From Nitrospirota bacterium (GTDB lineage Bacteria; Nitrospirota; Thermodesulfovibrionia; Thermodesulfovibrionales; UBA1546), in the NCBI GenBank assembly GCA_016208915.1, contig JACQXE010000049.1, positions 1 to 40,503 of the forward strand: a stretch of 40,503 bases of DNA. The letters run 5' to 3'. Positions 1 through 40,503 of this stretch are shown here, one piece after another; positions within the stretch are counted from its first letter, which is position 1, and every line of letters begins with the position of its first letter. The notes beneath the pieces are model-generated. The model did not search any database. It worked only from the letters and a program-made list of their open reading frames with translations, and was not told where the DNA came from. The position numbers and the translations under genes were made by a program.

Positions 1-65
1 ACAAGTCGTATCGCTTCCTTTTTAAACTGCAGATCGTACGTCCTATGCTTTTTGCTCTCTTGCAT
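1..65 (-). CDS. IS3-family transposase OrfA, N-terminal fragment
   Basis: The first 21 codons read MQESKKHRTYDLQFKKEAIR followed by L, which has the usual beginning of an IS3-type OrfA, a small helix-turn-helix protein that binds the element's ends. The ATG at 65-63 is preceded by GGGAGGTG (71-78 on the minus strand) at good spacing. Only this start is in the window. The catalytic OrfB would lie beyond the left edge. Confidence 0.75.
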   Translation of the reverse strand, partial: MQESKKHRTYDLQFKKEAIRL

Positions 66-141
66 TTTTACACCTCCCAAGGTTATAAGGTTATATTGTA
101 ACCTAACCTTTCGGTGTGTCCGTTAAACCGGGGGAAGTTCA
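1..141 (-). mobile_element. End of an IS3-family insertion sequence (partial)
   Basis: Reading the minus strand from 141, the sequence starts TGAACTTCCCCCGGTTTAAC and continues GGACAC, which resembles terminal inverted repeats of IS3-family elements. A short leader, a strong ribosome binding site and a transposase start codon follow, and the element runs off the left edge. The right boundary is placed at 141 because a hicA reading frame stops matching its family exactly there. The other end and the target duplication are outside the window. Family assignment is from the end sequence and OrfA start only. Confidence 0.72.
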
Positions 142-248
142 GGATGTCTATAAAAAACATGACTCCCTTTTTGTCTGACTCTTCTGAAGCCCACACGGAG
201 TAACAATTTCTCCATTGTTTGGGCATCAATAAGCTTTAGCCTGCTCAA
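142..248 (-). pseudogene. hicA: hicA toxin gene, truncated by the IS element
   Basis: Minus-strand reading from a TTG at 248-246 gives MSRLKLIDAQTMEKLLLRVG, then FRRVRQKGSHVFYRH. This is the first half of a HicA mRNA interferase, including the G-S-H segment that carries the catalytic histidine. The start overlaps the stop of hicB, as expected for a translationally coupled pair. The family is usually 60-75 residues, but here the frame meets the IS end after 35 codons, so the C-terminal part of the dsRNA-binding fold is lost. The toxin is therefore probably inactive, unless the rest lies intact beyond the IS. Confidence 0.72.
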
Positions 249-466
249 ACTGCTACCTCAACTTGCTGAACCCCTACAAACTCAGGCAATTGTTTTCTTT
301 CCTCAGGCGTCATTTCTTCCAGACATAACTCAACTACTTCTTTGAGATTGTTCTGTAGCTCATCCAGTGTTTCAGCCTGCGTATGGGCACCGGGAATTCC
401 GGGAACAACGGCGACATAGAGTCCTGTTTCCGGATCTTTTTCAATATATCCAACTGTTCTATACAT
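245..466 (-). CDS. hicB: HicB-family antitoxin
   Basis: A 73-residue protein of the HicB type: N-terminal strand YIEKDPETGLYVAVVPGIPG, then an alternating segment around AHTQAETLDELQNNLKEVVE. This is the partially degraded RNase-H-like fold that neutralises HicA. The start ATG at 466 has a GGAGGTG site just upstream. The gene precedes and overlaps its toxin, the reverse of the classical hicA-hicB order but common for this short HicB group. Because the toxin is disrupted by an IS, this antitoxin may be an orphan. Confidence 0.85.
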   Translation of the reverse strand: MYRTVGYIEKDPETGLYVAVVPGIPGAHTQAETLDELQNNLKEVVELCLEEMTPEERKQLPEFVGVQQVEVAV

Positions 467-626
467 TTACACCTCCTTATAATCTCTGACTAATTATAGC
501 AGATTTTAAAGGTTATGAAGGCGAAACAAAGCCTTTGAGTGTAATTACAAACATTCTTTAATTCTGCCGTTGCAGGCAAAGAGCTTGAGGGATGTACCGT
601 CCTAATTTTAGATGGGCTGTTTTTAC

Positions 627-869
627 CTATGGAAGAAGCTTGTGTTTTGCTTCCGCCTCTCTTAACGAATGTTCCATTTCCATTCGTGCATCTTCGATTG
701 CAGATTCTATAGACTCTCTTTGTTCCTCAAGCATTTTTTCTTGTTCTCTTAGCGAGTCTTCTAACGCTTCTGTTTGTTCTTTGTTTGCTTGCTCAAGTTT
801 TTCTTTTATAGAACAGGTAGGACAAGACCAGCCATTATAAATGGTTCCACACGTATAACATTTAGCCAT
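627..869 (-). CDS. Small zinc-ribbon / coiled-coil protein
   Basis: An 80-residue protein of unknown function. The N-terminus carries two CxxC knuckles (MAKCYTCG at residues 4-7 and SCPTC at 16-19), which look like a zinc ribbon. The rest, from about residue 22, is a charged Glu/Lys/Arg-rich helix (EKLEQANKEQTEALEDSL) likely to form a coiled coil. An AGAGGGG ribosome binding site precedes the ATG. It stands alone between hicBA and a divergent gene. No enzymatic motif is visible; an adaptor or regulatory role would be a guess. Confidence 0.6.
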   Translation of the reverse strand: MAKCYTCGTIYNGWSCPTCSIKEKLEQANKEQTEALEDSLREQEKMLEEQRESIESAIEDARMEMEHSLREAEAKHKLLP

Positions 870-1099
870 AATATCCCCTCTTTTTAATTGCTGGCTATGA
901 GCAGATAACTATTTCATGTCCGCAATTATCGCATATATTCCTCAATTAGAGAAATTTACGCAATACGGATATTACAAATATGATTCACCCCTTTTCCCCA
1001 AAATTCTATCAATCCCCTATATTCTTGTCAATGAAAATTGTTGTGGAAAAATAGATTCCTCGTTTTACTCAGAATCACAGAATCCGACGTCTGATAGAC

Positions 1100-1105
1100 T
1101 ATAAT
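1100..1105 (+). promoter_or_regulatory. -10 box immediately before the transglutaminase gene
   Basis: A perfect TATAAT lies 9 nt before the ATG at 1115, with no Shine-Dalgarno sequence between. The predicted transcription start falls at about 1112-1115, so the mRNA would be nearly or fully leaderless. I see no good -35 box at 16-18 bp. Confidence 0.4.
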
Positions 1106-1114
1106 ATACGTGAT

Positions 1115-2560
1115 ATGACTATTCAGTTAAGAAGAATCTCCTATACAGGCATTATTGCTTTTTGGCTCATCACTATGGCTATGCTTTTATCCAGACACTA
1201 TGGTATAAAGAATTTTGAACTCCCTTCATTAGCAGGCATAATCCCAAAAGAGCTTTATGAAGAGCAGTGGATGGGCGTCTATTACAAAGGTGAAAAGATA
1301 GGATATTCAAGCAGAAAGATTGAAAGGCTGGATAGTGGATATAGAATTTCAGAACTTTTAAAGATGAACCTTATTGTTATGGGCACTTCAAAAGAAATTG
1401 AAACGATGACCAATGCCTATCTTGATTCCAATTTTATTCTTAAAACATTTGGACTCTCACTTACTTCAGATGCAATCATGAAAATAAAGGGAATGGTGAA
1501 TGGTAAGAATCTCAATGTGACATTGGAGGCTCTCGGAACAAAATCAGAACAGACAATACTATTAAGAGACAAGCTATCGCTTAATCTCTCGTTGATACCT
1601 GAGATTCTCAGGGAGGGGATGAAACCAAATAAAAAATTCACCATGATGGTGATTGACCCTGCAACCTTAAGTCAGGAAGACGTTGCTATTGAGGTTAAGG
1701 GAAAAGAACAGATAATGACAGCAGGCAGAAAGCAGGATGCATTTAAGCTGAATGGGTCATTTAAGGGAATTGAGTTTTTTGTATGGCTTACTGAAAAAGG
1801 CGAGGTGCTGAGAGAGGAAAGCCCTCTGGGATTCACACTTATCAAAGAGAGTAAGGAAGATGCAATGCAGATCGGCAGGCCGTCTTTAGACCTTATAGCA
1901 CAGACAGCAGTGCCTTTTAATATGAAACTCCCTCATGATATAAGTTATCTTAAAGTGAAACTTTCAGGTATTGATTTTAAAGGGCTTGATTTGAATGGGG
2001 GGAGGCAGAAGCTTAAAGGGGATATGCTTGAAATAAACAAAGAAGATATAAGCTCTCAGCTGTCAGCTCTCAGCTCTATACCACAAACGGAATACCTGAA
2101 GGACACTATGTTTATACAATCAAAAAATTCGCAGATTATCTCACTGGCAAAGAAGATTGTGAAAGACGAAAAAGATATACTCAAAAGAGCAAGGCTTATC
2201 CACGAATGGGTATTCAGAAATATTGAGAAGACCCCTGCAATAACTATTCCCATGGCAACAGAGGTTCTGATATCAAGGAGAGGCGACTGCAATGAGCATA
2301 CAACTCTTTATACTGCATTAGGGCGTGCAGCAGGTATACCGACAAGAATTGCGCTCGGACTTGCATATAAAGACGGATTTTTCTATTATCACGCATGGCC
2401 TGAAATATTTATTGGGGACTGGATTGCAATAGACCCTACGCTTGGCCAGTTCCCGGCAGATGCTGCGCATATAAGACTCATTACAGGTGATATTGACAGG
2501 CAGATACAGATGCTTTCTGTGATTGGGAAGATAAAGATTGAGGGACTGGAGTATAAATAA
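1115..2560 (+). CDS. Membrane-anchored transglutaminase-like domain protein
   Basis: A 481-residue protein with an N-terminal membrane segment (residues 9-26), a long extracytoplasmic region, and a C-terminal transglutaminase/protease-like core. The core shows the family's catalytic triad: Cys392 in GDCNEH, His426 in YYHAWPE and Asp440 in AIDPTLGQ. Bacterial members of this family act as peptidases or amide-forming enzymes in the envelope; the substrate is not evident. An M48 membrane protease gene follows after 22 nt. Residues around 313-322 are encoded by a CAGCTCT-type quasi-repeat (2051-2080) that looks like a repeat insertion in a linker. The start has no ribosome binding site but a -10 box just upstream. 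Confidence 0.82.
   Translation: MTIQLRRISYTGIIAFWLITMAMLLSRHYGIKNFELPSLAGIIPKELYEEQWMGVYYKGEKIGYSSRKIERLDSGYRISELLKMNLIVMGTSKEIETMTNAYLDSNFILKTFGLSLTSDAIMKIKGMVNGKNLNVTLEALGTKSEQTILLRDKLSLNLSLIPEILREGMKPNKKFTMMVIDPATLSQEDVAIEVKGKEQIMTAGRKQDAFKLNGSFKGIEFFVWLTEKGEVLREESPLGFTLIKESKEDAMQIGRPSLDLIAQTAVPFNMKLPHDISYLKVKLSGIDFKGLDLNGGRQKLKGDMLEINKEDISSQLSALSSIPQTEYLKDTMFIQSKNSQIISLAKKIVKDEKDILKRARLIHEWVFRNIEKTPAITIPMATEVLISRRGDCNEHTTLYTALGRAAGIPTRIALGLAYKDGFFYYHAWPEIFIGDWIAIDPTLGQFPADAAHIRLITGDIDRQIQMLSVIGKIKIEGLEYK
2051..2080 (+). repeat. In-frame CAGCTCT quasi-repeat inside the transglutaminase gene
   Basis: The stretch repeats AGCTCTCAGCT and GTCAGCTCTCAGCTCT and encodes S/L/Q/A only (SSQLSALSS). 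It lies between the N-terminal region and the transglutaminase core. It belongs to a set of short repeats embedded in frame in several genes of this window. Confidence 0.5.
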
Positions 2561-2570
2561 CATAATCCAT

Positions 2571-2576
2571 TATAAT
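2571..2576 (+). promoter_or_regulatory. -10 box positioned for leaderless transcription of the M48 protease gene
   Basis: TATAAT ends 6 nt before the ATG at 2583, which would put +1 on or beside the A of the start codon. No Shine-Dalgarno sequence is present. Read-through from the upstream gene is also possible. Confidence 0.38.
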
Positions 2577-2582
2577 CAACTG

Positions 2583-3815
2583 ATGAAGATCATATTTTTA
2601 ATCTATATTTTTGTTATCACTTTCGGCTACTATCTTCAATTCTTGAATCTGAGGCATCTGAAAAAATACGGCGATATCGTGCCCAAGGAGTTTGAAGGGC
2701 ATATTGACGCAGGGCTTTTGAAAAAGACGAGGGATTACACTGTTGAACATAATAGGTTTGGATTTATCGAATCCGTATTGGGCAACTTTCTTGTCATGCT
2801 TTTTTTCTTTGGAGGTTTTTTGGATATATACAATTCGTGGATCATGTCATCCAATGTGTCTTTTATCGTTTCAGGCATCATATTCTTTCTCGTCCTCAGT
2901 TATGCAAAGACAATTCTCTCGCTTCCATTTGATCTTTACAGCACCTTCAAGATAGAGAACAAGTATGGTTTCAATACGATGACAGGAAAGGTATGGATCA
3001 GCGATTTTCTTAAGTCTCTTGTCCTTTCAACATTATTAATTACCATAATGATATGTGCTGCCTTATTTCTCATCCAAGCAAGTCCTGATTACTGGTGGTT
3101 TTTTGTATGGCTTTTTTTCCTTCTGTTTAGCATTTTCATTATGTATATATCTCCCTATGTTATTGAACCGTTATTTAATAAATTTACCCCAATCGAGAAT
3201 GAAGAAATGGAAGGCTCGATAAGAGATCTGATGACAAGGGTTGGTATAAAAGTAAGAAGGGTCTTTAAGATTGACGCATCAAAGAGGAGCGCCCATACTA
3301 ACGCATATTTCACAGGCATTGGGAAGGTTAAGAGAATAGTGCTTTATGACACTCTTTTACAAAAGCTGGAGAAAGACGAGATTCTTTCTGTTCTTGCCCA
3401 TGAGGCAGGCCACTGGAAGAAAAAGCATTTGCTTAAGCTGCTCGTGATTACAGAGATTCTTTCTTTTGTGGGTATATATATATCATATAGATTAATTAAG
3501 ACTGAGGTATTAATAAGGATGTTTGGTATTCACACCGATACAATATTTGCGAATATCCTGATCCTGGGATTTATCGGAGGCATAGTATTCTTTCCATTTA
3601 CCCCATTATTCAGTTATATGGCGAGAAGGCATGAGAAAGAGGCAGACAGATTTGCCTTGGAAGCCACAGGCGATTCGAATCCAATGGCTAGTTCGCTCAT
3701 AAAACTTTCTAAGGACAACCTTTCTAATCTCCATCCGCATCCGGTTTACGCCTCTTTCTATTATTCTCATCCGCCTGTGGTGCAGAGGATAAGGGAGATA
3801 AGGGGTAAAGGTTAA
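2583..3815 (+). CDS. Ste24-like M48 family zinc metalloprotease
   Basis: A 410-residue multi-spanning membrane protein of the Ste24 (CAAX protease-like) group. The zinc site is visible: His273-Glu274-x-x-His277 in the sequence HEAGH, and Glu351 in HEKEADRFALEA. The N-terminal half is the hydrophobic multi-helix region typical of Ste24 (TM segments at about 2-20, 60-80, 95-115, 145-165 and 170-195). Bacterial homologues cleave membrane or envelope proteins. I take ATG 2583 rather than an in-frame TTG at 2538, because the latter lies inside the upstream gene and the family begins with this hydrophobic helix. There is no ribosome binding site; a -10 box lies 6 nt upstream. Confidence 0.87.
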   Translation: MKIIFLIYIFVITFGYYLQFLNLRHLKKYGDIVPKEFEGHIDAGLLKKTRDYTVEHNRFGFIESVLGNFLVMLFFFGGFLDIYNSWIMSSNVSFIVSGIIFFLVLSYAKTILSLPFDLYSTFKIENKYGFNTMTGKVWISDFLKSLVLSTLLITIMICAALFLIQASPDYWWFFVWLFFLLFSIFIMYISPYVIEPLFNKFTPIENEEMEGSIRDLMTRVGIKVRRVFKIDASKRSAHTNAYFTGIGKVKRIVLYDTLLQKLEKDEILSVLAHEAGHWKKKHLLKLLVITEILSFVGIYISYRLIKTEVLIRMFGIHTDTIFANILILGFIGGIVFFPFTPLFSYMARRHEKEADRFALEATGDSNPMASSLIKLSKDNLSNLHPHPVYASFYYSHPPVVQRIREIRGKG

Positions 3816-3965
3816 AAAGGCTCTGCTATTTATTCGCTTGCCAAAAAGGCTTGCGATAAGCGATTATATGAAACATTAACAGTAAAAATATAAAAAGACG
3901 GGATGGCTTTTTGAATAGGGATATTCACTTACGAACATCTCGCCTTTAGTTTTTAAGGAGTAATT

Positions 3966-5084
3966 TTGTTAGAATCAACATCACCGTTGCCATATCTTAT
4001 TATCAAGGGGAAGAGGATAAGTCTGCCTATTATCCAGGGCGGCATGGGTGTTGGTGTTTCACTCTCACCCCTTGCGAGGGCAGTTGCTCAGGAGGGTGGC
4101 ATTGGAATTATCTCAAGCGCTGCACTTGACAGGCTCTTATCAAAGCGCAATAACAGAAAAATGTCTGTGTACGAGGCTGCCTATGAAGAAATCTCATTGG
4201 CAAAGGCCTCCGGCGGTTATGCCGGTATAAATATAATGTGCGCTCTCGTCAAGGATTATGAAGATTCTGTTAAAGGAGCGCTTGATGCCGGAGCTGATTT
4301 TATTATTTCAGGAGCAGGACTCCCTTTAGGTCTCCCTGCTATCCAGCCTCCAAAAGACACTGCCTTGATACCAATAGTTTCATCTGCAAGGGCGCTTGAG
4401 CTGATATGCAAAAAATGGGAAAGGCTCGGTTACAGGCCTGATGCTGTTGTGCTCGAAGGACCGCTTGCAGGCGGGCATCTTGGATTCAAGATGGAACAGA
4501 TAGAGATAGAATCAAACAAGCTCGAAAACCTTTTGCCTTCTGTTAAGGATATGGCAATGAAATATGGCGATTTTCCTGTGGTTGTTGCAGGCGGGATTTA
4601 TACGCATGATGACATTGTAAGGTTTCTAACGATGGGAGCAGATGGCGTTCAGATGGGAACAAGGTTTCTTGCAACAGAGGAAAGCAGCGCATCACCTGAA
4701 TACAAACAGGCTGTTTTAAATACAAAGAAGGAAGATATTGTCATTGCTCATAACCCTGGCTCACCATGCGGTCTGCCCTTCAGGGTAATAAAGCAGGCTC
4801 CGATGTATGAGTCTTCTCTAAAAAGGCTAAGGTCTCCGAAGTGCGATAAGGGATACGTGCTTCTTAAGGATGAAAAGGGCCAGTTTACCCGTTGCCCTGC
4901 AAAAGAGAGCAACGAGAACTATTTCTGTATCTGTAACGGTCTTTTGAGTTCTGCAGGTTATAACCACGATGAGGAAGAACCTTTATTCACAGTAGGCAGC
5001 AATGCCTTCAGGGTTGATAAAATAGTCTCTGTCAAGAAGCTTATGGACGAACTCGCCGGCAGGGTTATTTTACAGACAGCCTGA
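3966..5084 (+). CDS. Nitronate monooxygenase / 2-nitropropane dioxygenase-like flavoprotein
   Basis: A 372-residue TIM-barrel FMN enzyme of the nitronate monooxygenase / FabK-like family. Landmarks are IIQGGMGVG (about residues 22-30), the GGH motif with His171 as the probable catalytic base, and the phosphate-binding VVAGGIYTHDD plus MGADGVQMGTRF. The C-terminus (about 290-330) carries several cysteines (KCDKGY, RCPAK, FCICNG), seen in a subgroup and possibly metal- or Fe-S-binding. Known members oxidise nitronates or reduce flavin-linked substrates; the substrate here cannot be read from sequence. The start is TTG, supported by AAGGAG five bases upstream. The gene stands alone. Confidence 0.82.
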   Translation: MLESTSPLPYLIIKGKRISLPIIQGGMGVGVSLSPLARAVAQEGGIGIISSAALDRLLSKRNNRKMSVYEAAYEEISLAKASGGYAGINIMCALVKDYEDSVKGALDAGADFIISGAGLPLGLPAIQPPKDTALIPIVSSARALELICKKWERLGYRPDAVVLEGPLAGGHLGFKMEQIEIESNKLENLLPSVKDMAMKYGDFPVVVAGGIYTHDDIVRFLTMGADGVQMGTRFLATEESSASPEYKQAVLNTKKEDIVIAHNPGSPCGLPFRVIKQAPMYESSLKRLRSPKCDKGYVLLKDEKGQFTRCPAKESNENYFCICNGLLSSAGYNHDEEEPLFTVGSNAFRVDKIVSVKKLMDELAGRVILQTA

Positions 5085-5158
5085 AAGTCCGCTTTATTTT
5101 CAGTTTGTTCAACAGCATAGCCCACTTAATTCATAAGTTCATAGGCAGGATATAGCAC

Positions 5159-5204
5159 CTTCGCTCATTCTCGGTCGCCAAGGCGACCTCCGAGGTTTTG
5201 CCCG
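5159..5204 (+). repeat. Dispersed intergenic repeat, copy 1
   Basis: The stretch runs TTCGCTCATTCTC, GGTCGCCAAGGCGACC, CTCCGAGG, TTTTGCCC. A diverged inverted copy sharing TCGCTCATTC, GGTCG, CCTCCGAGG and TTTTGCC lies at 38411-38470. Internal GGTCGCC/GGCGACC forms a hairpin, so it is a REP-like element. Both copies are outside genes. Confidence 0.5.
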
Positions 5205-5273
5205 CTTTATTTTCTAAGTGTTTAGGGATTGAATTGCGTGCAAAAAAGCCGCTCAAATACCATACCCTGCATT

Positions 5274-6905
5274 ATGACTGAAAATATGGTGTTATTACTT
5301 TTAAAACCCAAGTTTTTATCATTAAAGAACTCAATCAGCGCTAAGGTTGTAATTAGAAGGCTTCCTTTTATTGCGATAGGAATAGGATTCTGGATCCTGT
5401 TTTATATTGGAACATATAAGGTTCTCTCATATATAAGAGAAATCGATTTTTTTGGTGAGATGCTCTCAAGAAAGCTTTTCTCGATGACATTCTTCAGTCT
5501 TTTCGGATTCTTAATCTTAAGTAACATAATTACTGCAATCTCTTCTTTCTACCTCTCAAAGGATATCCCGTTTCTTCTCTCAAAGCCTGTAGAGATCAGG
5601 GATATTATGAGATTGAAAACACCTGAATCTTTCATGAACTCATCCTGGATGGTCCTGTTGTTTATACCGCCTGTATTTATAGCATACGGTGTGAGCTATA
5701 CTGCACCGGCAGGTTATTATTTGTTGGTGTTTGGATGTTTCCTCCTATTCAGCCTTATCACTGCAGGCATTGGTATCCCAATAGCCCATATTCTTACAAG
5801 GCTTTTCCCTGCCAAAAGCGCAAGGAATGTGCTCCTTGGAATGGGCATGTTTATGCTCTATTTTGTGATAAAAGGTCTTATACCTCAGGACATAAGCACA
5901 CCAGAAGGTTTTATAAATTCCATAATGTTATTCAGGACTGAGTCGCCACTTCTGCCAAGTTATTGGATTACTGAAGCGGTTTCACCAATGCTGAGGGGGA
6001 GGAGTGCAGATATTTTTTATGTATTAGTGCTTTTGAATAACAGTGTGTTCTTTCTTCTTCTCTCTGAAATCATAGGATTACGATTTTACAGGACGAATAT
6101 CGAGAGGCTTCAGCCATCAGGCCAGAGAATCAGCAGGGGATTTTTTGAAAGATATTATCCTCAAAAAAATACCACCATTTTTTATAAGGATATAAAGATA
6201 TTCTTCCGCGACACAGGTCAGTGGTCTCAGGTATTTATCATAGTAGCGCTCATTATGGTTTATATCTATAATTTCAAGTCTATTCCTGTCAACGCACTTT
6301 CCGAATTCCCTTTCATAAGAGAGCTTATGATTCTCGTTAATCTGGTTATGTCGGGGCTTGTTCTATCTGCGGTTGCCGCAAGGTTTATTTACACATCCGT
6401 AAGCCTTGAGGGAGAGGCATTCTGGCTTATAAGGACATCACCAATAGATATAAAAAGATTTTTATGGTCAAAGTTTTTTTATGGGTGCATTCCTGTGACT
6501 CTCTTGATGCTGCTTCTTGTTTTCCTGACGAATCTTGCTATAAATGTTGATGGAATTTTGATGTGTGTATCTTTGGTGACAGTTTTGATGCTTAGTATCT
6601 CTGTAAGCGGGTTGGGGACAGGCTTTGGTGCTATCTATCCAAAGTTCAAATATGAAAACATCGCCTCTGTCTCTATGAGTCTTGGAGGCATGACATTTAT
6701 GCTCATTGCCTTCAGCATTGTGATTATTACATTATCGCTTGAGGCGTGGATTTTTTATGTCTATAAGCTAAAGGGAGTAATGGATTTTTCAGGGAAGATT
6801 CAGATTGCCTTATGTCTTGTGCTAATATTGCTTGTCAACGCAGTTGCCTTTTATCTGCCGATCAGGGTTGGGGAAAAGAAGATAGATGGTATACAGGATA
6901 AATAA
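5274..6905 (+). CDS. ABC-2-like multi-spanning membrane protein (putative exporter permease)
   Basis: About 543 residues with roughly 10-12 hydrophobic segments in two halves and a polar loop between (around RGFFERYYPQKNTTIFYKDI, then KIFFRDTGQWSQ). This resembles a family of large putative ABC export permeases. No ATP-binding partner is encoded beside it, so the ATPase must come from elsewhere or the assignment is loose. The start is uncertain: TTG 5229, ATG 5274 and ATG 5286 are all in frame and none has a clear ribosome binding site. The family-like beginning MVLLLLKPKFLSLKNS favours one of the two ATGs. Substrate unknown. Confidence 0.65.
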   Translation: MTENMVLLLLKPKFLSLKNSISAKVVIRRLPFIAIGIGFWILFYIGTYKVLSYIREIDFFGEMLSRKLFSMTFFSLFGFLILSNIITAISSFYLSKDIPFLLSKPVEIRDIMRLKTPESFMNSSWMVLLFIPPVFIAYGVSYTAPAGYYLLVFGCFLLFSLITAGIGIPIAHILTRLFPAKSARNVLLGMGMFMLYFVIKGLIPQDISTPEGFINSIMLFRTESPLLPSYWITEAVSPMLRGRSADIFYVLVLLNNSVFFLLLSEIIGLRFYRTNIERLQPSGQRISRGFFERYYPQKNTTIFYKDIKIFFRDTGQWSQVFIIVALIMVYIYNFKSIPVNALSEFPFIRELMILVNLVMSGLVLSAVAARFIYTSVSLEGEAFWLIRTSPIDIKRFLWSKFFYGCIPVTLLMLLLVFLTNLAINVDGILMCVSLVTVLMLSISVSGLGTGFGAIYPKFKYENIASVSMSLGGMTFMLIAFSIVIITLSLEAWIFYVYKLKGVMDFSGKIQIALCLVLILLVNAVAFYLPIRVGEKKIDGIQDK

Positions 6906-6960
6906 GTCTTAGTTTACAGTTCTATTTTCAAGTATTCTTTTCCTTCTGCCTGCAATGAGC

Positions 6961-7027
6961 GGTTAACGTCTGCGGCGGAAAAGAAGCCCTTAAGGTTTGG
7001 GCATAAGTCTTTTGCAACGTGTTAAAC
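6961..7027 (-). other. attC-like recombination site closing the toxin-antitoxin cassette
   Basis: On the minus strand, R'' is GTTTAAC (7027-7021) and R' is GTTAACC (6967-6961, one mismatch to GTTRRRY). The inner stem pairs TCTTTT (7008-7013) with AAAAGA (6979-6984) and continues with GCCC (6986-6989)/GGGC (6999-7002). The site is 67 nt, within the attC size range. R'' matches the opening box of its own cassette at 7580-7574. The weaker R' suggests an array edge or decay. Confidence 0.6.
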
Positions 7028-7043
7028 GACATCACCCCCTGCT

Positions 7044-7265
7044 TTATAAACTAACAACTTCAACTTCCAATTTTTGTTTAACTTTATGCGTGGATTCAAG
7101 AAGACTGTCTATCCCATCAAGTACTTTTGCGTGAAAATATCTCTCACCGCATTCAGAGCAAACTTCAGCCTCAACATTCTCAACTATATACAACCTCCGA
7201 TGAAGCCAATGTTGTCTTTTGACTTTCTTTTTTGCTGTTTGTCCTCCGCAAAATTCACAAATCAT
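7044..7265 (-). CDS. YgiT-type zinc-finger protein (probable antitoxin)
   Basis: A 73-residue protein with the YgiT/MqsA-type zinc finger: C3xxC6 in MICEFCGG and C36xxC39 in VCSECGE, followed by a helical tail (KVLDGIDSLLESTHKVKQKL) that would contact the toxin. Such proteins are antitoxins and autorepressors. An AGGAGG site precedes the ATG. The gene lies 9 nt after a DUF4258 gene, with which this type is commonly paired, and before the attC-like site that closes the cassette. It lacks the separate helix-turn-helix domain of full MqsA, so repressor activity is uncertain. Confidence 0.8.
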   Translation of the reverse strand: MICEFCGGQTAKKKVKRQHWLHRRLYIVENVEAEVCSECGERYFHAKVLDGIDSLLESTHKVKQKLEVEVVSL

Positions 7266-7274
7266 AATTTCCTC

Positions 7275-7547
7275 CTATAAAGCATAGGCCGTTATTACAA
7301 TAAGATTGCCATGCTCTTTAAATCTGCATACAACATGAATAATTCTATCATCTCTTGCACTGCCTTCAATTCTATATCTCGTTCCACGTTTGTCTTCTGT
7401 TAGTTTCTTCTCTATTCGTCCTTTAAGTATAGCATTTTCAATATCTACTCTTTCCAACTCGTCATCCAGCATTTCTTCTTCTGCATGATCGGAAAGGTAA
7501 TAGTCTTTATCTATAACCTTTTGTCTAATTATTTGTAATGTCTTCAT
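7275..7547 (-). CDS. DUF4258 protein (probable toxin of a toxin-antitoxin pair)
   Basis: A 90-residue protein recognisable as DUF4258: an N-terminal helix with DKDYYLSDHAEEEMLDDELE, then ENAILKGRIEKK and strands with RYRIEGSARDDRIIHVVCRF, ending LIVITAYAL. The conserved His in LSDHAEEEM and the central Arg are typical. DUF4258 genes are usually found next to YgiT-type antitoxins, as here, and are thought to be RelE/MqsR-like toxins. It is the first gene of its cassette, with a 33-nt leader after the GTTAAAC box at 7580-7574. The ribosome binding site is weak. RNase activity is inferred from context only. Confidence 0.78.
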   Translation of the reverse strand: MKTLQIIRQKVIDKDYYLSDHAEEEMLDDELERVDIENAILKGRIEKKLTEDKRGTRYRIEGSARDDRIIHVVCRFKEHGNLIVITAYAL

Positions 7548-7573
7548 TCAACTTATTCTCAGGGGGCGATGTT

Positions 7574-7640
7574 GTTTAACGTGCTTGGCTAAAAGAAGTG
7601 CGTAGCATTTGGACATTAATCTTTTAGCCTGTTGTTAGAT
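7574..7640 (-). other. attC-like recombination site closing the cytochrome cassette
   Basis: On the minus strand, R'' is ATCTAAC (7640-7634), then AACA, then GGCTAAAAGA (7629-7620), a 23-nt centre, TCTTTTAGCC (7596-7587, perfect 10-bp complement), AAGCAC, and R' GTTAAAC (7580-7574). R''/R' fit RYYYAAC/GTTRRRY exactly. Sequence flanking R'' (7641-7655) is the exact inverse of the cassette's start (8188-8202). The unequal spacers, 4 and 6 nt, fit unpaired spacers of folded attC sites. Confidence 0.78.
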
Positions 7641-7682
7641 GAAATTGCCGCCCAACAGCACGTTTGCAGAAGAATTGTACAT

Positions 7683-8156
7683 CTACTCTTTTAGGGCCTT
7701 GATAGCCTTTAAGTCCTCTTCGGTCATTTCTGTTTTCTTTTTTAAAGTCCAACCGCCAACCCACTTTTTGATTATTTCTAACATTGCAGCCCTTTCAGAA
7801 TCAGTCTTTCCAAGATATTGGTGCATGTTACCAGACTTGCCATCTTTTGTGTTCTTCCCATCATCAAGCCTCCTCATTAAAGCACCTGCATCTTTTCCAT
7901 CTACAAATATCATCAGGTTTTCGTAAGTGTCCATCCTTGGTCCTTTCATCTTTTTCTTGAACCCTTCCTTATCCTTTTTAAACTCATCGATTGTTGGAGA
8001 ATCGCTGCCATGACATGACAGACACTTTTCAGACATTATCTGTTTAACATTTTTCTCGTATGTTACTGCACTTTTTTCGGCAGCAACTGAATACCCCACA
8101 ACAACAATTAGTGAGAGGAATAAAAATACACTCACATTTGCAATTACTTTTAACAT
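7683..8156 (-). CDS. Monohaem c-type cytochrome-like protein
   Basis: A 157-residue exported protein. It has a signal peptide (MLKVIANVSVFLFLSLIVVV, cleavage near GYSVAA), then one haem-attachment motif C-L-S-C-H in MSEKCLSCHG. A distal methionine in GNMHQYLG is a possible axial ligand. The C-terminus is Lys/Glu-rich. It should carry electrons or bind haem in the periplasm. I take ATG 8156 because AAGGAGGAG lies just upstream; an ATG at 8174 falls before that site. The gene is the only one in its integron-like cassette, with a 53-nt leader after the GTTAGAT box. Confidence 0.82.
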   Translation of the reverse strand: MLKVIANVSVFLFLSLIVVVGYSVAAEKSAVTYEKNVKQIMSEKCLSCHGSDSPTIDEFKKDKEGFKKKMKGPRMDTYENLMIFVDGKDAGALMRRLDDGKNTKDGKSGNMHQYLGKTDSERAAMLEIIKKWVGGWTLKKKTEMTEEDLKAIKALKE

Positions 8157-8209
8157 TCTTGCTCCTCCTTTCATTTAATCAAATTTTTTGGGCGGCAATT
8201 TCATCTAAC

Positions 8210-8325
8210 TACTTCATAGACGAACTATGTCGCTTTTTGTCCCGATTTGGGATGATAGACGACATATTGCGGATATGCTGACTCTGGCAGATATCCGATT
8301 TTCCCCTTTCTGCTGACAATAAAAG
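8210..8325 (-). other. attI-like region between the recombinase gene and the first cassette
   Basis: This 116-nt gap sits where an integron's attI would be, ending at the GTTAGAT box (8209-8203 on the minus strand). It holds direct copies of ATAGACGA (8216-8223 and 8255-8262), an inverted pair TATGTCG/CGACATA (8226-8232/8260-8266) and a hairpin GGATATGC/GCAGATATCC (8271-8278/8287-8296). Direct repeats plus an imperfect core recall attI, but no known attI sequence is recognised. A decayed attC remains possible. Confidence 0.4.
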
Positions 8326-9189
8326 TCACTTATCACCTTCCTTTGAAACGCTTAAGCTGTCTAACGGGCTCCGTATTTTTCCAAGACTCTTTGTGCTTAC
8401 ATGTGTATAAATTTCAGTTGTCTTGCTGTGTGCATGACCAAGCAACTCCTGTATGTAGCGCAAATCCACACCGTTTTCAAGCAGATGTGTCGCAAAGCTG
8501 TGGCGTAATGTATGCACTGAGATGTCTTTCTTAGTGTTTGTCTGTGTACATGCATGTTCAAGAATGTGTTGAACGGTTCTGGTCGAAATGTACCTATCCC
8601 TCCGTGCTCCTTCAAACAGCCATTTTTGTGGCTTGTACTCACGCCAGTATTTTCTGAGGACATTAAGGGCTGTCTCTGACAGAATCGTATATCTATCCTT
8701 TCTCCCCTTTGCACCTTTGACATGAATCAACATTCTTTTACTGTCAATGTCTTCAGCTTTCATTTTTACAACCTCTCCAACCCTCAAGCCAGCAGAATAG
8801 ATAAGCATAAGTATTGCCCTGTGTTTTATATTATCTACCGCTGAGAGAATTTTCGCAACTTCTTCTTTGCTTAAAACTACAGGAAGTTTCTTGTCTTTGC
8901 GTGGTCTTTTGACTTCATAGACAAATTTTCTCTTAAGCATGCTGCCGTAGTAAAATTTCAAAGCGTTTATCGCCTGATTTAATGTGGCTGTTGCTGATTG
9001 TTTTTCTTCTGCGAGGTATAGGAGATAATCTTTTAGGTCGTTATCATTGACTTCTGACGGCTGCTTTTTAACAAAGTCGAGGAAATCTCTATTGTAATAA
9101 AGATAGCCTTTGACAGTCCGATAGCTGTATTTTTGTGAGAGGAGTTCACGGCGGAGGTCTTCGAAACTGTGATGAGATTGCGTCGGCAT
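8326..9189 (-). CDS. Tyrosine recombinase / integrase, XerC/D-like
   Basis: 287 residues from ATG 9189. There is a SAM-like core-binding domain (about 8-90) and a catalytic domain with all active-site residues: Arg136 (AGLRVGE), Lys161 (KGAKGRKDR), His226-x-x-Arg229 (VHTLRHSFATH), His252 (LLGHAHS) and nucleophile Tyr261 (EIYTHV). The C-terminus KIRSPLDSL resembles IntI proteins, but the extra helix region IntI carries before the HxxR box is absent. It lies beside an attC-like cassette array transcribed in the same direction. The open frame continues upstream to 9462 and encodes a conserved-looking N-terminal domain, so ATG 9189, which sits inside a palindromic repeat, is probably not the native start. 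Confidence 0.88.
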   Translation of the reverse strand: MPTQSHHSFEDLRRELLSQKYSYRTVKGYLYYNRDFLDFVKKQPSEVNDNDLKDYLLYLAEEKQSATATLNQAINALKFYYGSMLKRKFVYEVKRPRKDKKLPVVLSKEEVAKILSAVDNIKHRAILMLIYSAGLRVGEVVKMKAEDIDSKRMLIHVKGAKGRKDRYTILSETALNVLRKYWREYKPQKWLFEGARRDRYISTRTVQHILEHACTQTNTKKDISVHTLRHSFATHLLENGVDLRYIQELLGHAHSKTTEIYTHVSTKSLGKIRSPLDSLSVSKEGDK

Positions 9190-9207
9190 TTTGTGCCTCG
9201 CAATGAC
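9171..9207 (-). repeat. Palindromic repeat embedded in the recombinase reading frame
   Basis: Minus strand: GTCATTGCGAGGCA, CAAAA, TGCCGACGCAAT, CTCATC. The arms ATTGCG/CGCAAT and GGCA/TGCC form a hairpin of the kind common as dispersed intergenic repeats (compare 10136-10165). Here it is translated as VIARHKMPTQSHH, joining the N-terminal and recombinase domains, and it supplies the ATG at 9189. Confidence 0.6.
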
Positions 9208-9462
9208 AGAAGTAGAGAGTCGTGTTTGCAGGGCAGGGTCTATATGGATTTCTTCGCCCTTGAAAACCTCTAAGATTTTCTCTAATGTCCCATTTGTATT
9301 CGGAAAGCTCCAGTGTTTTTCTTTTGGATGCCATTTGTGGCCGAAGATGGTTTTTATCTTCTGGACAAGGGTAGGGTTATATCGGAATCTAACAATTATC
9401 CTTTCAGAGTTGTCTTTGTTTAAAGTTACCCTGGTTCCATAGGAAACTATAGCCAGTTCACC
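9190..9462 (-). other. In-frame N-terminal extension of the recombinase, no standard start codon
   Basis: The frame is open from a TAA at 9465-9463 into the recombinase and reads SERIIVRFRYNPTLVQKIKT, then KWHPKEKHWSFPNTNGTLEK, a small domain I associate with longer members (about 370-390 aa) of this integrase family. No ATG, GTG or TTG occurs before 9189. The best-placed codon is ATA 9450-9448, 8 nt after AAGGTG, which would give a 374-residue protein. Either ATA is used or the start was lost by mutation. The region overlaps the end of the macrodomain gene. Confidence 0.6.
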
Positions 9463-10006
9463 TTATATTTTTCAAGTTCTCAAATTCCCTTTTAAAATGC
9501 TCCATTGTATTATCATCATAAACACAGAACTCAACGACTTCCAGAGAGGTTTTCTGTGTTTTCAGAAAATTTGCTGACTCAGTAACCAATATCTTTGCAC
9601 ACCTGTCTTTTGGAAAGCCAAATATCCCTGAGCTTATTGCAGGCATAGAAATGCTTTTCAGTCCTTTTCCTGTTGCGAGCTTCAGGGTGTTTATCACTGC
9701 ATTCTTCAGCTTATTATCCTCGTTTCCCTCTCCCATTTGCGGGCCAACTGTATGAATCACAAATTTAGCCGTAAGTTTGCCAGCGCTTGTTATCACTGCT
9801 GTTCCAACAGGAGTGTAGCCAATCTTATCACTTTCATCCTGAATAGTTTTGCCGCCTTTTCTTACAATAGCTCCGGCAACGCCGCCTCCATGTTGAAGAT
9901 GTGAATTTGCTGCATTCACGATTGCATCAACATCTCTGTCAGTAATGTCACCCTTAACAATGCGTAATGTTTTATTTGATATTTTATGTTCGGTTATTAG
10001 TTTCAT
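9458..10006 (-). CDS. Macrodomain protein (ADP-ribose / O-acetyl-ADP-ribose hydrolase-like)
   Basis: A 182-residue single macrodomain. Signatures are KGDITDRDVDAIVNAANSHL (ADP-ribose binding, with the conserved N-A-A-N), HGGGVAGAIVRKGG (phosphate loop) and PAISSGIFGFPKDRC near the C-terminus. The bacterial MacroD/YmdB group removes ADP-ribose from acidic residues or deacetylates O-acetyl-ADP-ribose. The catalytic Asn and the glycine loop are present. GGAGGC precedes the ATG. Its stop lies at the beginning of the open frame that leads into the recombinase, suggesting joint transcription. Confidence 0.88.
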   Translation of the reverse strand: MKLITEHKISNKTLRIVKGDITDRDVDAIVNAANSHLQHGGGVAGAIVRKGGKTIQDESDKIGYTPVGTAVITSAGKLTAKFVIHTVGPQMGEGNEDNKLKNAVINTLKLATGKGLKSISMPAISSGIFGFPKDRCAKILVTESANFLKTQKTSLEVVEFCVYDDNTMEHFKREFENLKNIR

Positions 10007-10028
10007 TGAAGTGCCTCCTTGTAATCCG

Positions 10029-10165
10029 TCATTCCCGCTTGTCCGCCTCGGGCGGATTCGCCGAGAAGAATCGGGGATCGCGGAAATCCATTAGGTTTTT
10101 TCTGTTATTCCCGCTTGTCGGGAATCCTTCCCTGAAGAGGGATTGCGGACAAGCCGCAATGACAA
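10029..10165 (+). repeat. REP-like palindromic repeats upstream of nfeD
   Basis: Two units of the widespread 'TCATTCCCGCTTGTC' type, at 10029-10083 and 10112-10165, each with internal complementarity (CCGCCTCGGGCGG; ATTCCCGCTTGTCGGGAAT; ATTGCGGACAAGCCGCAAT). They fill the gap between the macrodomain gene and the nfeD promoter. An open frame runs through them into nfeD but looks non-coding there. Confidence 0.55.
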
Positions 10166-10209
10166 ACAGGGTTGCCTTACTAACAACCGTATTAGTATAT
10201 AAAAGTTTG

Positions 10210-10218
10210 TGGTATAAT
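10210..10218 (+). promoter_or_regulatory. Extended -10 promoter, leaderless with respect to nfeD
   Basis: TGGTATAAT matches an extended -10 (TGn-TATAAT), ending 6 nt before the ATG at 10225, so +1 would coincide with the start codon. There is no Shine-Dalgarno sequence and no good -35, as often tolerated by extended -10 promoters. Confidence 0.5.
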
Positions 10219-10224
10219 TTTACC

Positions 10225-11514
10225 ATGCTTAAAAAGATAATTTTCTTTTTCGTGGTTTCTTGTCTTTTCATATCTGTACCCGCTTTTTCCAATGTGCAAA
10301 AAAAAGAAGTTATTGTTATTACTATCAACGGGGTAATTAATCCTGCCTCTGCCGAATATATCAGCAAGAGTATTAAAAGAGCAAACGAACAGAAAAAAGA
10401 GGCTGTTGTAATAGAGCTTGATACCCCCGGCGGGCTTGATACGTCTATGAGAGAAATAGTCAAGAACATTATCGGGAGCGAAGTGCCGGTAATAGTGTAT
10501 GTCTCTCCGAGCGGGGCGAGGGCTGCGTCAGCAGGCACATTCATAACACTTTCTGCGCATGTCGCTGCTATGGCTCCAGGCACTAACATAGGCGCAGCGC
10601 ATCCTGTTGCTGTTGGCGAAAAGATGGACAAGACAATGGCTGAAAAGGCAACAAATGATTCGGCTGCATATATAAAATCTCTTGCAGAAAAATCAGGAAG
10701 AAATGCCCAATGGGCTGAGAATGCTGTAAGAAAGAGCATATCTGCTACAGAGGCTGAGGCATTAAAGGAGAATGTTATTGACCTTGTCAGCAAGGATCTC
10801 AATAAGCTTCTTTTAGATATAGAGGGCAGGAAGGTAAGGACGATAATGGGTGAGAAAATCCTGCGCACAGCAAATGCGCCTGTAAAAAGAGAAGAGATGG
10901 GGTTAAGGCATAAGATACTTAATTTCATTAGCGACCCTAATGTGGCTTATATGCTGATGCTTCTCGGGTTTTACGGATTGTTTTTTGAACTGACAAATCC
11001 CGGCGCTATATTCCCCGGTGTTATAGGCGGCATCTTTCTTATACTTGCATTTTATGCATTCCAGACGCTTCCCGTAAATTATGCGGGCCTTCTGCTGATT
11101 ATTCTTGCGATTATACTTTTCATCTTGGAAATCAAGATAATTTCACACGGAGTTCTGACAATCGGCGGTGTTGTAGCAATGGTGATAGGCTCTCTTATGT
11201 TGTTTGAATCACCCGGACCTTTTATGAAATTATCCTTTTTTCTAATCCTTCCGTCAGTAATTTTAACAGCGCTGTTTTTTACAATTGTGCTTGGTCTTGC
11301 ATACAAGACGTATAAGAGAAAACCCGTTACAGGCTCAGAAGGGCTTATCGGATTGAAAGGGATTGCAAGTACAGATATAACAAATGATAGTGGTATGGTA
11401 TTATTACACGGGGAGATTTGGTCTGCATATTCTGATGAAACCATATCTAAAGGTGAAAAAATAATAGTAGTGTCTGTAACAGGATTAAAGGTAAAGGTTA
11501 AAAAAGGGAATTAG
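10225..11514 (+). CDS. NfeD-family membrane serine protease (ClpP-like)
   Basis: A 429-residue long-form NfeD. It has a signal peptide (residues 1-22), a ClpP-class serine protease domain with nucleophile Ser102 ([11 protein letters not shown]) and probable general base Lys141, then four to five membrane helices (about 235-345) and a C-terminal OB-fold NfeD domain (about 370-429). The protease faces the periplasm and in archaeal homologues cleaves the hydrophobic C-terminus of stomatin. A stomatin gene follows, giving the conserved NfeD-stomatin pair. I choose ATG 10225 because upstream codons derive from REP repeats and the signal peptide begins here. Confidence 0.9.
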
Positions 11515-11590
11515 GGTCTCGGGAGCAGGGATTAGTAATTTTCTAAACCCCAACTCCCAATCACTAACCACTAAAAAAAGGAGGTTTAAA

Positions 11591-12361
11591 ATGGGAATAC
11601 CGCCGGCAGTTATGGGTTTTTTGTTTGTAATATTCATGGTCATCTATTTCCTTTCGAGTGCGATAAAGATTTTGAGGGAATATGAGAGGGGTGTTGTATT
11701 CAGACTTGGAAGGATTATACCTGTAAAGGGGCCGGGTCTTGTGATCATAATCCCGATAATCGATAAACTCGTAAGGGTGAGCCTCAGGACAGTAACAATG
11801 GATGTTCCTCCTCAGGATATAATAACAAGGGATAATATAACTGTTAAAGTCAATGCTGTTATCTATTTCAGGCCTATAGACCCTATAAAGGCAATAACAG
11901 AGGTAGAGGATTTTTACTATGCAACCTCACAGATTGCACAGACGAGTCTCAGAAGCATCCTCGGCCAGAGCCAGCTTGACGACCTCCTTGCCAAAAGGGA
12001 TGAGCTGAATGCCTCACTCCAGAAGGTCATCGATTTCCAGACAGAACCCTGGGGCATAAAGGTCTCGACCGTTGAGGTGAAGAACGTCGACATACCTGTT
12101 GAGATGCAGCGCGCCATTGCGCGCCAGGCAGAGGCTGAGCGTGAAAGAAGGGCAAAGGTCATCCATGCAGAGGGAGAATTTCAGGCGTCACAGAAACTTG
12201 CAGATGCTGCAAAGATTATTGCAACTGAAAGCGGGGCACTGCAACTTAGATTTCTCCAGACCCTTACAGAGATCGCAACAGAGAAGAACTCAACGATTAT
12301 CTTCCCTGTTCCCATAGATTTGATTAAACCATTTCTCGATAAGACAGGAAAAACAGGATAG
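11591..12361 (+). CDS. Stomatin/slipin-type SPFH (Band 7) protein
   Basis: A 256-residue slipin: one N-terminal membrane helix (about 6-24), then the SPFH domain ([14 protein letters not shown] to [14 protein letters not shown]) and a coiled-coil segment ([20 protein letters not shown]), ending in a hydrophobic-tipped tail ([13 protein letters not shown]). These proteins oligomerise in membranes and partner with NfeD proteases. The upstream gene is such a protease, 76 nt away. AAGGAGG precedes the ATG. The product probably organises membrane microdomains or protects envelope proteins. Confidence 0.92.
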
Positions 12362-12408
12362 GGTATGGAATATTTGCAACAGATCCATAACCTCAAAGGA
12401 GTTTACTG

Positions 12409-13107
12409 ATAGCGCCGATTAAGAACAAAATATGGTTAAGGCTTTTTGTCCTTGTTCTGATTATAGCAGGTTCCACATTTTTTCTATACAAGACAGGGCT
12501 TGTTGCTTTCTTTCTTAATAAGGAAAGGATAACTGATTTTCTAAGGTCATTAGGCCCTCTTTCTTTTTTGGGCTTTATAATGCTTCAGGTAGTGCAGGTT
12601 CTTGCAGCCCCGATGCCTGGGGAGGTCACTGGTTTTATCGGGGGCTATGTATATGGTATAGTCATCGGCATCATACTATCCACTATCGGACTTACTATTG
12701 GTTCATGGATGGCTTTCAGCCTAGCAAGATTTTTTGGGAGGCCATTTGTCGAGAAGTTTATCAAAAAGGAAACCATGGACAAATATGATTACCTGCTTCA
12801 TCATAAGGGTGCATTTCTTGTATTCTTGCTGTTTCTTACCCCAGGTTTTCCAAAAGATTCCCTCTGTTATATACTCGGCTTGGGACATCTGAGCACAAAG
12901 GAGTTTCTTGCAATCAGCACTGTGGGGCGGTTTGTAGGCACTGTTCTGCTTACGCTCGGAGGCAGCTATATTTATAATCATCAGTATCGCAGATTTTTTG
13001 TTCTTTTTGGGATTGCTATTATAGCTGTTTTTTTGTCAATGATCTACCGGGATAAGATTGAAAGAGTGTTCAAAAAAATGTACCGCCGCATAAAAAAACA
13101 AAGATAA
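12409..13107 (+). CDS. TVP38/TMEM64 (DedA/VTT-domain) family membrane protein
   Basis: A small polytopic protein with the VTT signature: VVQVLAAPMPGEVTGFIGGY (the P-x-P/G-E helix hairpin), then GSWMAFSLARFFGRPFVEKF and FLLFLTPGFPKDSLCYILGL. Homologues act as lipid scramblases or proton-coupled transporters. In frame, coding clearly extends upstream of the first standard start (TTG 12568): the codons from 12409 give a basic N-terminus and first membrane helix (IAPIKNKIWLRLFVLVLIIA). ATA 12409 lies 7 nt after AAAGGAG, and no ATG/GTG/TTG exists between the upstream TAA (12388) and 12568. From ATA it is 232 residues, normal for the family; from TTG 179, which cuts the first helix. Confidence 0.85.
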   Translation: MAPIKNKIWLRLFVLVLIIAGSTFFLYKTGLVAFFLNKERITDFLRSLGPLSFLGFIMLQVVQVLAAPMPGEVTGFIGGYVYGIVIGIILSTIGLTIGSWMAFSLARFFGRPFVEKFIKKETMDKYDYLLHHKGAFLVFLLFLTPGFPKDSLCYILGLGHLSTKEFLAISTVGRFVGTVLLTLGGSYIYNHQYRRFFVLFGIAIIAVFLSMIYRDKIERVFKKMYRRIKKQR

Positions 13108-13125
13108 GATGACATTATAAGGTTA

Positions 13126-13902
13126 TTATTGGATAACAGGTCTCTCGTATAGTTTTTTCATTTCATCTGTATATGACATGTCATCTTTATATATATAAAT
13201 GGGTTTTTCTATCTTAATCTCAGCCCTGCCTTCCTTGACTGCCTCCACGAGAACCATCTTTGCCTCTGTCTGAGAATTTGAGTGGACAAACCTTAATCTT
13301 TTTGGCTCCATATGTTTTTTTCTCAGGGTATCAAGGAGTTCAACAAGCCGTGAAGGATGATAGATAAGACAAAGTCTGCCTTTTGATTTGAGAAGATAAT
13401 GTGCGACACTTATTAAGTCTGCGAGATGGATTTTTATTTCGTGCCTTGCAATCGCTTTTTCGTCTATAGCGCTTATAAGCCCTGTCTTGATACGTCTGAA
13501 CGGAGGATTTGAAACGATAAGGTCAAATGAGTGCAAAAGCGCTGAAGCACTGAAGTCTTCAGTTCCTGAACTTGTGAACTTGTGAACTTCTGAACTAAAA
13601 CTTAGTGTTTTTATGTCAGTCCGGATCACTCTTACCCTTTCTTCAAGTTTATTTAAGACAATATTTCTCTCTGCGAGCCGGACGAGGCTTTCCTGCAGTT
13701 CAACAAGTGCTACTGTTGCAGCATGATACTTTTTTGCAAGTAATAGCCCTATGATGCCGGAACCAGCGCCAAGGTCGGCAATCCTTTCTGCACGTGTAAG
13801 ATTTACGAATGATTCAAGGAGCAGGGCATCCACGGAAAATCTATACCCCTTTCTGTTCTGATAAAGCTTTATGTCCCGTATGCCATCGAGTGTATGGTCC
13901 AT
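13126..13902 (-). CDS. TrmN6/YfiC-like SAM-dependent methyltransferase
   Basis: A 258-residue Rossmann methyltransferase. The SAM motif I is IADLGAGSGIIGLLLA (41-56), and the catalytic N-P-P-F tetrad is at 132-135 (LIVSNPPF), typical of N6-adenine methyltransferases. Best match is TrmN6, which methylates A37 of tRNA1(Val). Between strand elements (about residues 103-124) it carries a Ser/Thr-rich stretch, SSEVHKFTSSGTEDFSAS, encoded partly by a tandem 8-bp repeat, which looks like an insertion. The gene begins one base after the phosphatase gene, so they form one unit. Confidence 0.82.
   Translation of the reverse strand: MDHTLDGIRDIKLYQNRKGYRFSVDALLLESFVNLTRAERIADLGAGSGIIGLLLAKKYHAATVALVELQESLVRLAERNIVLNKLEERVRVIRTDIKTLSFSSEVHKFTSSGTEDFSASALLHSFDLIVSNPPFRRIKTGLISAIDEKAIARHEIKIHLADLISVAHYLLKSKGRLCLIYHPSRLVELLDTLRKKHMEPKRLRFVHSNSQTEAKMVLVEAVKEGRAEIKIEKPIYIYKDDMSYTDEMKKLYERPVIQ
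13564..13596 (+). repeat. Tandem TGAACTTG repeat inside the methyltransferase gene
   Basis: Units CTGAACTTG, TGAACTTG, TGAACTTC, TGAACT follow one another. Three 8-bp units equal 24 bp, keeping the antisense-encoded gene in frame. The encoded peptide lies in a loop before the NPPF motif. Confidence 0.55.
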
Positions 13903-14550
13903 TTATTCTATAAGCGCCAATAGTTGGTCTATACTGTCAATAAGGAAATCAGCTTGTGTTAGCGCTTCCCTGCTTCTGTATCCGTAGGTTACAGCCACTG
14001 TGATAATCCCAGCGCTTTTGCCTGCCCTTATATCAAGATCACTGTCTCCGACAATAATGGCATTCTCAGGGGATATTCTGAATGCTTCAAGGACTTTTCT
14101 GAGAGGAACAGGAGATGGCTTTCTGTCGGATACGCTATCGCTGCCAAGCACAATGTCAAAGAAACGCAGAAGGTCAAGCTGTTTCAGTAGTTTTTTTGAA
14201 AGGACTTCTCTTTTATTCGATATTACTGCCTTTTTATATCTCCCAAGCCTTGCGAGTGTCTCTCTTATTTCAGGGTACGGCCTGGTAAAATCAGTTAAAT
14301 GTTCATCGTAGTATTTTATGAATCTATCAAGGATATCATCTTTTATAGAACTTGTATCATCTCCGATTACTTTTTCGACGAGCCTTGTAATCCCTTCACC
14401 TACCAGTTTAAGAGTGTCTCCTGATGTTAGCGGCTTATATCCATAAGGAGCTATGGCATGATTCAGGGCATTAGTTATATCCCTTGTTGAATCAACGAGT
14501 GTGCCATCAAGGTCAAATATGATTACTTTAAGTTTTTTAAGCTCTGCCAT
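13903..14550 (-). CDS. gph: HAD-family phosphoglycolate phosphatase-like hydrolase
   Basis: A 215-residue HAD hydrolase. Motif I is IIFDLDGTLVDS (nucleophile Asp13, acid Asp15), motif II is in KKAVISNKRE (Ser/Asn), and motifs III/IV are the Lys in SDRKPSP and the acidic pair in IIVGDSDLDIRAGK. A helical cap lies between residues 20 and 85. The pattern fits phosphoglycolate phosphatase, which removes 2-phosphoglycolate, although HAD specificity is hard to read. It is directly followed by the TrmN6-like gene. Confidence 0.78.
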   Translation of the reverse strand: MAELKKLKVIIFDLDGTLVDSTRDITNALNHAIAPYGYKPLTSGDTLKLVGEGITRLVEKVIGDDTSSIKDDILDRFIKYYDEHLTDFTRPYPEIRETLARLGRYKKAVISNKREVLSKKLLKQLDLLRFFDIVLGSDSVSDRKPSPVPLRKVLEAFRISPENAIIVGDSDLDIRAGKSAGIITVAVTYGYRSREALTQADFLIDSIDQLLALIE

Positions 14551-14586
14551 ATGTTTTCCTTATTATTTTAGGCAAGACATTAAATC

Positions 14587-14615
14587 TTGACAATATTTTA
14601 GATATATGGTATCAA
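14587..14615 (+). promoter_or_regulatory. Sigma-70-type promoter of the small lipoprotein gene
   Basis: TTGACA (14587-14592), a 17-bp spacer, then TGG-TATCAA (-10 at 14610-14615 with an extended TG). It lies 48 nt before the lipoprotein start. Good -35, spacing and TGn make it the best promoter in this gap. Confidence 0.65.
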
Positions 14616-14662
14616 ATTAGCAGTTAGTTATAAAGAATTTAATGAAAAGGAGGTGACTATAA

Positions 14663-14836
14663 GTGAAAAAAGTGATAGCTTTAATTCTTTCATTATTGTT
14701 GACGGTAGCTTTTGTACTCACAGTCGGATGCAAAAAGGCAGAGGAACCAGCACCGGCTCCAGCTCCGGCACCGGCTACTGAACCAGCACCGGCGCCAACG
14801 CCGGCACCAGCACCAGCTCCAGCACCTGGCAAATAG
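14663..14836 (+). CDS. Small Pro/Ala-rich lipoprotein
   Basis: A 57-codon gene starting with GTG behind a near-perfect AAGGAGGTGA. The product begins MKKVIALILSLLLTVAFVLT then VGCKK: a lipoprotein signal with the acylated Cys at residue 23. The mature part is nearly all Pro-Ala with two Glu islands (EEPAPAPAPAPATEPAPAPT and onward). It has its own promoter and strong terminator, so it is an independent, probably well-expressed monocistron. The mature chain would be a short extended tether from the membrane. Function unknown; the repeat is prone to length change. Confidence 0.82.
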   Translation: MKKVIALILSLLLTVAFVLTVGCKKAEEPAPAPAPAPATEPAPAPTPAPAPAPAPGK

Positions 14837-14843
14837 ATCGTTT

Positions 14844-14884
14844 AACCTTTCAGGGGTGAATCCACCCCTGAAAGGTTGTTTTTT
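14844..14884 (+). terminator. Rho-independent terminator after the lipoprotein gene
   Basis: A perfect 15-bp stem (14844-14858 with 14863-14877, arms AACCTTTCAGGGGTG/CACCCCTGAAAGGTT) with a 4-nt loop, followed by GTTTTTT. Confidence 0.93.
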
Positions 14885-14937
14885 ATCTTAAGAACTGATA
14901 GAATAAAGCGCTTAATTAGATTTTTGTATTTACTAAG

Positions 14938-14967
14938 AAAGAGTGGGCAAACCCACTCTTTTGTTTT
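14938..14967 (+). terminator. Second hairpin terminator just before rimP
   Basis: AAAGAGTGGG (14938-14947), loop CAAA, CCCACTCTTT (14952-14961), then TGTTTTATT. The stem is 10 bp with a partial U-tract. It sits only about 10 nt before rimP, so it could act either as a terminator of upstream transcription or as an attenuator of the rimP-nusA-recG unit. Confidence 0.7.
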
Positions 14968-14975
14968 ATTGGACA

Positions 14976-15446
14976 ATGAGTCTGAGAGAAGAGAGAATAG
15001 AGCAGGAGGTGCGGAAACTGGCAGCATCGGTTGCCGAGTATCAGGATATTGATATTGTAGAAGTTAAGCTGTTTGGTAAAGGCAGGCGGACATTGCTTAG
15101 AATAACGATTGACAAAATCGGAGGAGTTGCTCTTGATGAATGCGCGAGGTTTAGCAGAAACCTTGACCCGATGCTTGAGGCTGGAGGGGTGATTGAGGGG
15201 GCGTATACCCTCGAGGTTTCGTCGCCGGGGCTTGACAGGCCACTGATTGCACATTCGGATTTCGAGAAAAGCAAAGGAAAGCTTGTAAGAGTGATTGTAA
15301 AAGATAAGATAGACAACCAAAATTTTTTTATTGGAAGGATAATAGGGGTGACTGCTGATTCAGTGCATTTGCTGATTGGCAAAGAAGAAAGGGTTATCCC
15401 TTTGGTTAATATATCAAAAGCAAGACTGGAGATAGAGATAATATGA
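14976..15446 (+). CDS. rimP: Ribosome maturation factor RimP
   Basis: 156 residues with the two RimP domains. The N-terminal alpha/beta domain contains VEVKLFGKGRRTLLRITIDK and LDECARFSRNLDPMLE, with the signature YTLEVSSPGLDRPL. The C-terminal SH3-like barrel runs from KGKLVRVIVKD to ARLEIEII. RimP assists 30S subunit maturation. The stop overlaps the nusA start (ATGA), matching the conserved rimP-nusA pair. An upstream in-frame GTG (14943) lies inside the terminator hairpin; the ATG at 14976 fits the family better, though its ribosome binding site is weak. Confidence 0.93.
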   Translation: MSLREERIEQEVRKLAASVAEYQDIDIVEVKLFGKGRRTLLRITIDKIGGVALDECARFSRNLDPMLEAGGVIEGAYTLEVSSPGLDRPLIAHSDFEKSKGKLVRVIVKDKIDNQNFFIGRIIGVTADSVHLLIGKEERVIPLVNISKARLEIEII

Positions 15447-16561
15447 CAAAAGAACTCTGTCACGCAGTAGAACAGATAAGCAGGGAAAAGGGCATAGATA
15501 AAGGTATTCTGCTCACTGCAATAGAAGCAGCCTTGCTTTCTGCAGCGCGAAAGAAATATGGCGGCAGAACAAATGTACATCTTAAGATAGACTCCAAAAA
15601 CTGCACTATCAGCATCTATGAAACCAAAATAATTGTGGAAAAGGTTTCAGATAAGGATGCTGAAATATCTAAGGCGGATGTGAAAAAGTTTTTTCCTGAT
15701 AAGGTTGATGCAGAAAGCGTTGACCTGCCTCTGGACCTTCAGGACTTTGGAAGGATAGCCGCTCAGACAGCAAAGCAGGTTATTTTCCAGAAGGTGCGTG
15801 AAGCTGAGCGGGATGTGATATACAGCCAGTTTAAAGATAAAGTAGGACAGATTATAAGCGGGCTCATAATGAGAAAGGAAAAGGGCTATTACTATATAAA
15901 TATAGGCAAGACAGAAGCTGTTCTGCCTCAGAGCAGCACATTGCCGGTTGAAAATCTCAGAAGGGGAGATACCGTAAGGGTATACATAGAGGATGTGAGG
16001 ATAACCCCTAAAGGTCCTATCATAATCGTATCGAGGGCAACCCCTCAGTTTGTTGCAGAGCTTTTCAAGATGGAGGTGCCTGAGATATACGAAGGGCTTG
16101 TTAAGATAAAGGATATAGTCCGTGAACCAGGGGAAAGAACAAAGATTGCAGTGTTCTCTACAGACACATCCATAGACCCGGTTGGCGCCTGTGTGGGCAT
16201 GAAAGGCACAAGGGTTCAGTCCATTGTGAGGGAGCTGCACGGAGAAAGGATAGACATAATACCGTGGACTGACGACCCACGGATGCTTATTGCACGCGCA
16301 CTGAGTCCTGCAAGCGTTGAAAGGATAGGCATAAACGAAGACAGTAAGACGGCAATGGTTGTTGTGAACGACCAGCAACTTTCACTGGCTATCGGTAAAA
16401 GAGGACAGAATGTAAGGCTCGCTATGAAGCTTACAGGATGGGACATAGACATAATCAGCGACACAGAATACGGCAAGATAAAGATGGAAGAAGCAGACAA
16501 GACATTAGAGGATACATTACGCAAGGAAGCACAGAAAAATAAGCCATCTGTTGATGGGTAA
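15443..16561 (+). CDS. nusA: Transcription termination/antitermination factor NusA
   Basis: 372 residues. Domains in order are an N-terminal RNA polymerase-binding domain (1-125), S1 domain (about 130-200), and KH1 and KH2 (about 225-345), with VGACVGMKGTRVQSIVRELH and LAIGKRGQNVRLAMKLTGWD marking the two KH loops. It lacks the C-terminal acidic repeats of E. coli NusA, as in many bacteria. It controls pausing, termination and antitermination. It overlaps rimP by 4 nt and recG by 8 nt. The usual next genes (ylxR, infB) are absent and recG takes their place. Confidence 0.95.
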   Translation: MTKELCHAVEQISREKGIDKGILLTAIEAALLSAARKKYGGRTNVHLKIDSKNCTISIYETKIIVEKVSDKDAEISKADVKKFFPDKVDAESVDLPLDLQDFGRIAAQTAKQVIFQKVREAERDVIYSQFKDKVGQIISGLIMRKEKGYYYINIGKTEAVLPQSSTLPVENLRRGDTVRVYIEDVRITPKGPIIIVSRATPQFVAELFKMEVPEIYEGLVKIKDIVREPGERTKIAVFSTDTSIDPVGACVGMKGTRVQSIVRELHGERIDIIPWTDDPRMLIARALSPASVERIGINEDSKTAMVVVNDQQLSLAIGKRGQNVRLAMKLTGWDIDIISDTEYGKIKMEEADKTLEDTLRKEAQKNKPSVDG

Positions 16562-18644
16562 AAACCTTTCAGAATTTTCCATACAGTACATTAAGGGCGT
16601 CGGGCCTCAAAGGGCAAAACTTCTTAGCAATCTCGGCATTAAAACAGTAGAAGACGCTATCTATTACCTGCCGTATCGTTATGAGGACAGAAGGAATATA
16701 AGAAAGATCTGCAACCTCAGATATGGACAGCTCGAGACAGTCACAGGCAAGATAATATCTGCAGATATAATAAAACTTCACAAGAACAATCTCAAAATAT
16801 TTGAGCTTATAGTATCTGACGGGAGCGGCCTGCTCAAAGGCAAATGGTTTAATCAGCCGTTTATGAAAAGAAACTTCGAGGTAGGACAGGAAGTTATCCT
16901 GAGCGGCATTGTAAAGATGAATTCTTATCGGGGATTCGGTTTTGAGATAGACAATCCTGAATATGAGTTCATAGCAGACGACGGAGATGCATTTCTACAT
17001 ACATCAAGGATAGCGCCGATATACAGGACAACCGCAGGTTTAAGCGCCAGACAGCTCAGGACAATAATGTTTAATCTGCTCAATTTCTGTATAGAAGATA
17101 TATCTGATTCTGTTCCGGAAGAGATACTAAAGAGAAACAGGCTTCCCGGATTAAAAGAAAGCATTCTTAACTCACACTTCCCCGAGGCCGAAACAGATGC
17201 GGATATCCTCAACAGGGGGGCAAGCATTTATCAGCAGAGACTTTATTTCGATGAGCTTTTTATGTTTGAGCTCGGACTTTCAGCGCTGAAAAAGGGCAGG
17301 GAGATTGAAAATGGGATAACATTCAGTCCGAAAGGACTTCTTGTAAGAAAACTTTTAGATATACTGCCTTTCAGCCTTACCGCAGCTCAGCAGAGGGTAT
17401 TTGATGAGATATGTCTGAATATGAAAAGACCCTACCAGATGAACAGACTTATACAGGGAGATGTCGGCTGCGGCAAGACCATAGTAGCCCTCATGGCAAT
17501 GTTGAATGCTGTTGAATGTGGTTATCAGGCTGCGCTTATGGCGCCTACCGAAATACTTGCAGACCAGCATTATATAAACATACATAAAATTATAGAGGAA
17601 ATGGGGATAAAAATTTTCCTTATTACAGGAAGCACAAAAAAAAGGCCTCTCGATGATATAGCGGCAGGAGGGATTAATATTGTTGTCGGCACCCATACGC
17701 TTATTCAGGAAGGGGTGGAATTTAAAAATCTTGGGCTTGTGGTTATAGATGAACAACACAGATTCGGTGTTATGCAGAGGGCGCTTCTAAGGAAAAAGGC
17801 AGTAAATCCTGATGTGCTTGTAATGACAGCAACGCCTATTCCAAGAACGCTTGCGATGACCCTTTATGGAGACCTCGATTATTCTGTCATTGATGAACTC
17901 CCGCCTGGAAGGAGGCCTGTTGTAACCCGTGTATTCAATTCCGGGCAGAAAAGTTATATCTACAAGTCAATCTCTGATGAGATAAAAAAAGGCAGACAGG
18001 TCTATGTGGTATATCCTCTTATAGAGGAGACAGAGAAAACGAATTTAAAATCTGCAATAATAGGCAAGGAAGCGTTTGAGAAGATGTTCCCTGAAATGAA
18101 GATAAGCCTTATCCATGGGAGGATGAGCCCTCAGGAGAAAGAAGATGTTATGGCATTATTCAAAAAAGGCGCGATAGATATTCTTGTGAGCACAACTGTG
18201 ATAGAAGTAGGAGTGGATGTCCCTAATGCATCTATGATGCTTATAGTTCATGCAGAACGGTTTGGGCTTGCACAGCTGCACCAGCTCAGGGGCAGAGTTG
18301 GAAGAGGAGGCAGCCAGTCATACTGCTTTCTGCTTGCATACGAGCCCTACGGCGAGGACGCTAAAAAAAGGCTTGATACAATGGCGGAAACCAATGACGG
18401 TTTCAGGATCGCAGAGGAAGACCTTAACATAAGAGGTCCCGGAGAATTTTTTGGCACAAGACAGGCAGGAATGCCGGATCTTAAGGTTGCCAATATAATA
18501 AGGGATGTGCGGCTGCTTGAGCTTGCAAAAGACGAGGCCTCTGACCTTATAGGCAGCGATTCTGCTCTTAAATCAGTTCCGGACTTGAGAAAAAGGCTTG
18601 AGCAGTTCTGGAAGGGGAAAATTGAATTATTTAAAACGAGCTGA
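16554..18644 (+). CDS. recG: ATP-dependent DNA helicase RecG
   Basis: 696 residues: N-terminal helix and wedge OB-fold (YIKGVGPQRAKLLSNLGIKT near the start), then SF2 helicase domains. Walker A is GDVGCGKT (Lys308), motif II is DEQH at 399-402, motif III is MTATPIPRTLAMT, motifs V-VI are VSTTVIEVGVDVPNAS and QLRGRVGRG, and the C-terminal TRG-type hook contains LNIRGPGEFFGTRQAG. RecG remodels stalled replication forks and Holliday junctions. ATG 16554 inside the end of nusA gives the normal N-terminus. Confidence 0.95.
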   Translation: MGKNLSEFSIQYIKGVGPQRAKLLSNLGIKTVEDAIYYLPYRYEDRRNIRKICNLRYGQLETVTGKIISADIIKLHKNNLKIFELIVSDGSGLLKGKWFNQPFMKRNFEVGQEVILSGIVKMNSYRGFGFEIDNPEYEFIADDGDAFLHTSRIAPIYRTTAGLSARQLRTIMFNLLNFCIEDISDSVPEEILKRNRLPGLKESILNSHFPEAETDADILNRGASIYQQRLYFDELFMFELGLSALKKGREIENGITFSPKGLLVRKLLDILPFSLTAAQQRVFDEICLNMKRPYQMNRLIQGDVGCGKTIVALMAMLNAVECGYQAALMAPTEILADQHYINIHKIIEEMGIKIFLITGSTKKRPLDDIAAGGINIVVGTHTLIQEGVEFKNLGLVVIDEQHRFGVMQRALLRKKAVNPDVLVMTATPIPRTLAMTLYGDLDYSVIDELPPGRRPVVTRVFNSGQKSYIYKSISDEIKKGRQVYVVYPLIEETEKTNLKSAIIGKEAFEKMFPEMKISLIHGRMSPQEKEDVMALFKKGAIDILVSTTVIEVGVDVPNASMMLIVHAERFGLAQLHQLRGRVGRGGSQSYCFLLAYEPYGEDAKKRLDTMAETNDGFRIAEEDLNIRGPGEFFGTRQAGMPDLKVANIIRDVRLLELAKDEASDLIGSDSALKSVPDLRKRLEQFWKGKIELFKTS

Positions 18645-18708
18645 AAAATAGTAAATAATGACATGGTTAAAAAGCTAAATACTATTTACTAATTAATGGG
18701 AGGAAAGT

Positions 18709-19020
18709 ATGCTGAGAAGGATTAAGAGCAATCTGGATGCAGGCATAGACAAGATAAAATGGGCTTCATCTGTTATATCCGAAAGATTGAAGATTGAAAT
18801 CTCGGTTATCAGACTTTTGCAGGAAAGAGGAAAAAAGGAAAAGGATAGGGCAGAGAAGATAAATTTTATAGGAGAGCGTGTTTTTGAATTGAGAAATAAT
18901 CAGGATAAGAATATTTTTAAAGACAAACTGATTACTGACGCTATCAATGAGATCGAAAAGCTTAAGGCAGAGATAGAAGATATAAACAAAAAAGCATCTG
19001 AGATAAGCAGGATAGAATAA
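18709..19020 (+). CDS. Small charged coiled-coil protein, unknown function
   Basis: 103 residues, mostly helical, with Lys/Glu/Arg-rich heptads (SERLKIEISVIRLLQERGKK; INEIEKLKAEIEDINKKASE). No signal peptide, membrane segment or catalytic motif. GGGAGG precedes the ATG. It lies 2 nt before the prepilin peptidase gene and is probably co-transcribed with it, which hints at a role with type IV pilus assembly or signalling. I do not recognise a family. Confidence 0.65.
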   Translation: MLRRIKSNLDAGIDKIKWASSVISERLKIEISVIRLLQERGKKEKDRAEKINFIGERVFELRNNQDKNIFKDKLITDAINEIEKLKAEIEDINKKASEISRIE

Positions 19021-19022
19021 AC

Positions 19023-19802
19023 ATGCAGGATTCTGTTTTATACATAATAGTTTTCATTTTTGGCTTGATAGTCGGCTCTTTTCTAAATGTCTGCATATTC
19101 AGGATCCCGAGGGGAAAATCAATAATTATGCCATCATCTCACTGTCCTTCATGTAACACTCCTATAAATATCTATGACAATATTCCTATCCTCAGCTATA
19201 TAATTCTCGGCAGGAGATGCAGGACATGCGGGGCAAAAATATCAGCAAGGTATCCTGCTGTTGAGGCTGCGAACGCTTTGTTTTATATCGCATTAATCTG
19301 GAGGTTTGGGATAGGGTGGCATACTTTTTTTTATTTTATGTTTGCCTCTGCCCTGATAGTCATAACCTTTATAGATATTGATTTCCAGATAATACCTGAC
19401 ACCATAACCCTTCCAGGCATAGTGCTCGGGCTTGCCGCAGGAGCATTTGTATTTCCGGATCCTTTCTTGAGATGGTCTTTGCTTGGGTATAAGGGATCAG
19501 TTATAGGAGCAGTGACAGGATTCCTGTCTTTTTATGCGGTTGCTGTCTTAAGCCGCGGAGGAATGGGCGGTGGAGATATTAAGATGATGACAATGGTCGG
19601 AGCAATAATGGGATGGAAGTCTGTGCTCTTAACTACTTTTTTAGGAAGTTTCCTCGGTTCTATCTGGGGTATATCTCTCATGATATTTAAGGGAAAGGGA
19701 AGGAAAACCAAGATACCGTTCGGGCCTTTTCTTGCTGCAGGAACGATGATAACTCTTTTCTCAGGGCAGGAAATCCTTCATTGGTATCTGAGGATAAGAT
19801 GA
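19023..19802 (+). CDS. pilD: Prepilin peptidase / N-methyltransferase (A24 family)
   Basis: 259 residues, polytopic. The N-terminal cytoplasmic domain has the zinc-binding CxxC pairs Cys41/Cys44 (HCPSCN) and Cys66/Cys69 (RCRTCG), as in bifunctional PilD that also methylates the new N-terminus. The catalytic aspartates are in FIDIDFQIIPD (118-126) and GGGDIKMM (Asp185). It cleaves type IV prepilin or pseudopilin leaders at the inner membrane. Its stop overlaps the kinase start by 4 nt. No pilin gene is in the window. Confidence 0.93.
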   Translation: MQDSVLYIIVFIFGLIVGSFLNVCIFRIPRGKSIIMPSSHCPSCNTPINIYDNIPILSYIILGRRCRTCGAKISARYPAVEAANALFYIALIWRFGIGWHTFFYFMFASALIVITFIDIDFQIIPDTITLPGIVLGLAAGAFVFPDPFLRWSLLGYKGSVIGAVTGFLSFYAVAVLSRGGMGGGDIKMMTMVGAIMGWKSVLLTTFLGSFLGSIWGISLMIFKGKGRKTKIPFGPFLAAGTMITLFSGQEILHWYLRIR

Positions 19803-21031
19803 TGGGAGAGGCAATATTTATATTTTCAGTGATATTACTCTTAGTAATAAGTATATTTTTCTTTTATCTGATGAAGGTGTTTTCGCGGTATAGAAGAGCT
19901 AAAGAACAGCCTGAGAAGGATACCTCGAAGGTAGGATTTGTTGTTGATACCTTTCATGAGCTTGTATCAAAGCTTAAGGAAAAAGAAAGAGAACTGGAGG
20001 AATTAAGGAAGATTGCCGAACAGAAGGCTGAGGATATCGAAAGTTATAACAGGAATATTCTGCAGAGCGTTCCAAGCGGGGTTATCAGTTTCGATAAGGA
20101 ACTGAAGATTCAGAGCATTAATGCATCAGCAGAAAAGATTCTCAGGCTCAGCGCAGAGAATGCAGTTGGAAGGAATTGTGAAGAACTTTTCCGTGAACCG
20201 ATTTCAGATATTCTCAGAGAAAAAAAAATTTTCGACCGTGGCGAGATCCAATATCAGACATCTGACGGCAAGAGGATATGGCTAGGACTTACCCTTTCCC
20301 CGTTACGCGACGGGGAAGGGAGAGAGATAGGACGCATTCTTGTATTTACCGACCTTACTGAACTAAAAACGCTTGAGGCTCAGGCTGAACTCAGAAAGAG
20401 GTTATCGAGTCTCGGAGAGATGTCTGCAGGCATAGCGCATGAACTGAGAAATCCTCTTGGTGTTATTGCAGGATATACAAAATTGCTTTTAAAGAAAGTG
20501 GATAAGGCCCTGATGCCTACGGTTGATTCGATTACAAAGGAAGTTAAGACCATGGACCGGATTATTTCAGATTTTCTTTCTTTTGCAAGGCCTGTTGATC
20601 TGAATAGGTCAAGGATTAATCTTTATGAGCTTATAAACAGCTGTGTATCCAATATAACCGGTAATATAGAGGTCTCAATAAATGTTGATAAATCAGTCTA
20701 TGTATCAGGCGATGAAGTGCTTTTAAGGCAGGCCTTCATAAATCTCATTCAGAATGCTGTCGAATCAGCGAAGGATGGCGGAAAACTTGGATTTGATCAC
20801 AGGAATCTCGGAAATTATATAGAGATAACAGTATCAGATACAGGACACGGCATTAATGATGGCATTAAGGACAAAATATTTCTGCCATTTTATACCACAA
20901 AGGAAAAAGGCACAGGTCTTGGCCTTGCAATAGTTCATAAAATTATTGTATCTCATGGAGGAGAGATTTCTGTAGAAAGCACGGATGCAGGGACTACTTT
21001 TAGATTGAGATTACCGATAGCCGGCACTTGA
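19799..21031 (+). CDS. PAS-domain sensor histidine kinase (NtrB/PilS-like)
   Basis: 410 residues: one N-terminal membrane helix (about 4-25), a coiled coil (about 45-80), a PAS domain (about 85-190), HisKA with phospho-acceptor His214 (GIAHELRNPLG), and HATPase_c with N box LIQNAVES, G1 DTGHGI and G2 GTGLGLAIVH. The architecture matches NtrB/PilS-type kinases that pair with sigma-54 activators, but no regulator is adjacent. Its location after pilD suggests pilus control, as inference. It starts at ATG 19799 within the end of pilD. Confidence 0.88.
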   Translation: MMGEAIFIFSVILLLVISIFFFYLMKVFSRYRRAKEQPEKDTSKVGFVVDTFHELVSKLKEKERELEELRKIAEQKAEDIESYNRNILQSVPSGVISFDKELKIQSINASAEKILRLSAENAVGRNCEELFREPISDILREKKIFDRGEIQYQTSDGKRIWLGLTLSPLRDGEGREIGRILVFTDLTELKTLEAQAELRKRLSSLGEMSAGIAHELRNPLGVIAGYTKLLLKKVDKALMPTVDSITKEVKTMDRIISDFLSFARPVDLNRSRINLYELINSCVSNITGNIEVSINVDKSVYVSGDEVLLRQAFINLIQNAVESAKDGGKLGFDHRNLGNYIEITVSDTGHGINDGIKDKIFLPFYTTKEKGTGLGLAIVHKIIVSHGGEISVESTDAGTTFRLRLPIAGT

Positions 21032-21079
21032 TGTTATTTTTTTAATGGAAGTTTGTATTACTATAATGTAATATGGAAC

Positions 21080-22705
21080 ATGGATGATGTAGAAGAGAAA
21101 GATTTAGTTTTTATAAACGATATCTTCCTGTCCATGACCAAAACCCTTAAGACATTTAAGGCTTACCTCCCGAATAATCCGATATATCAGAAATTTGCCA
21201 CAGGACTTCTTGAAAAATTCGATTCTTATTTTGAGGCTCATGATTCCCTTCCTGTTACAGTAGAGCAGTTTTCACTACTTTACGCAGGCAAGGAGGTATT
21301 CCACAGCGAGGAGAGGACCGATAATATTGCACTGATGCTTTTTGTAGACGGTATAAGAGAGATATGCTTTTATAAAGGGATAACCCTAAATGAATTGATA
21401 AGTTTTGTGGATGTTTTCAAGGTAGTTTCAGAAAGTCAGAATTTTGATGATGATATTGTGACGCTTCTCTGGGAGAGGAATATCGGGCATATCACTTATT
21501 CTGTCTCAGAAGGATACATCGAAGAGGAATTATCTGTTGCCGATGAGGTACTGATGGGAGAAGGCGATGATGAAAGAACCCCATTGGGGACTACATATAT
21601 AGATGCTGTTCTGGTTCCCTCTCAGCTTGATTTTAATGTGGACCCTGTAATTAGCACTGAACTGGAAACTCTGCAGCAGGAAGCTCACAGACTTGAGCGT
21701 GATAATCTGCTCTTTGAGGCAACCGAACTGTTTTTAGATCTCATGACCGCTGAAAAAGATATAGAGAGTTTTAGGGGATTTGCGAGAAATATTGAGAAGA
21801 TAATTGACATTGTGATGGACAGGAATTCTATAGAGAAATCAATGAAAATTCTCGGCAAGCTCAGGATGGCGCTGGAATCTGAGACCACACCTGAACATAA
21901 GGAAATAATCAATGCAGTTATTGATAAAGCAGGCGCCGAGGATAAAATTAAAAAACTTTTTGCCGGTGATAAGAACCCGGAGACTATTCAATCGTATTTG
22001 CTTTTTCTTAATAAGAATGCGATACCTGTTCTTTTGACCTTTCTTGGAGAGCTTGAAGACAGGAAGATGAGAAAATCTCTATGTAATATCCTATCGATTA
22101 TAGGAAAACAGGATATAGAGGCATTTGCAAAGGGCATCTATGATGACAGGTGGTACCTCGTCAGGAATACCTTAATGATCCTCGGCATGATAAAAGATAC
22201 TGCAGCAATAAAATACATAGAGGGGGCGATGAGCCACCCAGAACTCAGGGTAAGAAAAGAGGCGTTAAGGGCGCTGGAGTCTATCGGTTCTGACGAGATA
22301 AAGAAGCCGCTGATGACCGCATTGAATGATAGTGATCCGGGTGTAAGGACTGGCGCTTTAAAGATACTCAGAAGATTTAGTGATAAAAAAGTATTTGAGC
22401 TTATGAAAGAGAGGGTATTAGCTGGTGATCTAAAAGAGAGGCCTTTTACTGAAAAAAAAGAAATCTTTGAAGCCTTTGCAGAAACAGGAAAAGAGGCGGT
22501 ATTTCCGATACTCTCTGAGTTTTTCAGAAAAAAGGGATTCTTGAGAAAGACAGAAACTGCCGAACTGAGGGCGTGCGCTGCCTATGGACTGGGGATTTTA
22601 GGCACAAAGGAATCTGTTGCGCTCTTAGAAAAGGGAGTGCATGAAAAGGAAGGACTTGTGAGTGATGCATGTAAGAAGGCGCTCAAAAAAGCGAAGGCCG
22701 GATGA
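21080..22705 (+). CDS. HEAT-repeat domain protein
   Basis: About 541 residues, no signal or membrane segment. The N-terminal part (1-170) contains FHSEERTDNIALMLFVDGIR, a conserved-looking segment also echoed in the next protein. The C-terminal half holds HEAT-like helical repeats (DDRWYLVRNTLMILGMIKDT; HPELRVRKEALRALESIGSD; SDPGVRTGALKILRRF). Such scaffolds bind proteins. Translational overlap (ATGA) with the following HD-GYP gene suggests a functional pair, for example a partner of c-di-GMP turnover. The start could be TTG 21053; ATG 21080 is preferred, with TATAAT at 21062-21067. Confidence 0.75.
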   Translation: MDDVEEKDLVFINDIFLSMTKTLKTFKAYLPNNPIYQKFATGLLEKFDSYFEAHDSLPVTVEQFSLLYAGKEVFHSEERTDNIALMLFVDGIREICFYKGITLNELISFVDVFKVVSESQNFDDDIVTLLWERNIGHITYSVSEGYIEEELSVADEVLMGEGDDERTPLGTTYIDAVLVPSQLDFNVDPVISTELETLQQEAHRLERDNLLFEATELFLDLMTAEKDIESFRGFARNIEKIIDIVMDRNSIEKSMKILGKLRMALESETTPEHKEIINAVIDKAGAEDKIKKLFAGDKNPETIQSYLLFLNKNAIPVLLTFLGELEDRKMRKSLCNILSIIGKQDIEAFAKGIYDDRWYLVRNTLMILGMIKDTAAIKYIEGAMSHPELRVRKEALRALESIGSDEIKKPLMTALNDSDPGVRTGALKILRRFSDKKVFELMKERVLAGDLKERPFTEKKEIFEAFAETGKEAVFPILSEFFRKKGFLRKTETAELRACAAYGLGILGTKESVALLEKGVHEKEGLVSDACKKALKKAKAG

Positions 22706-23886
22706 AGGATAAAAAAACCGATAGCGCATTTAAGGATAGTGTTGCAAAGTATGGAGGTCTGCTGATAAATCAGTTTTCGATACTTGTAAAACTGACGGGT
22801 ATCCACAGCTCGATAAATGAGGCAATGGTAAATGCCGCAACAAAACTCTTTTCGGTTCTCGAACCGTTTCTCGGCGAAACAGGCGAGCTTACTGTCAGGA
22901 TGATCGAAGGCTCCTTCTTTATCGAAGACGTGAGAGTAAGGGCGTCCCTATCCGATGTCGATAATTTCGAATTTCTTGCCGGGGAGTTCAAGAAAAGGAA
23001 GATTGGACTTCTGACTTTCCGTGCGCCGCTTCAGAGTGACGACCTTATATATCTTGCATATTCCATTAGAGGCGGCGCTGAGGCATCGGAGATACAGTCA
23101 TTACTCGAAAGCAAACTGACAAAGGGCGTCTCTATCGGAGGCCCTCTCTTTTTTGAAAAAAAAGAATCTCTGGACATGGGAGACGCAAAGGCAGTTGCAA
23201 CGAAATTATATACTGTAGGCCTTTCCGCTGCTAAAGAGGTTGATGACTCTGCGAGATCGGGAAAACCGATAAATGTAAGAAGGGTCAAAAGAGTTATACA
23301 TGCAATGGTTGATAATATACTTAAAGATGAGACCCATATTCTCGGATTTACAACACTTAAGAGTTTTGAGAATTATTTATATAATCACATGATAAATACC
23401 GCGATTCTTTCAATAGCGATCGGCAAGAGAATCAATCTCGCCAAAAACTTATTGAGCAAGCTGGGAATAGCTGCATTCTTTCACGATATAGGAAAGGCTG
23501 AAATCCCCAGCTCGATTTTAAATAAACCTTCTGAATTCAGTAATAGAGAGATGGATCTTATAATGAGGCATCCTGTGGAAGGGGTAAAGATACTGATAAG
23601 GGCAAAGGATCTCAGCGATATATCAATTATCTCTATGCTTGTCTCTCTCGAACATCACCTGAACTATGACAGCAGTGGATATCCTGAACTTACAAGGAAG
23701 AGAACTCCGAATATTTTTAGCAGGATTATAGGTATAGCCGATTATTACGATAACTTTACCTCAGGCAAGATATACGGACGAATTGCCTATACCCCTGAAA
23801 ATGTTTTAAAGATGATGCATGAAAAAGGCGGTAAATCCCTTGACCCTGTGCTCGTAAGGATATTTATAAATATGCTTGCGAAGTAA
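22702..23886 (+). CDS. HD-GYP-type phosphohydrolase
   Basis: 394 residues. The N-terminal part (1-190) resembles the start of the preceding HEAT protein in layout (FLGETGELTVRMIEGSFFIE; AYSIRGG). The C-terminal HD-GYP domain shows His261-Asp262 in FFHDIGKAEIP, the following HPVEGVKIL, HH in LEHHLNYDSSGYP (with the GYP element) and ADYYDNFTS. HD-GYP domains hydrolyse cyclic di-GMP, or cGAMP in some delta-type bacteria. Key metal ligands appear intact. It closes the pilD-kinase-HEAT unit. Confidence 0.83.
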   Translation: MKDKKTDSAFKDSVAKYGGLLINQFSILVKLTGIHSSINEAMVNAATKLFSVLEPFLGETGELTVRMIEGSFFIEDVRVRASLSDVDNFEFLAGEFKKRKIGLLTFRAPLQSDDLIYLAYSIRGGAEASEIQSLLESKLTKGVSIGGPLFFEKKESLDMGDAKAVATKLYTVGLSAAKEVDDSARSGKPINVRRVKRVIHAMVDNILKDETHILGFTTLKSFENYLYNHMINTAILSIAIGKRINLAKNLLSKLGIAAFFHDIGKAEIPSSILNKPSEFSNREMDLIMRHPVEGVKILIRAKDLSDISIISMLVSLEHHLNYDSSGYPELTRKRTPNIFSRIIGIADYYDNFTSGKIYGRIAYTPENVLKMMHEKGGKSLDPVLVRIFINMLAK

Positions 23887-23947
23887 ACCCTATTAGAGGA
23901 AGTTCTCTAACGGGGTAAATAGACTCCCTTTTCTAATCTACATTTCT

Positions 23948-25639
23948 CTATATCAGTTTTTTCTCTATCTTTGCCCATGTATCCTTTAGTGTTGCTGTCC
24001 TGTTGAATACCGGTTTTCCCTCTATGGAATCAGAGTCAACACAGAAGTATCCCTGTCTTTCGAATTGGTATCTGTTCCCAACAGCTGCATGCCTTAGGCC
24101 TGGTTCAACATGGCATGATGTGAGGGTCTCAAGAGATTTTGGATTTATATAGGCCTTGAAATCTTTGCCTTCCTTTCCCTCACTCGGATCAGGCACTGTT
24201 AAAAGATGGTCGTAAAGCCTTATCTCTGCCTCGATTGAATTGGGAGCTGAGACCCAATGGAGCGTTGCTTTTACCTTGCGTCTGTCAGGAGAATCTCCGC
24301 CTCTTGTTGCCGGATCATAGGTACAGTGCAGCTCGGTTATTTCTCCTGTAGTTCTGTCTTTGATGACATCAACGCATGTAATATAGTATGCATATCGCAG
24401 CCTTACTTCACGGCCCGGCGCAAGACGGAAAAAATCCTTTGGCGGGTTTTCCCGGAAATCGTCTTTTTCAACATAAAGAACCCGTGAGAATGGAACCTTT
24501 CTTGTGCCCATTAATGGATCCTCAGGATTGTTTATTGCTTCAAGCTCTTCTGCCTGATCTTCGGGATAGTTAATTATAACTACACGTAGAGGGCGCAATA
24601 CTGCCATTACACGCGGAGCCTTTTTATTCAGGTCTTCCCTGATGCAGTATTCAAGCAGGGACATGTCAACCATGTTCTCCCGTTTTGCGATACCAATTCT
24701 CTCGCAGAAATTCCTGATAGCCTTTGGCGTATAGCCTCGTCTTCTCAATCCTGAGATTGTAGGCATTCTCGGATCATCCCATCCTTTCACATGACCTTCC
24801 TGAACGAGCTGTATGAGCTTCCTCTTGCTGAGCACAGTATGACTCAGATTGAGACGCGCAAACTCAATCTGCCGGGGATGGTAAACCCCAAGCTTATCGA
24901 GGAACCAGTCATAAAGCGGTCTGTGGTCTTCGAATTCGAGAGTGCAGATTGAGTGGGTAATTCCCTCTATCGAATCGGAAATGCAATGGGCGTAATCATA
25001 TATTGGATATATACACCACTTATTTCCTGTCATGTGATGCCCTGCATGGAGTATGCGGTACATTACAGGGTCGCGCATGTTGATATTTCCTGATTTCATA
25101 TCAATTTTCGCCCTGAGTGTTCGTAAGCCGTCAGAGAATTCTCCCTTACGCATGCGCTCGAAAAGATCAAGATTCTCTTCAACAGGGCGATTCCGATAAG
25201 GGCTGTCTTTCCCGGGCGCTGTAAGTGTTCCCCTATATTCCCTGATCTCATCTGCGGTTAAATCACAAACATATGCCTTGCCTTTTTTAATCAGTTCAAC
25301 AGCGTATTCGTAGAGCTTCTCAAAATAATCTGAGGCATAATATTCTCTATCCTGCCAGTCAAATCCGAGCCACTTAACGTCCTTCTTGATGGCTTCGACG
25401 TATTCTACTTCTTCTTTGGTTGGATTCGTATCATCGAACCTAAGATTGCAGAGCCCTTTGAATTCTTCTGCAATTCCGAAATTAAGGCAGATGGACTTTG
25501 CATGGCCTATATGAAGATAGCCATTCGGTTCAGGAGGGAATCTTGTATGAACACGGCTGTCGTATTTCTTGTTCTTCAGGTCTTCCCTGATTATCTCTCT
25601 TATAAAATCAACCGGCTTTTCTTTTTCTTCCATATTCAT
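23948..25639 (-). CDS. glnS: Glutaminyl-tRNA synthetase
   Basis: 563 residues, class I. The catalytic core has the HIGH motif (His43-Ile-Gly-His46 in [10 protein letters not shown]), [20 protein letters not shown] typical of GlnRS, and the KMSKS-like VLSKRK (269-274). The anticodon-binding beta-barrels follow (from about 345, ending [18 protein letters not shown]). It charges tRNA(Gln) directly. Most non-proteobacterial lineages use the GatCAB route, so its presence beside a GltX gene is a useful lineage marker. The ribosome binding site AGGAG is about 13 nt from ATG 25639; M3 is an alternative start. Confidence 0.97.
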
Positions 25640-25772
25640 TTTTTAACATAAACTCCTAAGCAATATAAATGAAAGAATATTCTAACACATTTCCGGTGAC
25701 GGACTGCCATAGAAATTTTCTGACAAGATTCCACACATACTGCGCTTGACCCTAAAATTAACAGATTTATTA

Positions 25773-25802
25773 TTGCATTTAAATTTTGAAATAAGTTAGA
25801 AT
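25773..25802 (+). promoter_or_regulatory. Promoter of the YgaP-like gene
   Basis: TTGCAT (25773-25778), 18-bp spacer, TAGAAT (25797-25802). The ATG at 25811 follows after 8 nt without a Shine-Dalgarno sequence, so the transcript would be leaderless or nearly so. Confidence 0.5.
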
Positions 25803-25810
25803 TTGAACTA

Positions 25811-26197
25811 ATGACGGAACGCACGTTTAGACTTATATTAGGATTATCCCTTGTAGTCTTCCTTTTTTTTGATCTTGACACTCTCATATATGTTTACATT
25901 GGAGTACTGATTTTTGAGGGCATCACGAATTGGCGTATACCTATATTAATCTCACGTCTCAGATTTGGAGAAAAGTCTCAGGAATTTTTAGCTAAAAACG
26001 CTTGCCCTTTTAAATTTGATTTTGAGGCTGAGCGTAGCTTCCGTTTTGTCATTGCTGGCATATTAATAATTACTTTTGTGATATTTCATGAACCAACATG
26101 GTTTTTGCCATGGTTATTGGGATTCGGACTTACTATGGCTGGCATTACAGGCATCTGCCCAATTGCGATATCCCTCCGGTGGCTTGGATTTAAATAA
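25811..26197 (+). CDS. YgaP-like inner membrane protein (DUF2892/DUF4395-like)
   Basis: 128 residues with about four hydrophobic segments (8-22, 26-42, 75-92, 98-118). The C-terminus GLTMAGITGICPIAISLRWL resembles the transmembrane module of YgaP-type rhodanese proteins and other DUF2892 members, including the conserved Cys-Pro. Here no rhodanese domain is attached. Function is unclear; the YgaP context points to sulfur chemistry but nothing nearby supports it. The stop overlaps the start of the GGDEF-EAL gene by one base. Confidence 0.62.
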   Translation: MTERTFRLILGLSLVVFLFFDLDTLIYVYIGVLIFEGITNWRIPILISRLRFGEKSQEFLAKNACPFKFDFEAERSFRFVIAGILIITFVIFHEPTWFLPWLLGFGLTMAGITGICPIAISLRWLGFK

Positions 26198-28698
26198 TGG
26201 ATGAAGAAAAAACAAAGGTATCTGATTTATCTAATGTATCTGATATAAATGTATCTGATATATCAGATGACTGGATAAAAAACTGGCAAGCCAGTATTGC
26301 TGTAAAGATTACCGCTGCTGTTTTATATGCCATAGTAATGTTAGGTTTCGCAATCACTGTCCTGTCTCTGCATGACGTAGAGAAAAATCTTAAAAAAGAC
26401 TATGCTGCAAACGCTGACCGAATTGCCTATGAATTGGGATTTTTGTTGAACAACTACCCTGGACTCCCACTAATAAAGATTCAAGACAAAGTTTATCCTA
26501 TTATGGAAGATTTTGACTTAGATGCTATTAATATAACGGCCGGAAATCAAACGATTTCGATTGGCGATCAGCTTCCGAATGCTTATACCTTGGAAAGAGC
26601 AGTAAATACGACTGCAAGCGATCAAGCAATCAAAATAAAGATATTTTATCAGCCTTTGCATAACACAGTGCTTCAGCACAGGAACAGGTGGTTAATTATT
26701 ACAGGGATTGTAACACTGCTTTCCGGTTTTTTCCTTGTCTGGGTCATCAGAATATTTATTTCCAAGCCAATTAGGACATTGGTTGACGCAACAAGAGCTG
26801 TTTCAGCAGGAAATATTAATACAAGGTTGACAATTGACAGACACGACGAATTCGGCTATCTTTCAATGTTTTTTAACCAGATGATGGACAAAATCCTGAG
26901 CGAATTTACAGTTCGCAAGCAAGCTGAAGATGCATTAAAGGAGAGAGAGACGCGTCTCAAGACAGTGATGGATTCAATACTGACAGGAATTTTGATTATA
27001 GACGCCGAAACATTCAAAATTGATTATGTGAATCCTGCGGCAGTGGAGATGATAGGCGCACCGAAGGAAGAAATTATCGGATCAATATGCCGTGAATATA
27101 TCTGCATAACTGATGGAAAATGTCCTGTGGTTGAATGCGGTGAGACTTTTGACCGAAAAGATTGTATTCTGAAAAAATCAGGCGGCGTAAAACTTCCGAT
27201 TCTGAAAAGTGTCACTAAAGTAACACTAAACGGCAGGCAGCATATTGTTGAAAGCATCATTGACATCACAGAGCGCAAACGGGCTGAGGAACAGATTAAG
27301 TATATGGCTTATTATGATCACCTGACAGAACTGCCAAACCGTCTTCTGTTTACAGACAGACTGTATCATGCCATCTCTCTTGCCGAGCGGCACCATAGGG
27401 AATCAGCCATCTTGTTCCTTGATCTTGACAACTTCAAACGTATAAATGATAGCCTTGGTCATCGGATAGGGGATCTCCTTTTGAAGGAAGTTGCCAGAAG
27501 ACTTGTTGCAAGCGTGCGCAAGAGCGATGCTGTAACCCATAATACAGGAGAGCCTGCAGGCATTACTGTTGCGCGTATCGGAGGTGATGAATTCACGATT
27601 CTGCTTACAGAGATAAAAGATCAGACACAGGATATAACAAAAGTCGTTAATCGCCTCTTTGATTCATTATCAAAACCATTTATTATAGATGGCCATGAGA
27701 TTTTTGTTACTGTAAGTCTTGGCGTTGCTGTTTATCCGTATGACGGAGCTGATACGGATAGCCTTCTTAAGAATGCAGATATCGCTATGTATTATGCCAA
27801 AGAACAGGGTAAAAATAACTATCAGTTCTATAGACATCATATGAATTCTGCTGCAATTGAAAGGCTCAAAATGGAGAATGAGCTTCGCAGGGCAGTGGAA
27901 TGTAAAGAATTTATGCTTCACTATCAGCCTCAGATAGACATACTTACGGGACAACTTGTCGGTATGGAGGCTCTTATAAGATGGCCAAATGCTCAGAAAG
28001 GATTCAATTCAACGATTGATATTATTTCAGTGGCTGAAGAGACAGGTCTTATCCTGCCAATCGGCGAATGGTTATTAAACACTGCATGCGCTCAAAACAA
28101 AATGTGGCAGTCGGCAGGACTTGCAACTATCCCTATATCGATAAATGTTTCAACCCAGCAGTTCAAGCAGCAAGATTTTATAGAGGTCATAAAGCATGCA
28201 TTAGCATCATCCGGCCTGGATCCAAGATATCTGATACTGGAGACAACAGAAAGCGCTATCATGCATAATGCTCAACAAGTACGTCCTGTTCTTTATAAAT
28301 TAAAAGATATGGGTATAAGGCTGTCGATTGAAGATTTTGGAACAGGCTATTCATCATTAAGCTATCTTAAACGTTTTCCCGTACATGCGGTTAAAATTGA
28401 CCGTTTGTTCATCAAGGATATGAATGTCAACTCTGATGACGCAGCGATAGTAAGAGCAATAACGGCAATGGCACATGGTTTAAATCTAAAGGTAATCGCA
28501 GAGGGGGTAGAAACAGAAGAACAGCTTGGTTTTTTATATGAGCAGGGTTGTGATGTGGCACAAGGCTATCTCATTAGTCCTCCATTATCTGCAGATGAGG
28601 TTTCAATGCTTTTAGAAAAAGAAAAGGCGGGGTCTGGGATAGGATTAGCTATATGCAAAAAGATAGGAAAACAACACGAAAAAAATCTCAGTTTATAA
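26197..28698 (+). CDS. Membrane GGDEF-EAL protein with HAMP and PAS domains
   Basis: 833 residues: a Val-Ser-Asp repeat N-tail (8-26), TM helix (about 38-60), periplasmic sensor (60-165), TM (167-190), HAMP (190-245), PAS (about 250-370), GGDEF with intact G462-G-D-E-F466, and EAL with intact E591-A-L593. Both c-di-GMP synthesis and hydrolysis motifs are complete, so either or both activities are possible. The last 25 residues (KAGSGIGLAICKKIGKQHEK) look like the G2 box of a histidine kinase ATPase domain, a likely fusion remnant. It ends overlapping the convergent gltX by 6 nt. Confidence 0.9.
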   Translation: MDEEKTKVSDLSNVSDINVSDISDDWIKNWQASIAVKITAAVLYAIVMLGFAITVLSLHDVEKNLKKDYAANADRIAYELGFLLNNYPGLPLIKIQDKVYPIMEDFDLDAINITAGNQTISIGDQLPNAYTLERAVNTTASDQAIKIKIFYQPLHNTVLQHRNRWLIITGIVTLLSGFFLVWVIRIFISKPIRTLVDATRAVSAGNINTRLTIDRHDEFGYLSMFFNQMMDKILSEFTVRKQAEDALKERETRLKTVMDSILTGILIIDAETFKIDYVNPAAVEMIGAPKEEIIGSICREYICITDGKCPVVECGETFDRKDCILKKSGGVKLPILKSVTKVTLNGRQHIVESIIDITERKRAEEQIKYMAYYDHLTELPNRLLFTDRLYHAISLAERHHRESAILFLDLDNFKRINDSLGHRIGDLLLKEVARRLVASVRKSDAVTHNTGEPAGITVARIGGDEFTILLTEIKDQTQDITKVVNRLFDSLSKPFIIDGHEIFVTVSLGVAVYPYDGADTDSLLKNADIAMYYAKEQGKNNYQFYRHHMNSAAIERLKMENELRRAVECKEFMLHYQPQIDILTGQLVGMEALIRWPNAQKGFNSTIDIISVAEETGLILPIGEWLLNTACAQNKMWQSAGLATIPISINVSTQQFKQQDFIEVIKHALASSGLDPRYLILETTESAIMHNAQQVRPVLYKLKDMGIRLSIEDFGTGYSSLSYLKRFPVHAVKIDRLFIKDMNVNSDDAAIVRAITAMAHGLNLKVIAEGVETEEQLGFLYEQGCDVAQGYLISPPLSADEVSMLLEKEKAGSGIGLAICKKIGKQHEKNLSL
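26218..26269 (+). repeat. GTATCTGAT quasi-repeat at the start of the GGDEF-EAL gene
   Basis: The 9-mer GTATCTGAT recurs three times with related units TTATCTAAT and ATATCAGAT between, encoding VSDLSNVSDINVSDISDD. It lies before the first membrane helix in the cytoplasmic tail. Confidence 0.6.
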
Positions 28699-30117
28699 AT
28701 TAGGCTCGATTGTCTTAATTGCCCTGTCTAATCTCTTCAGTGTCTTTTCCTTTCCTATTATCTCAAGCACTTCGAATATCCCGGGACTCTCTGTGCCGCC
28801 GGTCATGGCAACACGGACAGGCTGGGCGAGTGGGCCGAGCTTGAGGTTGTGTTTCTCCACGATTGACTGAAAGATTTTTTCGAGTTCCGGCGCAGAAAAG
28901 TCCGTTAGAGATTCAATATGATTTTTCAGTTCAATCAGTATGTCGCGGGATTTCTCATTCAGAAATTTTGCTTTTGCCTTTTCATCATATTGAACATTTT
29001 CTGTTATGTAATACCTTAGAGAATTTGCAAGCTCAATGAGTGTTTTCGCCCGTTCCTGAAGTGTTTTGATCGCCTTGGAGAGCCATTCCATGTCTATAGC
29101 CTGACCTTTGTGAATGATATCTGCATTTTCAAGAAAAGGCATCACAAACTCAGCAAGCTCTTTAGGGTCTGATTTGATAATGTACTGGCTGTTCAGCCAG
29201 AGGAGCTTTTCGGGATTGAAGACAGCGGATGATTTTCCTACGTTCTCGAAAGAAAAATATTTGATTAGCTCTTCTCTTGTAAATATTTCTTTATCACCAT
29301 AAGACCATCCGAAACGGACAAGATAATTTATAAGCGCGTCAGGAAGATAACCCATCTCTTTATAAGCCATTACAGATGTTGCGCCATGTCTCTTGCTAAG
29401 CCTTGCTTTGTCTGAACCGAGTATCATGGGAAGATGAGCAAATTTAGGGATCTCATACCCCAATGCCTTATAAATATGAATCTGTTTTGGAGTATTATTG
29501 AGATGGTCATCGCCTCTTATAACATGGGTTATCTTCATGTCCACATCGTCAACCACAACAGTGAAGTTGTAAGTAGGTGAGCCGTCGGAACGCATTATAA
29601 TAAGGTCGTCAAGCTGTTCGTTTTCAAAAATTACTTTTCCTCTTATCATGTCATCTACGATGGTCTGTCCTTCCTGCGGCATCTTGAATCTGATAGCTGC
29701 TTGAACCCTTGAACCCTCGGACCCTTGAACCCTTTCTTTATTTCTGCATCTGCCATCATATTTTTGAGGTTTACCCTGTGCGAGCGCATCCTTTCTTCTT
29801 TGTTCAAGCTCTTCAGGAGAACAGTAACAATAATAGACTTTTCCTTCGCTGACGAGTTTATTAACATAATTTCTGTAGACATCGAACCTGTCCGTCTGCC
29901 TGAAAGGTCCCTCATCCCAGTCGAGTTTGAGCCATTTCATCCCTTCGATGATAGCCTCTATGTATTCTTCTGTAGAGCGTGTTCTGTCTGTATCTTCTAT
30001 CCTGATGATGAACTTGCCGTTGTTGTGCCGTGCATAGAGAAAATTGAAAAGCGCAGTGCGCGCTCCGCCTATATGAAGATGTCCTGTTGGACTTGGCGCA
30101 AAACGAACACGAACCAT
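28693..30117 (-). CDS. gltX: Glutamyl-tRNA synthetase
   Basis: 474 residues, class I. The HIGH-type motif is HLHIGGARTALF (13-24), then RIEDTDRTRS, and the KMSKS-like ARLSKRHGA; a C-terminal helical anticodon domain follows. It charges tRNA(Glu). I use ATG 30117 (MVRVRFAPSPTGHLHIGG), the family's usual start; GGAGG lies 13 nt upstream, and an ATT codon sits 5 nt after it. Around residues 143-154 the expected linker is replaced by NKERVQGSEGSRVQA, encoded by a TTGAACCCT quasi-repeat. Activity is probably kept because this loop is variable. Confidence 0.96.
   Translation of the reverse strand: MVRVRFAPSPTGHLHIGGARTALFNFLYARHNNGKFIIRIEDTDRTRSTEEYIEAIIEGMKWLKLDWDEGPFRQTDRFDVYRNYVNKLVSEGKVYYCYCSPEELEQRRKDALAQGKPQKYDGRCRNKERVQGSEGSRVQAAIRFKMPQEGQTIVDDMIRGKVIFENEQLDDLIIMRSDGSPTYNFTVVVDDVDMKITHVIRGDDHLNNTPKQIHIYKALGYEIPKFAHLPMILGSDKARLSKRHGATSVMAYKEMGYLPDALINYLVRFGWSYGDKEIFTREELIKYFSFENVGKSSAVFNPEKLLWLNSQYIIKSDPKELAEFVMPFLENADIIHKGQAIDMEWLSKAIKTLQERAKTLIELANSLRYYITENVQYDEKAKAKFLNEKSRDILIELKNHIESLTDFSAPELEKIFQSIVEKHNLKLGPLAQPVRVAMTGGTESPGIFEVLEIIGKEKTLKRLDRAIKTIEPNL
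29699..29735 (+). repeat. TTGAACCCT quasi-repeat inside gltX
   Basis: CTTGAACCC, TTGAACCCT, CGGACCC, TTGAACCCT lie in tandem. Translated on the minus strand they give RVQGSEGSRVQ in the loop after the YDGRCR segment. Confidence 0.6.
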
Positions 30118-30209
30118 TTTATTAATAACAACCTCCAGATAAATAATTGTTTTTAAATATAACAAATTTTAGAGAATCGTGCATTTTTTTCTCGAGGTCC
30201 AGATATCTA

Positions 30210-30238
30210 TTGACTGTCCTATAATATTTAATTATTAT
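30210..30238 (+). promoter_or_regulatory. Promoter of the haem-motif kinase operon
   Basis: TTGACT (30210-30215), exactly 17 bp, TATTAT (30233-30238). It lies 52 nt before the kinase start at 30291, which has a strong GAGGAGG site. It likely drives the signalling block downstream. Confidence 0.72.
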
Positions 30239-30290
30239 TTATCTGAATTAAAAACTCGAATCTCAAAGGGGTTTACCGAGGAGGAGGCCC

Positions 30291-32954
30291 ATGCTTAGAT
30301 TCCGTTCCCTAACGGCAAAATTTGTCTTCATAGGCAGTATAATGCTTGTCTTCATTGCTGCTTATATTACTGCTACCTATATCTTTACACACTACATGAA
30401 AGGTGAGGCGAAGAGGATTAACCTCGCAGGCAGAGAGAGGATGCTGACACTCAGCATGTCATATCAGATAATGGCTTTACTTAACCTCACTCCCTCTACT
30501 GAAAAAGAGGTGTTTATAAGAAATGCTGAAAACAGAATGACGGAATATGAAGAGGCGCTATATGGATTGAGGGATGGGAGTGAAAGGCTCGGGCTTGAGC
30601 CAATACATGAGCACGATAAAGAATCAATTTCACAAGTAAATACATTGATAGAGCTATGGCAAAAAACCCAGAAGCCAGTCCTTCTTGATATATTAAAGCT
30701 TCCTCTTGAGAAGAAAAATGAAGCCTGTGGGATGTGCCATTCAGCCATACGGGATAATCTTCCTAAAATAGAAGCCTTCGTAAAGCTCCTTGAGATGCAC
30801 TACGGTAAGGAGATAAAGGATTTTGACAAATTCAGAATCTACGCAATGGGGTTCTTCTTTATTGCGGTGGCATTTATAACAATCTATACAAAACAGAACA
30901 TTGTAACGCCTGTCTCAAAACTCACGAATGCTGCACAGGAGATTGGGAAGGGAAATTTTGATGTCAGAGTTGATGTAAAAGGCAGGGATGATATTGGAAC
31001 ACTCTCTCAGCATTGCAATCAGATGGCACAAACCCTCGGAATGGTTTTTGAGGAAAAGACAAGGCTTCTAAGAAATCTTAATGCCCTTTATGAATCCACA
31101 AATGCTGTCATCTCTGACATAGCTATAGATGCTCTTCTTAATAAGATTGTGGAGAGGGCGCAGATCCTGATAGGCGCGAGATATGTTGCCCTCGGTATTT
31201 TAGACCCCTCTGTGTCCGGGAGGTATGAGTATTTCATCACTAAAGGGATTGCGCCTGAACTCCTTGTAGAGATGAAGGAAAAATTTGGCATCCCTGTTGG
31301 AAAAGGGCTATTGGGATATCTCACAAAAGAGGGCAAGTCTGTCCGTGTTGATGACATTTCAAAACACCCTGCCTCTGTTGGTTTCCCTGAAGGACATCCA
31401 GCGATGAAGACATTCCTCGGTGTGCCTGTTATTTTGCACGATAAGGTTATCGGGAGGTTTTATTTTACAGACAAGCACCCCCATCCACACTCAGCCCTTT
31501 TTAGTAAAGAAAATCCCCCTCAATCCCCCTTTTCCAAAGGGGGACTTAATGAATACCCCCCTTTAGAAAAGGGGGGCGAGGGGGGATTTGAAAGAGGGGG
31601 GTTTACTCAGGCGGATGAAAACCTTGCAATGTCCTTTGCAAATACGGCTGCGCTGGCCATAAATAATGCGAGAATGGTACAGAAATTGAAGGAATATAGC
31701 GAAGAGCTTGAGAAAAAGGTAAAGGAAAGGACGCAGGACTTTGAGATAGCAAAGGATATGGCTGAGGCTGCAAACAGGGCAAAATCAGACTTTCTTGCAA
31801 ACATGTCTCATGAACTAAGGACGCCGCTGAATTCGATTATCGGGTTTTCCGAGATTTTGAAAGAGGGGATGGCTGGCCCACTCGCAGATAATCAAAATGA
31901 TTTAATAAATGACATATCCACAAGCGGAACACATCTTCTTTCATTGATAAATGACATCCTCGACCTGTCGAAGGTTGAGGCAGGAAAGATGGAGCTTGAG
32001 TTAAGCGAATTTAATCTAAAGGAACTGATTGACGGAAGCCTCGTGATGTTTAAGGAAAAGGCGATGAAACATAATTTAAAGGTTAAAGCAGAGGTTGAGG
32101 AAGGAATAAAAACTATCATTGCAGATGAAAGGAAGATAAAGCAGGTATTGTTCAATCTCCTGAGCAATGCATTTAAGTTTACGCCGGATGGGGGATCCGT
32201 GCTGGTTACTGCATGGAAAGTTCGGAGTTCAGAGTTGGGAGTTAATAATAACACCCCCCAACCCCCTCTTATGTTAAGAGGGGGCGAGGGGGAGTTAAAG
32301 GAAGCAGGAGATGGAGTTCATGATTTTATCCAAATTTCGGTCAGTGACACCGGCATCGGCATCTCTCCCGAAGACCAGAAGAAACTGTTTCAGCCTTTCC
32401 AACAGATAGATTCGACTCTATCAAGAAAATATTCCGGCACAGGGCTCGGACTTAATCTTTGCAAGAAATTTGTGGAACTTCATGGAGGAAGGATTTGGGT
32501 AGAAAGCGAGGAAGGGAAGGGCAGTAAATTTACATTTGTGATTCCCTCTAAGGGGAAGCCATCTACAGGGAAGATAGTCGATCCTGTAACAAAACTCCTT
32601 ACATGGGAACATGTACTGACGCATCTCAGCCGGATACTTTCATTCCATAAAAGGACAGGCCAAAGGTTTGGATTGATGCGAATGGAGGTTTTTAGCGACA
32701 AACCGGTGGATTATGCAGCCCTTGCAGAAATACTCAAAAAAGCTATTCGCAAGCACGAGGTTCTTGGCCATGGAGAAAGTCATGGATGGTATTATGTAAT
32801 ACTTTTGGAAGTTGACAGGCAGATGGTGGACGATGCTGTAATGAGGATGAAAAAAGTATTGGCTGACAATGGATATTCTGCTAACACCAAGACAGTGATC
32901 TATCCTGATGATGGGGAGAATCCCGAAGAGCTGTTGAAGGTATTAGGCGGTTAA
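30291..32954 (+). CDS. Sensor histidine kinase with periplasmic c-haem motif, HAMP, GAF and degenerate GGDEF tail
   Basis: 887 residues: TM1 (about 10-33), a PilJ/NIT-like periplasmic domain ([18 protein letters not shown]) carrying a CxxCH haem-attachment motif at Cys146-Cys149-His150 (ACGMCHSA), TM2 (about 183-203), HAMP (204-255), GAF (about 265-450), coiled coil, HisKA with His507 ([10 protein letters not shown]), and HATPase_c with DTGIGI and [10 protein letters not shown]. The final 120 residues look like a GGDEF domain that has lost the signature ([32 protein letters not shown]). Two repeat-derived segments interrupt the GAF and ATPase domains in frame. It probably senses redox or NO-type ligands through haem. 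Confidence 0.88.
31511..31602 (+). repeat. C/G-tract palindromic repeat inserted in frame in the GAF domain
   Basis: Runs of AATCCCCCT and CCCCCTTTTCCAAAGGGGG, then ACCCCCCTTTAGAAAAGGGGGG, GAGGGGGGATTT form strong hairpins. They encode [11 protein letters not shown] and [11 protein letters not shown], peptides recognisable as translations of a widespread bacterial intergenic repeat. The GAF core resumes afterwards ([15 protein letters not shown]). Confidence 0.75.
32218..32300 (+). repeat. Composite repeat inserted in frame in the kinase ATPase domain
   Basis: First AGTTCGGAGTTCAGAGTTGG, then GAGTT, then ACCCCCCAACCCCCTCTTA and TTAAGAGGGGGCGAGGGGGAGTT (hairpin). The translation includes [11 protein letters not shown] and [15 protein letters not shown]. 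It lies between the N box ([13 protein letters not shown]) and the G1 box (SDTGIGIS), in the position of a surface loop. Confidence 0.7.
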
Positions 32955-32977
32955 TAGTGAAGACAGGAGGAGCAAAT

Positions 32978-33364
32978 ATGGATTTAGATAAGAAAAGGGC
33001 GCTTATCGTGGATGACGATAGTAAGAGCAGGCGTATTTTTGAGATGCATTTAACGTCGCTGGGGTTTGAGACAGTTTTGGCAAATAATGGTGAAGAGGCA
33101 ATGGAAATGCTTGCAGAAGATTCATATTTTGACCTGATAATAACCGACGTCATGATGCCTTATCTTACCGGTTTCGATTTTGCGAAAAAACTGAAAGAGT
33201 ATAAAGAGACAAAGGAAATCCCTGTTATCGCGACCAGCGCATTTCATGACTGGAAAAAATCAATAGCCGACCATGAATTAGAAGTGGACGGCTTTATCCC
33301 CAAGCCTGTTGAAAAAAATGTGCTTCAGCGTGAAATAGAAAAAGTTTTGGGAAATAGCAGATGA
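32978..33364 (+). CDS. Single-domain response regulator (CheY-like)
   Basis: 128 residues, one receiver domain. The acidic pocket is VDDDSKS, the phospho-acceptor Asp is in LIITDVMMPYLTGFDF, the switch Thr/Ser in VIATSAF, and the conserved Lys in GFIPKPVEKN. No output domain. ATG 32978 follows AGGAGG; the in-frame GTG 32957 lies upstream of that site. It sits 23 nt after the haem-motif kinase, its likely phosphodonor. Confidence 0.9.
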   Translation: MDLDKKRALIVDDDSKSRRIFEMHLTSLGFETVLANNGEEAMEMLAEDSYFDLIITDVMMPYLTGFDFAKKLKEYKETKEIPVIATSAFHDWKKSIADHELEVDGFIPKPVEKNVLQREIEKVLGNSR

Positions 33365-33413
33365 TTTACAATAAAAAGACTTGAAACATAGTTGAGACCT
33401 GAAAGGAGTCGCT

Positions 33414-33785
33414 ATGGCAAAAAAGATACTCATAGTTGACGACGACGGGAAAAACCTGAAACTCATGAGGATACTGATTCAAAATGCCGGATATGAAACA
33501 ATTGAGGCAGAAAACGGCGAGGAGGCTGTCAGGCTTGCAAAGGAGCATATCCCTGCCCTGATCTTCATGGACAACCGGATGCCTGTTATGGACGGCATTA
33601 CAGCAGCAAAGATACTTAAAGCAGAACCATCCACTGCAAAGATCCCCATAATTGCTACTACCGCCTCGGCAATGAAGGGAGACCGTGAAAGAATAATGCT
33701 TGAGGCAGGATGTGATGAATATGTGCCTAAACCTATAGATGTGAAATCCTTTATGAATGTAGTCAAAAAATATCTGGAGGGATAG
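33414..33785 (+). CDS. Single-domain response regulator (CheY-like)
   Basis: 123 residues, a complete receiver: VDDDGKN, phospho-acceptor in LIFMDNRMPVMDG, Thr in IIATTAS and Lys in EYVPKPIDVK. This looks like the DivK type of stand-alone receiver. GAAAGGAG precedes the ATG. It lies between two other receiver genes, suggesting a phosphorelay with the kinase upstream. Confidence 0.9.
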   Translation: MAKKILIVDDDGKNLKLMRILIQNAGYETIEAENGEEAVRLAKEHIPALIFMDNRMPVMDGITAAKILKAEPSTAKIPIIATTASAMKGDRERIMLEAGCDEYVPKPIDVKSFMNVVKKYLEG

Positions 33786-34844
33786 ATGATGGAGTCTAAA
33801 AAGCCGAAAATATTGATAGTTGACGATGAAGAAAAGAATCTCAAACTAATGGGTATGATACTGCAAAGCTACGGCTATGATTTTCAAACAGCAAGCAACG
33901 GCCTTGAGGCATTGGAGAAGACTAAAGAATATTCTCCTGATTTAATTTTCCTTGATATCATGATGCCTGAGATGGACGGATATGAGACATGCAGAAGACT
34001 CAGGGAAGACCCTGCCGGTAAATTCATACCAATTGTGATGGTCACAGCGCTTGGGGATCAGGAATCAAGAAACAGAGGTCTTGAGGCAGGCGCAAATGAT
34101 TTTTTAACAAAACCGGTTGATAAAACAGAGATCCTGATAAGGACAAAAAACCTCTTGAGGGTAAAAGAGTTTGAGGATTTTCTTAAACAACATAATGAAC
34201 TTCTTGAGGCAGAGGTTAAAAAGAGGACAGTCCAACTCAGAGAAAGCTATGTTGATACGATACATAAGCTCACAAAAGTCGCTGAATACAAAGACGAAGA
34301 CACCGCCTCCCATATAAAAAGAGCAGGCTATTATGCATCACTTATTGCAAGAGGGCTTGGATGGTCTGAAAATAGAATCGAGATAATATTTTATGCTTCT
34401 CCGATGCATGACATAGGAAAGATAGGCATTCCTGCAGAGATACTTCTTAAACCCGCAAAACTTACAACTGAAGAATTTGCATTGATGAAGACGCACACGA
34501 CTATCGGTGCAAATATTTTGAGCGGCAAATCCTCAGAGATTATTCAGATGGCAGAGTTAATAGCCATAAGCCATCACGAAAGATGGGATGGAGGAGGCTA
34601 CCCAAACGGGTTTAAAGAAGAGGAGATTCCGATAGAGGGAAGGATGTACAACATCTGCGACCAGTACGATGCATTAAGGAGCAGGAGACCGTACAAACCA
34701 CCCTTTGACCACGAAAAGACCTTTAAAATAATCACCGAGGGCGATGGCAGAACAATGCCCAAACATTTTGACCCTCAGATACTACAGGCATTTAAGGACA
34801 TGCATAAACGGTTTGAGGAGATTTACGAAGCTCATAAGGATTGA
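33786..34844 (+). CDS. Response regulator with HD-GYP output (c-di-GMP phosphodiesterase)
   Basis: 352 residues. The receiver domain (1-125) has VDDEEKN, the phospho-Asp in [16 protein letters not shown] and Lys in [11 protein letters not shown] helical linker (130-165) joins the HD-GYP domain, with His208-Asp209 in [19 protein letters not shown], and the full GYP segment [15 protein letters not shown], then [13 protein letters not shown]. All metal ligands and GYP are intact, so c-di-GMP hydrolysis under phosphorylation control is likely. It begins one base after the previous gene. Confidence 0.93.
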
Positions 34845-34990
34845 GAAATGATATTGCATTTTGTCACAGCTTTCGGTTCGAGGGTAAGCGGCGATTTTAC
34901 TCCCTGATTGCTTGCGCAGCGCCTGTAATGTTATAGTTATAACACGACACTGTAAATATAATTTTGAGTCAGGAGTAAAAAAAGTGCAGC

Positions 34991-35010
34991 AATCAATCAA
35001 TCAATCAATC
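34991..35010 (+). repeat. (AATC)5 microsatellite
   Basis: Five perfect copies of AATC lie 51 nt before the diguanylate cyclase gene. The 216-nt gap around it (34845-35060) holds no gene that I can see. Slippage here would change leader spacing. Confidence 0.8.
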
Positions 35011-35060
35011 TTAACTTCTTATACAGTCTCCCAAAAATTTAGAGGTTTGTCTGAGTCCTT

Positions 35061-35933
35061 ATGATTAAAAAGCACAAAGAAAATATTTTTGATTTTATAA
35101 GCCGCGTAAACCTTGATATTGAAAATTTCGTAAAAAATTCGATTGAAGCATCAACAGATATAAAAAAATGGAGTGAAATATATTCGGAATTTAAGCCTAT
35201 AAGATGCTGGGAAATCAAAAAATGCGGGAAATCAGATTGTCCGGCATATAAAAATGAGGACTACCACTGCTGGCTGATAGCCGGGACTTTCTGCGGCGGC
35301 GAGGTTCAGGGAGAATTTGCCAAGAAATACAAGAGCTGCAGTGAATGCGATGTTTTTGAATCAGCATACGAAGAACCCTTAAGAGCCTTATATGAAAACA
35401 TAAATGTCCTCATATTCCACCTTCAGGACAAGATGACGAGGTTTAAGGATATCGCCATAAGAGACCACCTTACAGGGCTTTACAACAGACATTTCTTTAA
35501 TGAAGTGATCGAAAGGGAAATAGCAAGCATAGAAAGAAGGGATGAGCCTTTGTCATTTATTATGATAGATATGGACAATTTCAAAAAAATCAATGACACA
35601 CTGGGCCATTTGACAGGAGACAGGCTGCTTATTGAAGCTGCAAGGCTTATAAAGAATACTGTCCGCAAGGCAGACCTTGTTTTCCGTTACGGAGGGGATG
35701 AATTTCTCGTTCTTCTGATAAAGGCAGATTGTGAGGAGACAGGCTTTATGATTAAAAGGCTGTCAAAAGCAGTAGGCAAATGGAATAATGAAAAAGCGGA
35801 AAAGTTCGGCTGCACTCTGTCCTTCAGCATCGGATGTTCAACCTTTGAAAAAGGTTCTGATATGCATCAAGCGCTCATGATGGCAGATGAAAGGATGTAT
35901 CAGGAGAAAAAAAAGAAAAAATTTAACGTGTGA
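35061..35933 (+). CDS. Diguanylate cyclase with N-terminal Cys-rich (CW-type) domain
   Basis: 290 residues, soluble. The N-terminal domain (about 45-100) contains eight cysteines in a patterned array: Cys49 (RCWEIKKC), Cys55, Cys60 (DCPAY), Cys70 (HCWLIAGTFCGGE), Cys78, Cys93 and Cys96 (SCSEC), plus conserved W50 and W71, so it likely binds zinc or another metal, or senses redox. A helical linker leads to GGDEF with intact Gly211-Gly-Asp-Glu-Phe215 (RYGGDEFLVLL). No RxxD inhibitory site is evident. It forms part of the signalling block. Confidence 0.88.
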   Translation: MIKKHKENIFDFISRVNLDIENFVKNSIEASTDIKKWSEIYSEFKPIRCWEIKKCGKSDCPAYKNEDYHCWLIAGTFCGGEVQGEFAKKYKSCSECDVFESAYEEPLRALYENINVLIFHLQDKMTRFKDIAIRDHLTGLYNRHFFNEVIEREIASIERRDEPLSFIMIDMDNFKKINDTLGHLTGDRLLIEAARLIKNTVRKADLVFRYGGDEFLVLLIKADCEETGFMIKRLSKAVGKWNNEKAEKFGCTLSFSIGCSTFEKGSDMHQALMMADERMYQEKKKKKFNV

Positions 35934-35942
35934 GGAAAAGTG

Positions 35943-38243
35943 ATGAAAATGATTGAACACACAAAGGCAATACATGATGCTATGGCAGACGGTATCCTTG
36001 TCATTGACAGGGATTACAATATTGTCTTTGCAAATAAATCTATGCTTAAATGCTGCGGAACAGAAGAGTCTGGCATTATTGGCAAGAAATGTCATGACCT
36101 GCTGCACCTGTGCCCTGTCCCATGTCCTGAAAAATGCGAAACAGAGACTTGCCCCTATGCAGTGATATTCAAGAAAGGCAAATCAGTATCTGTGATTCAC
36201 AGTCATAGTATGCATGATGGTACAGAAAGGATATTCGATATAACTGCCTCGCCAATATTAGATGAAAAGGGCGAGGTTGTCTTTATGATTGAGGTCTTAA
36301 GGGATGTCACAGAGCTTAAAAAGACAGAAAAAACACTGCATGAAACAAAAGATTTCCTTGATAACATCCTTGAAGGTATCGGAGAAGGGGTTGTTGTTTT
36401 AGACAGGGGACTTAGGATTATCAAGGCAAACAGGGGGTATTGTGAGCAGGTTAAGATGTCTCTTGAAGAGATAATAGGAGAGCATTGCTACAAGATATCG
36501 CATGGTCTCGATGTGCCGTGTTACGAAAAAACAAACGGATGTGAATGTATAGTAAAAAGGTGTTTTGAGACAGGAGATTGCGGAAGGGCCATACACACCC
36601 ATTATGACAAAAAGGGAGAGACCCTTTATATTGAGACAAACGCATATCCACTCAGAGACTCATCAGGCAAAATCGTTTATGTAATTGAATCGCTTATAGA
36701 TGTAACAGACATGGTAAAACTCGAAAAACAGCTTGAGGGGTCCAAGGAACGTTACAGGAAGCTTTATGACGACGCGCCTGACATGATGCATTCATTGAAT
36801 GAAGACGGGATTATATTAGTCTGCAACAAAACTGAAGCTGAAGCCCTCGGTTACAAAATCGAAGAACTTATCGGCAGGAAGGTTATCGAGATCATTCCTT
36901 TAGAATCGAGGGATTCCTGCAAGGAAAAATTAGAAATAGTAAAGGATAAAGGTTTATATGAAGGGGAGATGAAATTGCTTGCAAGGGATGGGAAACGCAT
37001 ATCTGTAATCGTAAAATCCAAGGCAGTATATGACGATAATGGCAATTTTTTGTTTACAGATGCAATATTGCGAGATATCACAAGCTTTAAAAAACTCGAA
37101 GACCAGTTAATGCAGGCTCAGAAGATGGAAGCTGTTGGCCAGCTTGCCGGAGGAATTGCGCATGATTTTAATAATATCCTGACAGCAATTATAGGATATG
37201 GAAGCATGTTACAGATGAAGATAAAAGAAGATAATCCATTAAGGTCAAATATTGATCAAATACTTGCATCATGTGAACGAGCAGCAAACCTCACACGGAG
37301 TCTTCTTACATTCAGCAGAAAGCAGATAATAAATCCGGTTCCAGTAAAACTCAATGAGATTATAAAGAAGGTAGAAAAGTTCTTGCTAAGGATTATTGGT
37401 GAGGACATAGAACTTAAGACATTGCTTTCAGATAGAGATTTAACGGTAATAGCTGATTCTGGCCAGATAGAGCAGGTATTAATGAATCTTGCAACAAATG
37501 CGAGGAATGCGATGCCTGATGGAGGAACTCTGACCATAAACACAGATATTGTGGAGCTGGACGAAATATTTATAAGCATATATGGTTATGGAAAACCTGG
37601 GATGCATGCACTTATTTCAATAACAGATACAGGCAGAGGCATGGATGAAAAGACCCGTGAGAAGATATTCGAACCATTCTTTACAACAAAAGAGGCCGGG
37701 AAAGGCACTGGTCTTGGGCTTTCAATGGTATACGGTATAATCAAGCAGCATGGCGGATATATCAATTGCTACAGCGAGGCCGGGAAAGGCACTACATTCA
37801 AAATATATCTCCCTATCACCAAAACAGAAGCAGCTAAAGGAATAAAGGCTGCAGAGATTGTTGAACTAAAATGCGGCACAGAAACAATATTATTAGCAGA
37901 AGACGAAAAAGTTGTTAGAGAACTCACAAGAAATATACTTGTGGAATCAGGCTATAAAGTCATAGAGGCAGTAGACGGAGTAGATACTGTAAATAAATTT
38001 ATGAAAAATAAAGATAAGGTCAGTCTTCTTCTCTTAGATGTGGTAATACCAAAAATAAGCGGCAAAGAGGCTTATGAAAAAATAAAGAAGATGAACCCTG
38101 ATATTAAGGCGCTTTTTATAAGCGGGTATCCTGAAGATATGATTCAGAAACATAGCTTGCTTGAAGAAGGTTTGAACTTCATAGCAAAACCCGTTTCTCC
38201 TTTTGAACTTTTAAAAAAGATTAGAAGCGTGCTCGATAATTAG
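35943..38243 (+). CDS. Hybrid histidine kinase with three PAS domains and C-terminal receiver
   Basis: 767 residues, no membrane segment. PAS1 (about 5-125) and PAS2 (about 130-255) both contain clusters of cysteines ([33 protein letters not shown]), PAS3 (about 265-390) does not. HisKA has His407 ([13 protein letters not shown]), HATPase_c has [19 protein letters not shown] and [10 protein letters not shown]. The receiver (about 640-767) has phospho-Asp699 ([13 protein letters not shown]). The H-D-F-N-N form of the H box is that of NtrB-like hybrid kinases. ATG 35943 follows GAGGAAAAG; the GTG at 35940 is less likely. Confidence 0.9.
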
Positions 38244-38410
38244 AAACATTAGTGAGGAATAATCCCATGAAGAAGACCGGCATATCAAAATGAATAAGTC
38301 TAAATGCCTGCCGCTTAATCCAGCCCTACTTATAAAATTATAGAGAGGTTATAGTGTTCGAGCGGCTTATTTTGCCGATAGTCAGGCAGTATAAAATATT
38401 AGGAATCAAG

Positions 38411-38470
38411 AGGCAAAATCCTCGGAGGCTGAAAGGCCGACCTGCCTGCCGGCAGGGAATGAGCGAGAAT
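38411..38470 (-). repeat. Dispersed intergenic repeat, copy 2 (inverted)
   Basis: Reading the minus strand gives TCGCTCATTC, then CCTGCCGGCAGGCAGGTCGG, then CCTCCGAGG and ATTTTGCC, matching the copy at 5159-5204 in its outer blocks with a different central palindrome. It occupies the 249-nt gap (38244-38492) between the hybrid kinase and tilS, which shows no gene I can support. Confidence 0.5.
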
Positions 38471-38492
38471 ACTATAGCCTCTCCTGGATTCT

Positions 38493-39899
38493 TTATCGCA
38501 ATATCTTTATCTCAAGCAACAGTATTTTTTTCGTATTATCGGTTACCTTAAATCTCTCATCAGCCCGGTACCCAGCGATCCATATTATGTCTTCTCCTGA
38601 TAAAACAATCGGAATCCTGTCTCTTTCATCTCTTGGCACCTTTTCATCCACAAAAAAATCCTGAAGCTTTTTCCTTTTTCCAAAACCTGCTGGATAGAAA
38701 AAATCACCTTCTTTTCTCGGTCTAACAATAAGAGGCAGTCTTACCTTATCAGCATCAAAGACAGCCGCTTCTTTTCCCTGTGCCTCATACCTTGTGTCTT
38801 GTGGCTCAGAAAATGAAGACCGGATCACAATTCCGGACTCCTTTAATGTCAGCTCTCCGGGGACATCAAGGGTGTATGTGCTTAATGTAACTGGAGGCTC
38901 TGAGGTAATAATCAATGTTGAATAGCCTTTAATCACCCGTATGCCTTTTGGAAGATAAAGCCTGTCACCGGATTGCCCCTGTTTAATAAGTTCAATAGTG
39001 TCTTCGATATGCACAAATTGAATTCCCTTTAGCCCTTTAACCGCATCTACTGCCCTTCGTAGAACCCTCCTCAAAATCACCTTATCCATTGTTTCAAGCG
39101 GGACAAGAAAAAGTTCAATAGTTTTGTCAGTCTTTTTTGGGATGAGTTTCATCAGGGTTTTTGTTACGATAAGTTCGAGATAATTATCTTCTTGTCTGAT
39201 AATATCGCTTATTTTGCTGATTGTCCTAACCAGTTCAGGATTTTGTTTTTTAAATTCAAGCATGACAGACAACCTGAGCCAGTTTCTAAAGTAATCTGTT
39301 TTTAAATTCGATGAATCAACGATGAAAAGCAGTTTGGCGTCAGGCGTTGGGTGTTCAGCGCTTTGGACAAGGAACTTCTCTATCTCGTATCTTTCGGTTT
39401 CGAGCAATGGTCTTATGATTTTCCCTCTCACAGGCGGAATACCTGAAAGCCCTTTCTGTCCGGAGCCCCTGAGTATTCTCATGAAGAATGTCTCTGCCTG
39501 ATCGTCTGCATTATGCGCAAGCGCAATTCTATTTGCGTTTTTCTCAAAGGCAATGTCCTCGAACGTCTTATATCTGAGTTCCCGTGCAGCCTCTTGTTTG
39601 TTCAGGCCGTGTTCCTGAGCATAAGCCCTGACGTTAATAGGGCGCGTGATGAATGGAATCTCAAGGTCTTTGCAGAGGTTTTTACAGAACGCTATTTCCT
39701 TTGGTATTTCATCAGGCCGCAATCCATGGTCAATATAGAGGGCATAAATAGAGAATTTAAGTTCGTCCTTTAACTGATTCAACAGATGGAGGAGGCAGAC
39801 AGAGTCAGCGCCACCTGACAGACCGATTAATACCTTATCTCCCTCGGAAAGCATGGAGTATTTTTTTATTGTAGCTTTTATTTTTTCAAGCAATTGCAT
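38493..39899 (-). CDS. tilS: tRNA(Ile)-lysidine synthase TilS
   Basis: 468 residues. The N-terminal PP-loop ATPase domain has SGGADS (28-33), then YIDHGLRPDE, LAHNADDQAETFFMRILRGS and the substrate loop; the C-terminal TilS domains end with GKRKKLQDFFVDEKVPRDER and DIIWIAGYRADERF. It converts C34 of tRNA(Ile2) to lysidine, essential for AUA decoding. Two short quasi-repeat stretches are embedded in frame: QSAEHPTPDAK (nt 39336-39364) and EPQDTRYEAQGK (nt 38778-38808). Both are in regions that vary between homologues. Confidence 0.95.
   Translation of the reverse strand: MQLLEKIKATIKKYSMLSEGDKVLIGLSGGADSVCLLHLLNQLKDELKFSIYALYIDHGLRPDEIPKEIAFCKNLCKDLEIPFITRPINVRAYAQEHGLNKQEAARELRYKTFEDIAFEKNANRIALAHNADDQAETFFMRILRGSGQKGLSGIPPVRGKIIRPLLETERYEIEKFLVQSAEHPTPDAKLLFIVDSSNLKTDYFRNWLRLSVMLEFKKQNPELVRTISKISDIIRQEDNYLELIVTKTLMKLIPKKTDKTIELFLVPLETMDKVILRRVLRRAVDAVKGLKGIQFVHIEDTIELIKQGQSGDRLYLPKGIRVIKGYSTLIITSEPPVTLSTYTLDVPGELTLKESGIVIRSSFSEPQDTRYEAQGKEAAVFDADKVRLPLIVRPRKEGDFFYPAGFGKRKKLQDFFVDEKVPRDERDRIPIVLSGEDIIWIAGYRADERFKVTDNTKKILLLEIKILR
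38778..38808 (+). repeat. Quasi-repeat inside tilS, C-terminal copy
   Basis: CCTGTGCCTCATACCTTGTG followed by TCTTGTGGCTC; on the coding strand it repeats CACAAGACACAAGG with a GAGGCACAGG echo. The translation is EPQDTRYEAQGK between two strands. Confidence 0.45.
39336..39364 (+). repeat. Quasi-repeat inside tilS, N-terminal copy
   Basis: GGCGTCAGGCGTTGGGTGTT then CAGCGCT: on the coding strand AGCGCTGAACACCCAACGCC then TGACGCC, a GAACGC-like near-tandem. It encodes SAEHPTPDA in the substrate-loop region of TilS. Confidence 0.45.
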
Positions 39900-39940
39900 A
39901 ATTGAATATGGATTCCCGCTTTTCAGGCTGTGTCACAATC

Positions 39941-40050
39941 CTGAAAACGCCTATACTGTCATTCTGAATTTATTTCAGAATCTCGTATTTTCAAGATGTT
40001 ATATTTCATTGAGATCCCGAAACAAGTTCGGGATGACAATTGCGACACAG
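39941..40050 (+). repeat. REP-like palindromes between tilS and the DUF6485-like gene
   Basis: Two hairpin units, GTCATTCTGAATTTATTTCA then GAATCTC (39959-39985) and GAGATCCCGAAACAAGTTCG then GGATGAC (40011-40037), are enclosed by inverted copies of GGCTGTGTC/GACACAG (39929/40043). The region holds no gene. Confidence 0.5.
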
Positions 40051-40096
40051 TCTCTTTGCGGGACTGCCTATAAAAATTCTATAGTAACTTAACGGC

Positions 40097-40291
40097 TTAC
40101 CTTTTATATGTCCTGATAAAATTTTCTATTGAACGGTCATATGTGCGTTCAGCCTCTTTGCTGAAGAAACATGCAGGAAGTTCAGCGTTACGCCTGTGAT
40201 AATGCAGGCATTCGCAGCATTTATGCTTTCTTGGACATGGTTCATAAGTGCAGTTGCAGTTCTTTTTGTTTTTTTCCTGTAAACATTCCAT
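40097..40291 (-). CDS. Small Cys-rich protein, DUF6485-like
   Basis: 64 residues with seven cysteines, six clustered in the first half (MECLQEKNKKNCNCTYEPCP, then KHKCCECLHYHR) and one in PACFF. The pattern fits the small DUF6485 family found in anaerobes; function unknown, metal binding or redox likely. The C-terminal half is helical (EAERTYDRSIENFIRTYK). AGGAGG precedes the ATG. It stands alone beside the right-end mobile element. Confidence 0.75.
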   Translation of the reverse strand: MECLQEKNKKNCNCTYEPCPRKHKCCECLHYHRRNAELPACFFSKEAERTYDRSIENFIRTYKR

Positions 40292-40370
40292 ATTTCCTCC
40301 TGAAAAACAGTTTCTACATTATAAAGACTTTAAGCTGTACAGTGCAAACCATGTTATATACTATGTAATT

Positions 40371-40503
40371 CAGAAATAGAAATGTCCGGTTTTGCAGAAA
40401 TAGAAATGTCCTAATTCCAAGTGATGCTATACTGCCTTTTTTTAAAAAGGAGGCGAGATGGCAGGAAAGGACATTATCATGTTGCATCAAAGAGAATTAA
40501 AGC
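40371..40503 (+). mobile_element. Start of an ISNCY-type insertion sequence (partial)
   Basis: Two direct copies of CAGAAATAGAAATGTCC (40371-40387 and 40396-40412) lie before the transposase start, like the repeated subterminal sites of ISNCY (ISDol1-like) elements. The element runs off the right edge. The left boundary is approximate. Confidence 0.6.
40458..40503 (+). CDS. ISNCY-family transposase, N-terminal fragment
   Basis: Fifteen codons read MAGKDIIMLHQRELK, the characteristic beginning of transposases of the ISNCY/IS1202-like group, whose next segment is a helix-turn-helix followed by a DDE integrase core. AAAAAGGAGGCGAG precedes the ATG. The rest is beyond the window. Confidence 0.72.
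   Translation, partial: MAGKDIIMLHQRELK

Follow-up and report, generated by a model that had tools for sequence, protein, structure and literature searches.

Among described systems, the closest to the locus presented here are the integrons, in which a tyrosine recombinase sits beside an insertion platform and single-gene cassettes follow in one orientation. What enabled a Xer-like enzyme to act on attC sites in their folded, single-stranded form is regarded to be an innovation of the integron integrase IntI, the additional (I2) domain (PMC4792948), which is also the feature by which integron software recognises IntI (PMC9024848). The pairing within a cassette's own site involves 7 nt in integrons, extended to 9-11 (PMC2727003). 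In the integrons of Treponema the cassettes are co-oriented with the integrase, which is a true IntI (PMC3607928). Another type of array, the rAID (recombinase-associated acquired interbacterial defence) arrays of Bacteroidales, consists of co-oriented small genes with intergenic motifs, and is recognised by a recombinase together with low-GC co-oriented genes (PMC12247911). No mention of integrons, attC or palindromes is made in the latter paper.

We have analysed a stretch of 40,503 nucleotides from a Nitrospirota metagenome assembly (hereafter the window). Two cassettes were found at 8209-6961 on the minus strand, and the G|TTA core at the start of each is complementary to the site that closes the same cassette (Table 1). 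The best explanation, to which we give a probability of about 0.8, is that they are a small array belonging to a gene-capture system akin to integrons, in which the part of the integrase would be played by the adjoining tyrosine recombinase devoid of I2. Like integrons, the array has R''/R' cores (NNNTAAC...G|TTANNN) with an inner inverted repeat, cassettes bearing the complement of their own R' and a TA-rich, variable cargo. An Rfam scan of the locus gave no match, and a promoter scan of the array found 7 candidates against 4.1 expected (sd 1.9), not clearly in excess.

Table 1. Features of the array and its flanks (positions in the window).
Feature	Position	Strand	Remarks
ABC-permease-like membrane gene	5229..6905	+	flank marking the other side of the insertion
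Third opening arm, unmatched	6944..6967	-	GTTAACCGCTCATTGCAGGCAGAA, right after the last site; closing partner not found
attC-like site closing cassette 2	6961..7027	-	chimeric inner stem; model R1 E 5.5e-13 (training sequence of R1)
Cassette 2 closing arm	7021..7041	-	closes at 7027; pairs with 7560-7580 over 21 bp, 2 mismatches (19/21)
Cassette 2 gene b, YgiT-type zinc finger, MqsA-like antitoxin N-terminus	7044..7265	-	TIGR03831, 51 bits vs cut-off 20.2
Cassette 2 gene a, DUF4258 protein, toxin-like partner	7275..7547	-	PF14076, E 7.7e-17
Cassette 2 opening arm	7560..7580	-	opens at 7580 with G|TTAAACAACATCGCCCCCTG
attC-like site closing cassette 1	7574..7640	-	R'' ATCTAAC, 10-bp inner stem, R' GTTAAAC; model R1 E 6.5e-13 (training sequence of R1)
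Cassette 1 closing arm	7634..7655	-	cassette closes at 7640; perfect reverse complement of 8188-8209, 22/22
Cassette 1 gene, secreted PccH-type c cytochrome, CxxCH haem motif	7683..8174	-	PF22297, E 2.7e-45
Cassette 1 opening arm	8188..8209	-	G|TTAGATGAAATTGCCGCCCAA; cassette start +8209 reads GTTAGATGAAATTGCCGCCCAA
attI-like platform, between recombinase stop and first cassette core	8210..8325	-	repeated palindromic half-sites CATATGTCG...CGACATA, TTCGTCTATGAA, then GAAGTA|GTTA
Tyrosine recombinase without IntI additional (I2) domain	8326..9462	-	catalytic residues present
Macro-domain gene	9458..10006	-	flank marking the insertion point

Both attC-like sites are where an earlier note on this DNA had placed them, and the complementarity of each opening box to its own closing site was also as described there; when the window was shuffled 100 times, the longest comparable repeat was only 9-14 bp. 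Arms of the same cassette matched at 23/24 and 19/24 positions, the crossed pairs at only 13 and 15. The earlier note took this own-cassette complementarity for a known integron feature, which it is not at such a length: outer arms of 16-24 bp in this system against 7-11 in integrons set it apart. Paired inner arms had been claimed for both sites and are indeed present in the one closing cassette 1, but in the one closing cassette 2 just 5 bp pair between the left half of the inner stem (CGTTGCAAAAG) and the right half (CTTTTCCGCCG). The platform and the unmatched opening arm (ca. 6967-6944) had been overlooked.

The SAM-like and catalytic domains of the recombinase run from the ATG at 9189 (287 aa), and a conserved extra N-terminal domain reaches upstream to 9462, with no ATG, GTG or TTG start in the window copy. 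As had been noticed before, all the catalytic residues are there and the IntI insertion is not: 92 residues separate GxRxxE from HxxR, versus 133 in IntI (ca. 41 residues absent), and the alignment to IntI4 (2a3v) breaks precisely at the insertion (25 residues vs 67). Judged by these sequence features, the neighbouring recombinase is not IntI, and this also distinguishes the locus from the reversed integrons of Treponema. The latter already show cassettes co-oriented with the integrase, so that this orientation alone is not novel. Neither is the enzyme specifically XerC/D-like, as had been proposed, since archaeal XerA and IntI4 resemble it to about the same degree. It could be argued that it is a true IntI that lost the additional domain secondarily, since IntI4 is its best fold match, with a near-tie with XerA in sequence score, and both have an SPLD-like C-terminus and a G|TTA-type core. 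However, in a tree that took in no archaeal XerA rows IntI forms a single clade with 100/100 support, and the family of the recombinase falls outside of it. Besides, the protein scored 240.7 bits with the NCBIfam model XerA_Arch (NF040815), above the curated cut-off of 220, and 209 bits, in a split match, with the integron integrase model TIGR02249, below its cut-off of 265. The insertion is also missing from the Bacteroidota relatives and from the tyrosine recombinases associated with IS91 (e.g., beside ISVsa3). We regard a secondary loss as very improbable. The IS91-associated enzymes have the same fold and a similar SPLD C-terminus, and reach 54% identity along part of their length, but their partner is an IS91 transposase instead of a cassette array.

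With R''/R' cores and a foldable inner repeat, the sites are of the attC kind. They are built from outer arms, one bulge of 4-5 nt and a continuous inner stem of 11 bp, with spacers of 1 and 5 nt in place of the two unpaired spacers of integrons; there are neither extrahelical bases nor a symmetric unpaired central spacer. The fold is conserved: 91.8% of the cells in the site alignment were paired versus 74.0% in shuffles (0/500 as high), and two-sided changes numbered 58 versus 17 in shuffles, slid controls giving 32-51%. There is also a marked asymmetry between strands, which in this system is carried by G.T wobbles. Transitions in 27 cassettes left a wobble on the bottom strand in 36 cases and on the top strand in 10 (p 1.6e-4), and in 20 of these cassettes A>G is found at arm position 11, where a wobble pair remains on the bottom strand only. 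When the linear sites were folded one by one, z-scores were weak (around -1), because a linear site does not include the opening arm that belongs to it. This was overcome by folding the circular form, in which the bottom strand was the more stable one in 13/16 sites, by a mean of 3.0 kcal/mol.

The platform lies downstream of the recombinase gene and, unlike that of integrons, has paired palindromes. Its layout recurs in about 20 other loci, with a length of 30-130 nt (mostly 105-118 nt) and an end that reads ...AACRA|GTTA. RNAalifold gave no usable consensus for the platform alignment because the palindromes shift between loci, and a palindrome count was used instead. It revealed 23 in the platform set against 2.1 expected, none in the window copy reaching the threshold of the count. 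On its position next to the recombinase and its G|TT core, the platform is by sequence a candidate attI-type site. These palindromes are dif-like and, together with the IS91-family transposases that accompany some relatives, would fit an ordinary recombinase of Xer or transposon type working on double-stranded sites, the arms being merely its binding sites. We find this improbable, as binding sites need no cassette specificity, while here the two ends of a cassette, 0.5-3 kb apart, are complementary to each other and differ from those of other cassettes, and their mismatches are biased to wobble on one strand.

The whole arrangement is found again in about 20 distinct loci, always in the order recombinase, palindromic platform and co-oriented cassettes, with the same type of site and different cargo genes. 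They carry the labels Nitrospirota, Nitrospinota, Deltaproteobacteria, Marinimicrobia, WOR-3, Ratteibacteria and a spirochaete; those of Nitrospirota type all come from metagenome assemblies. R1, a covariance model of these sites, matched 14/14 Nitrospirota genomes having the recombinase at an identity of at least 55%. Its training set comes in part from these very loci and, when the training genomes were excluded to address this overlap, it matched 10/10 genomes with the recombinase versus 35/382 of the rest (p 1.5e-10). The association of recombinase and sites is not accidental, and homologous recombinases adjoin arrays with differing cassettes in other genomes and phyla, which is what the earlier note had proposed to look for. 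Of the two options that it left standing, a non-IntI recombinase handling folded attC-like sites is strongly favoured, since the arrangement recurs and the recombinase predicts the sites, while IntI does not.

The other option is a CALIN (attC sites clustered without an integron integrase), with a canonical IntI mobilising the cassettes in trans and an unrelated recombinase adjoining them by chance. This genome does contain an intact canonical IntI on C64 (365 bits), which could act in trans, plus partial copies, and two recombinase-less clusters with the same sites. Such clusters, which integrons also have, are common, since 12/50 related genomes without the recombinase carry sites. Yet the order of recombinase, platform and cassettes is kept at a fixed spacing across phyla, and the sites lack extrahelical bases and have outer arms far longer than published attC. 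Moreover, in a set of 61 genomes canonical IntI was not associated with the sites (8/17 vs 15/44, p 0.39), and with R1 no site came up at less than 1.5 kb from any of 30 canonical IntI genes, nor in a class 1 integron. Around the IntI of this genome no arm pairs were found, and it looks solitary, within the limits of a strict RYYYAAC/GTTRRRY scan, because this gave no arrays. We thus consider mobilisation in trans unlikely. A search of viral contigs with the exact attC pattern gave zero matches. Chance association, IntI in trans and secondary loss of I2 were all weighed and judged less likely.

Cassettes are gained and lost between relatives. Among family relatives with the macro-domain gene, 11/15 have a homologue of the permease in the same short stretch with no recombinase detected, that is, an empty site. 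Sister genomes with 95.8% identical flanking DNA differ in their terminal cassettes, a case of swapped cassettes at homologous loci. In multi-cassette arrays, arms pair better within their own cassette than across cassettes. If the array is indeed a gene-capture system, circularisation of a cassette would put the inner inverted repeat between the closing and the opening arm of that cassette, all in one contiguous site. The bottom single strand of this site would fold into one long hairpin, with an outer stem of ca. 20 bp, the 4-5-nt bulge and an inner stem of ca. 11 bp below a variable top. This hairpin would then be joined by the recombinase to the double-stranded platform beside the recombinase gene, with the exchange probably at G|TTA, and excision would be the reverse reaction.

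Distant Bacteroidota relatives, rAID-type immunity arrays included, have the same design. The rAID recombinase belongs to the same broad family (42-43% identity) and is also devoid of I2, and in a Parabacteroides plasmid array of this kind (L189) 4/4 genes are each bounded by their own arm pair. The cargo there consists of immunity genes, unlike the cytochrome c and DUF4258/YgiT pair of the window, which do not qualify as orphan immunity genes. We lean towards the view that all these represent a second lineage of cassette capture, extending from Nitrospirota to Bacteroidota with rAID as one of its forms, in which recombinases without I2 act on single-stranded folded sites. It would either predate the I2 of IntI or have arisen in parallel, and I2 would not be required for cassette recombination at folded sites. 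A widespread system with the same logic and no I2 would make the origin of integrons directly testable, and one could then ask what elements of the site take over from I2 and the extrahelical bases. The findings further suggest that cassette arrays with toxin-antitoxin, restriction or defence genes are in many cases being missed or filed as integrase-less clusters, and that the rAID arrays of immunity genes in gut Bacteroidales may work by a mechanism shared with this system.

The window copy itself may be partly decayed, because the N-terminal extension of the recombinase has no normal start and the inner stem of the last site is chimeric. As no closing partner was found for it, the third opening arm is probably a truncated cassette or the scar left where the array ends; nearly identical arms start intact cassettes in L070, L073 and L093.

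The window, a complete 40.5-kb contig from a metagenome-assembled genome, contains an array of two cassettes, each opening with GTTA plus 17-18 more bases. As an earlier note had claimed, this opening, once reverse-complemented, matches the sequence immediately preceding the closing site of the same cassette (22/22 and 19/21 positions). Crossed opening/closing pairs gave at most 15/24 matches, and complementary arms did not exceed 14 bp in 100 shuffles. Arm pairing in published attC sites involves 7 nt, or 9-11 in its extended form (PMC2727003), whereas here it involves 16-24. Site 1 has an inner stem of 10 bp and that of site 2 is chimeric, its left half being of a subtype with CGTTGCAAAAG and its right half of another with CTTTTCCGCC; from its sequence, it looks as if two sites had recombined within a common central stretch. 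Beyond site 2 lies a third opening arm with no partner.

Features of the window array and of related loci (G000, genome of the window; C, its contigs; L, other loci)
Feature	Position or size	Strand	Remarks
Recombinase gene	window 9462-8326	minus	first in array
Platform (attI-like palindromic stretch)	116 nt	minus	directly after recombinase gene
Cassette 1, PccH-type cytochrome c		minus	after platform, then a site
Cassette 2, DUF4258 + YgiT-type zinc finger		minus	after site 1, then second site
Site 2	window 6961-7027		chimeric inner stem
Cassette cluster	G000:C51:13400-14026		same site type; DUF2283 protein in cargo
Cassette cluster	G000:C74:48828-49557		same site type
Canonical IntI, intact	G000:C64:89120-90055		no detectable array
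IntI, partial copy	G000:C14:37798-38451		
Recombinase remnant	L178:1860-2140		internal deletion
Platform-like stretch	L170:4310-4450	reverse	no recombinase; before cassettes
Platform-like stretch	L177:6260-6402		no recombinase; before cassettes
Platform-like stretch	L179:3210-3349		no recombinase; before cassettes
Small-gene array	L192:6246-11092		Rufibacter tibetensis plasmid
REP/MITE-like repeats	window 10029-10170		between macro gene and next gene
Short element, ~129 bp	window 38352-38475; L164:5488-5615		both copies in G000

The recombinase scored 240.7 bits (cut-off 220) with NF040815, a XerA-type model named "site-specific tyrosine recombinase/integron integrase", and 209 (cut-off 265) with the integron integrase model TIGR02249, in a match split in two separate pieces. 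The IntI insertion (I2) is indeed absent, GxRxxE and HxxR being 92 residues apart in the family (this recombinase and its homologues) versus 133 in IntI; the spacing is also 92 in IS91-associated relatives. In a tree leaving out archaeal XerA rows, IntI forms a single 100/100 clade with the family outside, as are Bacteroidota and IS91-associated relatives, in no firm branching order. The best fold matches of the predicted structure (mean pLDDT 78, pTM 0.49) were IntI4 and archaeal Xer. An additional N-terminal domain is conserved across the family; the window copy lacks the usual start codon, and its translation may start at ATG 9189, which would keep both recombinase domains intact.

This organization is conserved. 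A family-profile scan of the genome collection gave 30 loci and, together with related genomes, about 20 distinct loci have recombinase homologues beside differing arrays in identical order. The first core lies mostly 105-118 nt after the recombinase stop (30-82 nt in a few loci). The platform in between has two core-like palindromes with arms varying by locus (TATCCGAA...TTCGGATA in L056, TATCAGCA...TGCTGATA in L073) and finishes with (A)AACRA|GTTA; 23 palindromes were observed in 20 platforms versus 2.1 expected, the window copy falling under the threshold. The cassettes that follow are different at every locus, and the cargo of those checked included GmrSD-type and DNA methylase genes, HicA, a PemK-like toxin, DUF2283 and a CsgG-like lipoprotein. 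In the L178 remnant the N-terminal domain is joined to the C-terminus ahead of an intact platform and cassettes, resembling a non-autonomous element, and L177 has one more platform-like copy upstream.

The bottom strands of 17 aligned sites read NNNTAAC, a 5-nt spacer, an 11-bp inner stem with strong covariation, GAAG, optional hairpins around TTTGG, the returning stem, a 1-nt spacer and GTTANNN. The covariance model built from such sites (R1) detected further, non-training ones with E-values to 1e-16. In G000 the model places six sites, one pair in the window and another pair on each of C51 and C74, the latter four with no adjoining family recombinase. Among 396 Nitrospirota genomes (recombinase called at >=55% identity), R1 sites were present in 14/14 with a family recombinase versus 35/382 others, and in 10/10 recombinase-bearing genomes once the four training genomes were removed (p 1.5e-10). 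Canonical IntI showed no association with the sites in a 61-genome set (8/17 vs 15/44, p 0.39), and R1 found no match in a class 1 integron or in 30 canonical IntI neighbourhoods. Besides its intact and partial IntI copies, G000 has a C-terminal IntI piece on each of C61 and C63, stopping at the contig end, suggesting that the assembly broke at a repeated intI.

Cassettes and arrays also turn over. The macro gene, which with an ABC-permease-like gene flanks the window array, had 15 matches outside G000, from 14 relatives; in 11 a permease homologue lay in the same short stretch, mostly tens of bp away (one larger), and no family recombinase was found there, while the other four had no permease within the stretch examined. 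One relative (G001) has cassettes where the window has none, two others (G004 and G011) differ in their terminal toxin-antitoxin cassettes within 95.8% identical flanking DNA, and in one MAG two contigs (L090 and L093) have a platform stretch in common, at 98% identity, with different cassettes behind it.

The arms carry a strand asymmetry. Where the outer arms of 27 cassettes deviate from full pairing, the opening mostly has A and the closing arm's complement G, at position 11 in 20 cassettes and position 12 in four, giving an A.C mismatch on the top strand and a G.T wobble on the bottom one. Transitions favoured the bottom over the top strand by 36 to 10, with a p-value (1.6e-4) that is only indicative because cassettes are not fully independent. 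In circular form the sites fold at -20 to -37 kcal/mol, with the bottom strand more stable in 13/16 (mean 3.0 kcal/mol); the perfectly complementary arms of window cassette 1 lack the wobble. What the analysis shows directly is how the system is built, that it is conserved, that it goes with the recombinase and that its cassettes turn over; we infer that this recombinase catalyses cassette exchange, that it uses single strands and where exactly the crossover lies. In the literature I2 is seen as key to folded-site recombination (PMC4792948, PMC9024848); the 4-5-nt one-sided bulge and the wobble-coded arms may replace the partner features of I2.

Behind recombinases of 42-43% identity on Bacteroidota plasmids, which are likewise devoid of the IntI domain, co-oriented genes lie between arms that pair within the cassette. 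In the Parabacteroides plasmid L189 such self-pairing holds for four of four genes in a row (best of 24 permutations), and it does so for four cassettes in the Chryseobacterium plasmid L187, where the A/G asymmetry is again seen near the same position. L189, with its immunity-type genes, fits the description of rAID arrays in PMC12247911, a paper that nowhere mentions integrons or attC; the arm pairing in both plasmids ties rAID to integron-like cassettes. An earlier description of such a system may exist beyond the open-access literature that our search covered. R1 gave weak matches (E 0.005-0.8) at intergenic sites of the Rufibacter plasmid array, where co-oriented small genes, with a hairpin-bearing site between them, follow a recombinase relative.

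Other repeats of the genome include the REP/MITE-like inverted repeats (TTCCCGCTTGTC...) and the short element, whose copies are 81% identical with palindromic ends (AGGACGTAGTATTT...AAATACTATGTCCT).

Follow-up and report, generated by a model that had tools for sequence, protein, structure and literature searches.

The locus considered here raises the question of where translation of a gene for a DedA-type membrane protein begins, its reading frame being devoid of ATG, GTG and TTG codons from an in-frame TAA at 12388 to a TTG at 12568. The gene lies in a 40,503-nucleotide stretch of Nitrospirota DNA (the window), which corresponds to contig C25 of a 2.51 Mb assembly (88 contigs, 98.76% complete). 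An original prediction, made from this stretch alone, had proposed ATA 12409 as the start and a recombinase gene as a second such case, suggesting tolerated AUA initiation or recent start-codon loss in the lineage. Comparison with orthologues strongly supports the proposed dedA start; the other parts of the prediction fared less well.

Start site of dedA and its conservation

The features of the window that bear on this question are as follows.

10225..11514, plus strand: NfeD gene (Pfam PF24961, PF25145, PF01957), upstream of the slipin gene
11591..12361, plus strand: slipin/stomatin-like Band_7 gene with an ATG start (Pfam PF01145), directly upstream of dedA, used as a control
12388..12390, plus strand: in-frame TAA stop upstream of dedA
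12395..12401, plus strand: Shine-Dalgarno (SD) sequence AAAGGAG, its GGAG invariant in 12 aligned same-family loci
12406..12408, plus strand: in-frame CTG, not conserved and nearer to the SD than usual
12409..12411, plus strand: very probable ATA start codon of the DedA/VTT gene, an invariant alignment column
12409..13107, plus strand: TVP38/DedA-like VTT-domain membrane protein of 232 aa, identified by Pfam PF09335 and by orthologues

The gene product belongs to the VTT domain family (PF09335, 87.6 bits against a curated cut-off of 33.9), a domain that it has in common with the DedA/TVP38 family and UptA, but it differs from the latter in scoring 20.1 bits with the UptA equivalog model NF052604, under the cut-off of 250. 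On contig C4, a paralogous DedA gene carries an ATG close to its beginning, without a recognised SD.

Re-reading of the frame confirmed that AAAGGAG is separated from ATA 12409 by 7 nt (TTTACTG) and that no canonical codon (ATG, GTG or TTG) occurs between 12388 and 12568. The in-frame start-type codons up to that point are CTG 12406, ATA 12409, ATT 12418, ATA 12430, CTG 12457, ATT 12460, ATA 12463, ATA 12529 and, finally, TTG 12568; the earlier inventory was thus correct as to canonical codons but had overlooked CTG 12406. TTG 12568 is not a credible start, because it corresponds to residue 54 and lies past columns F35, F44, G49 and P50, which are invariant in 19 aligned orthologues. A 14-codon ORF (12365-12409, plus strand) ends in a TGA that overlaps the ATA of dedA (TGATA); across the 12 aligned loci, conservation of the ATG of this ORF is lacking.

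An orthologue of dedA is present in 15 of the 16 genomes of the GTDB family (no match in G013), and 14 of these 15 loci, the window's own included, carry ATA behind an SD at the homologous position. The sole exception, L004/L036, comes from a single genome, 66% complete, and has no ATA at this site. Spacing from GGAG to ATA is 7 nt in 13 of the 14 ATA loci and 8 nt in L014. When 12 of the 15 loci were aligned upstream of the coding part (L004, L007 and L013 being left out), the only invariant columns were one A (column 12), GGAG (50-53) and ATA (61-63), which argues that the combination of SD and ATA is more than chance.

A search at E <= 0.001 produced dedA matches in 51 of 61 genomes, many of them distant paralogues. 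The wider set of loci numbered 90, with 87 unique frames, mostly Nitrospirota by title; the named relatives are for the most part 'Nitrospirae' or 'Thermodesulfovibrionales' metagenome assemblies, joined by some Deltaproteobacteria. In 36 of the 87 loci, an AUH codon (AUA, AUU or AUC) follows an SD, and canonical codons are absent between the in-frame stop and the middle of TM1 (ATA 25, ATC 6, ATT 5; L100, later left unassigned, and L071, where ATC or ATA is possible, are the weaker ones). Both types of codon occur in 29 loci and canonical codons alone in 22, including L036 and L078, whose sole canonical codon lies inside TM1. A start was assigned in 80 loci, 55 of them AUH and 25 canonical (ATA 36, ATT 13, ATC 6, ATG 14, GTG 6, TTG 5). 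In 20 of the 55 AUH loci, which contain a canonical codon as well, the choice was made by hand; seven loci (L036, L065, L078, L096, L098, L110 and L100) were left unassigned.

On the dedA tree, the distinction between AUH and canonical starts required 12 changes; shuffling of the labels gave 21.5 on average and, in 500 trials, never a value as low. The main clade, which includes the window, has 46 members (40 AUH, 4 canonical, 2 unassigned). Canonical starts cluster in a five-member clade that includes L109, a Thermodesulfovibrio sp. by title (GTG/TTG), and in a clade of three (L051, L052 and L056, ATG), and are also found in Deltaproteobacterial loci (ATG) and in single rows. Judged from these sequences, it is the AUH class and not one letter that is kept in dedA, as ATA, ATT and ATC replace one another, the extent of this interchange being modest (3 changes only). 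In three loci from Deltaproteobacterial bins (L076, L108 and L111), TATAAT lies 6 nt upstream of the ATG and no SD is recognised; a leaderless dedA mRNA is possible there.

AUH starts elsewhere in the genome and in relatives

AUH codons mismatch fMet-tRNA at the third base only; as starts they are weak, depend on a good SD and are discriminated against by IF3, and infC, the classical IF3-autoregulated gene, uses this for its autoregulation. Inspection of infC, as suggested by the original prediction, revealed an AUA start in the window's own genome and AUH in all 30 loci examined (29 ATA, 1 ATC; matches in 60 of 61 genomes, 30 loci classified, six of them also with some canonical codon nearby). 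A search for pcnB gave nothing over the cut-off in 21 genomes, so that this gene offered neither a comparison nor a positive control. By contrast with infC, the slipin control, run with the same classifier as hflX and infC, was canonical in 64 of 64 classifiable loci with 0 AUH (87 loci in total, 19 with no match and 4 with the 5' part missing).

The suggested genome-wide scan was run on 1,204,954 bases (48%) of the window's own genome, in which simple gene calling gave 994 genes; 48 rows that had an SD while lacking a canonical start in the vicinity were then inspected by eye. Five AUH genes proved to be kept in relatives, namely infC, dedA, hflX, a GGDEF gene and a DUF488 gene. This count comprises those checked in relatives; L251 (ATC) and several weaker rows lie outside it, and more may exist. 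Because counts of SD plus AUH are not above those for codon classes such as GCN, CTN and GAN (control classes that contain, uncorrected, neighbouring codons of true AUH genes), it is conservation, not counts, that carries the AUH claim. Two candidates with CTG starts were rejected: RimP (window 15018, CTG) has a high SD score, but RimP models begin upstream of the CTG, and a multihaem cytochrome (L119:4842-5789, minus strand) has a CTG behind a very strong SD, but a second SD with ATG follows 22 codons on; for the latter, a dual start or a leader is possible.

The GGDEF and DUF488 genes are located in the same assembly (G000) as follows.

L200:16871-18232 (G000:C26), plus strand: PAS-GAF-GGDEF gene with a putative AUU start behind GAGGAGG
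L268:3485-3928 (G000:C53), minus strand: DUF488 gene with a putative AUC start behind TAAGGAGGT

At the GGDEF gene, ATT is found in 5 of 6 same-family loci, the remaining one (L237) having ATA followed, two codons later, by a TTG; outside the family, no clear AUH start is present in the four loci compared. For the DUF488 gene, all 3 same-family loci begin with AUH (AUC, AUC and AUA), and no AUH was seen at this site in more distant matches, whose frames are longer.

The broadest coverage was obtained for hflX (L124 in the window's own genome; NCBIfam GTPase HflX), whose product has a role in ribosome splitting. The search matched 184 of 198 genomes, and the sample (rows L202-L231, L288-L299 and L307-L346) covered 82 genomes of the window's phylum by 42 full loci and 40 five-prime regions hand-picked over families (groups f25 and f26 left out). 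AUH was found in 70 of the 82, two of them doubtful (L293, L322). Loci of group f24 (L319, L320 and L345) also carry AUH starts. Among the full loci, 37 are AUH-best (33 without a canonical codon nearby), 4 are 'none' and 1 is NTG; for L223 and L224, two of the 'none' loci, ATC/ATA does stand at the projected site, but the distance to the SD falls beyond the range that was scored. The five-prime regions comprise 33 AUH-best (22 without a canonical codon nearby) and 7 canonical cases (f14, f17, f29, f33 and L332). Of 8 related Deltaproteobacterial or other named records, 7 matched, only 3 of them with the N-terminus; these three Deltaproteobacterial loci (L347-L349) start with AUH, L348 having an ATG two codons upstream. 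In L220 and L288, AAA or AAG stands 6 nt after GGAGG, and the nearest AUU lies two codons further, 12 nt from GGAGG.

A tree of 45 full-length hflX loci (L220, L230, L288 and L293, the last with an ATG 8 codons upstream, left out by hand; L296 and L298 re-registered by one codon) has AUH at the projected start in 41. At least 12 changes among ATA, ATC and ATT are seen on this tree and none to ATG in the 41 rows; as A-to-G is a transition, this plain count of changes suggests selection against AUG at the hflX start.

The recombinase gene (window 8329-9450, minus strand), which had been offered as a second AUA case, has one feature of note.

9448..9450, minus strand: ATA earlier proposed as the recombinase start, unsupported by the related 5' ends examined

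Its arrangement is as had been described (AAGGTG at 9464-9459, 8 nt, ATA 9450, with an in-frame CTG 9456 nearer to the SD), but conservation of ATA with an SD was not found when 7 different 5' ends from relatives were compared (9 rows, of which two repeat a locus). An SD followed by ATA close to the site is seen in one of them, L174/L359, where an ATG comes 6 codons further on; in L354, the ATA candidates are weaker and lie elsewhere. The frame is without a clear start, its relatives do not share one either, and several of the matches are incomplete or interrupted by stops.

Explanation and competing readings

Comparison at the level of sequence establishes the position of the dedA start, its SD spacing, its conservation, the lack of a canonical alternative and the restriction of such starts to few genes. 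ATA 12409 is very probably the true start of dedA, old and selected. With high confidence, we propose that dedA is translated from AUA 12409 and that AUH behind an optimally spaced SD has been kept by selection in most of the orthologues examined. As in starts of the infC/pcnB type, dedA has a near-cognate AUH codon with an SD and no canonical alternative, conserved across species (14 of 15 in the family, 55 of 80 assigned); it is thus probably a selected weak start of this type, for which IF3 sensitivity is predicted. The rare start looks like a brake on protein making rather than an error. As fMet-tRNA starts inefficiently at a third-base mismatch, DedA protein would be made at a low rate, and, as IF3 rejects AUH codons, synthesis from dedA would be expected to increase under a shortage of IF3 relative to ribosomes, as it does for infC and pcnB. 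dedA would then belong to a small AUH-start set with infC, hflX, the GGDEF diguanylate cyclase gene and the DUF488 gene.

The most serious competitor, to which we assign a considerable chance somewhat short of even, holds that the AUA start is real and merely lowers expression of a membrane protein, with neither IF3 sensing nor shared regulation. It draws strength from the predictive nature of the IF3 dependence and from the 25 of 80 assigned orthologues with canonical starts, which show that the weak start is dispensable to the gene. It accounts less well for a set that includes infC and hflX, the latter encoding a ribosome-associated GTPase, and for the retention of AUH although TTG or GTG could lower expression too.

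It is unlikely that ribosomes reach dedA through coupling to, or a frameshift in, either the upstream gene or the 14-codon ORF: stop codons do overlap the ATA, both here (TGATAG) and in several relatives (TAATAG), but the distance between the stop of slipin and the point where the dedA frame opens varies from -388 to +252 nt across loci, and the 12 aligned loci have no conserved ATG upstream. Slipin lies upstream of dedA in 68 of the 87 loci, and the AUH start persists where none was found in the upstream DNA available (L069, L070, L077, L087 and L091 with ATC, L089 with ATT). Initiation at CTG 12406, three bases upstream of ATA, is very unlikely. This codon is in frame behind the same SD, and the CTG-ATA pair recurs in L016, L040 and L049, but other same-family relatives have GTA, GCA, CCA, ATA or TAA in its place, while ATA itself does not vary and mostly keeps the 7-nt spacing.

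A tolerance of AUA initiation throughout the lineage was part of the original prediction; it might arise, e.g., from a variant initiator tRNA and would fit the AUH starts of all five genes (infC, hflX, dedA, GGDEF and DUF488). It is nevertheless highly improbable, since a single altered anticodon would not account for the exchange of AUA, AUU and AUC for one another, and since five confirmed cases among 994 gene calls stand beside a slipin control that is canonical in all classifiable loci. An assembly error or recent decay of ATG to ATA has next to no probability: the assembly is metagenome-like, with its 88 contigs, but independent assemblies of several genera carry the same codon, and start-codon loss is hardly recent when the same kind of start occurs in many genera and families.

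Relation to known systems and implications

The selected, probably IF3-sensed start proposed here for dedA resembles the AUU-type starts of infC and pcnB in being a conserved AUH behind a strong SD, infC of the same lineage starting with AUA; dedA differs in encoding a membrane protein and in that its IF3 control is a prediction. Closest in kind among other bacteria are non-canonical starts of Staphylococcus aureus, of which one report (PMC13009471) describes ccpN (AUA), cvfC1 (AUU) and citZ (AUA). These sites were mapped by ribosome profiling and gave ~10% of AUG reporter output in poor medium, the ccpN start lowering output in a medium-dependent manner; those of ccpN and cvfC1 are conserved, and that of citZ occurs in one strain lineage (PMC13009471). 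The S. aureus starts belong to other genes in another phylum and have extended SDs (PMC13009471). Among the matches listed in a search of open-access literature, there was no report of AUH starts of dedA, of hflX or in Nitrospirota, which does not prove that none exists. Devices of this kind are known; the genes concerned and their spread across phylogeny appear to be new as far as the literature was searched.

The start codons recognised by gene finders in common use are ATG, GTG and TTG, and AUH-start genes therefore risk wrong N-termini in annotation; for dedA of the window, a protein begun at the first canonical codon would lack TM1. Conserved AUH starts represent a signature of translational control for which the sequence suffices, and within one phylum hflX would have such a start in many families. 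They also allow a test of whether the level of IF3 is a general regulatory signal. Use of AUH in both infC and hflX would fit a link to free ribosomal subunits. More tentatively, and at clearly less than even probability, there may be an old IF3-sensed AUH regulon in Nitrospirota and some Deltaproteobacteria, with infC and hflX as its core, dedA added in Thermodesulfovibrionales, and the GGDEF and DUF488 genes in the window's family. In such a regulon, all members would go up together whenever IF3 fell relative to ribosomes, and the balance of ribosomal subunits would be tied to ribosome splitting, membrane and c-di-GMP functions.
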